From NCBI RefSeq assembly GCF_026016325.1, contig NZ_CP087203.1, positions 6,138,001 through 6,202,000 on the forward strand: 64,000 bases of DNA. The letters run 5' to 3'. The notes below the pieces were generated by a model. The model did not search any database, was not told where the DNA came from, and was given only the letters and a program-made list of their open reading frames with translations. The DNA comes from Pseudomonas sp. B21-056 (GTDB lineage: Bacteria; Pseudomonadota; Gammaproteobacteria; Pseudomonadales; Pseudomonadaceae). Numbering within the stretch: the first letter of the stretch is position 1; each line of letters begins with the position of its first letter. This document shows, piece by piece, positions 1-64,000 of the stretch. Made by a program: the position numbers and the translations under genes.

Positions 1-389
1 GTGGCTTCGGTTCGGCGAAGAACCTCTCCAACTTTGCCGTCGAAGGCGCGAATTGCACCCTCCAGCCGGAAGTCCTGGCGCTGACCGAGGCCTTCGCCGA
101 GGCCGGCAAGCCGGTGGGGCTGATCTGCATTTCCCCGGCCCTGGCGGCGAAAATCTACGGCCCCGGGGTGACCTGCACCATCGGCACGGATGTCGACACC
201 GCGGCTGCCGTGACCAGGATGGGCGGCACTCACGAAGACTGCGCCGTCACCGACATCGTCGAAGACCGCGCGCGCCGGTTGGTCAGCACCCCGGCCTACA
301 TGCTGGCGCAGAACATCAGCGAAGCGGCATCAGGGATCAACAAGTTGGTGGACCGGGTACTTGAGCTGACCCACGAAAACGACGCCTGA
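1..389 (+). CDS. elbB: ElbB, isoprenoid biosynthesis glyoxalase-like (DJ-1/PfpI fold), 5' end outside window
   Basis: Only the C-terminal ~128 residues are present; the reading frame is open from base 3 and ends in TGA at 387-389. The visible protein has the family blocks GFGSAKNLSNFA near its start, GLICISPA in the middle and PAYMLAQNISEAASGI near the end, which match ElbB/YhbL-type proteins of the DJ-1/PfpI superfamily. E. coli ElbB has been linked to isoprenoid supply and has glyoxalase activity; the physiological role in Pseudomonas is unclear. It converges on the DUF188 gene, with a REPIN in the gap. Start codon and first part lie upstream of the window. Confidence 0.85.
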   Translation, partial: GFGSAKNLSNFAVEGANCTLQPEVLALTEAFAEAGKPVGLICISPALAAKIYGPGVTCTIGTDVDTAAAVTRMGGTHEDCAVTDIVEDRARRLVSTPAYMLAQNISEAASGINKLVDRVLELTHENDA

Positions 390-397
390 CAACCCAA

Positions 398-486
398 TGT
401 GGGAGCGAGCCTGCTCGCGATGGCGTCCATTCAGTCGGCATATCTATGGCTGACACGCCGCCATCGCGAGCAGGCTCGCTCCCACA
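398..486. repeat. REPIN (paired inverted REP sequences)
   Basis: Two REP copies in inverted orientation: TGTGGGAGCGAGCCTGCTCG at the left edge and its reverse complement at the right edge, ~33 bases apart. It lies between the convergent elbB and DUF188 genes. First of a set of closely similar elements in this window. Confidence 0.9.
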
Positions 487-515
487 AAGGAACAATGCCA
501 GGCTCCGGGGCAAGC

Positions 516-971
516 TCAGGACATCCGGCTCAAGCGCGTAAGGATCCGATCCAACGCATTGGCAAACCCCTGCTTGTCCCGCTCGCTGTAGGCCGCAGGG
601 CCGCCGCCCATCTGGCCCTGCTCACGCAGATCGGTGAACAGGTTGCGCACCGCCAGCCGATCGCCCATGTTCTGCGCGCTGAACTCCTTGCCCCGCGGGT
701 CCAGGGCCGCGACGCCCTTCTTCACCAACCGGTCGGCCAGGGGCACGTCGCTGCAGATCACCAGCTCACCCGGCTCGGCATGCTCCACCAGGTAATCGTC
801 CGCCGCATCAGGGCCGCTGGGCACCACGATCAGCTTGACGCAGGCCAGGCCTGGCTTGATCTGCGGTTGCCCGGCCACCAGCACCACCTCGAACTGGCGC
901 TTCAAGGCGAACTTGACCACCAGTTCCTTCGCCGCCTTGGGGCAGGCATCCGCGTCGATCCAGACGCGCAT
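516..971 (-). CDS. YaiI/YqxD family protein (DUF188, UPF0178)
   Basis: A 151-residue protein opening with MRVWIDADACP, the signature start of the DUF188/UPF0178 family; further family blocks are VICSDVPLADRLV and DPRGKEF. The fold is related to PIN-like nucleases and the acidic residues of the first motif resemble a metal site, but the cellular role is not established. The ATG overlaps the stop of the upstream FTR1 permease gene by one base, so the two are probably co-transcribed. Length is normal for the family. Confidence 0.9.
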   Translation of the reverse strand: MRVWIDADACPKAAKELVVKFALKRQFEVVLVAGQPQIKPGLACVKLIVVPSGPDAADDYLVEHAEPGELVICSDVPLADRLVKKGVAALDPRGKEFSAQNMGDRLAVRNLFTDLREQGQMGGGPAAYSERDKQGFANALDRILTRLSRMS

Positions 972-2869
972 CAGGAAACCTGCACCCTGCGCTTCTCCGC
1001 CACCCAGCTACGGCCATACAACACAACGATCGCCAGGATCGCGATCACTTGGGCGCTCAGCGAATAAGCATCGGCATGAATACCCAGCCAGTCGAAGTCG
1101 AAGAACGCCACCGGACGGGTGCCGAAGATCCCGGCTTCCTGCAACGCCTTCACGCCATGCCCGGCGAATACCACCGACAGCGCGCACAGCAACGCAGCGT
1201 TGATGCTGAAGAACAGCGCCAGTGGCAGTCGCGCCGAGCCGCGCAGGATCACCCAGGCCAGACCGACCAGCAGCACCAGCGCCGTCGCGCCACCGGCCAG
1301 CACGGCGTTGTGCCCGGCGGGGCCGGCCTGCAGCCACAGGGTTTCGTAGAAGAGGATCACTTCGAACAGCTCGCGATAGACCGAGAAGAACGCCAGGACG
1401 GCGAAGCCGAAACGGCCACCGCCGCCGACCAGACTGCTCTTGATGTAATCCTGCCAGGCCGCCGCGTGACGACGGTCGTGCATCCACACACCCAACCACA
1501 GCACCATCACACTGGCGAACAACGCGGTTGCGCCTTCAAGCAATTCACGCTGGGCACCGCTGACGTCGATCACATAGGCAGCCAGGCCCCAGGTCGCCAG
1601 ACCGGCCAGCAACGCCAGGCCCCAACCCGCGTTGACACTGCGCACCGCCGATTCCTGGCCGGTGTTGCGCAGGAACGCCAGGATCGCCGCCAGCACCAGG
1701 ATCGCTTCCAGCCCTTCACGCAACAGAATCAGCAAACCCGAGATGTAGCTCAGCGACCAACTCAGGCTATCCCCGCCCAACAGCCCCGCCGACGTCTTCA
1801 ACTTGGTCTTGGCCGCGTCCAGACGCTGCTCGGCCTGCTCGACCGGCAAGCCGTCCTGCAGGGATTGACGGTAAGCCATCAGGGCCTTTTCGGTGTCCTT
1901 GCGCACAGCGGCATCAACGTTATCCAGCGAGCTTTCCACCAGCTCGAAGCCTTCCAGGTACGCCGCTACCGACAAGTCATAGGCCTGGTCGTGATCACCG
2001 GCACGATACGCCGCGATGCTTTTATCCAGGGTGGCAGCGGTGTAGTCGAGCAACTGCGCCGGGCCACGCTGCACCTGCGGCGGTTGGGCGCGCTGGGCGC
2101 GGAAGGTGGCAGCCGCTGCGGGGCCTTGGGCCGCCAGCACTTCAGCCGGGGTCTGGCGGGCCAGGTCGGCGAGGTTAAAGGTCTGTTCGCTTTTGGCCGC
2201 CGCCGGGTCGGCACTGAAGCCGGCGATGTAGGTGGCCAGGTCCCAGCGCTGACGCTCATCGAGCTGATCGGCGAAGGCCGGCATGTCGGTCCCTTCGATG
2301 CCCATGCCGAGGGTGTTGTAGATCGCATAGAGACTCAGGTGATCGAGACGCCGACCATCGCGCAGGTTGGACGGTGCCGGCACCAGGCCGACACCGGCAG
2401 GGCCGTCGCCGGCACCGCTGTCACCGTGGCACACCGAGCAGTTCTGGGCATACAGCGGCGCACCACGGGTCGGGTCCGGGGTAATGATCGGTGCCTGGCT
2501 GACCTCATAGGCCACTGCCAGCTTCGCCCCCAGTTGACGCGCCAGGCGGGCGACATCAGCGCCGTCCTGATGCTGAGTGATCGCCTTGCGCAAGGCACCG
2601 ATGCCCTGTGTCAGCTCAGCCTTTTCCGGCTTGGCCGGCAACGCAGCGATCAGCCCTTCCAACACCTGGGTGAATTCCAGTTGCTCGCGATACTCGGACT
2701 CTTCGATAACCTTGCCCGCTTCGACAGTCGCCGGGTAATCCGCCCCGATGTAATCCAGCAGGTGCAACGCCTGGGGAGCGCCTTCAACGGTGTTGGCCAG
2801 CAATGGATTGCTGCACAGGGCGAGCAACGGCAGCGCAAGCCAGGCCAGAAAACGAAGCGGGGCAATCAT
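971..2869 (-). CDS. Cytochrome c domain-FTR1 family iron permease fusion
   Basis: A 632-residue protein with a signal peptide (residues 1-25), a periplasmic part containing one c-type haem site CSVCH (C144, C147, H148), and a C-terminal multi-pass FTR1/EfeU permease domain. The permease carries the two iron-binding REXXE-type motifs: REGLE near residue 383 and RELFE near residue 497. FTR1 permeases move iron across the inner membrane coupled to iron oxidation; the attached cytochrome could be the electron acceptor, doing in one polypeptide the job that separate EfeO/EfeB proteins do elsewhere (inference). The DUF188 gene follows with a one-base overlap. The GAGAG sequence just before the ATG serves as ribosome site; I could not assign a convincing Fur box. 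Confidence 0.88.
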   Translation of the reverse strand: MIAPLRFLAWLALPLLALCSNPLLANTVEGAPQALHLLDYIGADYPATVEAGKVIEESEYREQLEFTQVLEGLIAALPAKPEKAELTQGIGALRKAITQHQDGADVARLARQLGAKLAVAYEVSQAPIITPDPTRGAPLYAQNCSVCHGDSGAGDGPAGVGLVPAPSNLRDGRRLDHLSLYAIYNTLGMGIEGTDMPAFADQLDERQRWDLATYIAGFSADPAAAKSEQTFNLADLARQTPAEVLAAQGPAAAATFRAQRAQPPQVQRGPAQLLDYTAATLDKSIAAYRAGDHDQAYDLSVAAYLEGFELVESSLDNVDAAVRKDTEKALMAYRQSLQDGLPVEQAEQRLDAAKTKLKTSAGLLGGDSLSWSLSYISGLLILLREGLEAILVLAAILAFLRNTGQESAVRSVNAGWGLALLAGLATWGLAAYVIDVSGAQRELLEGATALFASVMVLWLGVWMHDRRHAAAWQDYIKSSLVGGGGRFGFAVLAFFSVYRELFEVILFYETLWLQAGPAGHNAVLAGGATALVLLVGLAWVILRGSARLPLALFFSINAALLCALSVVFAGHGVKALQEAGIFGTRPVAFFDFDWLGIHADAYSLSAQVIAILAIVVLYGRSWVAEKRRVQVS

Positions 2870-3175
2870 GAATGACTCTCAATTGGAAATAAGAAGTAAC
2901 ACATTGTTCACTTACACAGACTTTGGCTCAAGAGCGAATGTGCTGCGATGGTGCATTTTCATCGGATTTTCATGCTTTGGAAGTGATGTCACAAAAACCG
3001 CATTTTGAAATTGAAAAGCCATTACATAGCCAACGGCCACGTTTATAATCCCGCGGCCTTCTTATAAGAACTCGGCATAAAAGCTCCTCTGATTAGGAGG
3101 AACCGATAGCGTCCCGACGCCATCCGTGGATCGTCCCAGCCCGACCCGCATACCTGGCTGTTCCTCAGGGAAGAA
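2870..3175. other. Divergent intergenic region between the iron permease and the lipoprotein cluster
   Basis: About 305 bases, visibly more AT-rich than the flanking genes, separating divergent transcription units. It contains a good sigma-70-like promoter facing right (listed separately) and must also hold the leftward promoter of the iron permease. No open frame of convincing coding character was seen. Confidence 0.6.
3021..3049 (+). promoter_or_regulatory. Sigma-70-like promoter for the COG3014/ycfL/lpoB cluster
   Basis: A perfect -10 box TATAAT at 3044-3049 is preceded, at the optimal 17-base spacing, by ATTACA at 3021-3026 (four of six matches to TTGACA). It is placed ~130 bases upstream of the first lipoprotein gene, giving a leader of roughly 120 bases. 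Confidence 0.55.
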
Positions 3176-4579
3176 ATGTTCATGGCCTCCCGTGCCGTTT
3201 TTTCGGTCGCCCTCGGTGCGATCACCTTGCTGTCCGGCTGTTCGGTTTTCCGCAACTACGACAGCGAACTGACCCAGACCAATCAACAGCTGGCGTCCGG
3301 CAACGTCGACGCGGCGTTGACCCTGCTGGAAAAAAACAACACCAGTCAAGATCGGGACCTGCTGTATTACTTCGAGAAAGGTGAGCTGTTGCGGGCCAAA
3401 GGCGATCTGTCCGGCAGCCAGACGGCCTGGACCAGCGCTGATCGGCAGGTTGGCGAGTGGGAAGATTCGGTCAAGCTCGACACCGCCAAGTACGTGGCAC
3501 AGTTCGGCAGTTTCCTGGTCAACGATAAAGTCCGGCGCTACGAGGGCTACGACTACGAAAAGGTCATGCTGACCACGCAGATGGCCCTGAACCTGCTGGC
3601 CGTGAACGATTTCGACGGTGCCCGGACCCAGATCAAGAAGACCCACGAACGCGAAGCGGTGATTGCCGACCTGCGGGACAAGGAATACCTCAAGCGCGAG
3701 GAAGAGGCCGAGCAGCAAGGGGTCAAGACCGAGTACAAGGACCTCCAAGGTTATCCGGTGGCCAGCCTCGACGCCCCGGAAGTGGTGGGTCTGAAAAACA
3801 GCTACCAGAGCGCGTTCAGCCATTACCTGTCCGGTTTCGTCTATGAAGCCCTGGGAGAAAAAGGCCTGGCCGCTCCGGGTTATCGCAAGGCTGCCGAGTT
3901 GCGTCCCAACACACCCTTGCTGGAACAGGCACTGCTCGATCTGGACAAGCCTGCCGCCAAGAACGATGACAGCGACATCCTGATCGTGGTGCAAAGCGGC
4001 CTGGCGCCGTCCCGTGACTCGATCCGCATTCCCCTGCCCTTGCCCATCAGCGGCAATCTCGTTATCACGCCGCTGTCGTTCCCGGTAATCAAGCCTGACA
4101 CCTCTACCGCCACCTTCACCCAGATCGGTGTCGATGGCCGCCAGATGGACCTGACCCAGCTCAACAGCACCACCGCCATGTCCCGCCGCGCCCTTCGCGA
4201 CGACATGCCCGGCATCATCCTGCGCACCACCGTGCGCGCCATCACCCGCGGCGTGGCGCAAAAGCAGATCAACGACACCAATCCCCTGGCCGGCCTGGCC
4301 GTGGGCCTCACCTCGGCCGTGCTCGAAGGCGCCGACACCCGGACCTGGCGCACCCTGCCGGACTACACCCAAGTGGTGCGCCTGCGCCTGAAGAAAGGCG
4401 AGCACCAGGTCACCCTGCCAAACGCGGTAGGCGGCTCGGTGGTCAAGGTCGTCGTCGACCAACGTTACCAGGTGGTCACCCTGCGGGCCGTGGGCAATCA
4501 GGTCTTCGCCGGTGGCCTGGCCGCCCAGGTGATGCCGAATGCCAACCCGACCGCCGTCGCCAGCCTCAAACAACCTTAA
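3176..4579 (+). CDS. COG3014-family outer-membrane lipoprotein
   Basis: A 467-residue protein with a lipoprotein signal ending in the lipobox LLSGC. The first ~200 residues are helical and TPR-like (repeated alanine/leucine helices), the remainder beta-rich. It belongs to the uncharacterised COG3014 family that travels with YcfL and LpoB/CsgG-like genes. The start is ambiguous: AGGGAAG at 3167-3173 lies close to the ATG at 3176 and also serves a second in-frame ATG at 3182; either leaves the lipobox intact. First gene of a four-gene cluster. Probably acts at the inner face of the outer membrane; its partner is unknown. Confidence 0.8.
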   Translation: MFMASRAVFSVALGAITLLSGCSVFRNYDSELTQTNQQLASGNVDAALTLLEKNNTSQDRDLLYYFEKGELLRAKGDLSGSQTAWTSADRQVGEWEDSVKLDTAKYVAQFGSFLVNDKVRRYEGYDYEKVMLTTQMALNLLAVNDFDGARTQIKKTHEREAVIADLRDKEYLKREEEAEQQGVKTEYKDLQGYPVASLDAPEVVGLKNSYQSAFSHYLSGFVYEALGEKGLAAPGYRKAAELRPNTPLLEQALLDLDKPAAKNDDSDILIVVQSGLAPSRDSIRIPLPLPISGNLVITPLSFPVIKPDTSTATFTQIGVDGRQMDLTQLNSTTAMSRRALRDDMPGIILRTTVRAITRGVAQKQINDTNPLAGLAVGLTSAVLEGADTRTWRTLPDYTQVVRLRLKKGEHQVTLPNAVGGSVVKVVVDQRYQVVTLRAVGNQVFAGGLAAQVMPNANPTAVASLKQP

Positions 4580-4597
4580 GAACGGAGTCTTGTTCAT

Positions 4598-4969
4598 ATG
4601 CGTTTAAAACTGATCGCCGTCGGCGCCCTGGCCTTGCTGGCCGGTTGCGCCACCCCGCCACCCCCTGAGCCGGGCAGTGCCGCGAGCAAAGTCGTGGCGA
4701 TGGGCAAGACCAAGAACATCGTCGTCGGCGCCATGCGCGTGGCCCGGGAAAACGGCTACATGACCGTCAATGTGCAGCTGAGCAACACCAGCTACAACAA
4801 CAAGACAATGTACTACCGCTTTGCCTGGCTGGGGCCTGAAGGCTTTCCGATTGCCGAAGAGGAAACCTGGAAGAGCCTGACACTGTACGGCGAACAGACC
4901 AGCTTCCTGCCGGCCATTGCGCCGACGCCCAAGGCCGTGGACTTCCGGTTGGAAATCAATACGCCTTAA
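4598..4969 (+). CDS. YcfL-like lipoprotein (DUF1425)
   Basis: A 123-residue protein with a lipoprotein signal (lipobox LLAGC) followed by a proline-rich stretch and a small beta-sandwich domain typical of YcfL/DUF1425. In enterobacteria ycfL sits directly beside lpoB, the outer-membrane activator of penicillin-binding protein PBP1b, and the same arrangement is seen here. It starts 19 bases after the COG3014 gene. Function is unknown beyond this association. Confidence 0.82.
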   Translation: MRLKLIAVGALALLAGCATPPPPEPGSAASKVVAMGKTKNIVVGAMRVARENGYMTVNVQLSNTSYNNKTMYYRFAWLGPEGFPIAEEETWKSLTLYGEQTSFLPAIAPTPKAVDFRLEINTP

Positions 4970-4979
4970 GGGCAAACCC

Positions 4980-5068
4980 TGTGGGAGCGAGCCTGCTCGC
5001 GATGGCGATAGATCAGTAGCAATGCCGTCGCCTGACACACCGCTATCGCGAGCAGGCTCGCTCCCACA
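4980..5068. repeat. REPIN inside a gene cluster
   Basis: Same inverted-pair REP as at 398-486, here lying between two co-oriented genes (ycfL-like and lpoB-like) rather than between convergent ones. It could form a stable hairpin in the mRNA and uncouple expression of the two halves of the cluster. Confidence 0.9.
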
Positions 5069-5126
5069 GTTTGTTGACTGACTGGCATCACGCGTCATTC
5101 CTTATTCAGTTTTTGAGAGCACCCAC

Positions 5127-5714
5127 ATGTTCCTACGCATTTCATCCCTTGCCCTCGCCGCCCTGCTGGTCAGCGGCTGCGCCAATAACTCCCCGGTACT
5201 GGGCAACAAGAACATCACCTACGGCGACACCAAGGCCGTGGAAACCGTGACCAACGAGTTCGGCTCCACCGACCTGCAGATGATCGCCGAGTCCATGACC
5301 CGCTCCCTGGCCCAGTCCGGCATCCTGCACGGCCGCCCGGTGGTCCAGGTCTATGACGTGAAGAACAAGACCAGCGAGTACATCGATACCCGCGAAATCA
5401 CCACCAGCATCAAGACCCAGCTGATGAAGACCGGCGCGGCACGCTTTGCCAGCGACAACAACGACATGGACAGCCAGGTCGACCAGCTCAAGCTGCAGAA
5501 CCAGAGCGGCCTGTACAAGAAGAGCACCGTGGCCAAGACCGGCAACATGATCGCTGCCAAGTACCGCCTCGAGGGCTCCATCAGCTCGATCGTCAAGCGC
5601 AGCAGCGACTACAAGGACGTCTTCTACAAATTCAGCCTGCAATTGATCGACGTCGAAAGTGGTCTGGCCGAGTGGATGGACGAAAAAGAAATCCGCAAGA
5701 CCACGGAGCGCTAA
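5127..5714 (+). CDS. LpoB/CsgG-like lipoprotein (penicillin-binding protein activator family)
   Basis: A 195-residue lipoprotein (lipobox LVSGC, lipidated Cys18) followed by a CsgG/LpoB-type alpha/beta domain containing the blocks GRPVVQVYDVKNKTSEYID and KYRLEGSIS. In E. coli LpoB reaches from the outer membrane through peptidoglycan to stimulate PBP1b; pseudomonads use LpoP with PBP1b, so this protein may serve a different partner. Length and domain content fit LpoB without a long disordered linker. It is separated from the next gene by 3 bases, which indicates co-transcription. Confidence 0.82.
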   Translation: MFLRISSLALAALLVSGCANNSPVLGNKNITYGDTKAVETVTNEFGSTDLQMIAESMTRSLAQSGILHGRPVVQVYDVKNKTSEYIDTREITTSIKTQLMKTGAARFASDNNDMDSQVDQLKLQNQSGLYKKSTVAKTGNMIAAKYRLEGSISSIVKRSSDYKDVFYKFSLQLIDVESGLAEWMDEKEIRKTTER

Positions 5715-5717
5715 GCC

Positions 5718-6461
5718 ATGCGCACATGGATAGGCATCATGGCCCTGGCCTGCGCGTTCGGCGCGCACGCGGCCCCGAAAGTCGCCGTTACCGACCTGGC
5801 GTACCAGCAACGGGTGGAGGAATACATCCACACCGTTTCGGCCCAGAGCAATTTCCAGGCGAACACCTACAGTGCCAGCGCATCGTCGAGCTACGATGAG
5901 ATGGAAGCCACCAGCAGCTACATCGAGCAAGGTGAACTGCGCAAGTTCACCGGTGATATCAAGGGCGAGATCCTGCGCAGCGGGATGTTCCAGCTGGTGC
6001 AGGGCACGCCTCACACCGAGTCCTCCACGGGCGACGTCTACGATGTGATCAAGCGCATCAAGGCCGGACGCTTCAAGGGCGCCGACTACGTGCTGTTCGG
6101 CACGGTATCGGACATCGACTTCACCCGCGACATCAATGAACTGGCCAACACCGACAGCTACTCGGCCGTGCTTGGGCTGACCCTGGTGGCCGATTTCAGC
6201 CTGATCAACACCCGGACCTTCGAAATCACCTCGGCGTTTACCGCCATGGGTGAAGGCCAGGACACCAAATTGCTCAACCACCGGGACGCGCGTATCAGCC
6301 TCAACCGCCCCCGCGTGGTACGCGACGTGTCCAAGGCCCTGGGCGAAGACGTGGCGCGACAACTGAGCGAGCAGCTCGGCGGCCCCAGCTACGAACAACC
6401 CGGTGAGCCGGTACCGCGCAGCAACCTGCCACGGGACACCGCACCGGTGATCCTGCGCTAG
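5718..6461 (+). CDS. Second LpoB/CsgG-like periplasmic protein
   Basis: A 247-residue protein with a cleavable signal peptide (residues 1-19, no lipobox cysteine) and a CsgG-like domain (KVAVTDLAYQ..., GADYVLFGTVSDIDF). A Ser/Ala-rich insertion (residues ~50-65) is unusual. It is a paralogue-like neighbour of the preceding lipoprotein, and the pair may form a complex. Its TAG stop (6459-6461) lies inside the CTAG end of the palindromic element that follows, so insertion of that element probably fixed the end of this gene. Confidence 0.75.
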   Translation: MRTWIGIMALACAFGAHAAPKVAVTDLAYQQRVEEYIHTVSAQSNFQANTYSASASSSYDEMEATSSYIEQGELRKFTGDIKGEILRSGMFQLVQGTPHTESSTGDVYDVIKRIKAGRFKGADYVLFGTVSDIDFTRDINELANTDSYSAVLGLTLVADFSLINTRTFEITSAFTAMGEGQDTKLLNHRDARISLNRPRVVRDVSKALGEDVARQLSEQLGGPSYEQPGEPVPRSNLPRDTAPVILR

Positions 6462-6622
6462 TGGCCTGTACGGTTAATTCGAGTACTCAAATTCGAGTGC
6501 CAGGGCTTGTCAGACAAGGCGCCATGACGAGTCGTAGCCCCGCTACGGCGAGGAATGGCAACGCAGGCTGGCAAGTCCTGGCGCCGAAGTTGAGTGCACG
6601 AATTAGCCACACAGGCCACTAG
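6458..6622. repeat. 165-bp full-length imperfect palindrome (MITE-like element)
   Basis: The two halves are inverted copies of ~81 bases with only a one-base indel and scattered mismatches (roughly three quarters identical by eye). The termini are perfect 12-bp inverted repeats, CTAGTGGCCTGT at 6458-6469 and ACAGGCCACTAG at 6611-6622, and the centre is GTAGC-CCC-GCTAC. There is no coding capacity. It fills the whole gap between two convergent genes and provides the TAG stop of each. Terminal CTAG could be either part of the repeat or a target-site duplication; since CTAG is itself palindromic the two cannot be told apart here. It may also act as a bidirectional terminator. Confidence 0.85.
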
Positions 6623-9144
6623 GCACCTGACCCCCTGTCCCCCCGACCAGGGACAGGGTTTCCTGTGGCGTCATCAAGCGTCTGCCTGAGCTCCCCCAAC
6701 CGGCCACTTTCCTGTGTTCTCGCCGATTGAATCGCGCCGAGCAGCGTCTGCCGTCCGAGGCTCTGCGCCGCTTGTTCGTCCAGCGATGCAGATAACGGTA
6801 ACGCCTGGGCCAGTTTCAGGACATTGCCGGTTTTTCGCGTACAGGCACGGACCTCATCGAGCCCCTCGATCATTGGCAAGGCGATACCGGTGACGCTATC
6901 AAACGCCTCGATCATCGGAACGACGCCGAGCTTGCCACGGAACACCGGGATGCCGAGCCCCGGCATCAACAGGCCCACCAACAGCCGTGGATCGCGGCGG
7001 CTGATACTCAGGCCAATGCTTGCAAGTGCCACAGCCACGCCAACGACCTGTCCGGCCGTCGCCAACAGTGACAGACGCTTATTGGATTCGTCGTCGAAAA
7101 AAATCGCCCGATAGCGAAAGTAGTCGCTGAACACTTCCCGCTCGTTCAGCGCCGCATTCATGAACCAGGCGCGCGAATCGTGGACATGTTCGTCGAACAA
7201 CCGCACCAGTTCCCACGCTTCTTCATTGCGGGGCGCATGGTCCTCGCCGAACCAGCGCACCACCTCCCGATTGCCGGCCCGGCGCAGGTCGCGGTACTCC
7301 TCCGCTTCATCCTGCTCGTTGAGCAGGTACACCAGACCGCCTACCGACGCATTGATGAGGCTACCCTGGCTCAGGCCCGGGCCGAGGGGATTCAGGTTCC
7401 ACTCAGGAATGTAGTCGCGGCGAAAATCCAGCATGGCGCCGTGCAGCTGACGCTGATCCAGGCTTGGCTCGAACGTTTTGGCCGTATTGAGCGCGATCTC
7501 GGGCGCCCCGGTTCGCTGTTCATAGGCACGCTTCAGGGCCAGGTGTTCTTCATGCTCGCCGGGTACGGCAGGAGGCTCCCTGCCGGCCCGCAGGGCGGTA
7601 TTTTCTTCCCGCTGCCGCAGGTGCAACGCGGCAAAGGCCGAACGCTCCTCTTCGCTCATGTCCTTGCCCTGCACGTGGGCCCAGGCCGAGGTGGTGCGAA
7701 AAAGAAAATTGGCATAGCGGTTGATGCGCCAACCGGTCATCAACCCGGCCTCTCGGGCCATGACCTCTTCGAGCGGCCCGTTGTCCTGGGCATCGAGCCA
7801 GATATTGAAGCGGCTGGTCAGCGTCGGGGAGATGTCGAACGCGTCATACGTCGCACCATCCATGACCAACCATGGCCAGCGCTCTTTCTGCTCATCACTG
7901 AGGGCATCGGCAGGTGCCTGCAAGGGAGCGCCGACCTGATAGGCCTCATGAAACATGTGCTGCAGGGGCAATTGGGACAGCAGCTCGTGATTGCCACCCA
8001 ACGCCTTGCCCTGGTCTTCCGGCGGATAGCCACCACCGACATCCGAATGCACACCCGGATAGAGGTATTCAAATGTGCCTACGCGATAAGCGGATGGGCA
8101 ATCGGGGTCGTCGGGATCGGCTTTTCGACGGATCGAATCCAGGGGAAAGCTGCCCCGCTGCTCATGGGCTGCGACCAGGTGCACGCAACGCTCCAGGAAT
8201 ATCTGCGACTCGGGCAGCCGCAACGAACCGTCCGCCCAGCCCATGTGCCCGCTGACAAAGGGCGCCAGGTAGGCCATGCCCACCGACGCTACCGTGTCGA
8301 ACAGACCGAGGAAACCGATGCTGATGGGCACGCCGGCAAACAGATGGCCGGTTTCGCCGTTCGCCTCGACTTCGGTCAGCTGACGTAACCACTGGGTAAA
8401 CGCCCGGGCCTGGGCGGCGCCACGGGAGAAGCCATAGACATACAGGCGCAGGGCCTCGATCCGTGGGATCGAGCGACTGGCGTGCAAGCGCTCGACGGTC
8501 CCGCGCAAGGCCATCAACGGCTCTTCCAGCACGGCACGTCGACGTTCCTGTCCGGTGTTGAGGGCATCACCGAGGGACGTACTCATCTGCCGGACCCACG
8601 CAAGGGCTTGTACCGGTTCCAGGTGCGACTCCCCACAGTGTCGACGCAAAGCATCGATCAGCCGCGTCAGGCCCCAATTGATACGATTTTCTCCACCACG
8701 AGCCGCCACCAACCCCATGGCATCAGGTTCAAACTCACCGATTTCCGGAAACTCGGTGCCGACGCCCTGCATGTAATAGGCATAGAAACCTTGCTCATTG
8801 GCCCGGCTTTGCCCCGCGCCGGCGCCCCCACCCAGGCTGGCGTGATACAGGCGCGCCACGTTGCTGGTGGTCGGCGGCTGGTTACGTTTGTCCGTTGGTT
8901 CGTGGTTGTTGGTGCCGTCAAAGCACAACGTGATATGCAGCACGTCCATGCAAGGTGAGCCGCAATAGGGAACGCTCGCCGTCCTGCAAGCCGCTCTGGC
9001 AATGTTCGCCGCCTCGGTCAGGGTTCTTTGCTGCTCGACATGATTGCGTGCCACGTCTTTGGGCGTTCGCGGCAACATCCCCTCTTTCGTAAAGAACGGC
9101 GTGGCGGCCAGGGGCTGAGGCTTGCTTCTCAACGCACTGGACAT
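6619..9144 (-). CDS. T6SS phospholipase effector, Tle1-like (DUF2235)
   Basis: An 841-residue protein whose N-terminal half is a DUF2235 alpha/beta hydrolase: entry motif CFDGTNN (residues 74-80), nucleophile elbow GFSRG with Ser240, GLFDTVAS with Asp283, and GVHSDVGGGY with His366. These are the likely Ser-Asp-His triad of Tle1-type phospholipases delivered by type VI secretion into rival cells. A hydrophobic segment near residues 690-735 could insert into membranes. It is the last gene of vgrG-adaptor-immunity-effector and overlaps the immunity gene by 16 bases. The stop codon lies in the adjacent palindromic element. Confidence 0.87.
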   Translation of the reverse strand: MSSALRSKPQPLAATPFFTKEGMLPRTPKDVARNHVEQQRTLTEAANIARAACRTASVPYCGSPCMDVLHITLCFDGTNNHEPTDKRNQPPTTSNVARLYHASLGGGAGAGQSRANEQGFYAYYMQGVGTEFPEIGEFEPDAMGLVAARGGENRINWGLTRLIDALRRHCGESHLEPVQALAWVRQMSTSLGDALNTGQERRRAVLEEPLMALRGTVERLHASRSIPRIEALRLYVYGFSRGAAQARAFTQWLRQLTEVEANGETGHLFAGVPISIGFLGLFDTVASVGMAYLAPFVSGHMGWADGSLRLPESQIFLERCVHLVAAHEQRGSFPLDSIRRKADPDDPDCPSAYRVGTFEYLYPGVHSDVGGGYPPEDQGKALGGNHELLSQLPLQHMFHEAYQVGAPLQAPADALSDEQKERWPWLVMDGATYDAFDISPTLTSRFNIWLDAQDNGPLEEVMAREAGLMTGWRINRYANFLFRTTSAWAHVQGKDMSEEERSAFAALHLRQREENTALRAGREPPAVPGEHEEHLALKRAYEQRTGAPEIALNTAKTFEPSLDQRQLHGAMLDFRRDYIPEWNLNPLGPGLSQGSLINASVGGLVYLLNEQDEAEEYRDLRRAGNREVVRWFGEDHAPRNEEAWELVRLFDEHVHDSRAWFMNAALNEREVFSDYFRYRAIFFDDESNKRLSLLATAGQVVGVAVALASIGLSISRRDPRLLVGLLMPGLGIPVFRGKLGVVPMIEAFDSVTGIALPMIEGLDEVRACTRKTGNVLKLAQALPLSASLDEQAAQSLGRQTLLGAIQSARTQESGRLGELRQTLDDATGNPVPGRGDRGSGA

Positions 9145-9650
9145 GGCGACGGCGCCTCCATCCTGCGGGGAAAATCGAAGGGATAACCAGGCATGCCTGG
9201 TAGCACCGCCACCGCAGACACGGCGACCTGGTCACAAGGCAGGAAATGCACGTCAACCACACCGAGCCGCTCGTAGGGCGCCACCTCGGCCCAGACGCTG
9301 TGTCGGCTGTAGCCGGCCCGATGTGCGTTCATCCGCGCCCGCCATTCATCGGTGTGCCGGCGCTCCGGCCAACTGCCATACGCATGAGGCGCCGGATCCT
9401 TTTCCCATTCCACCAGCACCTTCAGACCCGGTCGCCATCGGGTCGGCATCCCGACACAACAGTTCTGCTTGCCGCCACCACCATAAGGCCCGATGTTCGG
9501 CCCACCGTTGCGGTTGACGCTGAAATGAATGATGGCCGCCGGAGTGTGGTTGTAGCCTTCAATGGGTGTGCCGATCAGAGCGGGTTGCGCCGGCATGCAG
9601 CCGCAAAGGACACAGAAGACCGGTAGCGCCCATGCTCCTCTACGCTTCAT
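9129..9650 (-). CDS. DUF3304 lipoprotein, probable Tle1 immunity protein
   Basis: A 173-residue lipoprotein precursor (lipobox VLCGC) of the DUF3304 family, which is characteristically encoded next to Tle1 phospholipase effectors and acts as periplasmic immunity (Tli). The motif HFSVN and the GGGGKQNCCVG block are typical of the family. It lies between the adaptor gene (4-base ATGA overlap) and the effector gene (16-base overlap), consistent with tight co-expression of toxin and antidote. Confidence 0.85.
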   Translation of the reverse strand: MKRRGAWALPVFCVLCGCMPAQPALIGTPIEGYNHTPAAIIHFSVNRNGGPNIGPYGGGGKQNCCVGMPTRWRPGLKVLVEWEKDPAPHAYGSWPERRHTDEWRARMNAHRAGYSRHSVWAEVAPYERLGVVDVHFLPCDQVAVSAVAVLPGMPGYPFDFPRRMEAPSPCPVR

Positions 9651-10465
9651 TGGCTGATACCCCGTTCACCGTTCGCCTGCCCGGCACACGTCACGAGCCA
9701 TTCCTGGAGGAATTGTTCCCGCGCCATCGCCGTGAACTGCTGACGCTCTGCATCGACATGAGCGCGAAAAACCTGGTAGACGAACGTCTCGAACGATTCG
9801 AAACCGTAGCTGCCCGGGAAAACTTCCTGCCGGGCACACCATTGTTGTGCGTCACCGAGGGCGCCCACTTCGGTGACTTGTTCATCGCTCAAGCGCAACG
9901 CAGGCGCTCCCCGCCCCGCCTCCCCCTGCCGGACATCGAACCCCGCCATCTGGCAGGCCTTGCCATCGCGGTCGATCCATTGCCACTCGATGACCCCCTC
10001 ATGGAGCATCTTGCGCTGGTCGGGATCGAGCAATTCACACAAGAGTCTGAACAAACGGGTGTCGTAGTAACGCAGAACACCGCTTTTGCGGCCCTGCTCC
10101 CATTCGGCCTGGGTGCACCGCCCAAGACGCTCGCCAAGGGCATCGAACGACCAGCGGCTAAGCAGCACCAGCACCCGCGAATGGCCGTGGCACGCTTGGA
10201 GAAAGTCCATCAGCCAGGCCCGCTGCGCGGTATTGAAAAGCAGCACCCGCACCAGCACCGGCCCCTGGTCGGCAAAGGCCCGCTCCGGGGAGTCCTGGAG
10301 CAGAAGCCGGTAGCGCGGCGACGGCACGAGCTCGTTCAACCGTCGCAGCAGCGGATAGTCGAGCAGCGCGCAGTTGATCAGCAGATCCACATGGGCGAGG
10401 CCGCAGGCCTTGGCCTGAGCGTATAGATGTTGCAGCCATTGCAGGGCGGTTGGAGACATGATCAT
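9647..10465 (-). CDS. DUF4123 T6SS effector adaptor/chaperone
   Basis: A 272-residue soluble protein of the DUF4123 family (Tap-1/TEC), which loads a specific effector onto the C-terminal end of its cognate VgrG. Family features visible are the N-terminal LINCALLDYPLL region and a short conserved core before a more variable C-terminal lobe. Its position between vgrG (18 bases upstream) and the Tle1/immunity pair identifies the effector it probably serves. Confidence 0.85.
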   Translation of the reverse strand: MIMSPTALQWLQHLYAQAKACGLAHVDLLINCALLDYPLLRRLNELVPSPRYRLLLQDSPERAFADQGPVLVRVLLFNTAQRAWLMDFLQACHGHSRVLVLLSRWSFDALGERLGRCTQAEWEQGRKSGVLRYYDTRLFRLLCELLDPDQRKMLHEGVIEWQWIDRDGKACQMAGFDVRQGEAGRGAPALRLSDEQVTEVGALGDAQQWCARQEVFPGSYGFESFETFVYQVFRAHVDAERQQFTAMAREQFLQEWLVTCAGQANGERGISQ

Positions 10466-10483
10466 CCTTGAAAATTGATTTGC

Positions 10484-12580
10484 TCAGAGACGGGCGGCCA
10501 ATCCTCTGGCCTGGGCTTGGGCATGTTGAAAGCAGCGTTTGCACAGCACACCGATCGGCAAGGGCGAGCGACCAGCCGGCGGCCCGGTCGTGCTTTCGCT
10601 GATGGCGACGCCGCCAGTCAAGGTGCCTGTGCGTCCGGTCATTGGCTCATCGGTGTCACCCGGCAAGCGGGCAGGTTTGTACTGCAAAGTCGCTCCGGGA
10701 CCAGGACAGCCACCCTGCTCGATGGGAGCGCTGCTGAAGAGGCCATCAGCACCAATGCGCAGGAAATGCCCACCGCCCTCCAGGGTCAGCTGCGATCCGG
10801 ACTTGACCGTCAGCGCACCCGCGCATTCGAGCTGCAGGACCTGCCCGGCGCGAATCACCAGGGTTTCTCCAGCCTGTGCGTGGAGGCTGCCGTTGATGTT
10901 GAGAAAGTCGTCGGCATCCAGTTGCGTCACGCGATGCTCCCGAACGGTGTGGTGCTCCTCGCCCCGCACCTCGCTGTAGCGCTGCCCGACCAGGGTCATG
11001 CGCTGGTCGCGACCGATCTCCAGCGTGTGGTCGTTGCACACCTTGGCGAACAGGTCGCGTTCGGCCCGCAGATAGATCCGTTCAGCACCCTTCCGGTCTT
11101 CGATGTGCAGCTCATTGCTGCCACCGCCGCCCGGCGTGCTCCGGCTCTTGAAGACACTGCGGGTGTCGTTGGCGGGTAACGCATGGGGCACAGGGTTGAC
11201 CCTGTTCGGCACGCAACCGGTGATCAGCGGTTGATCGGGATCGCCCGCGAGGAAGGTGACCACGACCTCCATGCCGACCCGGGGGATCAGTTGGGTGCCG
11301 AAGCCGTCCCCCGCCCATCCCGTGGCGACCCGCACCCAGCAACTGCTCCGTTCCGGGTGGCCTTCGGCACGGTCCCAATGGAAACGGACCTTGACCCTGC
11401 CGTACTCGTCGCAGTGAATCTCGCTGCCCTTCGGGCCGCTGACCGTGGCCGTTTCACTGACCAGCACCGGCCGACGACGCCCCACGGACGGGCGATAGAA
11501 CACATCCCACGGGATCGCCTTGAAGTGGTTGCCATAGCCCTGCTCCAGTGTCGCCCCTCCAGGATTGCCGATGACTTCTTCGAGAACCTGGGGCTGCGAG
11601 CCTTCGTGCCTGAGCCAGGTGAGCAACCAGCGTTGGTTCCAGCAAGCCCGGCCATGGTTTTGCAGCCTCATGAAATGCCCGCTTACCAGGGCCGGTTGAT
11701 TGCTACTGCCTTCGGCAATGCAGGTGTCTCGCTGGCGGCGCTGCAAGCTCCGCCGGGCCGTCTGCCCGCCCTGCCCCAGGGTCAGGAAGCGCCCTGGCGC
11801 GTAGGCATAATCCTCTCGGTCCGGCTGCGATTCCCCTTCACCCAACGGGTTATGCCGAGAGGCACCTTCCAGGGTCAGGCGAGGTTTTTCGAAATCATGG
11901 TCACGCCGGGTGACCCGACTGGTGGCACCTCGCACCCGAACGGTAAAGCTCCTGATCGTGGGTTCGTCGGCGACCATCGCACCGTCAGGTATGAACGGTG
12001 TAGGTGGCAGGCTCCTGAACCGGGACTGGTCATCGCCGAATACCAGGACATGCTGTTGCGCCCCATGCTCGAAGTGATAGTGCCAACCTTCCTCTTCGCA
12101 CAAGCGCTGGATAAAGGCCAGGTCGCTTTCTTCGTACTGGGTGCAGTAGTCCCGCGGCGGATACTCCGTGGGGCCCAGTTGAAAACGAAAGGAGTCTTCC
12201 AGCAGACCGTGCAGCTTGAGCACCACGGTGATGATCTGGCGAACGGTCTGCTGCTGGAAGATTCGCCGATTGAAAGCCAGGTCGAGACTGCTCAGGCGTG
12301 GCACCAGCGTCGCATGATAATGGGTCAGCCGCTGCCCGGACTCACCCACGGCGAAATCCGCGATTTGCCCGTGGATGCCATTGCCCAGCGTATCGAAAGC
12401 CAGGAACGCGGGACGATGCAGGAACCGTTCGAGCGCCAGGTCGGCATGCTCGCTGACGAGCCGGATCCTGAATTCAAAAGGTCGACTGATTGCTTCCGTG
12501 CCCTCGAAGGCGAGAACACCGAGTTCATCGGACAGGCTGTCGATCGTCAACCTGAACTGGGTTGTGGAGGTAGCAGGCAC
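10484..12580 (-). CDS. vgrG: Type VI secretion system tip protein VgrG
   Basis: A 698-residue VgrG with the gp27-like N-terminal domain (FEFRIRLVSE..., residues ~35-330), the gp5-like OB fold (YGRVKVRFHWDR, around residue 395) and the beta-helix/DUF2345 needle (SNELHIEDRKGAE onwards). A C-terminal extension of ~70 residues after the helix has several cysteines and no recognised toxin domain, and could be the docking site for the DUF4123 adaptor-effector complex. No T6SS structural genes are in the window, so this is an orphan vgrG island that depends on a sheath apparatus encoded elsewhere. Confidence 0.93.
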   Translation of the reverse strand: MPATSTTQFRLTIDSLSDELGVLAFEGTEAISRPFEFRIRLVSEHADLALERFLHRPAFLAFDTLGNGIHGQIADFAVGESGQRLTHYHATLVPRLSSLDLAFNRRIFQQQTVRQIITVVLKLHGLLEDSFRFQLGPTEYPPRDYCTQYEESDLAFIQRLCEEEGWHYHFEHGAQQHVLVFGDDQSRFRSLPPTPFIPDGAMVADEPTIRSFTVRVRGATSRVTRRDHDFEKPRLTLEGASRHNPLGEGESQPDREDYAYAPGRFLTLGQGGQTARRSLQRRQRDTCIAEGSSNQPALVSGHFMRLQNHGRACWNQRWLLTWLRHEGSQPQVLEEVIGNPGGATLEQGYGNHFKAIPWDVFYRPSVGRRRPVLVSETATVSGPKGSEIHCDEYGRVKVRFHWDRAEGHPERSSCWVRVATGWAGDGFGTQLIPRVGMEVVVTFLAGDPDQPLITGCVPNRVNPVPHALPANDTRSVFKSRSTPGGGGSNELHIEDRKGAERIYLRAERDLFAKVCNDHTLEIGRDQRMTLVGQRYSEVRGEEHHTVREHRVTQLDADDFLNINGSLHAQAGETLVIRAGQVLQLECAGALTVKSGSQLTLEGGGHFLRIGADGLFSSAPIEQGGCPGPGATLQYKPARLPGDTDEPMTGRTGTLTGGVAISESTTGPPAGRSPLPIGVLCKRCFQHAQAQARGLAARL

Positions 12581-12747
12581 GTCCGGTCACCGGGGGAACG
12601 AGAGAGCCTCCATGATCAAGAAACCGACACAGGTCGTATGCAGCCCCCTTCCGAACACCCCATAGGCAAATTCCTCGCTTACCCCCAGTCCGGTCTGTCA
12701 GAAAAGGTGGATTTGTAGGCTGATACCTACCCGCAGCACACAAAAAA

Positions 12748-12836
12748 TGTGGGAGCGAGCCTGCTCGCGATAGCGGTGAACCATTCAACAGCAACGTTAA
12801 ATGATCGATCGCTATCGCGAGCAGGCTCGCTCCCAT
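12748..12836. repeat. REPIN
   Basis: Inverted REP pair of the common type (GAGCCTGCTCGCGATAGCG and its complement). It separates the lysE-type gene from the vgrG island, both transcribed leftwards, in the ~280-base gap upstream of vgrG. Confidence 0.9.
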
Positions 12837-12860
12837 AGGTTTCAAGTTGTGGCAAAAGCG

Positions 12861-13493
12861 CTACACGGCAGCCTTGCGAATCGTCGCCAGCAGACCCGCC
12901 GCGCCAATGAACAGCCCGGCAAAGGTCCGGTTCATCCGCCGCTGCTGCTTCGGGGTACGCAACAGGCGCAGGACTTTGGAGGCCAGCCCGGTGTAGCCGG
13001 CCATGACGATGAGGTCGACGCAAATCATGGTCACGCCCAGGATCAGGTACTGCTTGACCAGGGGGGCATGCGGGTCGATGAACTGCGGCAGCACCGCCAG
13101 CATGAACACCAATGCCTTGGGGTTGCTGATATTGACCAGAAAGCCACGGAACATCAGCGCCAGGGGCTTGCCGATGGGCCGCAAGGTAGCGTCGTCACTG
13201 ATCTCGCCGGGGATGGCGCGCCACTGCTTGATGCCCAGGTAGACCAGATAGGCGACCCCGAACCATTTGATGGCATAGAACGCCGTGGCCGAGGCGGTGA
13301 GGATCGCACCGACACCCGCGGCAACAATCACGATCTGCAATGCCAGGCCCAGTTGCAGGCCCAGGGCATTCCAGTAACCGCGCCAGAAACCGTACTGCAG
13401 ACCGCTGGACATCGATGCGATGGCACCGGCGCCCGGCGAAAGACTGATCACCCAACAAGCAGCGAAAAACGCCAGCCATGTTTCCAGCAGCAT
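12861..13493 (-). CDS. LysE/RhtB family amino-acid exporter
   Basis: A 210-residue integral membrane protein with about six hydrophobic segments and the family motif SPGAGAIASMSSGLQYGFWRG in the first loop (SPGP-like). LysE/RhtB transporters expel amino acids or their analogues from the cytoplasm; the substrate cannot be predicted. Standard length. It stands alone, with the REPIN downstream and the lower-GC ATPase module upstream. Confidence 0.88.
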   Translation of the reverse strand: MLLETWLAFFAACWVISLSPGAGAIASMSSGLQYGFWRGYWNALGLQLGLALQIVIVAAGVGAILTASATAFYAIKWFGVAYLVYLGIKQWRAIPGEISDDATLRPIGKPLALMFRGFLVNISNPKALVFMLAVLPQFIDPHAPLVKQYLILGVTMICVDLIVMAGYTGLASKVLRLLRTPKQQRRMNRTFAGLFIGAAGLLATIRKAAV

Positions 13494-13562
13494 TGCACAC
13501 CTCGGCTCGGATTCGTCGAAACGACTACGCTAATGCGACTATCGGGTAAACGCCACGAATTT

Positions 13563-14222
13563 TTACGTCGTCGCCAAAGCGTCAAGCTTGAACAGCCATT
13601 CATGAAAATGAGGGCAACTCAGACGCATGGCATCCAACCCAATCTCACAAGCGATCAAAGGCCCGTGAAATGTTTTCTGATATTCAGGCATCGCCTTGGA
13701 GATACGCTTGGAAGGGGCAGTCTGTGGACTGTTGTTGATGTCTTCCGGTGTCTGATAGGTATCAGCGATCGTTTTGAGGGCAGGTACGACCTTTGAGTCA
13801 TCCGTCCATTCTGCAAACTTTTCAGTACCTGCGAAGAGAAGTGTTTCAAACTCGTGCACCATCAAGTTGGGAATGAAGTTCTTCTCTCCAACATCGATCG
13901 CCAACTGAGCTTCCAGAAAACAAGCCTTTTGATGCCCTGTACCCGCAATCGGAAAATCGGCTGATGCCAAGCCGGGGAAATCACCGGGCAACGCGTAGAG
14001 ATCAAACATCGTGGTGACCTGCGCAGCATGATGCTCCCGGCACAAACGAACCACCTGATGCCTGACTTTTCCATAACTGACGACGCCCCCCTTGTTGCCG
14101 GGGCTCGTACTGATGATGATCGGCGTGAGAAAAACACCAAGCGCCCAATAATGAGGAGCCAGCAGCTCATTGACGAAGGCCTCTTCCGTTTGCCCTTCTA
14201 CAAGAAGAACGACTCGACTCAT
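13563..14222 (-). CDS. DUF4276 family protein, putative nuclease partner of an AAA ATPase
   Basis: A 219-residue protein of the DUF4276 family. It begins with VVLLVEGQTEEAFV, resembling the first acidic motif of TOPRIM-type nucleases, followed by MFDLYALPGDFPG and VHEFETLLF, each with conserved acidic residues. Such proteins are coupled to ABC/AAA ATPases in two-gene units regarded as anti-phage or abortive-infection systems of the OLD/PARIS type. It overlaps the ATPase gene by 4 bases (ATGA). Base composition is clearly lower in GC than the neighbouring core genes. The nuclease assignment is inference. Confidence 0.75.
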   Translation of the reverse strand: MSRVVLLVEGQTEEAFVNELLAPHYWALGVFLTPIIISTSPGNKGGVVSYGKVRHQVVRLCREHHAAQVTTMFDLYALPGDFPGLASADFPIAGTGHQKACFLEAQLAIDVGEKNFIPNLMVHEFETLLFAGTEKFAEWTDDSKVVPALKTIADTYQTPEDINNSPQTAPSKRISKAMPEYQKTFHGPLIACEIGLDAMRLSCPHFHEWLFKLDALATT

Positions 14223-15319
14223 CGGCTCGGTCTCCCGCCCAATATGTTCTTCTTCCAGAGTTCACCAAGACTGAACTCTTCCAGCCAGGCGCCCAGAGCA
14301 GCTGTATCCAACCGTTTGAAAGTCGAGGCACCGCCGACCTTGTCTACCACGATCAAATCTTCAGCGTCGAACTGATCAACAAGCTCTACTGACTGCGTCG
14401 AAATAATGAGCTGGTGTTTCTGAGAGACCGACTTCATCAGGCCGCCCAGCGCAACGATGGCAAAGGGGTGCAGCCCCAGTTCCGGCTCATCAATCAGAAT
14501 GGCTGAGGGCATGAACTCCTCAGGCTGCAGCAACACACTTGCCAGGCAGATGAAGCGTAAGGTGCCATCCGACAGAGCGGCTGCGGTAAAAGGGGTGTCC
14601 TGGCCGACTTCAGTCCATTCAAGCTGTATCTTTTCCTTGTTATCAACCGTTGGACGCAGATGAAAGTCACCGAAGAACGGAGCCACCATCTGAATGGCCT
14701 TCACGATGCGCTTGTAGTGCGTCTCGTTGTGGTTCTTCAAGCGATATAAAAATGCTGCCAGGTTTCGCGCATCATCGCGCAGATACTCATTATCGTTGAT
14801 GCCATGGATTTGCTTTACAAGGGCACTGGAGCCCGTGTCATGGAAATGATAGATACGCCAACTTCTGATAGCCGGAACAACATGCCTGTAGATCTGCGTC
14901 TTGGATTTTTGCTCAGCAGCGTATGACTCAAAATGGCCGGATCTGGCACGCCAGTCGCCACTGACGTTCCACCAGAGTGCCTCATGGGTGAACATCATGC
15001 GGTTATCTTGAGTAGGCTTGAGCTTGAATTTATAACCGTTATTGCCGAAGTACAGTTCCGCACAAAGCTCTTCGGTCCTTTTTCGACCGAAATGAAGCAA
15101 GGCATCAGGACCTCCGGCGGCCCCCACCGAGAGTTGTAGCTGCTCATCCAGGATGCGACTTATCAAGCGAAAGAAACCAATGAAATTGGATTTCCCTGCG
15201 CCATTCGCACCGATGAGCACATTCAGCTTGCCCAGTTCGATGTCGCATTCGGCGATGGACTTGTAACCCTTGAGGGTCAGCCTCGATAGCTGATCCGAAT
15301 CGTAAACTTTCTTAACCAT
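14219..15319 (-). CDS. AAA/ABC-type ATPase (AAA_21-like, OLD family), probable defence ATPase
   Basis: A 366-residue ATPase of the SMC/ABC-like type: Walker A GANGAGKS (residues 37-44), signature-like LSDGTLRF, Walker B LIDEPELGLHP near residue 278, and an H-loop-like STQS. No transmembrane segments and no long coiled coil, as in OLD-type and PARIS AriA ATPases. It is translationally coupled to the DUF4276 gene downstream. Sampled stretches are about 47-50% GC against about 70% in the ABC-F gene nearby, and the pair is flanked by unrelated core genes, suggesting acquisition by horizontal transfer. Confidence 0.82.
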   Translation of the reverse strand: MVKKVYDSDQLSRLTLKGYKSIAECDIELGKLNVLIGANGAGKSNFIGFFRLISRILDEQLQLSVGAAGGPDALLHFGRKRTEELCAELYFGNNGYKFKLKPTQDNRMMFTHEALWWNVSGDWRARSGHFESYAAEQKSKTQIYRHVVPAIRSWRIYHFHDTGSSALVKQIHGINDNEYLRDDARNLAAFLYRLKNHNETHYKRIVKAIQMVAPFFGDFHLRPTVDNKEKIQLEWTEVGQDTPFTAAALSDGTLRFICLASVLLQPEEFMPSAILIDEPELGLHPFAIVALGGLMKSVSQKHQLIISTQSVELVDQFDAEDLIVVDKVGGASTFKRLDTAALGAWLEEFSLGELWKKNILGGRPSR

Positions 15320-15453
15320 CTTAGCCTCCCGATACGGCGCATTCGACGAGAAAATCGGTCAGTACCTGCCTGAACAGTACCGGTATCGCACACCGGCGCA
15401 GCTTGAAATTTGTTTCAGACACTGACGAAAGAGGGTAGCTGTATCGAGGCAGT

Positions 15454-16035
15454 CTACTCGACGAACCCACCCACCGGAAAAGCCTCGCTGCCGCGCCAAC
15501 GCCGTACCGAACGCTGGAAGAACAAGCTGTTAGGCACCTGCACCATGGAGCTGCCGGTGCCGAGTTCCTCGGGCTCGATCAAAGTGGTGTAGAGCAGGTT
15601 GATCGCTACCACCCGCCCCTTGATGCCGGGCTTGTCGGTGGTATCCACCAGTTCGACCACATCACCCAGGCGAAACGGTCCGACGGTGTAGATCAGGACC
15701 GCGCACAGCAGGTTCGACAGCACGCTCCACATGGCAAAGAACGCCACCGCCGCCACCGCGACGAAGCCTGAAATCGCGGTCCACAATACCGTGGCCGAAA
15801 CACCCAGGCGCTCGAGTACCACCAGCACCGCGCTGCCCATGATCAGCCAGCGCAACACGCCGCGCAGGACGATCAGCAGGTGCGGCGGAAACGGGTAGCG
15901 CTCACCGAGCCCTGTGAGCGCACGCGCCACGAGACGCTGCATGACATAACCGGCCAACAGGATCAGCAGGACTTGCACACCGAGCCAGAGCGGTTCGATC
16001 CACATGACCGGGATGGGCAAGGTCAACGCTTCCAT
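15454..16035 (-). CDS. MscS-like small mechanosensitive channel
   Basis: A 193-residue membrane protein from the ATG at 16035; longer in-frame starts fall inside the ABC-F gene and are less likely. It has about three hydrophobic segments followed by the MscS beta domain (GPFRLGDVVELVD, GRVVAINLLYTTL, VQVPNSLFFQ). It is shorter than E. coli MscS (286 residues), lacking most of the C-terminal cage, so it is a minimal channel of the family. Its ATG overlaps the stop of the upstream ABC-F gene by one base, which implies translational coupling. Confidence 0.83.
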   Translation of the reverse strand: MEALTLPIPVMWIEPLWLGVQVLLILLAGYVMQRLVARALTGLGERYPFPPHLLIVLRGVLRWLIMGSAVLVVLERLGVSATVLWTAISGFVAVAAVAFFAMWSVLSNLLCAVLIYTVGPFRLGDVVELVDTTDKPGIKGRVVAINLLYTTLIEPEELGTGSSMVQVPNSLFFQRSVRRWRGSEAFPVGGFVE

Positions 16036-17945
16036 CAGGACAGCGCCTCCAGCTCCGCTTGCAGGGTTTCCAGCAGTTCCAGGGCTTGCATCCACGCCTC
16101 CTCAAGCTCCGCTTCCCGAACCTTCAACCGGGCCTGTTCGGCCAGCAGATCACGCAGTTCATCCTTGCGCGCTGCCTCGTAGAGACCACTGTCCCCGAGG
16201 CTGGTTTCGACTTTCTGCAATTTTTCATGCAGCTTGCCCAGTTCGGATTCGAGCTTGTCGGCTTCGCGCTTATGCGGCGCCAACTGCTGACGCAGGGCTG
16301 CGGCGGCCTGGCGCTGGGCTTTTTTGTCGGTCTTGTCCGGGTTCACTGGCGTGGTGCTGACCGGCGCATTGCGCTGACGGTAGTCCACCAGCCAACGCGC
16401 GTAGTCTTCGAGATCGCCATCGAACTCCTCGACCTTGCCGTCGGCCACCAGGAAGAAATTATCCGTGGTGCTCTTGAGCAGATGCCGATCGTGAGAGACC
16501 ACCAGCACCGCGCCACTGAACTCCTGCAAGGCCATGGTGAGGGCCAGGCGCATTTCCAGGTCGAGGTGGTTGGTCGGTTCGTCGAGCAGCAGCAGGTTAG
16601 GCCGCTCCCAGGCGATCAAGGCCAGCGCCAGGCGCGCCTTCTCGCCGCCGGAGAAATTCAGCACCGGTTCGTCGATGCGCGCACCGCGGAAGTCAAAACC
16701 GCCGAGGAAATCTCGCAGGGTCTGCTCGCGCTCGGTCGGCGCCAGGCGCTGCAAATGCAACAACGGGCTGGCCTTGGCATCGAGGGAGTCTAGCTGATGC
16801 TGGGCGAAGTAGCCGACCACGGTGTTCTCGCCACGGGTCAGGCGCCCGGCCAGGGGCTGGAGTTCACCGGAGAGGTTCTTGATCAGGGTCGACTTACCGG
16901 CACCGTTGGGCCCCAGCAGACCGATCCGCGCACCCGGCGTCAGTTGCAGCTTGACCTTCTCCAGCACGGTCTTGTCGCCATAGCCCAGTCGCGCGTCGGA
17001 CAGGTCGATCAATGGGCTGGAGATCTTGCTCGACTCGCGGAAGACGAAATCGAACGGCGAATCGACGTGGGCCGCGGACAGCTCCTCCATCCGTTCCAGC
17101 GCCTTGATCCGGCTCTGGGCCTGACGGGCCTTGGTGGCCTGGGCCTTGAAGCGGGCGATGTAGCTTTCCATGTGCGCCCGCTGCGCCTGCTGCTTCTCGT
17201 AGGCCTGCTGTTGCTGGGCCAGGCGCTCGGCACGGGCGCGTTCGAAAGCCGTATAGCCGCCGCGATACAGGACGAGCTTGCGCTGGTCGACATGGGCCAC
17301 GTGATCCACCACGGCGTCGAGGAAATCACGGTCGTGGGAAATCAGCAGCAGCGTGCCCGGGTAGCTCTTGAGCCAGTCCTCGAGCCAGATGATGGCGTCG
17401 AGGTCCAAGTGGTTGGTCGGCTCGTCGAGCAGCAGCAGATCCGAAGGACACATCAGGGCCTGCGCCAGGTTCAGGCGCATCCGCCAGCCGCCGGAAAAAT
17501 CTCCGACCTGACGGTCCATCTGTTCGTTGGTAAACCCCAGGCCGGCGAGCAACTTGCGGGCGCGGGCATCGGCGGTATAGCCGTCGGCGCTATCGAGTTC
17601 CGAATGCAACCGGGCCAGGGCGGCGCCGTCATGGGCCGCTTCGGCGACAGCCAGGTCGCGTTGAACCTGACGCAGGCGTATATCGCCATCGAGCACGTAG
17701 TCCACGGCCAGGCGTTCGAGGGTATCGACCTCCTGGCGCATATGGGCAATACGCCAATCAGCGGGCAGCGAGCAATCACCGGAGTCCGGGTGAAGCTCAC
17801 CCCGCAACAAGGCGAACAGGCTCGATTTGCCGGCGCCGTTGGCGCCGATGAGGCCAGCTTTGTGGCCGGCGTGCAGGGTCAGCTCGGCGTCTTCTAGCAG
17901 ACGTTGCGGGCCACGCTGTAAAGTCAGGTTCTGAAGTCGGATCAT
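16035..17945 (-). CDS. ABC-F family ATPase (YheS-like)
   Basis: A 636-residue soluble protein with two ABC domains: Walker A GANGAGKSS and GPNGAGKST, signatures FSGGWRMRL and FSGGEKARL, and two copies of LLLDEPTNHLD. The charged linker between them and the C-terminal coiled coil are typical of ABC-F translation factors; length matches E. coli YheS. The start MIRLQNLTLQRG is preferred because residues upstream have no family similarity. Such proteins bind the ribosomal E site and ease translation of difficult nascent sequences. Followed with a one-base overlap by the MscS-like gene. Confidence 0.9.
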   Translation of the reverse strand: MIRLQNLTLQRGPQRLLEDAELTLHAGHKAGLIGANGAGKSSLFALLRGELHPDSGDCSLPADWRIAHMRQEVDTLERLAVDYVLDGDIRLRQVQRDLAVAEAAHDGAALARLHSELDSADGYTADARARKLLAGLGFTNEQMDRQVGDFSGGWRMRLNLAQALMCPSDLLLLDEPTNHLDLDAIIWLEDWLKSYPGTLLLISHDRDFLDAVVDHVAHVDQRKLVLYRGGYTAFERARAERLAQQQQAYEKQQAQRAHMESYIARFKAQATKARQAQSRIKALERMEELSAAHVDSPFDFVFRESSKISSPLIDLSDARLGYGDKTVLEKVKLQLTPGARIGLLGPNGAGKSTLIKNLSGELQPLAGRLTRGENTVVGYFAQHQLDSLDAKASPLLHLQRLAPTEREQTLRDFLGGFDFRGARIDEPVLNFSGGEKARLALALIAWERPNLLLLDEPTNHLDLEMRLALTMALQEFSGAVLVVSHDRHLLKSTTDNFFLVADGKVEEFDGDLEDYARWLVDYRQRNAPVSTTPVNPDKTDKKAQRQAAAALRQQLAPHKREADKLESELGKLHEKLQKVETSLGDSGLYEAARKDELRDLLAEQARLKVREAELEEAWMQALELLETLQAELEALS

Positions 17946-17995
17946 AATGGCGGCGGAGTCTACCAGCTTCGCTCGCAACTGGCGCGAGTAGCACG

Positions 17996-18460
17996 ATGTC
18001 CCCTGACCTGTGGAATTTCTCCCTCGACCTCTACGCCCGGCCTGGCGTGGAGCAAAGCTGCCTGACGTTGCAGGAGGCCGGCGCCAGCGTCTGCCTGCTG
18101 CTTTGCGGGCTGTGGCTGGAACAGCGCGGCGTGGCCTGCGATGAACATAGGCTGCAACAGCTTCGGCAGTTGGCAGAGCCTTGGGACAAAGAGGTGGTCC
18201 AGCCATTACGGACGCTTCGCAGCCAATGGAAGGCGAGCGCCCTTCAGGACACGGAGCTTGCTCACCTGCGCAAGCAGGTCAAGAAACTGGAGCTGCAAGC
18301 CGAACGGTGTTTGCTGGAGCGATTGGAGGCGGTGGCTGCACATTGGCCTGGGGGCCAACAGAAAGAATCAGCGCAATGGCTGCAAGGGCTGGCGGCGAGT
18401 GCCGGACCAGCGAACCACGACGCGCTGCATCAGCTGCGCGTCGCGGTGTCCGGCACTTAG
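17996..18460 (+). CDS. TIGR02444 family protein
   Basis: A 154-residue soluble protein starting MSPDLWNFSLDLYARPGVE, characteristic of the TIGR02444 family found beside algP in pseudomonads. No catalytic motif is evident; the middle is helical and charged. Its TAG stop overlaps the TAA stop of the convergent algP gene (TTAG at 18457-18460). Divergent from the ABC-F gene. Function is unknown. Confidence 0.85.
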   Translation: MSPDLWNFSLDLYARPGVEQSCLTLQEAGASVCLLLCGLWLEQRGVACDEHRLQQLRQLAEPWDKEVVQPLRTLRSQWKASALQDTELAHLRKQVKKLELQAERCLLERLEAVAAHWPGGQQKESAQWLQGLAASAGPANHDALHQLRVAVSGT

Positions 18461-19614
18461 GAAGCGCTGGTTGGGGTGCTGGTGCTCGGCGCAACGGAGG
18501 CGGATGGGCTGACCGTCGAAGCCTGCGTGCTGGCGGCTGGAGCTGGGGTCGCTGCCGGAGTCGATGATGCAGGCTTGGCCGCCGGCGCAGTCGCAGGTTT
18601 GGCAGCGGCTGGCTTTTTCACAGCGGGTTTGGCTGCTGGCTTGGCAGCGGGTTTGGCCGCAGCAGGTTTGGCTGCTGGTTTTACAGCGGCAGGTTTGGCA
18701 GCGGCAGGCTTCGCGGCAGCTGGCTTGGCGGCGGATCTGGCTGCTGCCGGTTTGGCAGCGGGTTTAGCCGCAGCCTTGGCAGGCGCTTTGGCGGCTGGCT
18801 TGGCGGCAGCAGTCTTGGCCGCAGCCGGTTTGGCAGCAGCCGTTTTTGTCGCCGTTGGTTTGGCAGCTGGCTTCGCGGCAACAGCTTTTGCAGGTGCTTT
18901 GACAGCAGGTTTAGCCGCAGCGGTTTTCGTCGCGGCGGGTTTGGCAGCGACTGCTTTTTTAGCGGCCGGTTTGACAGCAGCTTTCGCAGCAGGCTTGGCG
19001 GCGGCTGTTTTTGCAACAGGCTTGGCAGCCGCTTTTACAGCCGGTTTTTTGGCCGCTGGTTTGGCAGCGCTGGCAGCGACCGGTTTAGCCGCTGGCTTGC
19101 TCGCCGCTTTGGCCGGTGCTTTCGCGGCTGGCTTGGCAGCTGCTTTGGCCGGTGCTTTTGCAGCAACGGGTTTAGCAACCGGTTTCCTGGCCGATACAGG
19201 AGCAGGCTTGGCAGCACGAAGCGTCAGCGCCTTGCCGGCAGCCTCTTGCACGCGGCCAACACCCTGGGCCAGCTTCAGGCTTTCCTGGGCATCACGCTTG
19301 AGTTGCAGGATGTAGGCGCGGGTTTCGGACTGACGATCCTTCAAGGCATCGAGCAGGTCTTCGAGTTCTTTCACGACGTCCTTGGCCTTGGCTTGTGCCT
19401 TGGCCTTGCCGGCAGTGGCTGCGTCTTGCAGTTTGGTGCGTGACTTGTGCAGTTTTTCCTGCGCCTTGCCGCGTTGTTTTTCCAGTTTGGCGAGCAATTT
19501 TTCAGCATCAGCCAGGGCTTGGGAGCAGGCATTTTCCAAATGCTCGAGCAAGCTGCCCGAGAGTTGTTGGAGCAAGTGCAACGGAGTGTTTACAGGCTTC
19601 TTGGGGGCCGACAT
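18457..19614 (-). CDS. algP: AlgP (AlgR3), histone H1-like regulatory protein with KPAA repeats
   Basis: A 385-residue protein with an N-terminal ~130-residue coiled-coil-like domain (MSAPKKPVNTPLHLLQQLSG) and a long lysine/alanine/proline tail made of degenerate KPAA/AKPAAK repeats, resembling eukaryotic histone H1. In P. aeruginosa AlgP binds DNA and has been implicated in alginate gene expression. The repeat tract (18580-19210) is built from short near-identical units, making length variation by slipped pairing likely. It lies in the conserved algP-rsd-dsbB-hem-algR neighbourhood. Confidence 0.93.
   Translation of the reverse strand: MSAPKKPVNTPLHLLQQLSGSLLEHLENACSQALADAEKLLAKLEKQRGKAQEKLHKSRTKLQDAATAGKAKAQAKAKDVVKELEDLLDALKDRQSETRAYILQLKRDAQESLKLAQGVGRVQEAAGKALTLRAAKPAPVSARKPVAKPVAAKAPAKAAAKPAAKAPAKAASKPAAKPVAASAAKPAAKKPAVKAAAKPVAKTAAAKPAAKAAVKPAAKKAVAAKPAATKTAAAKPAVKAPAKAVAAKPAAKPTATKTAAAKPAAAKTAAAKPAAKAPAKAAAKPAAKPAAARSAAKPAAAKPAAAKPAAVKPAAKPAAAKPAAKPAAKPAVKKPAAAKPATAPAAKPASSTPAATPAPAASTQASTVSPSASVAPSTSTPTSAS
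18580..19210. repeat. Tandem-like repeat tract encoding the AlgP KPAA tail
   Basis: Dozens of imperfect 12-base units encode Lys-Pro-Ala-Ala and variants on the minus strand. The units are interspersed rather than perfectly tandem. The reverse strand has a long Ala/Gly-rich open frame purely as a by-product. Confidence 0.85.
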
Positions 19615-19805
19615 GGTTTACCTCCTGACTGACGTGAGTGCGGCTCATACTAGACCTCTGCTGCAACCGCCGCTAGGGCATGTTGACAGTACACAAGACG
19701 TTGCGTTGCAAGAGACAAAAAATCTTCTGCGCCATTGCCGGAGCAATCTCACTTCGCAGCAATCGGCGCTGGCATAATTCCTCCATTCGAGCCCGGAGAG
19801 CACCC

Positions 19806-20471
19806 ATGTCGCGTCACCTGTTTTTCCTCCTGTGCATGGTTTGCTCCATGGTCCAGGCCGTTGAAAAAACCAGCGCCAACGATGCCCACGACCTGGCCTA
19901 CAGCCTGGGCGCGAGCCTGGGTGAACGCTTGCGCCAGGACGTGCCCGACCTGCAGATCCAGGCGTTGGTGGAAGGTCTGCAACAGGCCTACCTGGGCAAA
20001 CCGCTGGCGCTCAAGGATGAACGCATCGAGCAGATCCTGGCCAAGCATCAGGCACAGCTGACCGCGCAATCGACGACACCGCAGATTGAAGTGGCGCTGA
20101 AGACGGAGCAGAAATTTCTCGACGAGGAAAAAACCCGGCCAGGCGTAAAACAATTGGAAGACGGCATCCTGCTGACTGAACTCAAGCCAGGCCATGGCGC
20201 GAAAGCCGGTCCCCATGGCAAGGTCCAGGTGCTGTATACCGGTCGGCTGCCCGACGGCACCGTGTTCGACGCCAACCGCCAGGCGCAGTGGTTCAGCCTC
20301 GACAGCGTGATCGATGGCTGGCGCAGCGCGTTGCCGCAAATGCCGGTGGGCGCGAAATGGCGACTGGTGATTCCTTCGACCCAGGCCTATGGCGCCGAAG
20401 GTGCCGGGGATGTGATTCCACCGTTCACGCCACTGGTATTCGAAATCGAATTGCTGGGTGCGACGAGCTGA
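19806..20471 (+). CDS. FKBP-type peptidyl-prolyl cis-trans isomerase, periplasmic
   Basis: A 221-residue protein from the ATG at 19806, which has GGAG upstream and begins a signal peptide (MSRHLFFLLCMVCSMVQA). An FkpA/Mip-like helical dimerisation domain (residues ~22-115, DLAYSLGASLGERL) precedes an FKBP domain (KVQVLYTGRLPDGTVFD, VIDGWRSALPQMPVGAKWRLVIP, YGAEGAGDVIPPFTPLVFEIEL). It should speed proline isomerisation during folding of periplasmic proteins. Divergent from algP; a strong terminator follows. Confidence 0.9.
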   Translation: MSRHLFFLLCMVCSMVQAVEKTSANDAHDLAYSLGASLGERLRQDVPDLQIQALVEGLQQAYLGKPLALKDERIEQILAKHQAQLTAQSTTPQIEVALKTEQKFLDEEKTRPGVKQLEDGILLTELKPGHGAKAGPHGKVQVLYTGRLPDGTVFDANRQAQWFSLDSVIDGWRSALPQMPVGAKWRLVIPSTQAYGAEGAGDVIPPFTPLVFEIELLGATS

Positions 20472-20487
20472 CATGACTCAAACGAAA

Positions 20488-20515
20488 AACGGTGCGCAAT
20501 GCGCACCGTTTTTTT
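20488..20515. terminator. Bidirectional intrinsic terminator between the FKBP gene and rsd
   Basis: Stem AACGGTGCGC / GCGCACCGTT with a short loop (AAT), flanked by A-rich and T-rich runs, so it can stop transcription from both convergent genes. Confidence 0.9.
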
Positions 20516-20527
20516 ACAGCGAAACCA

Positions 20528-20986
20528 TCAAGCCTGGACCGCCGCCTCTTCCTTATGGGCGTTGTGCAGCACTTCGATCAGGCAGTCCTCCAGCTCGAAG
20601 CGCTCGTGCAGCAGACCACCAAGTTCCTTGAATTTTTCCGCTACGCATTTGCCTTCATCGCACAGGTCGTTGAATGCCAGCAGCTTTTCGGTGATAACGT
20701 CGATGCGCGGGTAGATCTGTTCGGCAAGCTCCAGGCCACGCTTGTCGTTGAAGGCCTTGGCCTCGCCGGTGAGTTGCTCGTAGATCTCGAAATGCCCGGC
20801 AGAGACATAGTCCACCAGCACACCGCAGAATTCCTGCAACGGCTTACGGCTTTCACCCAACGCCTCAGGCTTGTCACCGAGAGCATCATAGGCCCGAACC
20901 AGTTCGTGACGCTCCTGCAACCAGCGGTCGATCAGCAGATGCACCCCACCCCAGCGTTCCTGAGCATTCTGACAACTTTCGAGCAT
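20528..20986 (-). CDS. algQ: Rsd/AlgQ anti-RNA polymerase sigma-70 factor
   Basis: A 152-residue helical protein starting [29 protein letters not shown], characteristic of Rsd/AlgQ. It binds region 4 of sigma-70 and lowers its competition with alternative sigma factors in slow growth; in Pseudomonas AlgQ also influences alginate and siderophore genes. Normal length and in the conserved position between algP and dsbB. Converges on the FKBP gene across a strong terminator. Confidence 0.92.
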
Positions 20987-21161
20987 GGCGATTTCTTCCC
21001 TTGTGAGTCATGCCCCTCGCAGCCTGCATACACCTTGATGATTCATGGCAAGCCGGACACAACATGATCGAGCGGCATAATTCCAATGATACGTGCGGGC
21101 CAGATTATGCCCGCACGACAGCCGCTTCAAGGTACGCAGGCGACAAAGTTCATACAAGTGT

Positions 21162-21704
21162 TTAATCCGCGACCCGGACGAATTGCGACGTCTTGTCGCT
21201 CAGCGGTCGGATCAGAGCCTTCCAGACAAGGCGAAGCAGCAGGGAGGCCATCGCAATCGACACAGCGAGAAAAAACAGCAGGCTCCATTCGGGGATGCTC
21301 AGGTCGAACAGCGTCCAGGTGACGCCCGCACAGTCGACCGCACCGTCAAGGACACGCTGCATGGCGCTCCACCATGAACTCACGCCCTTCATCTGGGCCA
21401 GGCAATCGGGCAGAGGCTCGAGCGAATGGCTTTGCACCAGGACCTGACGCCAGGCCAGGGCCATTCCGCCCGACACAAAAACCAATCCCGTCACCCCGTA
21501 GAGGATGCTGCCCTTTCGACCCGGACCATGCATGCAGGCCACGAGGCCGTTCACCAGGAACAGCACCAGGCACATACGCTGCAAAACACACAGGCTGCAA
21601 GGCGTCAGACCGACTGCGTACTCCAGATAGCTGGCGATGCCCAAAGCCAGGGCCGCGGCGGTGGAAGCCATGAAAAACAAGAAGCGAGAGCAAGCCAAAG
21701 ACAT
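21162..21704 (-). CDS. dsbB: Disulfide bond formation protein B (DsbB/DsbH)
   Basis: A 180-residue four-helix inner-membrane protein with the CSLC quinone-side cysteine pair (C36, C39) and the second periplasmic pair C101 and C125. DsbB reoxidises DsbA and passes electrons to ubiquinone. Pseudomonads have two dsbB paralogues; this is the one linked to algQ (named DsbH in P. aeruginosa). The gap downstream of it to rsd (~175 bases) is non-coding. Confidence 0.92.
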   Translation of the reverse strand: MSLACSRFLFFMASTAAALALGIASYLEYAVGLTPCSLCVLQRMCLVLFLVNGLVACMHGPGRKGSILYGVTGLVFVSGGMALAWRQVLVQSHSLEPLPDCLAQMKGVSSWWSAMQRVLDGAVDCAGVTWTLFDLSIPEWSLLFFLAVSIAMASLLLRLVWKALIRPLSDKTSQFVRVAD

Positions 21705-21945
21705 GGCGGTTCCGTAACAGAAGAGACAAGCAGTTACGGTAGAGGAAAGCCCTCGGGCCTTTCAAGGCAGGCCCGCGCAGACACTTCACCAGGGGTGTAG
21801 GGAATTCCCGACAGGGACGAGGGGATTCAGCGCAATCCCCTGTAGGACTTTCCCGACTGCATCATTTGAGCCCTGAATCGGGCAGTGATCAGCGGCCGTC
21901 ACTCTGGCAAAGCCAACTCGAACCGCCGAGCGCTGTAAGTATTGC

Positions 21946-23193
21946 TTAGCTGGACAGCGCCTGTGCCGGCACCGGCAGCGGCGCCGCAAGCAAGCGTTCG
22001 TCCAGCAGCCCCAGGCCCTCCTGGAACAGCTGGTTGCTGCGCTCGGCATCGCCCAGTTGCGCCAGCAATCTCGCCAGTTCGGCACAGGCTTCAGGATTGC
22101 GCTGGATCCGCAGACTGCCTTCCAGATAATCCCGCGCCTTGCCCCACAGGCTGTTCTGCAGACACAGGCGACCCAACGTCAACAGCAGGCTGGAATCGTC
22201 CGAATGATCCTTGAGCCAGCCTTCGGCCGCTTGCAGCTGTCGAGCCGGATCGTTGCCGCGGACCAACCCGTACAGACGTGCCAGATGACTGTCATAGTGA
22301 CGCTTGAGCGCGGTGCGCAACACTTCCTCGGCCTCGCCCTGCGCACCCAGCTGTCGCAATTGCTCGGCATAGGCCAGCACCAGCGCCGGCTCCTGACGCT
22401 GCGCAGAAGTCAGCTGTTGCCAGGCGCGGTTGAGCGATTGCAAACCGACGCTGCCGTCTTCTTCACGGTGGGCCGCCAGGGAGAGATTTTCACCCCAGGC
22501 CCGGCGTTCCAGCTCAGCCAGCTCCGTCGCCGGCAGGACCTTGTCCTTGCGCAGTTCCGGCAACAGGCGGATCACCGCCGACCAGTCGCCGCGCTGCTGA
22601 TGCAGCCGTTGCAACTGACGCAGCACCTGGACGTTATGGGGATGACGATCATGCATGGCTTGCAGCGTGACCAGGGCGCCGTCGGTGTCGCCACGGTCCA
22701 TCTGCAACTGTGCGTGGCTCAGCGCAATGGCCAGCTCGGCCTGGGGCTGACGTTCCAGGGCGCGCTCCAGCAGGTTATCGCTCTGCTCGTAAAGACCTTG
22801 CTCATTGGCCGCGCGGGCCGCGCCGAGGTAATACAGCAACGGCTGGCGCTCGGCTTCGGCGGCGCGATGCAAATGCCGCTGCGCACTGGCCCAGCGCCCT
22901 TCGGCAAGGTCCAGCTGACCGTGCTCGATCGCCACTTGCACGCGCCGGCTGCGATTGCGCCGCGACCACGGGTTGACCACGCCGCTGGAGGCGGTCACCA
23001 GGCCGATCAAGGCGCGCAGGCCTCGCCACAACAGCCAGAGCACGGCCACCAGCGCCAGGGTGACCCACAGGCCGGCTTCGTAGCGGAAGTTCTTGTACGC
23101 CACCAGCACGTAACCCGAATGCTCGGAAATCGCCACGCCCAACAGGGCGGCGGCAGCGATGACCACGAACAGAATCACGTAGAGACGCTTCAT
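21946..23193 (-). CDS. hemY: HemY, haem biosynthesis-associated inner-membrane TPR protein
   Basis: A 415-residue protein with two N-terminal transmembrane helices (residues ~3-25 and ~40-60) followed by cytoplasmic tetratricopeptide-like helices. This is the proteobacterial HemY (not the protoporphyrinogen oxidase of the same name), linked by gene order to haem synthesis and proposed to organise its enzymes. The start overlaps the stop of hemDX by 4 bases, and it is the last gene of hemC-hemDX-hemY. The 240 bases after its stop, up to dsbB, hold no recognisable gene. Confidence 0.92.
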   Translation of the reverse strand: MKRLYVILFVVIAAAALLGVAISEHSGYVLVAYKNFRYEAGLWVTLALVAVLWLLWRGLRALIGLVTASSGVVNPWSRRNRSRRVQVAIEHGQLDLAEGRWASAQRHLHRAAEAERQPLLYYLGAARAANEQGLYEQSDNLLERALERQPQAELAIALSHAQLQMDRGDTDGALVTLQAMHDRHPHNVQVLRQLQRLHQQRGDWSAVIRLLPELRKDKVLPATELAELERRAWGENLSLAAHREEDGSVGLQSLNRAWQQLTSAQRQEPALVLAYAEQLRQLGAQGEAEEVLRTALKRHYDSHLARLYGLVRGNDPARQLQAAEGWLKDHSDDSSLLLTLGRLCLQNSLWGKARDYLEGSLRIQRNPEACAELARLLAQLGDAERSNQLFQEGLGLLDERLLAAPLPVPAQALSS

Positions 23194-25103
23194 GGCGTGG
23201 CCCCCTGCTCAGCAGGCTTGGCCAGCGGCTTGACCGACTCCTCGGCATTCAGGTTACGACGCTCCAGGTAGGCCTGGACGCTGCTCAGGGTGGCGGTCAG
23301 GTCCGGCGTGACCACGGTCACCGGCTCGTTGGCCAGTTCAGCCACTCGCTCGAGCATGACTTTGCTCTGCGGGTTGTCCTGGTTGAAGTTGTTCTTCAAC
23401 ACGTCACGGGCTTCGACCAGCGCCTGGGTATACACCGGCGCCTGCCCGTTGAGGGCGGCCCACTGCGCCTGCTCCAGCGCCAGGCTCAAGGCCAGGCGCA
23501 CCTGCATCAGGCTTTGCCCGGCCAGGAGAGGACGGACGTTCTCGTCGGCATTGAAATCGATGCGGATATAGCGCGAGATCTGATCCCACCACTGCGCCCA
23601 GCGACTGGCACCATCGCCATCGGCCGTCAGGCCCAGCAGGGACTCGCCACGATCCTTGTATTCGGGCGCCAGCTCCGAGAGTTGCAGCACTTGCTCACGC
23701 AGGGCTCCCAATTGCAGGAACAGCCCGGTGCGATCCGGCTGCTCGGTGCTGCGCAACGCCGCGAGGGTCTTGGCCAATTGTTCGCGGGCCGCGAACGAGC
23801 CCGGGTCGTTCTGTTCCCGCAGGATTTCATCGGCGCCCTGGACCAGGGCCTGGGCACTGCTGATGTCTTGCAGGGCGGAAAGGCGCAGGCTGGCAAGGCG
23901 CAACAGATGCTCGGCCTCGGCCAACCGCCAGTCCTTGCGGCTGGCACCGAGTACGGTTTCCAGACGCTGGCTCAGGTGTTGCTGGTCGCCTTGCAACTGG
24001 GCGACCTGACGGCGTCGCTCCTCCAGCTCTTCGGCCGCCGGCATCTGCGCGAGGCGCTCGCTGAGGCGTTGCTCATTGAGCTTGAGATTCTGGGCCTGAT
24101 CATTCAGGGCCTGGACCTGGGCAGACTGTTGCTGGTTGCTGGCCTGCAGGTGACGCACCTGCCAGACGCCCCAGCCGCCAACGGCCACGCCGGCGGCCCC
24201 CAGCAGCAATGCAACAATGGCCAACCCGTTACCGCGACGCGGCGCCACCGGTGCCGGCGTTTCCACCGGAGCATCGATCACAGGTCGGTCTTGATCTTTT
24301 GGCAAGGCTGTTTCGCTCACGTATCCATCCTTTGCATTAGAAAACGGCACGGATTGTTCCCGTAACGCCGCCAGCAAAGCCGCGGCACTGGCGCCACGAC
24401 AATCCACAACTGATCGGGCCCCGGCGGCACGCGCCATCTCGGCAACCCTTGGGCTTGGAACAAACAACGGCAACCGCGCCAGATCTGGCCACGCGGCACC
24501 CGCCAGACGCTGCAGATGCTCGAAACTCTGCCCACTGCTGACCATCAGTGCGTTCAAGCGTTCCGCTTCGACCTTCGCCGACAATTCGCCTTCGCGATAC
24601 TCCGGCAGGCCGCGTCGGTACAATTCCAGATAGTCGACCCTAGCACCTTGCTCGCGCAAGCGCTCTGCCAGCAAGCCACGGCCACCCTCGCCACGCACGA
24701 TCAGAACCTGGGGGTCGGGCCGGGCCAGAGCCTGACGCAACGCCGGGAGTTCCAGCAAGGCTTCGCTATCGTCGCCACCGTCCGGATAAAACACGGTGAG
24801 GCTCGCGTCGGCCAGGATCTGCCCGGTGGCCGCACCCACGCTGAACCAGGGCTGTTCCGGCGGCTCGGGCCAATATTCGCGCAGTAGCGCCAGGCACAGC
24901 CGGGCGGCCGGCTTGCTGACGACAATCACGGCGCAGTACTGGTCGAGCCGCTGAAGCATCGCTCGACCGGAATCGGTCACGGGAATCGGTTCGATATCCA
25001 GCAACGGCAGGCTGCTGCTGAATACGCCGGCTTCGGCCAGGACAACCGCCAGGGCCGACGACTCGTCCTGCGGCCGGGTCAACAGCAACCGCCAGCCCAT
25101 CAC
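23190..25103 (-). CDS. hemD: Fused uroporphyrinogen-III synthase (HemD) and membrane protein HemX
   Basis: A single 637-residue frame: residues 1-~255 are uroporphyrinogen-III synthase ([32 protein letters not shown]), which closes and rearranges hydroxymethylbilane; residues ~262-637 are HemX, with one transmembrane helix near residues 293-315 and a coiled-coil periplasmic part. The two are commonly separate genes. Residue 262 is a GTG (24320-24318) preceded by AAGGATGG, a plausible ribosome site, so HemX may also be made separately by internal initiation. Overlaps hemC and hemY by 4 bases each. Confidence 0.9.
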
Positions 25104-26041
25104 GCGTGGCCAGCCTCGCCGTAGACCTTCTTGAGAATGGCGCCGGCGCCCTGGCTCAGCAGGTCTTCGGCAACCCGCACCCCCAGCGCCTCGGCATCGC
25201 CACGGGGCGCCCGGGCTTCGGAGCTGAGCAACGTGCCGCCGTCCGGATCACCCACCAGGCCACGCAACCAGACCTGTTCGCCTTCCAGCACGGCATAGCA
25301 GGCAATCGGCACCTGGCAGCCGCCGTTGAGGTGTTTGTTGAGGGCACGCTCGGCGAAAACCCGGGTGGCGGTGTCTTCGTGGTGCAGAGGGGCCAGCAGC
25401 GCGTGGATCTCGCTATCGGCGCTGCGGCATTCGATGCCTACCGCGCCTTGCCCGCCGGCCGGCAGGCTGTCGTCGACGCTGATGGCCGAGGTGATGCGGT
25501 CCTCGAAGCCCAGGCGGATCAGGCCGGCGGCGGCAAGGATGATGGCGTCGTATTCGCCGGCATCGAGCTTGGCCAGGCGGGTGTTGACGTTGCCGCGCAG
25601 GAAGCGGATTTGCAGGTCCGGACGACGGGTCAGCAGTTGCGCCTGGCGACGCAGGCTGGACGTGCCGACCACGCTCCCGGCCGGCAGCGCGTCAAGGCTG
25701 GCAAAGGTGTTGGAAACGAACGCATCGCGTGGGTCTTCCCGCTCGCAGATGCAAAACAGACCCAGGCCTTCGGGGAAGTCCATGGGCACGTCTTTCATCG
25801 AATGCACGGCGATGTCGGCTTCGTTGTCCAGCAGCGCGGTTTCCAGTTCCTTGACGAACAGGCCCTTGCCACCGATTTTCGACAGCGGCGAGTCCAGCAG
25901 CTTGTCACCGCGACTGACCATGGGCACCAGCGTCACGATCAGGCCGGGATGGGTGGCCTCCAGACGGGCTTTGACGTATTCGGCCTGCCAGAGGGCCAGG
26001 GCACTTTTACGGGTGGCGATGCGGATCTCGCGAGGGGACAT
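25100..26041 (-). CDS. hemC: Porphobilinogen deaminase (hydroxymethylbilane synthase)
   Basis: A 313-residue enzyme that joins four porphobilinogen units. Visible blocks: [20 protein letters not shown] at the start, SMKDVP with the catalytic aspartate, and [11 protein letters not shown] with Cys242, which anchors the dipyrromethane cofactor. Normal length. First gene of the overlapping haem cluster, and downstream of algR with a 140-base gap that may hold its own promoter. Confidence 0.96.
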
Positions 26042-26180
26042 GGATCAATCCGTACTGAAAAGATACGGCGGATAATAACAGCTCAGCCAAATCCGCTTTG
26101 ACTTGAATCACGACCCCAAGGCCTCCCTGGCCGTCAATGTCCTGGAAAATGGAATGTCTCGAACGTCCTGCAACCGCGGG

Positions 26181-26927
26181 CTAAAGCTGCTGCATCATCT
26201 TGCGCACGCCGGCCACGTGCCGTCGGCTGACGATCAACGCATCGCCATTGAGGCCTTTGAGAAACAGTTGAAAATGCCCAAGGGGCGTGCGTTGCAGGCG
26301 CTCGATGCGCTCGCGGGCCACCAGGGCATTGCGGTGGATGCGCACGAATCGCTCGCCGAACTCGTCCTCGAGGGCCTTGAGGGGCTCGTCCAGCAGCACC
26401 TCGCCACTCTCATGGCGCAAGGTCACGTATTTATGGTCGGCAATGAAGTAGACCACCTGGTTCAACGGGATCAGTTCGATGCCCTTGCGGGTTCGCGCAC
26501 TGATGTGGCTGCGCGGGCCGCTGCCACTTTCCGCTGCCGGACGAGTCAGCGCCGCCAGTTGCACGCGGTTGGGCCGCTCGGCCTTGCGCAAGGCGTCAAG
26601 CAACGTCTCGGAGGCCACCGGCTTGAGCAGATAGCCTACACCACCGCCCTGCAACACCTCGGGCGGAAAGTCATCCCGGGTGGTACAGAACACCACGGCG
26701 GGGGGCGACTCTCGTTCGCACAGCTTCGCCGCCACCTGCAGACCGTCCAGGCCAGGCATGCGAATGTCGAGCAGCACGATATCCGGCTTGTGGCTGTCGA
26801 TAAGGGCCAACGCCTCTTCGCCATTGGTGGCGCTCGGCTCCAGGACACTGTAACCCTCGAGTTCGCCGACCATTCGGCTCAGGCGCTCGCGGGCCAGTGG
26901 TTCGTCATCAACGATCAGGACATTCAT
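26181..26927 (-). CDS. algR: AlgR, LytTR-family response regulator
   Basis: A 248-residue regulator with a receiver domain (MNVLIVDDEP, phospho-acceptor Asp54 in LLDIRMPG) and a C-terminal LytTR DNA-binding domain (FIADHKYVTLRHESGEVLLDEPL, FVRIHRNALV). The ATG at 26927 gives the exact family length. AlgR controls alginate, motility and virulence genes in Pseudomonas and is normally phosphorylated by AlgZ/FimS. Here the ATG still overlaps, as ATGA, the stop of a decayed algZ fragment, so AlgR seems to have lost its cognate kinase. Confidence 0.93.
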   Translation of the reverse strand: MNVLIVDDEPLARERLSRMVGELEGYSVLEPSATNGEEALALIDSHKPDIVLLDIRMPGLDGLQVAAKLCERESPPAVVFCTTRDDFPPEVLQGGGVGYLLKPVASETLLDALRKAERPNRVQLAALTRPAAESGSGPRSHISARTRKGIELIPLNQVVYFIADHKYVTLRHESGEVLLDEPLKALEDEFGERFVRIHRNALVARERIERLQRTPLGHFQLFLKGLNGDALIVSRRHVAGVRKMMQQL

Positions 26928-27285
26928 ATTGCGCTGGATTCCTGCGTGAGTCTCGCACAAGGATAGCGTAGACAGGGGAAGTGACATCCGTCACCGCGAT
27001 CCACGCTAAGACTCGCTCGAGGGCCAAAAAGTGCCGCGAGGCGGTTGTCTATCTTTACCAGCGCTTGCCGACCGATGCCCGAGGCCCGTTGTCGCACGGC
27101 GTCGCCGTAGGGATTGTTCATTTTCGGTCCGATCAAATTGAGCCCCCCTGGTTGATTCGCCCCATGCGCCATGATGGAAAAGCAAAACTCCTATCGTCCA
27201 CTGTAGACGGTTGCCACGACGATATTGCTCAATCGGAAAATATCGTTGTGCAGAAACCTGCCTGAGTGCCCGGGGCATGCGCAAA
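26924..27285 (-). pseudogene. algZ: Decayed 3' remnant of algZ/fimS sensor histidine kinase
   Basis: On the minus strand, two reading frames together preserve pieces of the AlgZ kinase domain. One frame keeps a block after the phosphorylation region (AQRYFPIEQYRRGNRLQW) and then HHGAWGESTRGAQFD; the other has NNPYGDAVRQRASG, IDNRLAALFGPRASLSV and the terminus LRYPCARLTQESSAI, ending in TGA that overlaps the algR ATG. Only ~360 of the ~1,070 bases expected are left, the membrane and H-box parts are gone, at least one frameshift separates the blocks, and stops occur in frame. Position between argH and algR is exactly where algZ lies in other pseudomonads. The protein blocks are recalled similarity, not a database result. 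Confidence 0.75.
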
Positions 27286-27385
27286 AAACCTGCCGACCAG
27301 TGCCAGCGCCAGCCCCGGCAACCCTGCTATCATCCGCCGCAGCCTTTAACCGCTACTTTTTCCACAGCCGATCACGAGCGAATTC

Positions 27386-28780
<1,395 letters not shown>

Positions 28781-28789
28781 GAGCTAAAA

Positions 28790-28885
28790 GCATCGCGAGC
28801 AGGCTCGCTCCCACAAGGGATCTCTGTTGTTCACAAGTCTGTGTTCACTGAGATCCCCCTGTGGGAGCGAGCCTACTCGCGAAAG
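28790..28885. repeat. REP pair in outward arrangement around an inverted repeat
   Basis: The left copy (28790-28815) and right copy (28860-28885) have the reverse orientation relative to the other REPINs here: the complement strand motif comes first. Between them GGGATCTC and GAGATCCC form a smaller stem. The right copy has a G-to-A change (GCCTACTCGCGA). Located between convergent argH and the GST gene. Confidence 0.85.
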
Positions 28886-28908
28886 CAGTCTTCAGAACCG
28901 CACCAATC

Positions 28909-29568
28909 TCACTTCTTGGCGGCGATCATCGCCAAAAATGCCGGCATCCCTGCTTCCCTATCCTCTGCAATCCGCTGCACATGCGGATTCTCCCCCAACC
29001 GCTGCATCAGCGCCTTGGCTGCCGGCATGTCTGCGAACAGGTCGATATCGAACAACTTCTTGCCCACCTGTAAGGCTGGCGAAACACCGTAGAGAAAATA
29101 CAGATCGGCAATGCTCAAGCTGTCGCCCGCGACAAAGGGAGCAAATTTGCCATGCCGACCGAGCGAGGCGAACCCCAGCAACAGTTCAGCCCTGGCCTTT
29201 TCCTTGATGGGCTCCGGTACCGACATGCCGAAAAATGCCTCGGCATAGCAGGCGCGCCCCGGCAGTTCGATGTACAGCTCGATCTCCCGGCACAGGGCCA
29301 GGACCTGGGCGCGTTCGAACGGGTCGGCGGGCAGCAGGGCTTTGCCGGGCTGGGTTTGCTCGATGTATTCGAGGATCACGCTGGTTTCGTTGATGAAGCC
29401 CCGGTCGGTTTTCAGCACCGGCACTTTGCCCCGCGGGCTGATGGCGAGTACTTCCGGGGTCTGGCTGCCAAAGAACGACACTTCTTCGAAGGGCACGCCC
29501 TTCTCCAGCAACGCCAGCTTGACCATGTTGTAGTAGTTACTGGCGCAGAAACCGTAGAGCTTGAGCAT
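28909..29568 (-). CDS. Glutathione S-transferase family protein
   Basis: A 219-residue protein with an N-terminal thioredoxin-like GST domain (MLKLYGFCASNYYNMVKLALLEKGVPFEE, SPRGKVPVL, FINETSVILEYIEQT) and an all-helical C-terminal domain. The ATG at 29568 is chosen because GGAGG precedes it and the fold begins there. Residues SNYYN occupy the region of the catalytic Ser/Tyr/Cys. Such enzymes conjugate or reduce substrates with glutathione; substrate unknown. Confidence 0.9.
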   Translation of the reverse strand: MLKLYGFCASNYYNMVKLALLEKGVPFEEVSFFGSQTPEVLAISPRGKVPVLKTDRGFINETSVILEYIEQTQPGKALLPADPFERAQVLALCREIELYIELPGRACYAEAFFGMSVPEPIKEKARAELLLGFASLGRHGKFAPFVAGDSLSIADLYFLYGVSPALQVGKKLFDIDLFADMPAAKALMQRLGENPHVQRIAEDREAGMPAFLAMIAAKK

Positions 29569-29692
29569 TGCAGATACCTCCGGACCGTGTGGGGTGGGCA
29601 GCCTTGCGTTATAGACTGCCAGGAGGTTTCTCGCCAGCCGCATCACGCCGCTGAATGCAGGTAAACTGGCGCCTTTCTCACAGGAGCCTGCC

Positions 29693-29977
29693 ATGAGCGA
29701 GCCAACCGACATCGACAACGACGAAGAAGAATTCGTCGAGTCGACCCTGATCGAAGCCATCGAAAACCAGATCGAAAGCGACAATCCGCCTGCGGCCAAG
29801 GCCACCTTCAACAAACTGACCCTGGTCAATTACGAGCGCGAAGACATCCTGAACCTCATGGCCCACGTACTGGCCTATGAGATCGACGCGATGCTCGATG
29901 AAGACCGCCCGTTCAATACCCAATGGTACGAAGCGGCGCTGCGCAAGCTGCCCGAGTTGCCGCCGGAAAGGAACTGA
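29693..29977 (+). CDS. Conserved acidic hypothetical protein
   Basis: A 94-residue, strongly acidic, probably cytoplasmic protein beginning MSEPTDIDNDEEEFVES with a good ribosome site (CAGGAG). The rest is predicted helical (NPPAAKATFNKLTLVNYEREDILNLMAHVLAYEIDAML). No known motif recognised; the codon usage and intact start suggest a real gene. Divergent from the GST gene. Confidence 0.75.
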   Translation: MSEPTDIDNDEEEFVESTLIEAIENQIESDNPPAAKATFNKLTLVNYEREDILNLMAHVLAYEIDAMLDEDRPFNTQWYEAALRKLPELPPERN

Positions 29978-29999
29978 ACTTACGGTACGCGACTGCTCT

Positions 30000-30110
30000 T
30001 GTGGCGAGGGGATTTATCCCCGCTGGACTGCGCAGCAGGCCTAAAAAATCGGGCGGCGATAATTTCAAGGGTCGCTTCGCGACCCAACGGGGATAAATCC
30101 CCTCGCCACA
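30000..30110. repeat. Second-type inverted repeat (GTGGCGAGGGGATTTATCCCC family)
   Basis: TGTGGCGAGGGGATTTATCC at the left and its reverse complement at the right are separated by a spacer containing a hairpin GGTCGC-TTC-GCGACC. Sequence differs from the REPINs elsewhere in the window, so it is a distinct repeat family known in Pseudomonas genomes. It lies between two co-oriented genes. Confidence 0.85.
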
Positions 30111-30256
30111 GGGGACTTGCGTGGTCCCGCCATCGCAGAAGACATCGGCTCTACCACCCAAAACAAAAAAAGCCTGCCTCCGGCACTGGACAGCTCGGCC
30201 GAGTGCGCTCACCTTAGTGACGCTATCGACCATATTCTAGAAAGTCTGGAGTCCTT

Positions 30257-30502
30257 ATGTCGCTTACCCCTGAGCTGGTTGCCGAACTGGAAATCCTTGC
30301 ACTCTTCAACCTGGACAGTTCCCAGGAGGGTTTGAAAATCCATCAGACCGCTGCCCCAAAAGCTGTTGCCGCCGCCCAACGCCTGTATGAAAAAGAACTG
30401 ATCACCCAACCCGACGGTGGTTACCTGACCAGCCTGGGTCGTGATGCCGCGCAAAACATACAAACCGTTCTGACGATACTCAGCGTTCAAGAAGCCGCCT
30501 GA
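30257..30502 (+). CDS. TIGR02647 family small DNA-binding-like protein
   Basis: An 81-residue protein beginning MSLTPELVAELEILALFNLDS, matching TIGR02647, a family nearly confined to pseudomonads and relatives. The sequence has the appearance of a small winged-helix-like domain (AAQRLYEKELITQPDGGYLTSLG). Function is uncharacterised. A strong terminator follows its stop. Confidence 0.87.
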   Translation: MSLTPELVAELEILALFNLDSSQEGLKIHQTAAPKAVAAAQRLYEKELITQPDGGYLTSLGRDAAQNIQTVLTILSVQEAA

Positions 30503-30510
30503 CTCCCTGT

Positions 30511-30558
30511 CGCCCACGGAAATCTGCTTCGCCGGATTTCCGCAGGCGTGGGCGTTTT
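30511..30558 (+). terminator. Intrinsic terminator downstream of the TIGR02647 gene
   Basis: Long stem CGCCCACGGAAATC with partner GATTTCCG...CGTGGGCG, followed by TTTT. Ends ~120 bases before cyaA. Confidence 0.85.
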
Positions 30559-30677
30559 GTGTGAAAAACCTGACACCCAAACCCTACTTTCGGCTTAAGA
30601 AATCCCCAGCCCGGACGCTAAACTGCCGTTACCCCCTGATTTCTCACGTTCGACGCCGCGAGCCGGTTTGAGCCGAC

Positions 30678-33521
30678 ATGACCCGCAATCACGAAATACG
30701 CCCCGATCTGGACGAGGGAATTGACCGTAAGGTCCTGAGTCAGCTGCGCGCACGTTTTCTCAAGCTCAACACCGTCCGGATGGATCGCGCCATGGAAGGC
30801 CTGTCGCCTCGCCAGCAAGGCGTGCTGACGCTGCTTCCGCTGTTTTTCCACGTCAACCATCCCCTGCTACCAGGCTACGTCTCCGGTAGCACACCGGCCG
30901 GGCTGTCGAACTACGAACCCGACGCCAGCGTCCTCGCCGATGCCCAGCGACTGACCCGCTCGTTCTCCTACAAGCCACGCCACGGTAGCAACCCGCCGCG
31001 ACCGATCCTTGGCTTGTACCTGATGGGCAGCCTGGGCACGCTCGCCCAAGCGGATCAGAGCGACATGGATGTGTGGGTCTGCCACGGGCCGGACCTGAGC
31101 GACGACGAACTGGCCGAACTGCGCAAGAAATGCCAATTGCTCGAAGCCTGGGCGGCGACCCAGGGCGCCGAAGCCCACTTTTTCCTGATCGACCCGGCCC
31201 GGTTCGTGCGGGGTGAACGAGACAATCAACTCAGCTCCGACGATTGCGGCACGACCCAGCACTACTTGCTGCTGGACGAGTTCTACCGCACGGCGATCTG
31301 GCTGGCCGGTCGTACACCGATCTGGTGGCTGGTGCCGGTCTACGAGGAAGACAACTATGAGCAATACACCCATACGTTGCTTTCCAAGCGCTTCATCCGT
31401 GCCGATGAGACGCTGGACCTCGGGCACCTGGCCTACATCCCGCCGGGGGAGTTCATCGGCGCCGGCCTCTGGCAATTGTTCAAGGGCATAGAGTCGCCCT
31501 ACAAGTCCGTGCTCAAGCTGCTGCTGACCGAGGTCTATGCCAGCGAACACCCCGATGTCCGCTGCCTGAGCCTGCGTTTCAAGCAGGCCGTGTTCGCCAA
31601 TCACCTGGACCTGGAAGAGCTGGACCCGTACATGCTGGTCTACCGCCGCATCGAGGAATACCTCAACGCTCGCGGCGAACCCGAACGCCTGGAGTTGATC
31701 CGGCGCGCGCTGTACCTGAAGGTCAATCGCAAGCTCACCGGCCAGGGGCGCAGCAATGGCTGGCAGCGTACGCTGCTCGAACGCCTGGCCGGGGAGTGGG
31801 GCTGGGACCCGCGTCAACTGGCGCTGCTGGACAGCCGCAGCCAGTGGAAGGTGCGCCAGGTCAGCAACGAACGCCGGGCGCTGGTCAATGAACTGACCTA
31901 CAGCTACCGCTTCCTGACCCAGTTCGCCCGCACCGAGAAAACCGTCAGCCTGATCAACAAGCGCGACCTCAACGTGCTTGGCCGACGGCTGTATGCAGCC
32001 TTCGAACGCAAGGCCGACAAGGTCGAGTTCATCAATCCCGGCATCGCCCCGGACCTGGCCGAGGACACCCTGACGCTGGTCCAGTCGCCCAACAAGAAAG
32101 AACCCGGGCAGAATCAGTGGGGCCTGTACAACGGCAGCCTCAACGCCCTGGAGTGGGAGAACTTCGCGCCGATCAAGCGCAGCCGCGAACTGCTGGAGCT
32201 GCTGACCTGGTGCCACCGCAACGGCGTGATCGACAGCAGCACGCGCCTGGCGCTGCACCCCGGCGACAGCGACTTGAGCGAGTTCGAACTGTTCAACCTG
32301 CTGGGCAGCCTGCAGCAGTCCATCGCCCTGCCCCTGGTCACAGTCGACGAAGAACAGCTGCTGCACGCCAGCGTGCCCAGTGAAGTGCTGATCCTGGTGA
32401 ACGTCGGCGTCGACCCGCTCAAGCATCACCGCGACCTGAACATCCTGATGACCACCGAGCGCACCGACTCCCTGAGCTACGCCGGGGTCCGGGAAAACCT
32501 GGTGCTGACCCTCGACCAGGTCACGCTCAATAGCTGGAATGAAGTGCTGGTCAACCGTTTCGATGGCGAGCACGCGCTGCTCGACTGTCTGCGCGACTAC
32601 CTCAACGACCTGCCCGCCACACAGCGCCAGCCGCGCTTGCAGGTGCGCTGTTTCTGCCACAACCGGGCGCAGTTCATTGCGCGGCGGGTCGAAGAGGTCA
32701 TCGAAACGGCCCAGACCCTGCTGCTGAGCAGACTCAATCACCGCTACCTGCTGCAGGTGCAACAGCATTATCACGTACTCGAACTGGTGCCCGGCCAGGT
32801 CAGGCATGTGGCGCTGGGCAGCCTGTCGGCGTTGCTGGATTACCTGGGCGAAGAGCTGAGCGCCTACAGTCCGCTGCACCTGGACCCGATGGCCCTGGAA
32901 GACCATGACCTGGCGCTGATCCTGCCCATGGGCCAGCCGGAATGCATCCAGGTGTTCTACCGGGTCAATGAGGACGATGCCGAGCTGTATGTGCTCGATG
33001 AACTCAACGCCCTGTGGCAGCAACGCCTGCCTTATCACGACGAACACAGCCTGCTGGTGCCGCTGCAACGCTTCCTGCAATCGGTGCTGTACCGTCGGGA
33101 CGCCTTGCTGTCGATGGACACCGACCAGCCCTTGAACCTGGAAACCCTGTACTACCAGCTCCTGCCCTCGGGCAACGGACGTGCACGCCGGGTCGACATG
33201 CGCCCAGCGCCGCAGACACCCGAGAACAAGCCGTTCTATGACGTGCAGGCCATCATTGGCAAGGCGACCCATGGCCAGGTCCACGTCACCCTGTATTGCA
33301 ACCAGCAGGAGTTTTCGGAGCTGGAACATGGCGACCAACTGTTCCGTGTGGTCGCCAATGAGATCGTCGAACAGCGCCGCGATGCCGAACGCTATCGCTG
33401 CTATATCACCGACCTGGACCTCTCGGGCCTGCTGGGTGATAGCGCCTGCTCAAGCAATCTGTACCTGCGCTACAAGGCCGACCTGGAACGCGCCCTGAAC
33501 GAGGTGCTGGCCCTGGTCTGA
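30678..33521 (+). CDS. cyaA: Class I adenylate cyclase
   Basis: A 947-residue protein with the N-terminal class I cyclase catalytic domain; the active-site region is LMGSLGTLAQADQSDMDVWVC with the metal-binding SDMD. The C-terminal half is the regulatory domain. It makes cAMP for the Vfr/Crp regulators. Length is that of Pseudomonas CyaA. Next to rnk and cyaY, as in other pseudomonads; its stop lies 5 bases from the convergent rnk stop. Confidence 0.95.
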   Translation: MTRNHEIRPDLDEGIDRKVLSQLRARFLKLNTVRMDRAMEGLSPRQQGVLTLLPLFFHVNHPLLPGYVSGSTPAGLSNYEPDASVLADAQRLTRSFSYKPRHGSNPPRPILGLYLMGSLGTLAQADQSDMDVWVCHGPDLSDDELAELRKKCQLLEAWAATQGAEAHFFLIDPARFVRGERDNQLSSDDCGTTQHYLLLDEFYRTAIWLAGRTPIWWLVPVYEEDNYEQYTHTLLSKRFIRADETLDLGHLAYIPPGEFIGAGLWQLFKGIESPYKSVLKLLLTEVYASEHPDVRCLSLRFKQAVFANHLDLEELDPYMLVYRRIEEYLNARGEPERLELIRRALYLKVNRKLTGQGRSNGWQRTLLERLAGEWGWDPRQLALLDSRSQWKVRQVSNERRALVNELTYSYRFLTQFARTEKTVSLINKRDLNVLGRRLYAAFERKADKVEFINPGIAPDLAEDTLTLVQSPNKKEPGQNQWGLYNGSLNALEWENFAPIKRSRELLELLTWCHRNGVIDSSTRLALHPGDSDLSEFELFNLLGSLQQSIALPLVTVDEEQLLHASVPSEVLILVNVGVDPLKHHRDLNILMTTERTDSLSYAGVRENLVLTLDQVTLNSWNEVLVNRFDGEHALLDCLRDYLNDLPATQRQPRLQVRCFCHNRAQFIARRVEEVIETAQTLLLSRLNHRYLLQVQQHYHVLELVPGQVRHVALGSLSALLDYLGEELSAYSPLHLDPMALEDHDLALILPMGQPECIQVFYRVNEDDAELYVLDELNALWQQRLPYHDEHSLLVPLQRFLQSVLYRRDALLSMDTDQPLNLETLYYQLLPSGNGRARRVDMRPAPQTPENKPFYDVQAIIGKATHGQVHVTLYCNQQEFSELEHGDQLFRVVANEIVEQRRDAERYRCYITDLDLSGLLGDSACSSNLYLRYKADLERALNEVLALV

Positions 33522-33526
33522 AGCCC

Positions 33527-33937
33527 TCAGAGGTGAAAGTCGCCACCCGCTTCGGGCTGGTATTCCACCGCCAGCAGCGTCAGCTTCAAGGTCTTGCCGC
33601 CCGGTGCCGGCCAATCGATGTGCTGGCCGACCTTCAGCCCCAGCAAGGCGCTGCCCACCGGCGCCAGGATCGAGACCTTGCCTTCGTCGGCATTCGCGTC
33701 CTGTGGATAAACCAGCGTCAGGTGATAGTCCTTGCCGCTGCCTTCCTCACGGCAATGCACCCGTGCGTTCATGGTCACGACATCGGCTGGCACTTGCTCG
33801 TGGCTCACCAGGGTCTCGGCGCGATCCAGCTCGGTTTGCAACGCAATCACGCCCGGCAGCGTTTCGTCGAGACTGTCGATCAGGCGCTCCAGACGCTGTA
33901 CGTCCAGGCGGGTAAGGGTGATGGAAGGTGCGGTCAT
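33527..33937 (-). CDS. rnk: Rnk, regulator of nucleoside diphosphate kinase (GreA/GreB-like)
   Basis: A 136-residue protein with an N-terminal short coiled coil (DVQRLERLIDSL) and a C-terminal GreA-type FKBP-like domain (ILAPVGSALLGLKVGQHIDWPAPGG). Rnk resembles transcript-cleavage factors and binds RNA polymerase; in Pseudomonas it affects Ndk levels and alginate. Normal length. A terminator just upstream isolates it from the DUF1289/cyaY genes. Confidence 0.93.
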   Translation of the reverse strand: MTAPSITLTRLDVQRLERLIDSLDETLPGVIALQTELDRAETLVSHEQVPADVVTMNARVHCREEGSGKDYHLTLVYPQDANADEGKVSILAPVGSALLGLKVGQHIDWPAPGGKTLKLTLLAVEYQPEAGGDFHL

Positions 33938-33974
33938 GATTCAGGCAGACTCCTTTCTTCTGCACGAAAAAAGC

Positions 33975-34004
33975 AAAACCCCGCCACAAAAAGACGGGGT
34001 TTTT
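33975..34004. terminator. Bidirectional intrinsic terminator between DUF1289 gene and rnk
   Basis: AAAACCCCG and CGGGGTTTT form a stem around an A-rich loop, with runs of T on either strand. It would end the leftward cyaY-DUF1289 transcript before rnk. Confidence 0.8.
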
Positions 34005-34043
34005 CACGAGCCTCGATGAGTTGAGGCGTAGCCGGACACTATC

Positions 34044-34147
34044 AGTAGGAGCTGACGAGTGCAACGAGGCTGCGATCTTGTCTCAGACAATTGAATCGGG
34101 GATGAAAGATCAAGATCAAAAGATCGCAGCCTTCGGCAGCTCCTACA
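34044..34147. repeat. GTAGGAGCTG...CTGCGATCTT inverted repeat
   Basis: Left arm GTAGGAGCTG with GGCTGCGATCTT, right arm AAGATCGCAGCC with CAGCTCCTAC, separated by ~40 bases rich in GATCTT/AAGATC. This is another common Pseudomonas palindromic repeat. Its right end overlaps the last codons of the DUF1289 gene and provides that gene's stop. Confidence 0.8.
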
Positions 34148-34358
34148 GGGCTTTGCGCCCCGCCGCCTCGGCACAGATCTCCCGCCGCCGCTCATCATCG
34201 GCCGAGCGCCATTCACGGATATCCTCCACATGGCGGAAACAGCCGAGGCAGACCTTCTGTTCGTCCAGCTTGCACACGCTGGTACACGGTGACGGCACGG
34301 CGGGACTGACATTGCTGTAAAGCGGCTTGGGGGGCCGCGCCGGGGCAGTCTGGCTCAT
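34143..34358 (-). CDS. DUF1289 domain protein
   Basis: A 71-residue protein with the DUF1289 cysteine motif SPCTSVCKLDEQKVCLGCFR (four cysteines, probably metal-binding) and the following REWRSADDERRREIC. The ATG at 34358 lies four bases after the cyaY stop, indicating co-transcription. The last residues and TAG stop fall within the end of the repeat element at 34044-34147. Function unknown. Confidence 0.87.
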   Translation of the reverse strand: MSQTAPARPPKPLYSNVSPAVPSPCTSVCKLDEQKVCLGCFRHVEDIREWRSADDERRREICAEAAGRKAL

Positions 34359-34362
34359 GTTG

Positions 34363-34695
34363 TCACAGACCTTCGAACTCAAGTTCCACACCGGCCTGCT
34401 GCTTGACGATACGGTCGAGCATCTCGCCCAACTGCTCCTCGCTCTTGTCGCACATCCAGCGCTCGCTTTCCTCGTCGTAATCGAAGTGGAAACCACCGGA
34501 TACCGCCGCCAGCCACAACTGTCGCAGCGGCTCCTGGCGACTGAAGATCAACTGGCTGCCGTTTTCGAACTTGACGGTAAGCACGCCGGCGGAGCTTTCC
34601 AGATCGATGTCCAGTTCGCTCTCATCGAAGATATCCTCCAGCATTTGCTGGGTGGTATCGACCAGATCGTGAAAACGGGCTTCAGTCAAACTCAT
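34363..34695 (-). CDS. cyaY: CyaY, bacterial frataxin
   Basis: A 110-residue frataxin homologue with the acidic first helix (EDIFDESELDIDLES) that binds iron and the beta-sheet signature GSQLIFSRQEPLRQLWLA. It modulates iron-sulphur cluster assembly by IscS. Normal length. Divergent from lptM/lysA, a conserved Pseudomonas arrangement. Confidence 0.95.
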   Translation of the reverse strand: MSLTEARFHDLVDTTQQMLEDIFDESELDIDLESSAGVLTVKFENGSQLIFSRQEPLRQLWLAAVSGGFHFDYDEESERWMCDKSEEQLGEMLDRIVKQQAGVELEFEGL

Positions 34696-34879
34696 TGCGG
34701 CAACCTCGAAAATGTCTGCTCATGCTCAAGCGCCGCAAGATACGGGCGCGGCCAGATGATTGCAAAGGATAACCCATCGGCGACCACCAGCCCCGCCGGA
34801 CGGGAGCCCCGTTGCATAGGCAAGCCGCCGGGTGGCCGGTATACTCCGGCGCAATTAATGCATTTTCAAGGATTTCGCC

Positions 34880-35053
34880 ATGAAGCGCCTGATCTCTTCC
34901 CTTGCTGCGCTCGTCGCGGTTGCCTGCCTTGTGACAGCCTGTGGTCAAAAAGGTCCGCTGTACCTGCCTGACGACAGCAAGTCCCCCGAAGAGCAGGCCA
35001 AGTCGTCGCAATCCAAGGCCCACGCGCACGACACCCACTCCACCACTTACTAA
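34880..35053 (+). CDS. lptM: LptM (YifL) small lipoprotein, LPS translocon maturation chaperone
   Basis: A 57-residue lipoprotein precursor MKRLISSLAALVAVACLVTA with lipobox VTAC, followed by the family signature GQKGPLYLP and a hydrophilic tail. LptM assists oxidative maturation of the LptD translocon. Nine bases separate its stop from lysA, in the usual lptM-lysA-dapF order. Confidence 0.9.
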   Translation: MKRLISSLAALVAVACLVTACGQKGPLYLPDDSKSPEEQAKSSQSKAHAHDTHSTTY

Positions 35054-35062
35054 GGGAACGCC

Positions 35063-36310
35063 ATGGACGCTTTTAACTACCGTGGCGGGGAGCTGTTCGC
35101 GGAAGGAGTTGCCCTGTCCGCGATTGCCGAGCGTTTCGGCACGCCGACCTACGTCTACTCCCGGGCCCACATCGAAGCCCAGTACCGGACCTTCGCCGAC
35201 GCTCTCACCGGCATGCCGCACCTGGTGTGCTTTGCCGTGAAAGCCAACTCCAACCTGGGCGTGCTCAACGTATTGGCGCGTTTGGGTGCCGGTTTCGACA
35301 TCGTCTCCGGTGGCGAACTCGAGCGTGTGCTGGCGGCTGGCGGCAGCCCCGACAAGATCGTCTTTTCCGGTGTCGGCAAGACCCGCGAAGACATGCGCCG
35401 CGCCCTGGAAGTCGGCGTGCATTGCTTCAACATCGAATCCACCGACGAACTGGAGCGCCTCCAGGTCGTCGCCGCCGAGCTGGGCGTGCGTGCGCCGATT
35501 TCCCTGCGCGTGAACCCGGACGTCGATGCCGGCACCCACCCGTACATCTCCACCGGCCTCAAGGAAAACAAGTTCGGCATCGCCATCGCCGACGCCGAAG
35601 ACGTCTATGTACGTGCCGCCCAACTGCCGAACCTGGAAGTGCTGGGCGTCGACTGCCACATCGGCTCGCAACTGACCACCCTGGAACCCTTCATCGATGC
35701 CCTCGACCGCCTGCTGGCGCTGGTCGACCGCCTCGGCGATTGCGGCATCTACCTGCGTCACATCGACCTGGGTGGCGGTGTCGGCGTGCGTTACCGCGAT
35801 GAAGAGCCGCCGCTGGTGGCCGACTACATCAAGACCGTTCGCGAGCGCCTCGCCGGTCGCGACCTGGCACTGATGTTCGAGCCGGGCCGCTACATCGTGG
35901 CCAATGCCGGCGTGCTGCTGACCCAGGTCGAGTACCTCAAGCACACCGAGCACAAAGACTTTGCCATCGTCGACGCGGCCATGAACGACCTGATCCGCCC
36001 GGCGCTGTACCAGGCGTGGATGGACGTGACCGCCGTGCGCCCCCGCGATACCGCCGCCCGCAGCTACGACATCGTCGGCCCGATCTGCGAAACCGGTGAC
36101 TTCCTGGCCAAGGGCCGTGAGCTGGCGCTGGAAGAAGGTGACCTGCTGGCCGTGCACTCGGCCGGTGCCTACGGGTTTGTCATGAGTTCCAACTACAACA
36201 CCCGCGGTCGCTGCGCCGAGGTGCTGGTGGACGGTGATCAAGCATTCGAAGTGCGTCGCCGCGAGACGGTAGCCGAGTTGTTTGCCGGCGAAAGCCTGCT
36301 GCCGGAGTAA
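35063..36310 (+). CDS. lysA: Diaminopimelate decarboxylase
   Basis: A 415-residue fold-type III PLP enzyme that makes lysine from meso-diaminopimelate. Lys60 in CFAVKANSN is the expected Schiff-base residue; PICETGD near residue 344 carries the catalytic cysteine contributed to the other subunit's active site. Normal length. Followed by dapF, which supplies its substrate. Confidence 0.96.
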
Positions 36311-36314
36311 AACC

Positions 36315-37145
36315 ATGCTGCTGCGTTTTACCAAGATGCACGGCCTGGGCAATGACTTCATGGTTCTCGACCTGGTCAGCCAGCACGCGCATATTCTGCC
36401 CAAACATGCCAAGCAATGGGGCGACCGGCACACCGGTATCGGTTTCGACCAGTTGCTGATCGTCGAGGCACCGAATAACCCGGACGTGGACTTTCGCTAT
36501 CGGATCTTCAACGCCGACGGTTCGGAAGTCGAGCAATGCGGCAACGGCGCACGCTGCTTCGCCCGCTTCGTGCTGGACAAGCGCCTGACGGCCAAGCGCA
36601 GGATTCGCGTCGAGACCAAAAGTGGCATCATCGAGCTGGACGTACGCAGCGACGGTCAGATCGGCGTCAACATGGGGCCCCCACGCCTGATACCGGCCGA
36701 GATTCCGTTCGAAGCACCGGCCCAGGCCCCGAGCTATCAACTGGACGTCGACGGCACCGCGGTGGAATTGGCGGCAGTGTCCATGGGCAATCCCCATGCC
36801 GTGCTGCGGGTCAGCGACATCAACAACGCCCCGGTGCATGAGCTGGGGCCTAAGATCGAAAACCATCCGCGCTTTCCGGCACGGGTGAACGTGGGTTTCC
36901 TGCAGGTCATCGACCGTCACCGCGCGCAGTTGCGGGTCTGGGAACGCGGTGCCGGGGAGACCCAGGCCTGCGGCACCGGCGCCTGTGCCGCCGCAGTCGC
37001 TGCGATCAGCCAGGGGTGGATGGATTCGCCCCTACTGATCGACCTGCCTGGCGGGCGCCTGTCCATCGAATGGGCAGGCCCCGGCCAACCGGTGCTGATG
37101 ACCGGCCCGGCAGTACGCGTATACGAAGGACAAGTTCGTCTTTGA
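36315..37145 (+). CDS. dapF: Diaminopimelate epimerase
   Basis: A 276-residue enzyme converting LL- to meso-diaminopimelate with the two catalytic cysteines Cys75 (EQCGNGARC) and Cys219 (QACGTGAC). The ATG at 36315 starts the conserved [15 protein letters not shown]; it lies four bases after lysA. Provides peptidoglycan and lysine precursor. Confidence 0.96.
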
Positions 37146-37158
37146 ATGAGCCAAACCC

Positions 37159-37884
37159 ATGACCGACACGCCACAGGTTCCAGCGCCACAGCCCGATGAA
37201 TCCTCGAGCCCGCTTCCGGAGGCCGCGGCAGTGGCCGCTTACCTGGAGGCTCATCCGGACTTTTTCGTTCAGCGTGAAGACTTGCTTTCAGTGATGCGCA
37301 TCCCCCACCGGCGCGGCGACACCGTGTCGCTGGTGGAGCATCAGATGAAGATCCTGCGCGAACGCAACATCGAAATGCGCCATCGCCTGTCGCACCTGAT
37401 GGACGTCGCCCGGGACAACGACCGGCTCTTCGACAAGACCCGCCGCCTGATCCTGGCCCTGATGGACGCCAGCACCCTCGAAGACCTGGTCATGAGCGTC
37501 GAAGACAGCCTGCGCCAGGATTTCCAGGTGCCTTTTGTCAGCCTGATCCTGTTCGGTGACAACGCCATGCCGGTGGGCCGCTGGGTGACCCACGCCGAAG
37601 CCCAGACGGCCATTGGCGGCCTGCTCACGGAAAACAAAAGCGTCAGCGGCAGCCTGCGCGAACATGAGCTGGATTTCCTGTTCGGCGAAGAACAGCGCAA
37701 GCAGATCGGCTCCACCGCCGTCGTCGCCATCGCTCATCAAGGCGTACACGGCGTGTTGGCCATCGCCAGCCGTGATCCCCAGCACTACAAGAGTTCGGTG
37801 GGCACGCTGTTCCTCAGCTACATCGCCGAAGTCACCGGCCGGGTGCTGCCACGGGTTGCCGGTTCGCTGCGCTCGGTACGCTGA
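37159..37884 (+). CDS. DUF484 family protein (GAF-like)
   Basis: A 241-residue protein with the N-terminal DUF484 block [24 protein letters not shown], a helical linker and a GAF-like domain ([43 protein letters not shown]). Invariably between dapF and xerC in gamma-proteobacteria, but with no defined biochemical role. Probably cytoplasmic. Confidence 0.92.
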
Positions 37885-37885
37885 G

Positions 37886-38785
37886 ATGGAACGACAGCTG
37901 GAGGCCTACTGCGAGCACCTGCGCAGTGAGCGCCAGGTGTCACCCCACACGTTGTCGGCCTATCGTCGCGACCTGGAAAAAGTCCTGGGCTGGTGTCAGA
38001 AACAGAACGTTGGCAGTTGGCAGGCGCTGGACATCCAGCGCCTGCGCAGCCTGGTCGCACGCCTGCATCAGCAAGGGCAATCTTCCCGTAGCCTGGCGCG
38101 CCTGCTCTCAGCGGTACGTGGGCTGTATCACTACCTCAACCGCGAAGGCCTGTGCGATCACGATCCGGCCACCGGCCTGGCGCCGCCCAAGGGCGAGCGT
38201 CGGCTGCCGAAAACCCTCGACACCGACCGCGCCCTGCAACTGCTTGAAGGCGCGGTCGAAGATGACTTCCTGGCGCGCCGGGACCAGGCGATTCTCGAAC
38301 TGTTCTATTCCTCCGGCCTCAGGCTTTCCGAGCTGACAGGGCTGAACCTGGATCAACTGGACCTGGCCGATGGCATGGTCCAGGTGCTCGGCAAGGGCAG
38401 CAAGACCCGCCTGCTGCCCATTGGCCGCAAGGCCCGGGAGGCACTGGAACTGTGGCTGCCGTTGCGGGCGCTGAGCAATCCTGCCGATGACGCGGTATTC
38501 GTCAGCCAACAGGGTCGGCGCCTCGGTCCCCGGGCGATCCAGGTGCGGGTCAAGGCGGCCGGCGAACGCGAGCTGGGGCAGAACCTGCACCCGCACATGC
38601 TCAGGCACTCCTTCGCCAGCCATGTGCTGGAGTCCTCCCAGGACCTGCGCGCCGTGCAAGAACTGCTGGGCCACTCGGACATCAAGACCACTCAGATCTA
38701 TACCCACCTGGACTTCCAGCACCTGGCGACGGTCTATGACAGTGCCCATCCCAGGGCCAAACGTATCAAGGGCGACGAATCATGA
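37886..38785 (+). CDS. xerC: Site-specific tyrosine recombinase XerC
   Basis: A 299-residue recombinase that, with XerD, resolves chromosome dimers at dif. The catalytic set is visible: Arg in SSGLRLSEL, the [13 protein letters not shown] box, the later His in LLGHSDI, and the nucleophile Tyr in IYTHLD. The ATG at 37886 immediately follows the stop of the DUF484 gene (one base between). Confidence 0.95.
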
Positions 38786-39486
38786 CCATCGAGCTCATCA
38801 CTTTCGACCTCGACGACACTTTGTGGGACACCGCCCCGGTGATCGCCACGGCCGAAGCCGTTCTACGCCAGTGGCTGACCGACAACGCACCGAACCTGGG
38901 CGGCTTGCCGGTCGAGCATCTTTTTTCGATTCGCGAGCAGGTGCTGCGCGAAGAACCCGGCCTGAAGCATCGCATCAGCGCATTGCGACGGCGGGTGCTG
39001 TTCCGTGCGCTGCAAGAAGCCGGCTATGACCAATGGCAAGCGTCCGAGCTGGCAGACCAGGGGTTCGAGACGTTCCTGCACGCCCGCCATCAACTGGAAA
39101 TTTTCCCCGAGGTGCAGCCCACCCTGGAAATCCTCGCCAACCACTTCGCCCTCGGCGTGGTCACCAATGGCAACGCCGATGTGCGTCGCCTGGGGCTGGC
39201 GGATTACTTCAAGTTCGCCCTCTGCGCCGAAGACATCGGCATCGCCAAACCTGATGCGCGGCTGTTCCACGAAGCCTTGCAGCGCGGTGGCGCCACGGCG
39301 CAGACCGCCGTGCATGTGGGGGACCACCCGGGCGATGACATCGCCGGCGCCCAACAGGCCGGCCTGCGGGCGGTGTGGTTCAACCCGGCAGGCAAGGCCT
39401 GGGATGCCGAGCACGTTCCGGATGCGGAGATTCGCAGCCTGACCGAGTTGCCGGGGTTGTTGGCGGGCTGGCACGGACAGCCCTGA
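38782..39486 (+). CDS. HAD-superfamily hydrolase (YigB-like)
   Basis: A 234-residue HAD hydrolase with motif [10 protein letters not shown] (nucleophile Asp9, Asp11), motif [11 protein letters not shown], a lysine in IAKPDAR, and motif [14 protein letters not shown]. Overlaps xerC by 4 bases (ATGA), the same order as E. coli xerC-yigB. In E. coli YigB dephosphorylates FMN and sugar phosphates; substrate here not determined. Confidence 0.92.
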
Positions 39487-39496
39487 GCCTGCGACC

Positions 39497-39584
39497 TGTG
39501 GGAGCGAGCCTGCTCGCGATGAGGGAGTGTCAGCGACATTCATGTGTCAGACACACCGCTATCGCGAGCAGGCTCGCTCCCACA
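39497..39584. repeat. REPIN
   Basis: Inverted REP pair of the common type, between the convergent HAD gene and sutA. Confidence 0.9.
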
Positions 39585-39621
39585 AGGTTGCGCATAGCCT
39601 GAAAGCCAATCTGCACCCATG

Positions 39622-39650
39622 AAAAAGCCCGCGACGACGGCGGGCTTTTT
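39622..39650. terminator. Bidirectional intrinsic terminator
   Basis: AAAAAGCCCGC and GCGGGCTTTTT pair around a short GC loop; runs of A and T on both sides suit the convergent HAD and sutA transcripts. Confidence 0.9.
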
Positions 39651-39671
39651 CAGCAAGCAAGAAGCAGAAAC

Positions 39672-39995
39672 TCAGATAGGGCGGCTGCCGTACTTGTTGT
39701 CAGGCTTCTTGGGCGGATCGGCGACCACATTGGCCTCCACTTCCTGCACCTTTCCGCCCCTGGCCAGGAATTCTTCCATGGCCTTGGCGAGCGCATCGCG
39801 CTCCTTGTTCTTGGCCTCTACGCTCGGCAACTCGTCGACCGACACCGCAGCCTTGGCCTTGCCCTTGGCGGTCGGGGCCGGTACATCGGCGCCATCATCG
39901 TCGGCAACGTCTTCAGCCGCCGCTTCCAGGCCGTCTTCGGCCTCGTCTTCTTCACCGACTTCGAGGTCGTCGTTTTCCAGATCATCGTCGCTCAT
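39672..39995 (-). CDS. sutA: SutA, RNA polymerase-binding slow-growth regulator
   Basis: A 107-residue acidic protein: a disordered acidic N-terminus (MSDDDLENDDLEVGEEDEA), a short helix (SVEAKNKERDALAKAMEEFLARGG) and the conserved C-terminal tail NVVADPPKKPDNKYGSRPI. This matches SutA, which binds the RNA polymerase beta1 domain and aids initiation at rRNA and other promoters during starvation in P. aeruginosa. Confidence 0.9.
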   Translation of the reverse strand: MSDDDLENDDLEVGEEDEAEDGLEAAAEDVADDDGADVPAPTAKGKAKAAVSVDELPSVEAKNKERDALAKAMEEFLARGGKVQEVEANVVADPPKKPDNKYGSRPI

Positions 39996-40096
39996 GTTCT
40001 ACCTCATGACTTGCGAAAAGCAGATTAGTTATAGCCCAGCTACGCCATCTGTCGAAGGCTGCCAGAAAAAATTCAACATCCACCGGCAATCGGCGG

Positions 40097-40522
40097 TCAT
40101 GCCCCTTCACCGTACAAGGTGGCGAGGACTTTACGAGCACCGCCATGATCACGGTGCTCGCCCAGATAAACACCTTGCCAGGTACCCAGAGCCAGTCGCC
40201 CATCCGTTACCGGAAGGCTGAGCTGACATCCCAGCACGCTGGCCTTGAAGTGCGCCGGGAGGTCGTCCAGGCCTTCGTCGTTGTGCTCATAGTCGGCAGT
40301 TCCTTGTGGGATCAACCGATTGAAAAATCGTTCGAAGTCTCGACGTACCGCCGGATCGGCGTTCTCGTTGATGGTCAACGAGGCCGAGGTATGCTGCAGC
40401 CACAGATGCAACAGACCGACGCGACACGCCCGGAGTTCAGGCAGGCCGGCGAGCAACTCGTCCGTCACCAGATGAAAGCCCCGGGGCCTTGCCCGCAGGG
40501 TTATCAGCGTCTGTTGCCACAT
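40097..40522 (-). CDS. YjbQ family protein (UPF0047)
   Basis: A 141-residue protein from the ATG at 40522, which has GGAG upstream. Family features are [21 protein letters not shown] and a conserved histidine in HFKASVLG, with [18 protein letters not shown] near the end. YjbQ enzymes have weak thiamine-phosphate synthase activity. Normal length. Stands alone between sutA and amtB. Confidence 0.9.
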
Positions 40523-40692
40523 ACAGTTCTCCGCACGCTCGGCGCGCATTCTAGCGCGCTCAGGAAAAAAACAAAGAGCCTAATATTCCACCTTCGATGT
40601 AAGCCTTTGGCGCTGGAAAATCCTTGTCACCCACAAGACAAAAAGGCTTCGGAAAAACCGGCTCTTCCTGTGAGCGTTGACAAATCGCGGGC

Positions 40693-40724
40693 AAAAAAAT
40701 GCCCGGCGAACCGGGCAATTTTTT
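40693..40724. terminator. Intrinsic terminator downstream of amtB
   Basis: Stem GCCCGG / CCGGGC with A and T runs (AAAAAAATGCCCGGCGAACCG...), just after the amtB stop on the minus strand. Confidence 0.88.
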
Positions 40725-40733
40725 ACCGTGGGT

Positions 40734-42068
40734 CTACAGGTTGTAGCCACGCTCGTTGTGCTGGGCCAGATCCAGGCCGACAGCCTCTTCTTCCTCGGAG
40801 ACACGTAGACCCATGACGGCGTCCAGGACCTTGAGGATGATGAAGGTGACGATCGCGGTGTAGATCACCGTGAAGCCCACGCCCTTGACTTGAATCCACA
40901 CTTGCGCAGCGATATCGGTCACGGTGCCGAAGCCACCCAGGGCCGGCGCGGCGAACACGCCGGTGAGGATCGCGCCGAGGATACCGCCGATGCCATGCAC
41001 GCCAAAGGCGTCCAGGGAGTCGTCATAGCCGAGTTTGCGCTTGAGGGTGGTTGCGCAGAAGAAGCACACCACACCCGCCGCCAGGCCGATGACCAGGGCG
41101 CCCATCGGGCCCACGGTGCCGGCAGCCGGGGTGATTGCAACCAGGCCCGCTACCACGCCCGAGGCGATGCCCAGTGCGCTTGGCTTGCCGTGGGCAATCC
41201 ACTCGGCAAACATCCAGCCCAGTGCCGCAGCAGCGGTAGCAATCTGGGTCACCAGCATCGCCATGCCGGCAGTGCCGTTGGCGGCGACGGCGGAACCGGC
41301 GTTGAAACCGAACCAGCCGACCCACAGCATGGCCGCACCCATCAGGGTGTAACCCAGGTTATGCGGCGCCATTGGGGTGGTCGGGAAGCCTTTGCGCTTG
41401 CCCAGTACCAGGCACGCCACCAGGCCCGCGATACCGGCGTTGATGTGCACCACAGTGCCGCCGGCGAAGTCCAGCACGCCCCAGTCCCACAGCAGGCCGC
41501 CGTTGCCGGACCAGACCATGTGCGCAATCGGCGCATACACCAGGGTGAACCACACGCCCATGAAGATGAGCATGGCGGAGAACTTCATCCGCTCGGCAAA
41601 GGCGCCGACGATCAGGGCCGGGGTGATGATGGCGAATGTCATCTGGAACGTGACGAACACCGCCTCAGGGAACAACGCCGTCGGACCGGTGATGCTCGCC
41701 GGGGTCACGCCCGCCAAGAACGCTTTGCCCAGGCCGCCGATGAAGGAATTGAAATTGACGACGCCCTGCTCCATGCCAGTGGTGTCGAACGCGATGCTGT
41801 AGCCATAAATGACCCACAGGACGCTGATCAGACCGGTAATGGCAAAGCACTGCATCATCACGGAAAGAAGGTTTTTCGACCGAACCATGCCGCCGTAGAA
41901 CAGCGCCAGGCCGGGAATAGTCATGAACAGTACAAGAATCGTGGCAGTCAGCATCCAGGCGGTGTCGCCGGAGTTGAGGACGGGGGCTGCCGCCTCTTCT
42001 GCCATGGCCAGGCCAGGCATTACGAAGGACAACAGGGCTCCTAGCCCTGCGAATTTACGCAGAGTCAT
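40734..42068 (-). CDS. amtB: Ammonium transporter AmtB
   Basis: A 444-residue ammonium channel with an N-terminal cleavable signal (MTLRKFAGLGALLSFVMPGLAMA) and eleven transmembrane helices. Family blocks DTAWMLTATILVLFMTIPGLALFYGGMVRSKN and the pore-lining histidine regions AHMVWSGNG and VHGIGG are intact. The ATG at 42068 gives normal length. It follows glnK, whose product blocks the channel when nitrogen is plentiful. Confidence 0.95.
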   Translation of the reverse strand: MTLRKFAGLGALLSFVMPGLAMAEEAAAPVLNSGDTAWMLTATILVLFMTIPGLALFYGGMVRSKNLLSVMMQCFAITGLISVLWVIYGYSIAFDTTGMEQGVVNFNSFIGGLGKAFLAGVTPASITGPTALFPEAVFVTFQMTFAIITPALIVGAFAERMKFSAMLIFMGVWFTLVYAPIAHMVWSGNGGLLWDWGVLDFAGGTVVHINAGIAGLVACLVLGKRKGFPTTPMAPHNLGYTLMGAAMLWVGWFGFNAGSAVAANGTAGMAMLVTQIATAAAALGWMFAEWIAHGKPSALGIASGVVAGLVAITPAAGTVGPMGALVIGLAAGVVCFFCATTLKRKLGYDDSLDAFGVHGIGGILGAILTGVFAAPALGGFGTVTDIAAQVWIQVKGVGFTVIYTAIVTFIILKVLDAVMGLRVSEEEEAVGLDLAQHNERGYNL

Positions 42069-42105
42069 ATTGTTTTCTCCTGGGGCGTTGGGTTTGGCGG
42101 CTTTT

Positions 42106-42858
<753 letters not shown>

Positions 42859-43119
42859 ATGCTCGCCCCCAAAGACCTGCTCGACGCCCTCAGCGGCCAC
42901 GCCTCCCGCCTCTTGAGCGGCGATACCCCCCTGCCCAAAAGCGAAATCGAAAGCCAGTTCAAGGCGCTGCTGCAAAGCGGCTTCAGCAAGCTGGACCTGG
43001 TAAGCCGGGAAGAATTCGACAGTCAGATGGTCGTACTGGCCCGCACCCGGGCGCGGCTGGAGAGCCTGGAGGCGAAGGTGGCGGAGTTGGAAGCGCGACT
43101 CACCACTGACGCGAAATAA
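42859..43119 (+). CDS. ubiK: UbiK family ubiquinone biosynthesis accessory factor
   Basis: An 86-residue protein with the UbiK (YqiC/BMFP) pattern: an amphipathic helix and a C-terminal coiled coil (VSREEFDSQMVVLARTRARLESLEAKVAELEARL). UbiK binds UbiJ and lipids in the soluble ubiquinone-synthesis complex. In pseudomonads yifB commonly follows; here two signalling genes intervene on the other strand. Confidence 0.92.
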   Translation: MLAPKDLLDALSGHASRLLSGDTPLPKSEIESQFKALLQSGFSKLDLVSREEFDSQMVVLARTRARLESLEAKVAELEARLTTDAK

Positions 43120-43744
43120 GCGCTACCGATGAGATACGTTGCGGGCTCGCAATCGCTGCCAGCGATGCATTAAGGACGTGAGCCTTCAAACAGTAGGGGT
43201 GCCCGCTCCCTAATAAACGTCCTTCATTTCTCCAAGACCAGTCCTACAAGTATCGGCGTTGCTGACTGATTTCCGCGCCCATTCCTCCTCATTACAGTTC
43301 TCACCTTGAACTCGGTAGAACGCTACTAATGAGAAGAAAAGGAAAAGGACGCCAAGGGTCTGGATATCGCGATCTGGCATCGGGAAGTACTGTGCGGTCT
43401 GTGCTACGCGACTCCCAGGAAAAGCACTGTTCGCCTAAAAATCGTACTGCTTCAGGGCAGCCCGGACCATACCCATCCACTGCGCGGATGGGTCGCTCCG
43501 ATAGCGCTTCTAACGACTGAGTTTTACGCGCGGATGCTGGGTTGCAATCAGATTGAGGTCAGTTGGCGGCATTTCTGCCACCCAGATCCGCTTTTTGAAA
43601 GTTGCGGCGGCCTGCGGTAAAGAGATGGAGCCAGCCGGTCTGCTCGCAGGCGCACGCGGCTGAAATCCGATGCTGTAAACGACTGACTTCATCACGATCT
43701 TTTGACGATTACCTATCCAGCACGCGTGACCTGAACGCTAGGGA
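43120..43744. other. 625-base lower-GC gap with no supported gene
   Basis: Composition near 50% GC, lower than surrounding genes. It contains the hairpin ACCCATCC-ACTGCGC-GGATGGGT at 43472-43494. Two short open frames (43329-43520 +, 43510-43695 -) lack convincing starts or recognisable products; the second has a GTG-ATG start and might be a gene relic. The stretch looks like debris at the edge of an insertion. Confidence 0.6.
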
Positions 43745-45385
43745 TCAGAGCCGGAAACGGCCCACCAGCGTATTGAAGGACAACGCCAGGTTGGACAACT
43801 CCTGGGTCGACGCATTGGTCTGGTTCGCCCCCGCCGCGGTCTGGGTCGAGAGATCCTGGATATTCACCAGGTTGCGGTCCACCTCACGGGCCACGTGGGC
43901 CTGCTCCTCGGACGCGGTAGCGATCACCAGGTTGCGGTCGTTGATCTGCGAAATACCGTCAGCGATCTGCTCCAGTGCCTCACCGGTGGCCCGAGCCAGA
44001 CTCTGGGTCTCGGTGACCAGTGCCTGGCTCTTGCCCATGGCATCGACCGCGCCGTCGGCACGATTCTGGACCGCATGGATCATGCTTTCGATTTCACCGG
44101 TGGACGCCTGGGTGCGCGCTGCCAGGGCGCGAACCTCATCAGCCACCACGGCAAAGCCGCGCCCCTGCTCCCCTGCGCGAGCGGCCTCTATGGCTGCGTT
44201 GAGCGCCAGCAGGTTGGTCTGCTCGGCGATCCCGCGGATCACATCCAACACCTTACCGATATCCCGGACCTGCACGGCCAGATCACTGACCAATCCGGTG
44301 GATGAGGTAATTTCCCGGGTTGCATTGTTGATCGCCTGCACCGCATTACGGGCCTGATCGCGTCCATTGCTGGCTTGCGAACTGGTCGCTTGGGAGGCCT
44401 GGGAGGTGGAAACGGCATTGCGGGCCACCTCCTCCACTGCCGAGGTCATCTCAGTCACAGCCGTGGCCGCCTGTTGGATCTCGTCGTTCTGCCGGATCAG
44501 GGCACGACTGCCATCGTCAGTGACCGCGGTGAGCTCCTCGGCGGCGGAAGCCAACTGTTCCGAAGCGCTGGCAATCTGCTGGATGGTGGTTTTCAGGCTG
44601 GTTTGCATATCGCCCAGGGACTTGAGCAACTGACCGGCCTCGTCGCCACTGTTGCTGGTGATGTGCTGGGTCAGGTCACCCTGGGCAATGCGTTGCGCGC
44701 AATCAACCGCTACGGCAATCGGCCGGCTGATCAGCCGACTGATAAACACACCCAACAGTAGCGCCGCGATAAAGGCAATAACGATACCGCTGTACAGAAC
44801 CGTCCTGGCCGACGCTTCCTGGCGTGTGGCGGCCTTGGCGTCTTCGCTGATCTGACGGTCATTGGAGTCGATCATGATGGTCAACTGGTCCATCACCTTG
44901 CGATAGGTCTTCTGCAAGTCACCCATCAGCAGGGTGCGAGCGTTCTCCAGGTCGCCGGCCGCCATCATTGCCACGTACTGCTGCACCATGGCCTGGTAGA
45001 CCGGCCAATCACGGGCCATCTGGTCACCGGCAAGGCGTTCGTCTTCCGCCAGGTTGCCTTGACGATAAGCGGCGAAGGCCTGCTCACTGGCCAACTGATT
45101 GGCTTTCATCGAGGCCAGGAACTCATCCTTCATGCTCTGCGGAGCGTTGCTGGCAGTGGCGATGTACAGCCGGAACATGTCGCGCGTCTGGCCAACGGCC
45201 TTGGTCTTGGTTTGCGCCGTGTTGGCAACCGAGACCAGGTTGGTGTTGAAAGCGGTCTGCAGGCGTGCCGACAACGCAGCAACACCGCTGACGCCAAGCA
45301 TGCCCACGGCGAGCGTGATCAGGGCGCAGAGGAAAAACGAAGTGAGCAGTTTGGTCGAGATTTTTGCGTCATAGAGCCAGTTCAT
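43745..45385 (-). CDS. Methyl-accepting chemotaxis protein (4HB-type sensor)
   Basis: A 546-residue chemoreceptor: short N-terminal helix, TM1 (residues ~13-33), periplasmic four-helix-bundle domain with internal [22 protein letters not shown]2 (~190-210), a HAMP domain and the MCP signalling hairpin [20 protein letters not shown]. Starting at 45385 ([14 protein letters not shown]) gives a typical cytoplasmic start. The ligand is unknown. It is followed at short distance upstream by the histidine kinase gene on the same strand, so the two may be one transcript. Confidence 0.9.
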
Positions 45386-45492
45386 TAGCGGATCCCTGTG
45401 GAGCAATGGCCCTTTGCCATATCAACCGAGAGATGCTAAGTCAGGCTAAATATTGACCACAATGCAGGGAATCGCATGACCGCTTGGATTAT

Positions 45493-46773
45493 TCAACGAT
45501 CATGCGCGGCCTTCAGGGATTGTTCCTGCTCAAGCGCAATTGGCAGTTCCAGTGCAAACAACGCCCCCTGCCCCGGCCCCGCACTCTGCACGGTCAGCTC
45601 ACCGCCCAGCTCATGAGCCGCCAGGATGCAGCTGTGCAGGCCGAAACCGTGACCGTCGACGCGGGTCGTGAAGCCGTGTTCGAACAACCGAGGCAGATTG
45701 TCCATGGAGATACCCTCACCGTTGTCCTCGACCTCTATCCGTACACGCTGGTCGTCAATGGCCTTCAGGCGCAGGGTGATCCGCGAGGGACGGTCGGTGA
45801 CCGGATCAAGCGCCTGTTTGGCGTTGTTGATGAGGTTGATCAGTATCTGCAGCACCTTGTGCTTATCCAGCGCCATGATCGGGGTATCGTTGAGCTCCTT
45901 GACCAGCGTCACGTGATGACGGGCCAGGGACACATGACAGATGCGCACCACATCCTCGATCAACTCGCGCAACGAGCCTGACTCCAACACGCTGGAATTG
46001 CCGGCATAGGACTGCTGGGTGGCGACGATTTCCTTGATATGGTCAATGCTCTTGGTCAGCTGCGCCAACTCATTGATCATGCTTTGCTGCTCGATTGCCA
46101 GCGATTCGGCCAGCTTGCCGAGATAGTCCGGTAGTGCCCGACCTTTCGGGTCGCTGCTGAAGAAGTCGCCGAGATCATCGGAATGCTCCTTCATCAATTG
46201 AACCACCTTGGCGACCCCCTGCCCTTTGGACGTATGGACTTTGTCGTACAGGACCTGGGCCGACACATTGACGCTATTGAGAACGTTGCCCACGTTATGC
46301 AGCACGTTGGTGGCGATTTCCGCCATGCCGGCCCGGCGTGCCGTAGTGACCAGTTCGGCCTGGGCCTCGCGCAACTCGTCGTTGACCCGGGCCATTTGCT
46401 GCGGGCTGGGGATCTTCAGGGCCGCGGGCACCAGCCGGACCAGCAGGACGGCGGTAATCACTGACGCAATCGCGGTGATCACCTTAACCAGCGCCGACAG
46501 CCAGTAGTAGGGTTGCCAGATGGTCAGGATTTCCATCACATGGCTGGTTCCGCAGGCCAGGATGAATACGCCGAAGGCCGCCAGCATCCAGTCGAAAGGC
46601 ACGTCCTTGCGCTTGTGGATAAAGTAGATGAGCGTAAAGGGAATGGTGATGTAGGAGAACGTGATCAGCCCGTCCGCAATCACGTTGGTCCATAGCAGAT
46701 CCGGGCGCCACAAGTAGCAATGTCCATGGGGCATGAAGCGGTTATCGGTCAATAACGCCAGCAAGTCGTTCAT
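45493..46773 (-). CDS. Membrane histidine kinase with ethylene receptor-like N-terminal domain
   Basis: A 426-residue kinase from the ATG at 46773 (GGAGGAAG upstream). Three transmembrane helices (~30-53, 62-82, 92-115) form a domain that aligns with Arabidopsis ETR1 with a constant offset of nine residues: Asp34, Tyr41, Ile44, Pro45, Ile71, Cys74 and His78 correspond to D25, Y32, I35, P36, I62, C65 and H69, the copper/ethylene-binding set. Then a dimerisation helix with H-box EIATNVLHNVGNVLN, N-box LINLINNAKQAL, VEDNGEGIS and GHGFGLHSC ATP-lid boxes. No receiver or response regulator gene is adjacent. The protein is likely a sensor of a small hydrophobic ligand; ethylene is an inference. Confidence 0.87.
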   Translation of the reverse strand: MNDLLALLTDNRFMPHGHCYLWRPDLLWTNVIADGLITFSYITIPFTLIYFIHKRKDVPFDWMLAAFGVFILACGTSHVMEILTIWQPYYWLSALVKVITAIASVITAVLLVRLVPAALKIPSPQQMARVNDELREAQAELVTTARRAGMAEIATNVLHNVGNVLNSVNVSAQVLYDKVHTSKGQGVAKVVQLMKEHSDDLGDFFSSDPKGRALPDYLGKLAESLAIEQQSMINELAQLTKSIDHIKEIVATQQSYAGNSSVLESGSLRELIEDVVRICHVSLARHHVTLVKELNDTPIMALDKHKVLQILINLINNAKQALDPVTDRPSRITLRLKAIDDQRVRIEVEDNGEGISMDNLPRLFEHGFTTRVDGHGFGLHSCILAAHELGGELTVQSAGPGQGALFALELPIALEQEQSLKAAHDR

Positions 46774-46970
46774 GGCCGCTTCCTCCCTGTGCCATTGAAT
46801 TGCCACAAATCGCAGTCTAGCAGAGGCCTGCGTGCTCATTTGCCAGGCCGTCATTACGCCCGCAACATCCTGCCAAGATTTCACCCGCCATTTATCACGC
46901 CGAGGATCGTCCTCACGACTAACCTTCGAAAGCCGCAGGATGCGGCGCCCATTCATTCAAGGAACGATTC

Positions 46971-48464
46971 ATGTCGCTCGCCATTGTCCATAGCCGCGCC
47001 CAGGTGGGGGTGGAGGCTCCCGCCGTTACCGTTGAGGTCCATCTGGCCAATGGCTTGCCGTCGCTGACGATGGTCGGTCTGCCGGAGGCGGCGGTGAAGG
47101 AAAGCAAGGACCGGGTGCGCAGCGCGATCATCAATTCGGGGCTGAACTTCCCGGCGCGGCGCATCACCTTGAACCTGGCGCCGGCGGATCTGCCGAAAGA
47201 CGGCGGGCGGTTCGACCTGGCCATTGCCCTGGGCATCCTGGCGGCCAGCGTGCAGGTGCCGACCCTGACGCTGGACGACGTGGAATGCCTCGGCGAGCTG
47301 GCGTTATCCGGCGCCGTGCGACCGGTACGCGGGGTATTGCCCGCGGCACTGGCAGCGCGCCAGGCCGGGCGTACGCTGGTGGTGCCGCGGGCGAATGCCG
47401 AGGAAGCCTGCCTGGCGTCGGGCCTGAGGGTGATCGCCGTGGATCATCTGCTCGAAGTGGTGGCGCACTTCAACGGCCACGCTCCGGTCGAGCCATTCGT
47501 TTCGAACGGACTGCTCTCGGCCAGCAAGCCCTACCCCGACCTGAATGAAGTGCAGGGCCAGGTCGGGGCCAAGCGTGCACTGCTGATCGCTGCCGCCGGC
47601 GCGCACAACCTGCTGTTCAGCGGCCCACCGGGTACCGGCAAGACATTGCTGGCCAGTCGTCTGCCGGGGCTGCTGCCACCACTGGCCGAGAGCGAGGCCC
47701 TGGAGGTCGCGGCGATCCAGTCGGTTGCCAGTTGCGTGCCATTGAGTCATTGGCCGCAACGCCCTTTTCGCCAGCCCCATCATTCGGCATCCGGTCCGGC
47801 GCTGGTCGGTGGCGGTTCCAAACCGCAGCCGGGGGAAATCACCCTGGCCCATCACGGCGTGCTGTTCCTGGATGAATTGCCGGAGTTCGACCGCAAGGTC
47901 TTGGAAGTCCTGCGCGAGCCACTGGAGTCGGGCCACATCGTCGTCTCGCGTGCCCGCGACCGTGTACGCTTTCCGGCGCGCTTCCAGTTGGTGGCGGCGA
48001 TGAACCCCTGCCCCTGTGGATACCTTGGCGAGCCCAGCGGCCGTTGCTCCTGCACACCAGACATGGTGCAGCGCTATCGCAACAAGCTCTCCGGCCCCCT
48101 GCTGGACCGCATCGACCTGCACCTGACGGTGGCGCGGGAAGCCACAGCGCTGAACCCCAAGAGCGAACCGGGTGAGGACACCGCCACCGTGGCCGAACAG
48201 GTGGCCGAAGCCCGTGAACGCCAGCAGGCGCGTCAGGGCTGTGCCAACGCTTTCCTGGATCTACCGGGTTTGCGGCGGCATTGCACGTTATCCCCAGCCG
48301 ATGAAACGTGGCTGGAAACGGCCTGCGAGCGACTGACCTTGTCGCTGCGGGCCGCCCATCGTTTGCTCAAGGTCGCCCGGACGCTGGCGGACCTTGAGCA
48401 AGCGGGCCGTATCAGCCGGGAGCACCTGGCTGAAGCCTTGCAGTATCGACCCGCTACGGCCTGA
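46971..48464 (+). CDS. YifB/ComM family Mg-chelatase-like AAA ATPase
   Basis: A 497-residue protein with an N-terminal Lon-protease-like domain (SLAIVHSRAQVGVEAPAVTVEVHLANGLP), an AAA core with Walker A GPPGTGKTLLASRLPG and Walker B VLFLDELPEF, a zinc-like MNPCPCGYLGEPSGRCSC loop and a C-terminal lid. The ComM branch drives branch migration of recombination intermediates in natural transformation. Normal length. Converges on the epimerase-like gene with a 6-base gap. Confidence 0.9.
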   Translation: MSLAIVHSRAQVGVEAPAVTVEVHLANGLPSLTMVGLPEAAVKESKDRVRSAIINSGLNFPARRITLNLAPADLPKDGGRFDLAIALGILAASVQVPTLTLDDVECLGELALSGAVRPVRGVLPAALAARQAGRTLVVPRANAEEACLASGLRVIAVDHLLEVVAHFNGHAPVEPFVSNGLLSASKPYPDLNEVQGQVGAKRALLIAAAGAHNLLFSGPPGTGKTLLASRLPGLLPPLAESEALEVAAIQSVASCVPLSHWPQRPFRQPHHSASGPALVGGGSKPQPGEITLAHHGVLFLDELPEFDRKVLEVLREPLESGHIVVSRARDRVRFPARFQLVAAMNPCPCGYLGEPSGRCSCTPDMVQRYRNKLSGPLLDRIDLHLTVAREATALNPKSEPGEDTATVAEQVAEARERQQARQGCANAFLDLPGLRRHCTLSPADETWLETACERLTLSLRAAHRLLKVARTLADLEQAGRISREHLAEALQYRPATA

Positions 48465-48470
48465 ACCGTG

Positions 48471-49685
48471 TCACGGTTTGCTCAGGTCCACCAGCGGCGT
48501 GCCTCGTACCTCGGTCTTGCGATCGCCCTGGATCTCACCGATACGCTTGAGCGCTTTATCCACGGCGCCTTTGTCCGCCAACAGGCTGTAGTGGATCTGG
48601 AAGTGCTTCTGCTCTTTCGGCGCGATGATCGGCACCAGGCCCAATGGGCGCTGGTAATGGCGGTTATAGGAAAAACTGGTGCCCGGTTCCAGCCCGGTCA
48701 CGTAACCCTGGCCTTGGGTATCGGTGTTTTTCCACAGGGAGAACACCGGAAGCGCTCCGGTGTTGAAGCCCACCGATACGCCGAGGCTGCCGGCCTTGTT
48801 GTGCAGCACGGTGAGCGTGTCGCCCTTGGCATCGGCGTAGGGCACGACGTTATAGACGGTTTCGTCGTAATCCTTGGTGGGCGCCCGGTAGGTTTGCCAG
48901 TCGGCCAGATCACCCTTGGCCTTGTCATTGAATGGCGAGACCTGCTTGACCGGCGCGGCGAAGCGGGCGCCCTGCTCCAGGAAAGGCGTGCTGAAATTGC
49001 TGTGGTAGAGCGCCTGGTATTCCTTCGGATAGTCGCCGTTGTTGGTCAACGTGTCGTTGAGGGCGAACGTTACACTGCCAGGTTCGGTGACCAACTCGGT
49101 CTGCACCGAGAAATCGACCTTCTTGAAAGCCTGCTCCTTCAATTCACCCCTCAGGGTGATGGCATAAGGCGCTTTTTCATCGATGTGCAGGGTGACCTTG
49201 TTGGCCGGGATATTGGCGGCGCGACCGTGCAAGGTCAGCAGTTCGCCATTGTCCATGCCAGGGTGACCCACCCACTCGTAACCACAACGGGTGACCAGCT
49301 CGTTGAAACCTTCGAGCCATCCCAGCCCGCCGCGACCGTTGAGTTCGATGAAGGCCGGGTTGACCACTTCCTTGACCGGCGAGTCCCAGCCCATCCGCGC
49401 ATTTCCCACCGACGCCTGCAACACGTTCATGCCCCGGGTCGGGACGACCGAAAGCTTCATGATGCCGTTGTCGATGTCGACGATGCTGACGCCTTCCTGG
49501 CGACCGCCATGCAGGGTGCGCATCGTCACGGAAAAGGGCTTGTCGGTTTTCACGCCAAGCTGCTGGCTGGTGATCTGCCAGGGTTGCGCGGCTTTATCGG
49601 TGTCGAGCAGGACATAATCCCAGGCCATGGCGTGGGAGGCAGCGCCCAGGGCGCCGAGGGTAACGAGGAGTTTGAGCGGAGTCAT
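48471..49685 (-). CDS. Periplasmic aldose 1-epimerase family protein (DUF4432)
   Basis: A 404-residue protein with a signal peptide (MTPLKLLVTLGALGAASHAMA) and a galactose-mutarotase-like beta-sandwich of the DUF4432 type (VVPTRGMNVLQA, GWDSPVKEVVNP, GLGWLEGFNELVTRCG, LHGRAANIPA). Likely binds or epimerises a sugar in the periplasm; substrate unknown. The gap to the next gene (~280 bases) contains a degenerate REPIN. Confidence 0.85.
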   Translation of the reverse strand: MTPLKLLVTLGALGAASHAMAWDYVLLDTDKAAQPWQITSQQLGVKTDKPFSVTMRTLHGGRQEGVSIVDIDNGIMKLSVVPTRGMNVLQASVGNARMGWDSPVKEVVNPAFIELNGRGGLGWLEGFNELVTRCGYEWVGHPGMDNGELLTLHGRAANIPANKVTLHIDEKAPYAITLRGELKEQAFKKVDFSVQTELVTEPGSVTFALNDTLTNNGDYPKEYQALYHSNFSTPFLEQGARFAAPVKQVSPFNDKAKGDLADWQTYRAPTKDYDETVYNVVPYADAKGDTLTVLHNKAGSLGVSVGFNTGALPVFSLWKNTDTQGQGYVTGLEPGTSFSYNRHYQRPLGLVPIIAPKEQKHFQIHYSLLADKGAVDKALKRIGEIQGDRKTEVRGTPLVDLSKP

Positions 49686-49832
49686 GGACTTGGCCTTTTA
49701 TTGGAGTTGTGCGGTTTTTATAGACTTGAAGAAACGTTTCAGCAAGCCTAAAAGCGGCAATAACTCTAAAAAAGCAAGACTGGAGGAATTAGCCGGGACG
49801 CCTGAAGTATTTGCGGTCGAAAACCGAAACCC

Positions 49833-49923
49833 TGTGGGGAGCGAGCCAGCTCGCGATTGCGGTAGCCCAGATTGCACAGATGTCGCCTGTGCCAACGCCA
49901 TCGCGAGCAGGCTCACTCCCACA
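49833..49923. repeat. Degenerate REPIN plus nearby half copy
   Basis: Both arms carry changes from the common REP (left GGGGAGCGAGCCAGCTCGCGAT, written here only as GGGGAGCGAGCCAGCTCG; right GCTCACTCCCACA). A further single REP-like half, GAGCCTGCTCGCGGCGG, follows at about 49935-49952. Confidence 0.75.
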
Positions 49924-49963
49924 ATGATCTCGGGTGAGCCTGCTCGCGGCGGTTATGGGTGAC

Positions 49964-51940
49964 TCAGCGGAACCGGTCGACCTCTTGGCGCAGGTCCTGC
50001 GCCAGTTTTTCCAGTTCCTTGGCAGTGACGGCCAGGTTCGAGACCACTTCGCGCTGTTCGCTGTTGGCCATGGCGATGCTTTGCAGGTTGCTGCTGAGCA
50101 GGGTCGCCGTGCTGCTTTGTTCCTGGGTGGCGGTGGTGATCGCCGCGAACTGCTGGCCGGCCGAACGGCTTTGCTCGTCGATTCGGGCCAGGGCCGAGGC
50201 CACATTGGCGTTGCGCGACAGACCTTCCTGCATCAACAGGTTGCCCTGTTCCATCGTGCTGATGGCGTTGCCGGTTTCCTGCTGGATGCTGGTGATCATG
50301 CTGGAAATCTCGTCAGTGGCCTGACGGGTACGGGAGGCCAGGCTACGGACCTCATCCGCCACCACGGCGAAACCACGGCCCTGTTCACCTGCACGGGCGG
50401 CCTCGATGGCGGCGTTCAGGGCCAGCAGGTTGGTCTGCTCGGCAATGGAGGTAATCACACCCACGATGCCGCCGATTTCCTGGGAACGCTGGCCCAGGGT
50501 GTTGATGACCGTGGCAGTGCTGTTCAGCGAGCCGGCGATCTGCTCCAGGGAGGATGAAGCTTCTCCCATCGACGTACGACCGATCTGGGTTTGTTGTGCG
50601 TTTTCCTGAGCCAGACGCTGGGTGTTGCTCATGTTGTCAGCAATGTTCAACGAAGTCGCGCTGAACTCCTCCACCGCGCCGGCCATGCTGGTGATTTCGC
50701 CGGACTGCTGCTCCATCCCCTCATACGCACCACTGGACAACCCCGACAGGGCCTGGGCGCGGCTGTTGACCTCCAGGGACGCCTTGCGAATGTGCTCGAC
50801 CATGGTCGACAGCGCCTGGCTCATCTGGTTGAAAGCACGGGACAGTTGGCCGATTTCGTCATGGCTCGACACGTTCAGGCGAACGCTCAGGTCGCCGGCG
50901 CCCAGCGCTTCGGCCTGGCGCACCAGATCGCCCAGGGGAGCCAGCTTGCTGCGCAGCAGCCACATCGCCGCACCGACCGCCAGCAGCATTGCCAACAGGC
51001 TGCCGATGGCCAGTTGCGTACCGACGCTCCAGGTCACCTCGCGGATCTCGGCCTTCGGCATGCTCGCCACCACCGCCCACGGCCCGCCCTCGAACGGTAC
51101 GGCGACGCTGTAGAAATCTTCGGCGGTGTCGCTCCAGAACGCGCCCTTACCCGGTTCTTTCACCAGGCCAACCACGGTGGTGACAGCAGAATCAAGCGCC
51201 TGGACGCCGGCCGGCGGCACCAGCCATTTGTTTTGCTCATCCAGCAGGGCCAGCGAGCCGGTCTTGCCGATACGGAAGCGCTTGAGATTTTCGAATTGCG
51301 CATTTTGCGCGTCGGTGTAATCGAAACCTACATACAGCGCCGCGATGATCTTGCCGCTACCGTCACGAACCGGGCTGTACTGGGTCATGTAGTAACGGCC
51401 GAAAAGCAAGACGCGGCCGATATAGCTCTGCCCACTGGTCAAGCGGGCGTAAGCCGGGCTGGCATGGTCAAGTACGGTACCGATGGCTCGCGAACCGTCC
51501 TGCTTGGCCACCGACGTACTGACGCGGATGAAGTCGTCGCCGCTGCGCACGAACACCGTGGCGGTCCCGGCGGTCATCTGCTTGAACTCGTCAACTTCCT
51601 TGAAGTTGTTGTTCAGCACTTCGCTGCCCAGGCTCAGGCTCGGCGTCTGTACGCCTGCCACAGCAACCGGCTGGTCCGGGTGCACGCTCAGGCCCGCGCT
51701 GAAGCGCTTTTCGAACAGGCCGGCCAAGCGCTGGGTGCTCTCGCGCAAAGTGCCGTGGAAGGTATTGAGCTGATCGGCCATCAGCCGCGCTTCGCTGGCC
51801 AGGTGCTCTTCACGAGTGGCGAGGTTGGCGGCGTCCAGCGAACGCAAGGCGAAGACGGTACTGCCGGAGATCACGATCGCCAATATCACGGCAAGGGCAA
51901 GGCCTAGCTGTGAGGCGATCCGGGCACGGGGTTGGGACAT
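49964..51940 (-). CDS. Methyl-accepting chemotaxis protein with Cache sensor domain
   Basis: A 658-residue chemoreceptor: TM1 (residues ~10-32), a large periplasmic single Cache domain (Cache_3-Cache_2 style, [40 protein letters not shown]), TM2 (~310-332), HAMP and an MCP hairpin [20 protein letters not shown]. The ATG at 51940 (GGAG upstream) is chosen over a longer in-frame start. Such domains bind organic acids or amines; the ligand is unknown. Confidence 0.92.
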
Positions 51941-52127
51941 GACGGCTCCTGGCCGAGACACCGGATCATCCTTGATCACGTCGCACGCTCGGCATTTTAT
52001 TCGAGGTAAGGTATGTATTTGCCCTTTCTGAACGAGGGTTCCATGTTCACGGGTTCGGCAGCAAAGCCAGATACTTGAGCGGCTTGGGGAAATAATATCA
52101 GGCTGCCATCACTCCCACTGCAACGTT

Positions 52128-53048
52128 TCAGCCAAGATGCTCCACTGCAGGCAGTTGCATCGCCTTGACTTCGCCCTGCAAGAAGTCACTGAGCCGACGC
52201 AAACGTTCACCTCCCGGGCGGGTTTTCGGCCAGACCAGGTAATAGTGCTCGCCACTGGCGACGGCGGTCGGCCACGGCAGGCTCAAGCGCCCCTGGGCCA
52301 CGTCTTCGGCCACCATCAACAGGTCGCCCATGGAAACACCGTAACCGCGGGCGGCTGCAATCATGCCCAGCTCCAGCGTATCGAACACCTGCCCGCCCTT
52401 GAGCGAGACCTTGTCGGACAAGCCCATGCGCTCCAGCCAACTGCGCCAGTCGCGACGGTCCGGCGTGGGATGGAGCAGCTCGGCGTTGGCCAGCCGTTGC
52501 ACATCCCACGGTTGATCGTTCAACAGGTTCGGCGCACCCACCGGGATCAGTTCCTCGGGAAACAGGAAACTGGCCTCCCAATCCGCTGGAAAATGTCCGT
52601 TGCCCAGCAACACCGCACAATCGAAAGGTTCGGTGTTGAAGTCCACCGAATCGACGTCCATCCAGGCGCTGGTCAGTTGTACCTCGTTGCCCGGCTGCAA
52701 ATGCCGAAAGCGACTCAGGCGCGCCAGCAGCCAGCGCATGGTCAGGGTCGAGGGAGCCTTCATGCGCAGGATACCGTCCTCCCCGGACAGCGTATGACAG
52801 GCCCGCTCCAGCGCCATGAAGCCTTCGCGTATGCCTGGCAGCAGCAGCCGCGCCGCTTCGGTCAACTGCAGGTTGCGACCACTGCGCTGGAACAGTCGGC
52901 AGGCAAAATGTTCTTCGAGCGTGCGGATGTGGCGGCTGACCGCACTCTGGGTAATCGACAGCTCTTCTGCGGCCCGGGTGAACGAGCTGCATCGCGCCGC
53001 CGCTTCGAATGCCCGCAACGCATAAAGAGGTGGGAGACGACGAGACAT
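52128..53048 (-). CDS. LysR family transcriptional regulator, GcvA-like
   Basis: A 306-residue regulator with an N-terminal winged HTH (PPLYALRAFEAAARCSSFTRAAEELSITQSAVSRHI) and a substrate-binding domain. The sequence and the LEEHFACRLFQR block place it near GcvA/AmpR-type regulators. The ATG at 53048 with GGAG upstream is preferred over an upstream TTG. Target is probably not the divergent MATE gene alone; this pair is syntenic with P. aeruginosa PA5293-PA5294. Confidence 0.9.
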   Translation of the reverse strand: MSRRLPPLYALRAFEAAARCSSFTRAAEELSITQSAVSRHIRTLEEHFACRLFQRSGRNLQLTEAARLLLPGIREGFMALERACHTLSGEDGILRMKAPSTLTMRWLLARLSRFRHLQPGNEVQLTSAWMDVDSVDFNTEPFDCAVLLGNGHFPADWEASFLFPEELIPVGAPNLLNDQPWDVQRLANAELLHPTPDRRDWRSWLERMGLSDKVSLKGGQVFDTLELGMIAAARGYGVSMGDLLMVAEDVAQGRLSLPWPTAVASGEHYYLVWPKTRPGGERLRRLSDFLQGEVKAMQLPAVEHLG

Positions 53049-53202
53049 CGGAAAACGCTCCAAGGCTGGGGTTCACGCACCCTACCAGAAAGACCTCATG
53101 CATGAGTTTTAATCATATCTGCCATCGTTTTTATCCTTTTGTGCAAAGCGCCGCAAGCGCCGAGAATCGTCGCTTCAATGCCTTGTTTGAACATGGAGCG
53201 TG

Positions 53203-54603
53203 ATGATCATGCAGCATCCTGTGCGTACTGAACTGCGGGCCATCCTGCGGCTGGCGGGGCCGTTGATTGCCTCGCAGTTGGCGCACATGTTGATGGTCCT
53301 CACCGACACCTTGATGATGGCGCGCCTGAGCCCCGAAGCCCTGGCCGGCGGTGGACTGGGCGCGGCGAGTTATTCGTTCGTGTCGATCTTCTGCATCGGC
53401 GTGATCGCGGCGGTGGGCACGCTGGTGGCGATCCGTCACGGTGCCGGCGACATCGAGGGTGCCACCCGCTTGACCCAGGCCGGGTTGTGGCTGGCCTGGC
53501 TGATGGCACTGGTCGCCGGACTACTGCTGTGGAACCTCAAGCCGGTGCTGCTGATGTTCGGCCAGACCGAAACCAACGTGCTCTCCGCCGGACAATTCCT
53601 GGTGGCGCTGCCGTTTGCCCTGCCCGGCTACCTGAGCTTCATGGCCCTGCGCGGCTTTACCAGCGCCATCGGCCGGGCCACGCCGGTCATGGTGATCAGC
53701 CTCGGCGGCACGGTGGCCAACTTTCTGCTCAATTACGCACTCATCACCGGTATGTTCGGGCTGCCGAAACTGGGTCTGACGGGTATTGGCATGGTCACCG
53801 CCATCGTTGCCAGTTGCATGGCCCTGGCGCTGGCCTGGCACATTCGCCGGCATCCGGCATACCGGGCGTACCCGTTGCTTGAGGGGCTGTTGCGGCCGAA
53901 TCGCCAGTACCTCAAGGAGCTGTGGCGCCTGGGCCTGCCGATTGGCGGTACCTATGCCGTAGAAGTCGGGCTGTTCGCGTTCGCCGCGCTGTGCATGGGC
54001 ACCATGGGCAGCACGCCGCTGGCGGCCCATCAGATCGCCCTGCAGATCGTTTCAGTGGCGTTCATGGTCCCGGCAGGCATGTCGTACGCAATCACCATGC
54101 GCATCGGCCAGCACTATGGCGCCGGGCAACTGCTGATGGCGCGACTGGCCGGACGGGTCGGTATTGGCTTCGGCGCCGCAGTGATGCTGGCCTTCGCCAT
54201 GGTGTTCTGGCTGTTGCCGAATCAGTTGATCGGTTTGTTCCTGGACCACAACGACCCGGCGTTCCGCCCGGTGATCGAGCTGGCGGTGAGCCTGTTGGCC
54301 GTGGCGGCGTGGTTCGAACTGTTCGACGGTACGCAGACCATCGCCATGGGCTGCATCCGCGGGCTCAAGGACGCCAAGACCACCTTCCTGGTGGGCCTGG
54401 GGTGTTACTGGTTGATCGGCGCACCGGCGGCTTGGTGGATGGCATTCCACCTGAACTGGGGACCGACGGGTGTCTGGTGGGGCCTGGCCCTGGGACTGGC
54501 CTGCGCGGCAGTGAGCCTGACGCTGGCGTTTGAAGGGAAAATGAAGCGGATGATCAGGGGTGGGTCGGAACAACAGGGTTTCGAGATCGTCCAGACTGAA
54601 TGA
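53203..54603 (+). CDS. MATE family multidrug efflux transporter (NorM-like)
   Basis: A 466-residue protein with about twelve transmembrane helices and the MATE repeats (ILRLAGPLIASQLAHMLMVLTDTLMMARLS, GYLSFMALRGFTSAIGRATPVM, ALGLACAAVSL). Exports cationic drugs with Na+ or H+ antiport. Several starts are close together (GTG 53200, ATG 53203, ATG 53209); GGAG at 53195-53198 is compatible with either ATG. The C-terminal charged tail is normal. Followed by a REPIN. Confidence 0.92.
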   Translation: MIMQHPVRTELRAILRLAGPLIASQLAHMLMVLTDTLMMARLSPEALAGGGLGAASYSFVSIFCIGVIAAVGTLVAIRHGAGDIEGATRLTQAGLWLAWLMALVAGLLLWNLKPVLLMFGQTETNVLSAGQFLVALPFALPGYLSFMALRGFTSAIGRATPVMVISLGGTVANFLLNYALITGMFGLPKLGLTGIGMVTAIVASCMALALAWHIRRHPAYRAYPLLEGLLRPNRQYLKELWRLGLPIGGTYAVEVGLFAFAALCMGTMGSTPLAAHQIALQIVSVAFMVPAGMSYAITMRIGQHYGAGQLLMARLAGRVGIGFGAAVMLAFAMVFWLLPNQLIGLFLDHNDPAFRPVIELAVSLLAVAAWFELFDGTQTIAMGCIRGLKDAKTTFLVGLGCYWLIGAPAAWWMAFHLNWGPTGVWWGLALGLACAAVSLTLAFEGKMKRMIRGGSEQQGFEIVQTE

Positions 54604-54611
54604 ACATCCCG

Positions 54612-54700
54612 TGTGGGAGCGAGCCTGCTCGCGATAGCGATGTGTCTGATACATCGATCTCGACTGATCGACCGCCATCGCGAGCAGGCTCGCTCCCACA
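54612..54700. repeat. REPIN
   Basis: Inverted REP pair of the common type between the convergent MATE and EAL phosphodiesterase genes. Confidence 0.9.
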
Positions 54701-54729
54701 GGGGGTTGTGTCAGCCATCAGGTTTTGTG

Positions 54730-56394
54730 TCAGGCGGTGACTTCCGTCGACTTGTTGTCGAACGTCAGGTATTCCACCAGCTCAGGCAACGGCAACGGCT
54801 TGCTGATCAGGAAGCCCTGCACCTGATCGCAACCGAAACCGCGCAGCAGGTCCAGTTGCTCCCGGGTTTCCACACCTTCGGCCACCACCTCCAGGTTGAG
54901 GTTGTGGGCCAGGTTGATCATCGCGTGCACCAGCTTGCGGTTCTCTTCGCGCTGCTCCATGCCGCCGACGAAGCTCTTGTCGATCTTGAGCAAGGCGATG
55001 GGCAGGCTGTTGAGGTGCACGAACGAGGAAAATCCAGTGCCGAAGTCGTCCAGGGAGAAACGCACCCCGAGGCGACCGAGGGCATCCATGGTCTGCTTGA
55101 CCAGCTCGCTGCGGCGCATGACCGCGGTTTCGGTGAGTTCGAATTCCAGCCACTGGGCTTCAACGCCCCGCTCGGCAATCAACCGGCTCAAGGTCGATAG
55201 CAATTGACTGTCCTGGAACTGCCGGAACGACAGGTTGACCGCCATGTGCAGCGGCGCCAGCCCTCGCTCGCGCAGGGCCTGCATGTCCCGCAGCGCACGG
55301 GAAATCACCCAGTAGCCCAGTGGGACGATCAGGCCGCTCTGCTCGGCCAGCGGCACGAATTCACTCGGTGGCAGCAGCCCGCGCTCGCCGTGACGCCAGC
55401 GCACCAGGGCTTCGAGGCCGACGATATGGCCGCCCTCGAGGTCCAATCGGGGCTGGTAGTGCAGCTCCAGTTCGTCGCGACGCAGCGCCCGGCGCAGTTC
55501 GCTTTCCAGGTCGGCGAGGCTGCGGGCGTTGCGGTTGATGCGCTCGTTGAACACATGAAAAGTGCAGCCCTGGGTGCTCTTGGCTTGTTGCATGGCGATG
55601 TGGGCGTGCCACATCAGCGGATCGGCTCCGGCCTGGGCCCGGGCGTGGGCGATGCCCAGGCTGCAGCCGATCAACAGGCTTTCGCCGTCCACCCAATAGG
55701 GTTCGGCCATGGCTTGGGTGATGCGCTCGGCCATCCATTCGGCCCGTTGAGGTGCCCGGCGGGTGTCGATCAACAGGGCGAACTCGTCGCTGCCCAATCG
55801 CGCCAGTTGATCGCCGGCCTCGAGCGCACCCTTCAGGCGCGACACCACCTGCAGGATCAAGCGATCACCGGCCTGATGACCGAGGGCGTCGTTGGCGTGG
55901 CGGAAGTTGTCCAGGTCCAGGTGACCGAGTGCCAGGCCACGGCCTTCGCTTTCAGCCAGGCGCGCCGCCAGCAGGGTCTGGAACCCCTGGCGGTTGGCAA
56001 TGCCGGTCAACGGGTCCTGTTCGGCAAGGCGTTGCAAGGTGTTTTCCAGTACGCCGCGCTCTCGCACATGGCGCAGGCAACGGCGCAGGGTCGCGCCATC
56101 GAGCAGGTCACGCACCAACCAGTCGCTGGCGCCATCGGGTGGCGTCGCGGGCTCGTGTTCAAGCAGCAGGATGGTCGGCAGATGGCAGCGACCGGGCGCC
56201 GGTTGCAAGGCCGCGACCGTCAGCAGTACCGCGTTGCGGCTGTCTTCGAACAGACTGCTGACCGACTCCCAGGTCGGGGCATTGATCAACACGACCGAGC
56301 CCGCCATGGGCGCCAGGCACTCGCGCAATATCGCTGACCACTCAGGCTCTTCGGCCAATAACAGCAAACGCAAGGGTTCGACAGGCGTGGACAA
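54730..56394 (-). CDS. GGDEF-EAL c-di-GMP phosphodiesterase (ProE-like)
   Basis: A 554-residue protein: a receiver-like N-terminal domain (~1-115) without an obvious phospho-acceptor, a GGDEF domain with degenerate RLGSDEF (Gly to Ser, so probably not a cyclase) and an EAL domain with EALVRW, ELTETAV, DDFGTGFSSF, KIDKSFV and EGVET intact, indicating an active phosphodiesterase. Best start is TTG at 56394, with GGAG upstream; ATG starts further up lie outside the domain. Matches P. aeruginosa PA5295/ProE in position beside rep. Confidence 0.88.
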   Translation of the reverse strand: MSTPVEPLRLLLLAEEPEWSAILRECLAPMAGSVVLINAPTWESVSSLFEDSRNAVLLTVAALQPAPGRCHLPTILLLEHEPATPPDGASDWLVRDLLDGATLRRCLRHVRERGVLENTLQRLAEQDPLTGIANRQGFQTLLAARLAESEGRGLALGHLDLDNFRHANDALGHQAGDRLILQVVSRLKGALEAGDQLARLGSDEFALLIDTRRAPQRAEWMAERITQAMAEPYWVDGESLLIGCSLGIAHARAQAGADPLMWHAHIAMQQAKSTQGCTFHVFNERINRNARSLADLESELRRALRRDELELHYQPRLDLEGGHIVGLEALVRWRHGERGLLPPSEFVPLAEQSGLIVPLGYWVISRALRDMQALRERGLAPLHMAVNLSFRQFQDSQLLSTLSRLIAERGVEAQWLEFELTETAVMRRSELVKQTMDALGRLGVRFSLDDFGTGFSSFVHLNSLPIALLKIDKSFVGGMEQREENRKLVHAMINLAHNLNLEVVAEGVETREQLDLLRGFGCDQVQGFLISKPLPLPELVEYLTFDNKSTEVTA

Positions 56395-56656
56395 GCTGAC
56401 TCCGTAGACTCTGCATGGGGGTAGGCGCTGGGCATTATGACCTGCCGCCGGACAATGACCAGTGCTAATAGTTCTCAAATACTGGCTTCTGGCGAATCTT
56501 TTTTCATTCCAGGCCGAACATCAGCGTCAATCCGCCCCAAATCCCGGGATCAAGCAGCGAAACGCGCCTGCGCGTCACAAGTCGGACAGAGCAGCACAAT
56601 TCTCTGAGCCTGTTAAAATGCCGGCCCATTTTCGCAAACGACTCCCTGACCCTGTC

Positions 56657-58666
56657 ATGTCCCGACTCAATCCCCGGCAGCAAGAAGCCGTGAACTATGT
56701 CGGCGGCCCTCTTTTGGTGCTCGCCGGTGCAGGCTCTGGCAAGACCAGCGTGATCACCCGCAAGATCGCGCACCTGATCCAGAACTGTGGCATCCGCGCC
56801 CAGTACATCGTCGCCATGACCTTTACCAACAAAGCCGCCCGGGAAATGAAAGAACGGGTCGGCGGCCTGCTGCGCGCCGGCGAAGGCCGCGGCCTGACGG
56901 TCTGCACCTTCCACAACCTGGGCCTGAACATCATCCGCAAGGAACACGTGCGGCTGGGCTACAAGCCGGGCTTCTCGATCTTCGATGAGACCGACGTCAA
57001 GGCCCTGATGACCGACATCATGCAGAAGGAGTACGCGGGCGACGACGGCGTCGACGAGATCAAGAACATGATCGGCGCCTGGAAAAACGACCTGGTGCTG
57101 CCCGCCGAAGCCCTGGAAAACGCCCGCAACCCCAAGGAGCAGACGGCCGCCATCGTCTACACCCACTACCAGCGCACGCTCAAGGCGTTCAATGCGGTGG
57201 ACTTCGACGACCTGATCCTGCTGCCGGTCAAGCTGTTCCAGGAACATGCCGACATCCTCGAGAAATGGCAGAACCGAGTTCGCTACCTGCTGGTGGACGA
57301 ATACCAGGACACCAACGCCAGCCAGTACCTGCTGGTGAAACTGCTCATCGGTTTACGCAATCAGTTCACGGTGGTGGGCGACGACGACCAGTCGATCTAC
57401 GCCTGGCGTGGCGCGCGGCCGGAAAACCTGATGCTGCTAAAGGAAGACTATCCGTCGCTCAAAGTGGTGATGCTGGAGCAGAACTACCGCTCCACCAGCC
57501 GAATCCTGCGCTGCGCCAACGTGCTGATTTCCAACAACCCCCACGAGTTCGAGAAACAGCTGTGGAGCGAGATGGGCCACGGCGACGAGATCCGCGTGAT
57601 CCGCTGCCGCAACGAAGACGCCGAAGCCGAGCGCGTGGCCATGGAAATCCTCAGCCTGCACCTGCGCACCGACCGGCCGTACAGCGACTTTGCGATCCTG
57701 TACCGCGGCAACTACCAGGCCAAGTTGATCGAGCTGAAGTTGCAGCATCACCAGGTGCCCTATCGCCTGTCCGGCGGCAACAGCTTCTTCGGCCGCCAGG
57801 AAGTGAAAGACCTGATGGCCTATTTCCGGCTGATCGTGAACCCGGACGACGACAACGCCTTCCTGCGGGTGATCAACGTCCCGCGCCGGGAAATCGGCTC
57901 GACCACCCTGGAAAAACTCGGCAACTACGCCACCGAACGCAAGATCTCGATGTACGCCGCCACTGACGAAATCGGCCTGGGCGAACATCTGGACAGCCGC
58001 TTCACCGACCGCCTGGCGCGCTTCAAGCGCTTCATGGACAAGGTCCGCGAGCAGTGCGCCGGGGAAGATCCGATCGCGGCGCTGCGCAGCATGGTCATGG
58101 ACATCGACTACGAGAACTGGCTGCGCACCAACAGTTCCAGCGACAAGGCCGCCGACTACCGCATGGGCAACGTCTGGTTCCTGATCGAGGCCTTGAAGAA
58201 CACCCTGGAAAAAGACGAAGACGGCGAGATGACCGTCGAGGACGCCATCGGCAAACTCGTGCTGCGGGACATGCTCGAGCGTCAGCAGGAAGAGGAAGAC
58301 GGTGCCGAAGGCGTGCAGATGATGACCCTTCACGCCTCCAAGGGCCTGGAGTTCCCCTACGTGTTCATCATGGGCATGGAAGAAGAAATCCTGCCGCACC
58401 GTTCCAGCATCGAGGCCGACACCATCGAAGAAGAACGGCGCCTGGCCTACGTGGGCATTACCCGGGCACGCCAGACGCTGGCGTTTACCTTTGCCGCCAA
58501 GCGCAAGCAATACGGTGAAGTGATCGACTGCGCGCCAAGCCGCTTTCTCGATGAACTGCCGCCGGACGACCTGGCCTGGGAAGGCAACGACGACACCCCG
58601 ACCGAAGTGAAGGCCGTTCGCGGCAACAGCGCCTTGGCCGATATACGAGCCATGCTAAAGCGCTAG
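56657..58666 (+). CDS. rep: ATP-dependent DNA helicase Rep
   Basis: A 669-residue superfamily 1 helicase with Walker A LAGAGSGKTSV, DEYQDTNASQY, GDDDQSIYAWRGA, LEQNYRS and TLHASKGLEF. Rep moves 3'-5' and clears proteins and RNA polymerase ahead of the replication fork. ATG at 56657 gives family length. Divergent from the phosphodiesterase gene. Confidence 0.96.
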   Translation: MSRLNPRQQEAVNYVGGPLLVLAGAGSGKTSVITRKIAHLIQNCGIRAQYIVAMTFTNKAAREMKERVGGLLRAGEGRGLTVCTFHNLGLNIIRKEHVRLGYKPGFSIFDETDVKALMTDIMQKEYAGDDGVDEIKNMIGAWKNDLVLPAEALENARNPKEQTAAIVYTHYQRTLKAFNAVDFDDLILLPVKLFQEHADILEKWQNRVRYLLVDEYQDTNASQYLLVKLLIGLRNQFTVVGDDDQSIYAWRGARPENLMLLKEDYPSLKVVMLEQNYRSTSRILRCANVLISNNPHEFEKQLWSEMGHGDEIRVIRCRNEDAEAERVAMEILSLHLRTDRPYSDFAILYRGNYQAKLIELKLQHHQVPYRLSGGNSFFGRQEVKDLMAYFRLIVNPDDDNAFLRVINVPRREIGSTTLEKLGNYATERKISMYAATDEIGLGEHLDSRFTDRLARFKRFMDKVREQCAGEDPIAALRSMVMDIDYENWLRTNSSSDKAADYRMGNVWFLIEALKNTLEKDEDGEMTVEDAIGKLVLRDMLERQQEEEDGAEGVQMMTLHASKGLEFPYVFIMGMEEEILPHRSSIEADTIEEERRLAYVGITRARQTLAFTFAAKRKQYGEVIDCAPSRFLDELPPDDLAWEGNDDTPTEVKAVRGNSALADIRAMLKR

Positions 58667-58701
58667 AATCGACTACTTTTTTCCGACTTCAGAGCCCTTA
58701 A

Positions 58702-59295
<594 letters not shown>

Positions 59296-59311
59296 CCGCA
59301 CAAATCCCCCC

Positions 59312-59401
59312 TGTGGGAGCGAGCCTGCTCGCGATGAGGCCTGCACATCCAACATAAGTGCTGGCAGGTAGTCCGTCATCGCGAGCAGGCTCGCTCCCAC
59401 A
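59312..59401. repeat. REPIN
   Basis: Inverted REP pair of the common type between convergent xpt and the acetyl-CoA hydrolase/transferase gene. Confidence 0.9.
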
Positions 59402-59419
59402 ATGTTTTGGGGCTGGCCG

Positions 59420-61342
59420 TTATTGCGCGGTGGCCTTGAGCCCCGCCAGCAGCAAACGCTGGAACAGATCTTCCTTCAACCCGTCGGTGCTCGCCAGTTG
59501 CATCCGCTCCAGATGTTCGGGATACAACGAGGGCTCCGGTGCATCCAGCGCGGCCTTGCCCAACTCGAGCATTTCGGTGAGCTTGAACTTGCTCTTGAGC
59601 CAGTTCAGCGCCCGCAAGAGGTCCCGCTCCACCTCGTCGAAATCAGCACCCAGCGGATACTCCGGAAACAGATTCGGATGCCGCGCCTGGATCGCCCGCA
59701 AACGCTGCGACGTGTTGTCGGCAAACCGCGGATCGAGGCGGAAATCCTTCGGTAACTTGCCCGCATTCTGCGCCTGCTCGATCAACCCGGGCTGGAAACG
59801 TGAATCGCTGATGTTCAGCAACGCTTCGATCACCGCGGCATCGGCCTTGCCCCGCAGGTCGGCGATGCCGTACTCGGTCACCACGATGTCCCGCAGGTGC
59901 CTGGGAATGGTGCAATGGCCGTACTCCCAGACAATGTTCGAGCTGATCTCGCCCCCGGCCTCCCGCCAACTGCGCAGGAGCAGAATGGACCGCGCACCTT
60001 CCAGCGCATGCCCCTGGGCGACGAAGTTGTACTGCCCGCCCACACCGCTGAGCACCCGTCCGTCTTCCAACTGATCGGCCACCCCGGCGCCCAGCAGCGT
60101 CATGGTGAACACCGTGTTGATAAAGCGGGCATCGAGACGCTGCAAACGCTTGAGGCGCTCCTGGCCATACAACTCGTTGATGTAGCTGATGCGGGTCATG
60201 TTGAATTCGAGCCGTCGGTCCTGGGGCAACTCGTGCAAGCGCTGGTAAAAACTGTGCGGGCCGAGGAAGAAGCCGCCATGGACACAGATGCCGTCGGGCT
60301 GGGCCGCCTCGTCGAGCGTACCCGCGTTGGCCTGCTCCTGGGTCGACTCATCGGGATAGACCTTACGCCGGATGATCCCGGCCTCCGCCAGCGCCAGTAA
60401 CCCGTTGACGAACATTTCACTGCAACCGTACAACCCCTTGGCGAACGGCTCGAGTCCTCCCTCGCGCTCGATCAATTGGGCCCACTGGCTGAGGTTCAGG
60501 TCCGCCAGTAACGCCTGGTACCCGGCGTTATCGGCCTGACGCGCCAGCAGCGCCGCCGTCAATGCATCGCCCATGGAACCAATACCGATCTGCAGCGTGC
60601 CGCCGTCACGCACCAGGCTGCTGGCGTGCAGGCCAATGAAATGGTCCTGGAACCCCACCGGCATGTTCGGCGTGGAGAACAGCGTGTGGCTGTCCTTCTC
60701 GTCGATCAACAGGTCGAAACCGTCGATGCCGATTTCCGCGTCCCCCGGCATGTAGGGCAGGTCGCTATGGACCTGGCCGACCATGAGGATGGTTTCCCCC
60801 GCGGCCCGGCGCTTCTCGATCATCGGCAGCAGGTCGAGGGTGATGTCGGGGTTGCAACTCAGGCTCAGGCGATCCGGATACTGCGGATCGCTCGCCACCA
60901 GTTGCGCGATCAGGTTCAAGCCGGCGGCATTGATGTCCCGGGCGGCATGGCTGTAGTTGCTGCTGACGTAGTTCTGTTGGGCCGATGCGCTGTGCAGCAG
61001 GCTGCCGGGTTGCATGAAGAACTGCTCGACGCGGATGTTGGAAGGCAGGCTGTCCCGCTGCAGGTCGGCCAGGTAATCGAGTTCGGGATAGTCACCGAAG
61101 ACGCGTTCGACGAAGGGCTCGAGAAAGCGCCTCTGCAAACCATCGCCCAGGTTCGGCCGGCCCAGACTCAGGGCCGTGTAGATGGTCAGTTGTCGTTCGG
61201 GCAATTGGGCGATGCGCCGGTACAGCGCGTTGGCGAACAGGTTGGGCTTGCCCAACCCCAGGGGCATGCCGAGGTGAATATGCGCCGGCAGGCGTTCCAG
61301 AACGTCATCCACCGCCTGCTCGATTGAACACAACTGCACCAT
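59420..61342 (-). CDS. Acetyl-CoA hydrolase/transferase family protein
   Basis: A 640-residue protein with two CoA-transferase-like halves; the C-terminal half has SGVGGQYNFVAQGHALEGA, WEYGHCTIPRHLRDIVVTEYGIADLRGK, matching the AcCoA hydrolase C-terminal domain. It should transfer or hydrolyse a short acyl-CoA, perhaps acetyl-CoA with a dicarboxylate. It is longer than the ~500-residue prototypes because of an extended N-terminal region and inserted central segment. Start MVQLCSIEQAVDDVLERL is plausible. Confidence 0.85.
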   Translation of the reverse strand: MVQLCSIEQAVDDVLERLPAHIHLGMPLGLGKPNLFANALYRRIAQLPERQLTIYTALSLGRPNLGDGLQRRFLEPFVERVFGDYPELDYLADLQRDSLPSNIRVEQFFMQPGSLLHSASAQQNYVSSNYSHAARDINAAGLNLIAQLVASDPQYPDRLSLSCNPDITLDLLPMIEKRRAAGETILMVGQVHSDLPYMPGDAEIGIDGFDLLIDEKDSHTLFSTPNMPVGFQDHFIGLHASSLVRDGGTLQIGIGSMGDALTAALLARQADNAGYQALLADLNLSQWAQLIEREGGLEPFAKGLYGCSEMFVNGLLALAEAGIIRRKVYPDESTQEQANAGTLDEAAQPDGICVHGGFFLGPHSFYQRLHELPQDRRLEFNMTRISYINELYGQERLKRLQRLDARFINTVFTMTLLGAGVADQLEDGRVLSGVGGQYNFVAQGHALEGARSILLLRSWREAGGEISSNIVWEYGHCTIPRHLRDIVVTEYGIADLRGKADAAVIEALLNISDSRFQPGLIEQAQNAGKLPKDFRLDPRFADNTSQRLRAIQARHPNLFPEYPLGADFDEVERDLLRALNWLKSKFKLTEMLELGKAALDAPEPSLYPEHLERMQLASTDGLKEDLFQRLLLAGLKATAQ

Positions 61343-61435
61343 CCTACCCTCCGGGTCATTCCGTGAATGTGGGTTGGACCGAGCTTGCCGGGTCTTGGTT
61401 GCGATGAACAGCCCTGCCGATCGTTCCCCAGACGC

Positions 61436-61462
61436 AAAAAAGCCGCTCGTAAGCGGCTCTTT
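61436..61462 (-). terminator. Intrinsic terminator downstream of cytochrome c5 gene
   Basis: Stem AGCCGCT / AGCGGCT with loop CGTA; on the minus strand the stem is followed by TTTTTT. Confidence 0.88.
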
Positions 61463-61477
61463 CGACGGATGCTGGCT

Positions 61478-61903
61478 TTATTTCAGGCCGGACATCTTCT
61501 GGATGGCGCCTTTGAGTTCGTCATCCGAGCAATCGGCACAGGTGCCTTTAGGCGGCATGGAATTGATACCGGTAATGGCTTTCGCAAGGATGCCATCCAA
61601 ACCGCCTTGATGGTCAGCGCGCTCTTTCCAGGCTGCTGTATCACCTATTTTTGGAGCGCCCAGCAGGCCGGTGCCATGGCAAGCGTTACAGTGTTTTGCA
61701 ATCACGTCATCGGGTGTTTTCTTAGCACCGCCGCCCGCCGCAACAGCCACTTCCATGCCCTTGCATTCCTTCCCCGCCACGCAAACCTGGCCGACCGGCT
61801 CGAGGCGCTTGGCGATTTCGTCGTTGGTCGCCGCTTGGGCACTGACTGCCCAAAGGGCCAATACGGTTGCTGGTGCAGCCAGCATTTTCATAATTAGGTT
61901 CAC
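61478..61903 (-). CDS. cycB: Cytochrome c5 family protein
   Basis: A 141-residue secreted cytochrome with a signal peptide ending AQA and one haem site CNACH (C72, C75, H76), and an axial Met likely in NSMPPKG. An extra cysteine pair (CADC) near the C-terminus is the hallmark of the c5 group. GTG at 61903 has GAGGGT upstream at good spacing; ATG starts within the signal are poorly spaced. Acts as a periplasmic electron carrier. Syntenic with PA5300. Confidence 0.9.
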   Translation of the reverse strand: MNLIMKMLAAPATVLALWAVSAQAATNDEIAKRLEPVGQVCVAGKECKGMEVAVAAGGGAKKTPDDVIAKHCNACHGTGLLGAPKIGDTAAWKERADHQGGLDGILAKAITGINSMPPKGTCADCSDDELKGAIQKMSGLK

Positions 61904-62072
61904 GCGTACACCCTCATGGTGGCTAGTCACGCCTGCGGCCACGGTTGCAGGCGGGCGCAAGTATAGCGGTAAGCCTGTCACACTGAAACAACCCTAAAGT
62001 CGCAAGGGTCTTGTCCCGGCATGCCAGCCCGCTTGTTCGGCGCCTTGCCTCATGGGCCCGGCGCCTCCTTCC

Positions 62073-62621
62073 TTAGAAATTGGCCGGTGTGGCTGCGCTG
62101 ATCAGTCGCGCCGGCGCGTCGAACGGATTACGGAAACGGTGTGGCTTGGTGCTTTCGAAATAGTAGCTGTCGCCCGCTTCAAGCACGAATGTCTCGGCAC
62201 CGACCACCAGCTCCAAACGCCCTTCCACCAGAATCCCGGTTTCCTCGCCTTCATGGGTGAGCATCTCGTCACCGGTATCGGCGCCAGGCGGGTAGATTTC
62301 GTTCAGAAAGGCGATCGCCCGGCTCGGGTGTGCCCTGCCCACCAGCTTCATGGTCACGGCGCCGTCGGAGATATCGATCAGTTCGTTGGCTTTATAGACG
62401 ATCTGGGTCGGCTTCTCCTGGAGGATTTCCTCGGAGAAAAATTCGACCATGGACATGGGGATGCCGCCAAGGACCTTGCGCAGCGAGCTGATCGAGGGGC
62501 TGACGCTGTTTTTCTCGATCATCGAAATGGTGCTGTTGGTGACGCCCGCACGCTTGGCGAGTTCACGCTGGGAAAGGCCTTTGAGTTTACGAATGGCTTG
62601 CAGTCGTTCACCGACGTCCAA
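62073..62621 (-). CDS. pauR: XRE-cupin transcriptional regulator, PauR-like
   Basis: A 182-residue regulator with an N-terminal HTH (RLQAIRKLKGLSQRELAKRAGVTNSTISMIEKN) and a C-terminal cupin domain (HEGEETGILVEGRLELVVGAE, AGDSYYFESTKPHRFRNP). Position upstream of alr/dadX and after cycB matches P. aeruginosa PA5301 PauR, the polyamine-responsive repressor. Ligand binding to the cupin is inferred. Normal length. Confidence 0.88.
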   Translation of the reverse strand: MDVGERLQAIRKLKGLSQRELAKRAGVTNSTISMIEKNSVSPSISSLRKVLGGIPMSMVEFFSEEILQEKPTQIVYKANELIDISDGAVTMKLVGRAHPSRAIAFLNEIYPPGADTGDEMLTHEGEETGILVEGRLELVVGAETFVLEAGDSYYFESTKPHRFRNPFDAPARLISAATPANF

Positions 62622-62749
62622 TGCTGGAACCTCCAGGGGATCAGGTTGTGTGGAAAGTGAGCGTTATCATGGCGACAGCGTTCAGTATTTACAACACCTT
62701 GACCCGAATCCTGTGCGGTGAAGCGACCTTCGGTCGATCCCGTTGTGCG

Positions 62750-63823
62750 TCAGCCCGCGGAATAGAGCCGTGGCACCCGCCGCAGGTTACAGAAAATCTG
62801 ATAGGGAATAGTGCCGGCGGCCTTCGCCACATCGCTGGCAAGCACATGCTTGCCCCATAACTCCACGGTCGAACCAAGTCCGGCCTGGGGGATGTTCGTC
62901 AGGTCGACGCACAGCATGTCCATCGACACACGCCCGACCAATTGGCTGCGCTGGCCGTCCACCAGCACCGGCGTACCGCTCGGGGCCTGGCGCGGGTAGC
63001 CGTCGGCATAGCCCATGGCGACCACTCCAACCCGGGTCGGCTGCGTGGTCATGAAATGGGCGCCGTACCCCACCGGCTCGCCGGCGGGCAGTTCACGCAC
63101 GCAGATGATCTTCGATTCCAGGGTCATTACCGGCTGCAGGCGCGCGGCGGTGGCGTTGGCTTCATCGAACGGCGTCGCGCCATACAGCATGATGCCCGGT
63201 CGGACCCAGTCGCTCGGCATCTGTGGCCAGCCCAATACCGCCGGGGAGTTGCGCAGACTGGTCTCGGCCACCAACCCCTGGCGGGCGGCTTCGAACACCT
63301 CCAGTTGCCGGGTACTGGAAGAGTCGTGCAGCTCATCGGCGCGGGCAAAGTGGCTCATCAACACGACTTTCGCGACTTTGCCACTGGCCAGCAGTCGACG
63401 ATAGGCGCCTTGATAGTCCTGCGGATGCAGGCCAACCCGGTGCATCCCCGAGTCGAGCTTGAGCCAGATCGTGAGCGGCTTGCTCAACGGCGCCTTTTCA
63501 ATTGCTTCGAGCTGCCACAACGAATGCACGACGCACCAGAAATCGTGCTCGACGATCAACGACAGCTCATCGGCTTCGAAAAAACCTTCCAGCAGCAACA
63601 CCGGCGCACGAATACCGCCGGCTCGCAGCTCCAGGGCCTCTTCGATGCAAGCCACGGCAAACCCGTCCGCGGTGTCCTGCAACGCCTCGGCACAACGTAC
63701 CGCGCCATGCCCGTAGGCATCGGCCTTGATCACCGCAAGGGCCTTGGCCCCCGTGACGTCGCGAGCCAATTGGTAATTGTGGCGCAGGGCTTGAAGATCG
63801 ATAAGGGCACGGGCAGGACGCAT
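62750..63823 (-). CDS. dadX: Alanine racemase (DadX-like)
   Basis: A 357-residue fold-type III PLP enzyme with the PLP lysine Lys33 in [10 protein letters not shown] and the second-half motif [13 protein letters not shown]. It interconverts L- and D-alanine for peptidoglycan or catabolism. Whether it is the catabolic (dadX) or biosynthetic (alr) isozyme is decided only by synteny (PA5302 dadX); dadA is not in the window. ridA follows upstream on the same strand. Confidence 0.9.
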
Positions 63824-63847
63824 GACGGCAGGCTTCTAGGCAGACAT

Positions 63848-63893
63848 GAAAAAACCGGCGCCGGCTGATGGCGTGAACCACCAACAGCGCCGG
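63848..63893 (-). terminator. Intrinsic terminator between ridA and alanine racemase
   Basis: On the minus strand, CCGGCGCTG and CAGCCGGCGCCGG form a stem around a ~17-base loop, followed by TTTTTT. It would end the ridA transcript before the racemase gene. Confidence 0.7.
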
Positions 63894-63915
63894 GAGAGGG
63901 ATCGTTTCGACAGCG

Positions 63916-64000
63916 TTAAGGCAGCGCGGCCACGACAGACAGCTCCACCAGGATTTCCGGCTCGCACAACCTGGCCTGTACGGTGGCACGGGCCGGCGCG
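63916..64000 (-). CDS. RidA family protein, C-terminal end only
   Basis: The last 27 residues (RATVQARLCEPEILVELSVVAALP) are readable before the TAA at 63918-63916; the rest lies beyond the window. The pattern ARA-V-ARL-EP-ILVE matches the C-terminus of RidA/YjgF enamine deaminases, and PA5303 at this position is such a protein. Likely detoxifies 2-aminoacrylate-type intermediates formed by PLP enzymes. Confidence 0.7.
   Translation of the reverse strand, partial: APARATVQARLCEPEILVELSVVAALP

Follow-up and report, generated by a model that had tools for sequence, protein, structure and literature searches.

Can a pseudomonad perceive ethylene through a receptor of the plant ETR1 type and, if so, to which output would the signal pass? 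The question is raised by a gene in the stretch of DNA analysed here (hereafter the window: 64,000 nucleotides of Pseudomonas sp. B21-056, contig NZ_CP087203.1, positions 6,138,001 to 6,202,000), whose product is a candidate receptor for a gaseous plant hormone in a genus with many root colonisers. A literature search that covered titles and opening lines, with few subscription journals, found no ETR1-type receptor of Pseudomonas. The original prediction had called a histidine kinase with an ETR1-type ethylene-binding domain, and its reading frame was found at the place given for it:

45493..46773, minus strand: ETR1_N sensor kinase gene (P0001), 426 amino acids, divergent from comM with 197 bp between the two

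An upstream start for this frame, at 46956, appears in the open reading frame listing; the ATG at 46773 agrees with the close homologues, and a GGAGG lies 8 bases upstream of it.

An ETR1-type ethylene-binding domain

46411..46698, minus strand: ETR1_N ethylene-binding domain, residues 26-121, three predicted membrane helices, with C74, H78, D34 and K97
46717..46728, minus strand: HGxC motif (H16-C19), before helix 1 and outside the Pfam ETR1_N model

The Pfam ETR1_N profile matches residues 26-121 of the kinase with an E value of 1.7e-36 and 124.8 bits (curated cut-off 27), so that the profile search proposed as a check of the prediction places the protein in the family. The seven ETR1 residues on which that prediction was built (D25, Y32, I35, P36, I62, C65 and H69) do correspond to D34, Y41, I44, P45, I71, C74 and H78 with a constant offset of +9, a correspondence that, judged by the ETR1_N score, is far beyond chance, and ETR1 K91 aligned to K97. 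The alignment partners were five plant receptors and an ETR1 sequence; an independent check comes from AzoEtr1, the functional Azospirillum receptor, which has D35, C75, H79 and K98 at the corresponding places (PMC11819568, in excerpt), a constant offset of one from D34, C74, H78 and K97. ETR1 binds Cu(I) through C65 and H69, and a conserved aspartate with a lysine sets the affinity (PMC13012798, in excerpt); for the Pseudomonas domain we infer that copper and ethylene would be bound as well.

The three predicted membrane helices have their counterpart in an AlphaFold2 model, which gives long helices at residues 24-54, 61-86 and 90-119 (block means of pLDDT 71-89) that would lie in the membrane. 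By pLDDT (73) the whole model is of moderate confidence, with a pTM of 0.43, the phosphotransfer region being predicted less well and the HATPase_c catalytic domain mostly well, and the structure matches listed (50 of 623) are kinases or complexes containing a kinase. Since spin-label distances measured in ETR1 favour an earlier model over the AlphaFold one (PMC13012798, in excerpt), the details of the kinase model are not relied on.

Conservation was followed in bacterial members drawn by profile, 36 rows (8 from Pseudomonas) in addition to the window protein; L037 (scoring under the cut-off, with no match) and two ETR1_N matches without a locus fall outside it. C74 is found in 35 of the 36 rows, H78 and D34 in 34 each, K97, Y41 and I71 in 32 each, I44 in 30 and P45 in 29, and C74 and H78 stand together in 33. 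All seven residues cited in the prediction are exact in 8/8 Pseudomonas rows and in 17/28 of the other bacterial rows. Among the exceptions, the divergent L033 and L034 have R in place of H78 and have lost P45 and Y41 too, a joint loss that is expected if these residues serve one function; L036 is without C74, and L032 has C74 and H78 but not Y41, P45 and K97. Within a second set of 121 sequences, made up of the query and the 120 homologues listed out of 7998 that passed, D34, Y41, P45, I71, C74, H78 and K97 do not vary, and I44 differs in a single sequence.

Ahead of helix 1, the HGxC motif is about as conserved as the copper ligands in the bacterial rows (H16 in 33/36, C19 in 34/36). The profile-drawn set was used for this count because the conservation of MPHGHCY in alignment A2 is partly by construction, the homologue search having used MPHGHCY and AFGVFILA. 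The aligner set C19 against a plant-receptor cysteine in a weakly aligned region. A disulphide or a copper entry site would be guesses at the role of this motif.

A kinase core of the HNxGN type

46003..46356, minus strand: predicted dimerisation and phosphotransfer helices, residues ~140-257, no Pfam HisKA match, lower model confidence
46285..46299, minus strand: H-box H159-N160-V161-G162-N163 (HNxGN), with H159 as the predicted phospho-acceptor
45538..45867, minus strand: HATPase_c catalytic domain, residues 303-412, with N317, DNGEG (350-354) and GHGFG (374-378)

Past the membrane part, the Pfam matches above cut-off are ATPase-type domains only, with no GAF, HisKA or receiver, and HisKA (PF00512) is absent even at E values up to 1. 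The motifs of a sensor histidine kinase are intact (H-box H159, N317, DNGEG and GHGFG); none of the 121 sequences lacks H159, N160 or N163, and each ATP-site residue checked is missing from at most one. HisKA kinases carry E or D directly after the phospho-acceptor histidine, and since N160 stands where they have an acid, kinase activity is not to be assumed.

Four other proteins of the same genome share 53-57% identity with the kinase across this core and have the same HNxGN box. Two of the four have a DAHL domain as sensor, one has no sensor match, and the last is a large hybrid outside the domain scan; a literature search on the DAHL sensor domain found nothing. We know of no name for the HNxGN kinases or for the class of receivers, here termed DDxPxIH, with which they are paired.

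DDxPxIH receivers as candidate partners

The DDxPxIH receivers carry the motif DDTPAIHEDFRKIL near their start. The window genome has three matches (E up to 1e-5), all in one cluster at 5.10-5.11 Mb, beside an HNxGN paralogue and ~1.07 Mb from the ETR1_N kinase: a receiver-GGDEF-EAL protein (Pfam), a second long protein and a receiver-kinase, the gene of the last being overlapped by 4 bases by this paralogue, one of the four HNxGN proteins above. A di-haem peroxidase gene also belongs to this group.

Across 398 evenly drawn Pseudomonadota genomes (core at E up to 1e-50, receiver at E up to 1e-30), the HNxGN core was found in eight, from four genera, and the DDxPxIH receiver in exactly the same eight. 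Four of these are Pseudomonas and, of the remaining four, two share a genus; the chance of an exact match of 4 in 212 genera, assuming independent genera, is ~1e-8, which is only a rough figure given this kinship and the few candidates scored per genome. A class-wide sample of 229 genomes, from which 16 HNxGN loci were fetched in 10 genomes besides the window genome, gave a receiver immediately downstream (overlapping or no more than 62 bases away) at 10/16 loci and in 9/10 genomes. The other 6/16 loci, without an adjoining receiver, count against the pairing, and the 16 are not all independent, as L159 and L167 overlap (two kinases in tandem). Further loci of the phylum sample had the receiver directly downstream in 6/7 cases, so that outside the window genome the arrangement is seen at 16/23 loci overall. 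As a control, 15 other kinase matches in the window genome gave the receiver-kinase itself as sole match, hence 0/14, one of these 14 being another part of an HNxGN protein. Our analysis thus indicates a recurrent kinase-receiver pairing whose kinase half is missed by Pfam HisKA.

For the ETR1_N kinase itself the association is less direct. No receiver lies within ~1.5 kb of the window gene (L127), nor in the sequence retrieved for 18 relatives around this chromosomal site, and within the window genome a receiver stands alongside 1/5 HNxGN kinases, which counts against assigning it to the ETR1_N kinase. Among Pseudomonas genomes, the receiver is present in 9/9 of those that carry the ethylene domain versus 51/140 of the rest (Fisher p 0.0002, kinship ignored), an association confounded by kinship, 7 of the 9 sharing one site. 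Outside Pseudomonas, Duganella sp. BJB480 has the best homologue in another named genus (among the best 80 of 358), full-length at 65% identity, and this kinase, with both the ethylene-binding domain (EBD) and the HNxGN core, overlaps by 4 bases a gene for a receiver-PAS-GGDEF-EAL-receiver protein, after which comes a receiver-kinase sharing 60% identity across 463 residues with that of the window genome. Thus, at one locus, an ethylene-domain kinase stands in a single organism beside the partners predicted for the Pseudomonas orphan.

Upstream of the Duganella kinase there is another GGDEF-EAL-type gene (L063, 559-3096), whose product carries a receiver at either end and shares 51% identity across 588 residues with that of the downstream gene. 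In the window genome, three further HNxGN kinases (L147, L148 and L150) are without an adjoining DDxPxIH receiver, and the L150 protein itself contains a receiver of another type; all three may possibly converge on one receiver cluster.

Chromosomal site and neighbouring chemoreceptors

43745..45385, minus strand: 4HB methyl-accepting chemotaxis protein, same strand and 107 bp downstream of the kinase, a variable neighbour outside the proposed system

In close relatives the kinase gene lies between the glnK-amtB side and comM. Nineteen same-site loci were counted, namely the window, 16 named loci (L047-L061 and L081), L044 and L045, with L041, L042, L043 and L046 left out as apparent repeats of named loci. 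The 4HB receptor adjoins the kinase in four (the window, L047, L048 and L061), lies ~4 kb away in 3/19 (L044, L050 and L053) and is missing from the site in 12/19; at E 1e-120 it has a match in 2/9 whole Pseudomonas genomes with the kinase and none in 7/9. The proposed link between an ethylene sensor and a chemoreceptor gene was accordingly not borne out, and we rejected it as a conserved feature. The window receptor gene is near enough to the kinase that the two could be co-transcribed; the variation of neighbours among the loci indicates a variable site for the kinase, with the receptor apparently a transient neighbour.

Several minor observations concern this region. L044 has an oxidoreductase-like gene group (by eye) between kinase and receptor. 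Pseudomonas without the kinase can have near comM a small gene that we take to be ubiK-like, ~150-240 bases from comM (e.g. L188-L190, L192 and L194); at other kinase-less loci it lies farther from comM or was not seen. The comM gene itself (window 46971-48464) has matches that in several Pseudomonas genomes fall into two pieces separated by ~4 to 36 kb (examples are G014, G024, G029, G032, G048 and G049), and in L051 a 44-residue piece of comM directly adjoins the kinase gene, with a complete comM 2.4 kb from that piece. The comM side of the variable site has the appearance of an insertion hot spot. A second chemoreceptor, with a Cache_3-Cache_2 sensor (49964-51979, minus strand), is kept in place at 16/16 named loci (L047-L061 and L081; in L051 it is partly off the end). 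A GGDEF-EAL-like protein (by eye; 54730-56478, minus strand) is encoded 8 kb from the kinase, and nothing links the two. P. batumici (L062) and P. gingeri (L064) have the kinase at a second site, near recF- or gyrB-like genes, where it stands beside cheA-/cheY-like genes (by eye), in the part of these two loci at ~1-6 kb.

Proposed pathway and alternatives

Our preferred reading, which on sequence evidence we consider probable, is that of an ethylene sensor kinase feeding the distant DDxPxIH receiver cluster and, through it, c-di-GMP. It starts from what is observed: the sensor domain with its residues, catalytic motifs that are intact, and the co-occurrence and adjacency of kinase and receiver in other genomes. 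The kinase would be an inner-membrane sensor protein with a dimeric ETR1-type domain, in which ethylene would be bound via Cu(I) held by C74 and H78, while D34 and K97 would couple binding to helix movement. Bound ethylene would then alter both the bundle of helices and the dimer's activity as a kinase, and the signal would pass along the linker to the HNxGN-class core, predicted to autophosphorylate on H159. From H159 the phosphate would go to the DDxPxIH receivers, the presumed partners across the genome, changing the activity of the GGDEF-EAL protein and of the receiver-kinase. With GGDEF-EAL receivers as the target, ethylene would thus presumably adjust c-di-GMP, upwards or downwards, and hence a switch between motility and attachment. 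A biofilm output would fit AzoEtr1, with which ethylene lowers biofilm formation, and SynEtr1, with which ethylene raises it (PMC11819568, in excerpt). The predicted output is specific enough to be tested, comprising three receiver genes in one cluster.

Four other readings were weighed. The 4HB gene 107 bp downstream on the same strand would suit an ethylene sensor with a chemotaxis output, via the neighbouring chemoreceptor or a che system, as would the kinases of P. gingeri and P. batumici near cheA-/cheY-like genes (by eye) with a weak receptor match close by, and Pseudomonas TlpQ reportedly mediates chemotaxis to ethylene. Histidine kinases, however, normally do not signal through a receptor protein, and with the chemoreceptor in 2/9 kinase genomes and adjoining at 4/19 same-site loci this output seems very unlikely to us. 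The domain may alternatively have ceased to bind ethylene and sense copper, redox state or another small molecule, a reading that could draw on H16 and C19, conserved in bacteria to roughly the same degree as the copper ligands; yet the residues needed for ethylene binding by ETR1 are kept, and L033 and L034 lost H78 along with P45 and Y41, and we regard such a change of ligand as decidedly unlikely. An inactive core that only modulates other kinases would account for the missing HisKA match and the N after the histidine, and one source labels the relative P0087 a 'putative incomplete histidine kinase'. The retention of H159, N160, N163 and the checked ATP-site residues in 120 or 121 of 121 sequences, together with the recurrence of the HNxGN box in kinases of several genera with a receiver alongside, makes a pseudokinase highly improbable.

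Closer to the preferred reading stands an ethylene sensor that phosphorylates some other response regulator or regulators. No receiver lies near the kinase gene, AzoEtr1 and SynEtr1 reportedly have their own regulators (PMC11819568, in excerpt), and most EBD genomes use different cores, the HNxGN core being found in 2/29 (G000 and G190), of which G190 has its EBD on a different contig from its HNxGN kinases. Against this, the HNxGN core and the DDxPxIH receiver co-occur and adjoin, and a different regulator appears to us unlikely.

Comparison with known ethylene receptors

The kinase resembles Arabidopsis ETR1 in all seven cited residues, in K91 and in its three membrane helices, whereas the GAF, HisKA and receiver domains of ETR1-type plant receptors (Pfam) were not matched in it. 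AzoEtr1 of Azospirillum brasilense likewise joins an N-terminal three-helix ethylene-binding domain to a histidine kinase, with D, C, H and K in equivalent positions one residue further along, and in a plant-associated host; it binds ethylene, affects biofilm and root colonisation, and has a PAS domain and an adjoining response regulator gene (PMC11819568, in excerpt), while the Pseudomonas kinase has no PAS match, an HNxGN core and no adjoining regulator that we found. SynEtr1 (Slr1212) of Synechocystis is similar in its ethylene-binding domain and its histidine kinase output to a response regulator (PMC11819568, in excerpt) but differs in sensing light too, through a phytochrome-like part (PMC10452086, in excerpt), and no phytochrome-like domain appeared in the Pfam scan of the Pseudomonas protein. 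With the HNxGN/DDxPxIH pairs of Pseudomonadota the kinase has in common the H-box and the 53-57% core identity to four kinases of its genome, of which two carry DAHL sensors instead. The ethylene-domain relatives SynEtr1 and AzoEtr1 being already known, it is the proposed wiring that looks new.

In wider terms, the HNxGN/DDxPxIH class may have taken up the ETR1-type domain as one interchangeable input, with several sensors serving one receiver cluster, and in the P. corrugata group, Duganella, P. gingeri and P. batumici both c-di-GMP and attachment to roots may be under the direct control of plant ethylene. We hold this extension tentatively, at slightly less than an even chance. If true, it would mean that in bacteria the ethylene domain has been adopted by kinase systems of quite different kinds.

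Distribution among genomes

The ETR1_N domain was found in 9/149 Pseudomonas genomes and in 29 of 398 evenly drawn Pseudomonadota genomes (28 over the cut-off), the latter count agreeing with the statement of a review that many proteobacteria carry ethylene-binding-domain proteins (PMC7700396, in excerpt). Among the best 80 of 358 matches, named carriers at 84-97% identity include P. corrugata, P. mediterranea, P. uvaldensis, P. tehranensis, P. brassicacearum, P. thivervalensis, P. agronomica, P. frederiksbergensis SI8, P. zanjanensis, P. citri and P. kilonensis, followed at 62-65% by P. batumici, P. gingeri and Duganella sp. BJB480. P. ogarae, a root coloniser that is not known as a plant pathogen, also appears among the 120 listed homologues. 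Judged by its nearest named relatives, which include P. corrugata, P. mediterranea, P. brassicacearum, P. kilonensis and P. thivervalensis, the host is plausibly a plant-associated pseudomonad.

The ACC deaminase gene acdS (TIGR01274) was considered as a companion of the kinase and rejected as too weak, being present in 14/149 genomes and in 3/9 kinase carriers (Fisher p 0.04, kinship ignored), and the window genome has none over the TIGR01274 cut-off. All 914 plasmid records fell below 60% identity to the kinase, two places spanning 83% of the query at 27-30% identity. The best plasmid matches, at 54%, are on NZ_CP138514.1 and NZ_CP138516.1 of Variovorax paradoxus and cover the kinase core (residues 130-412) only.
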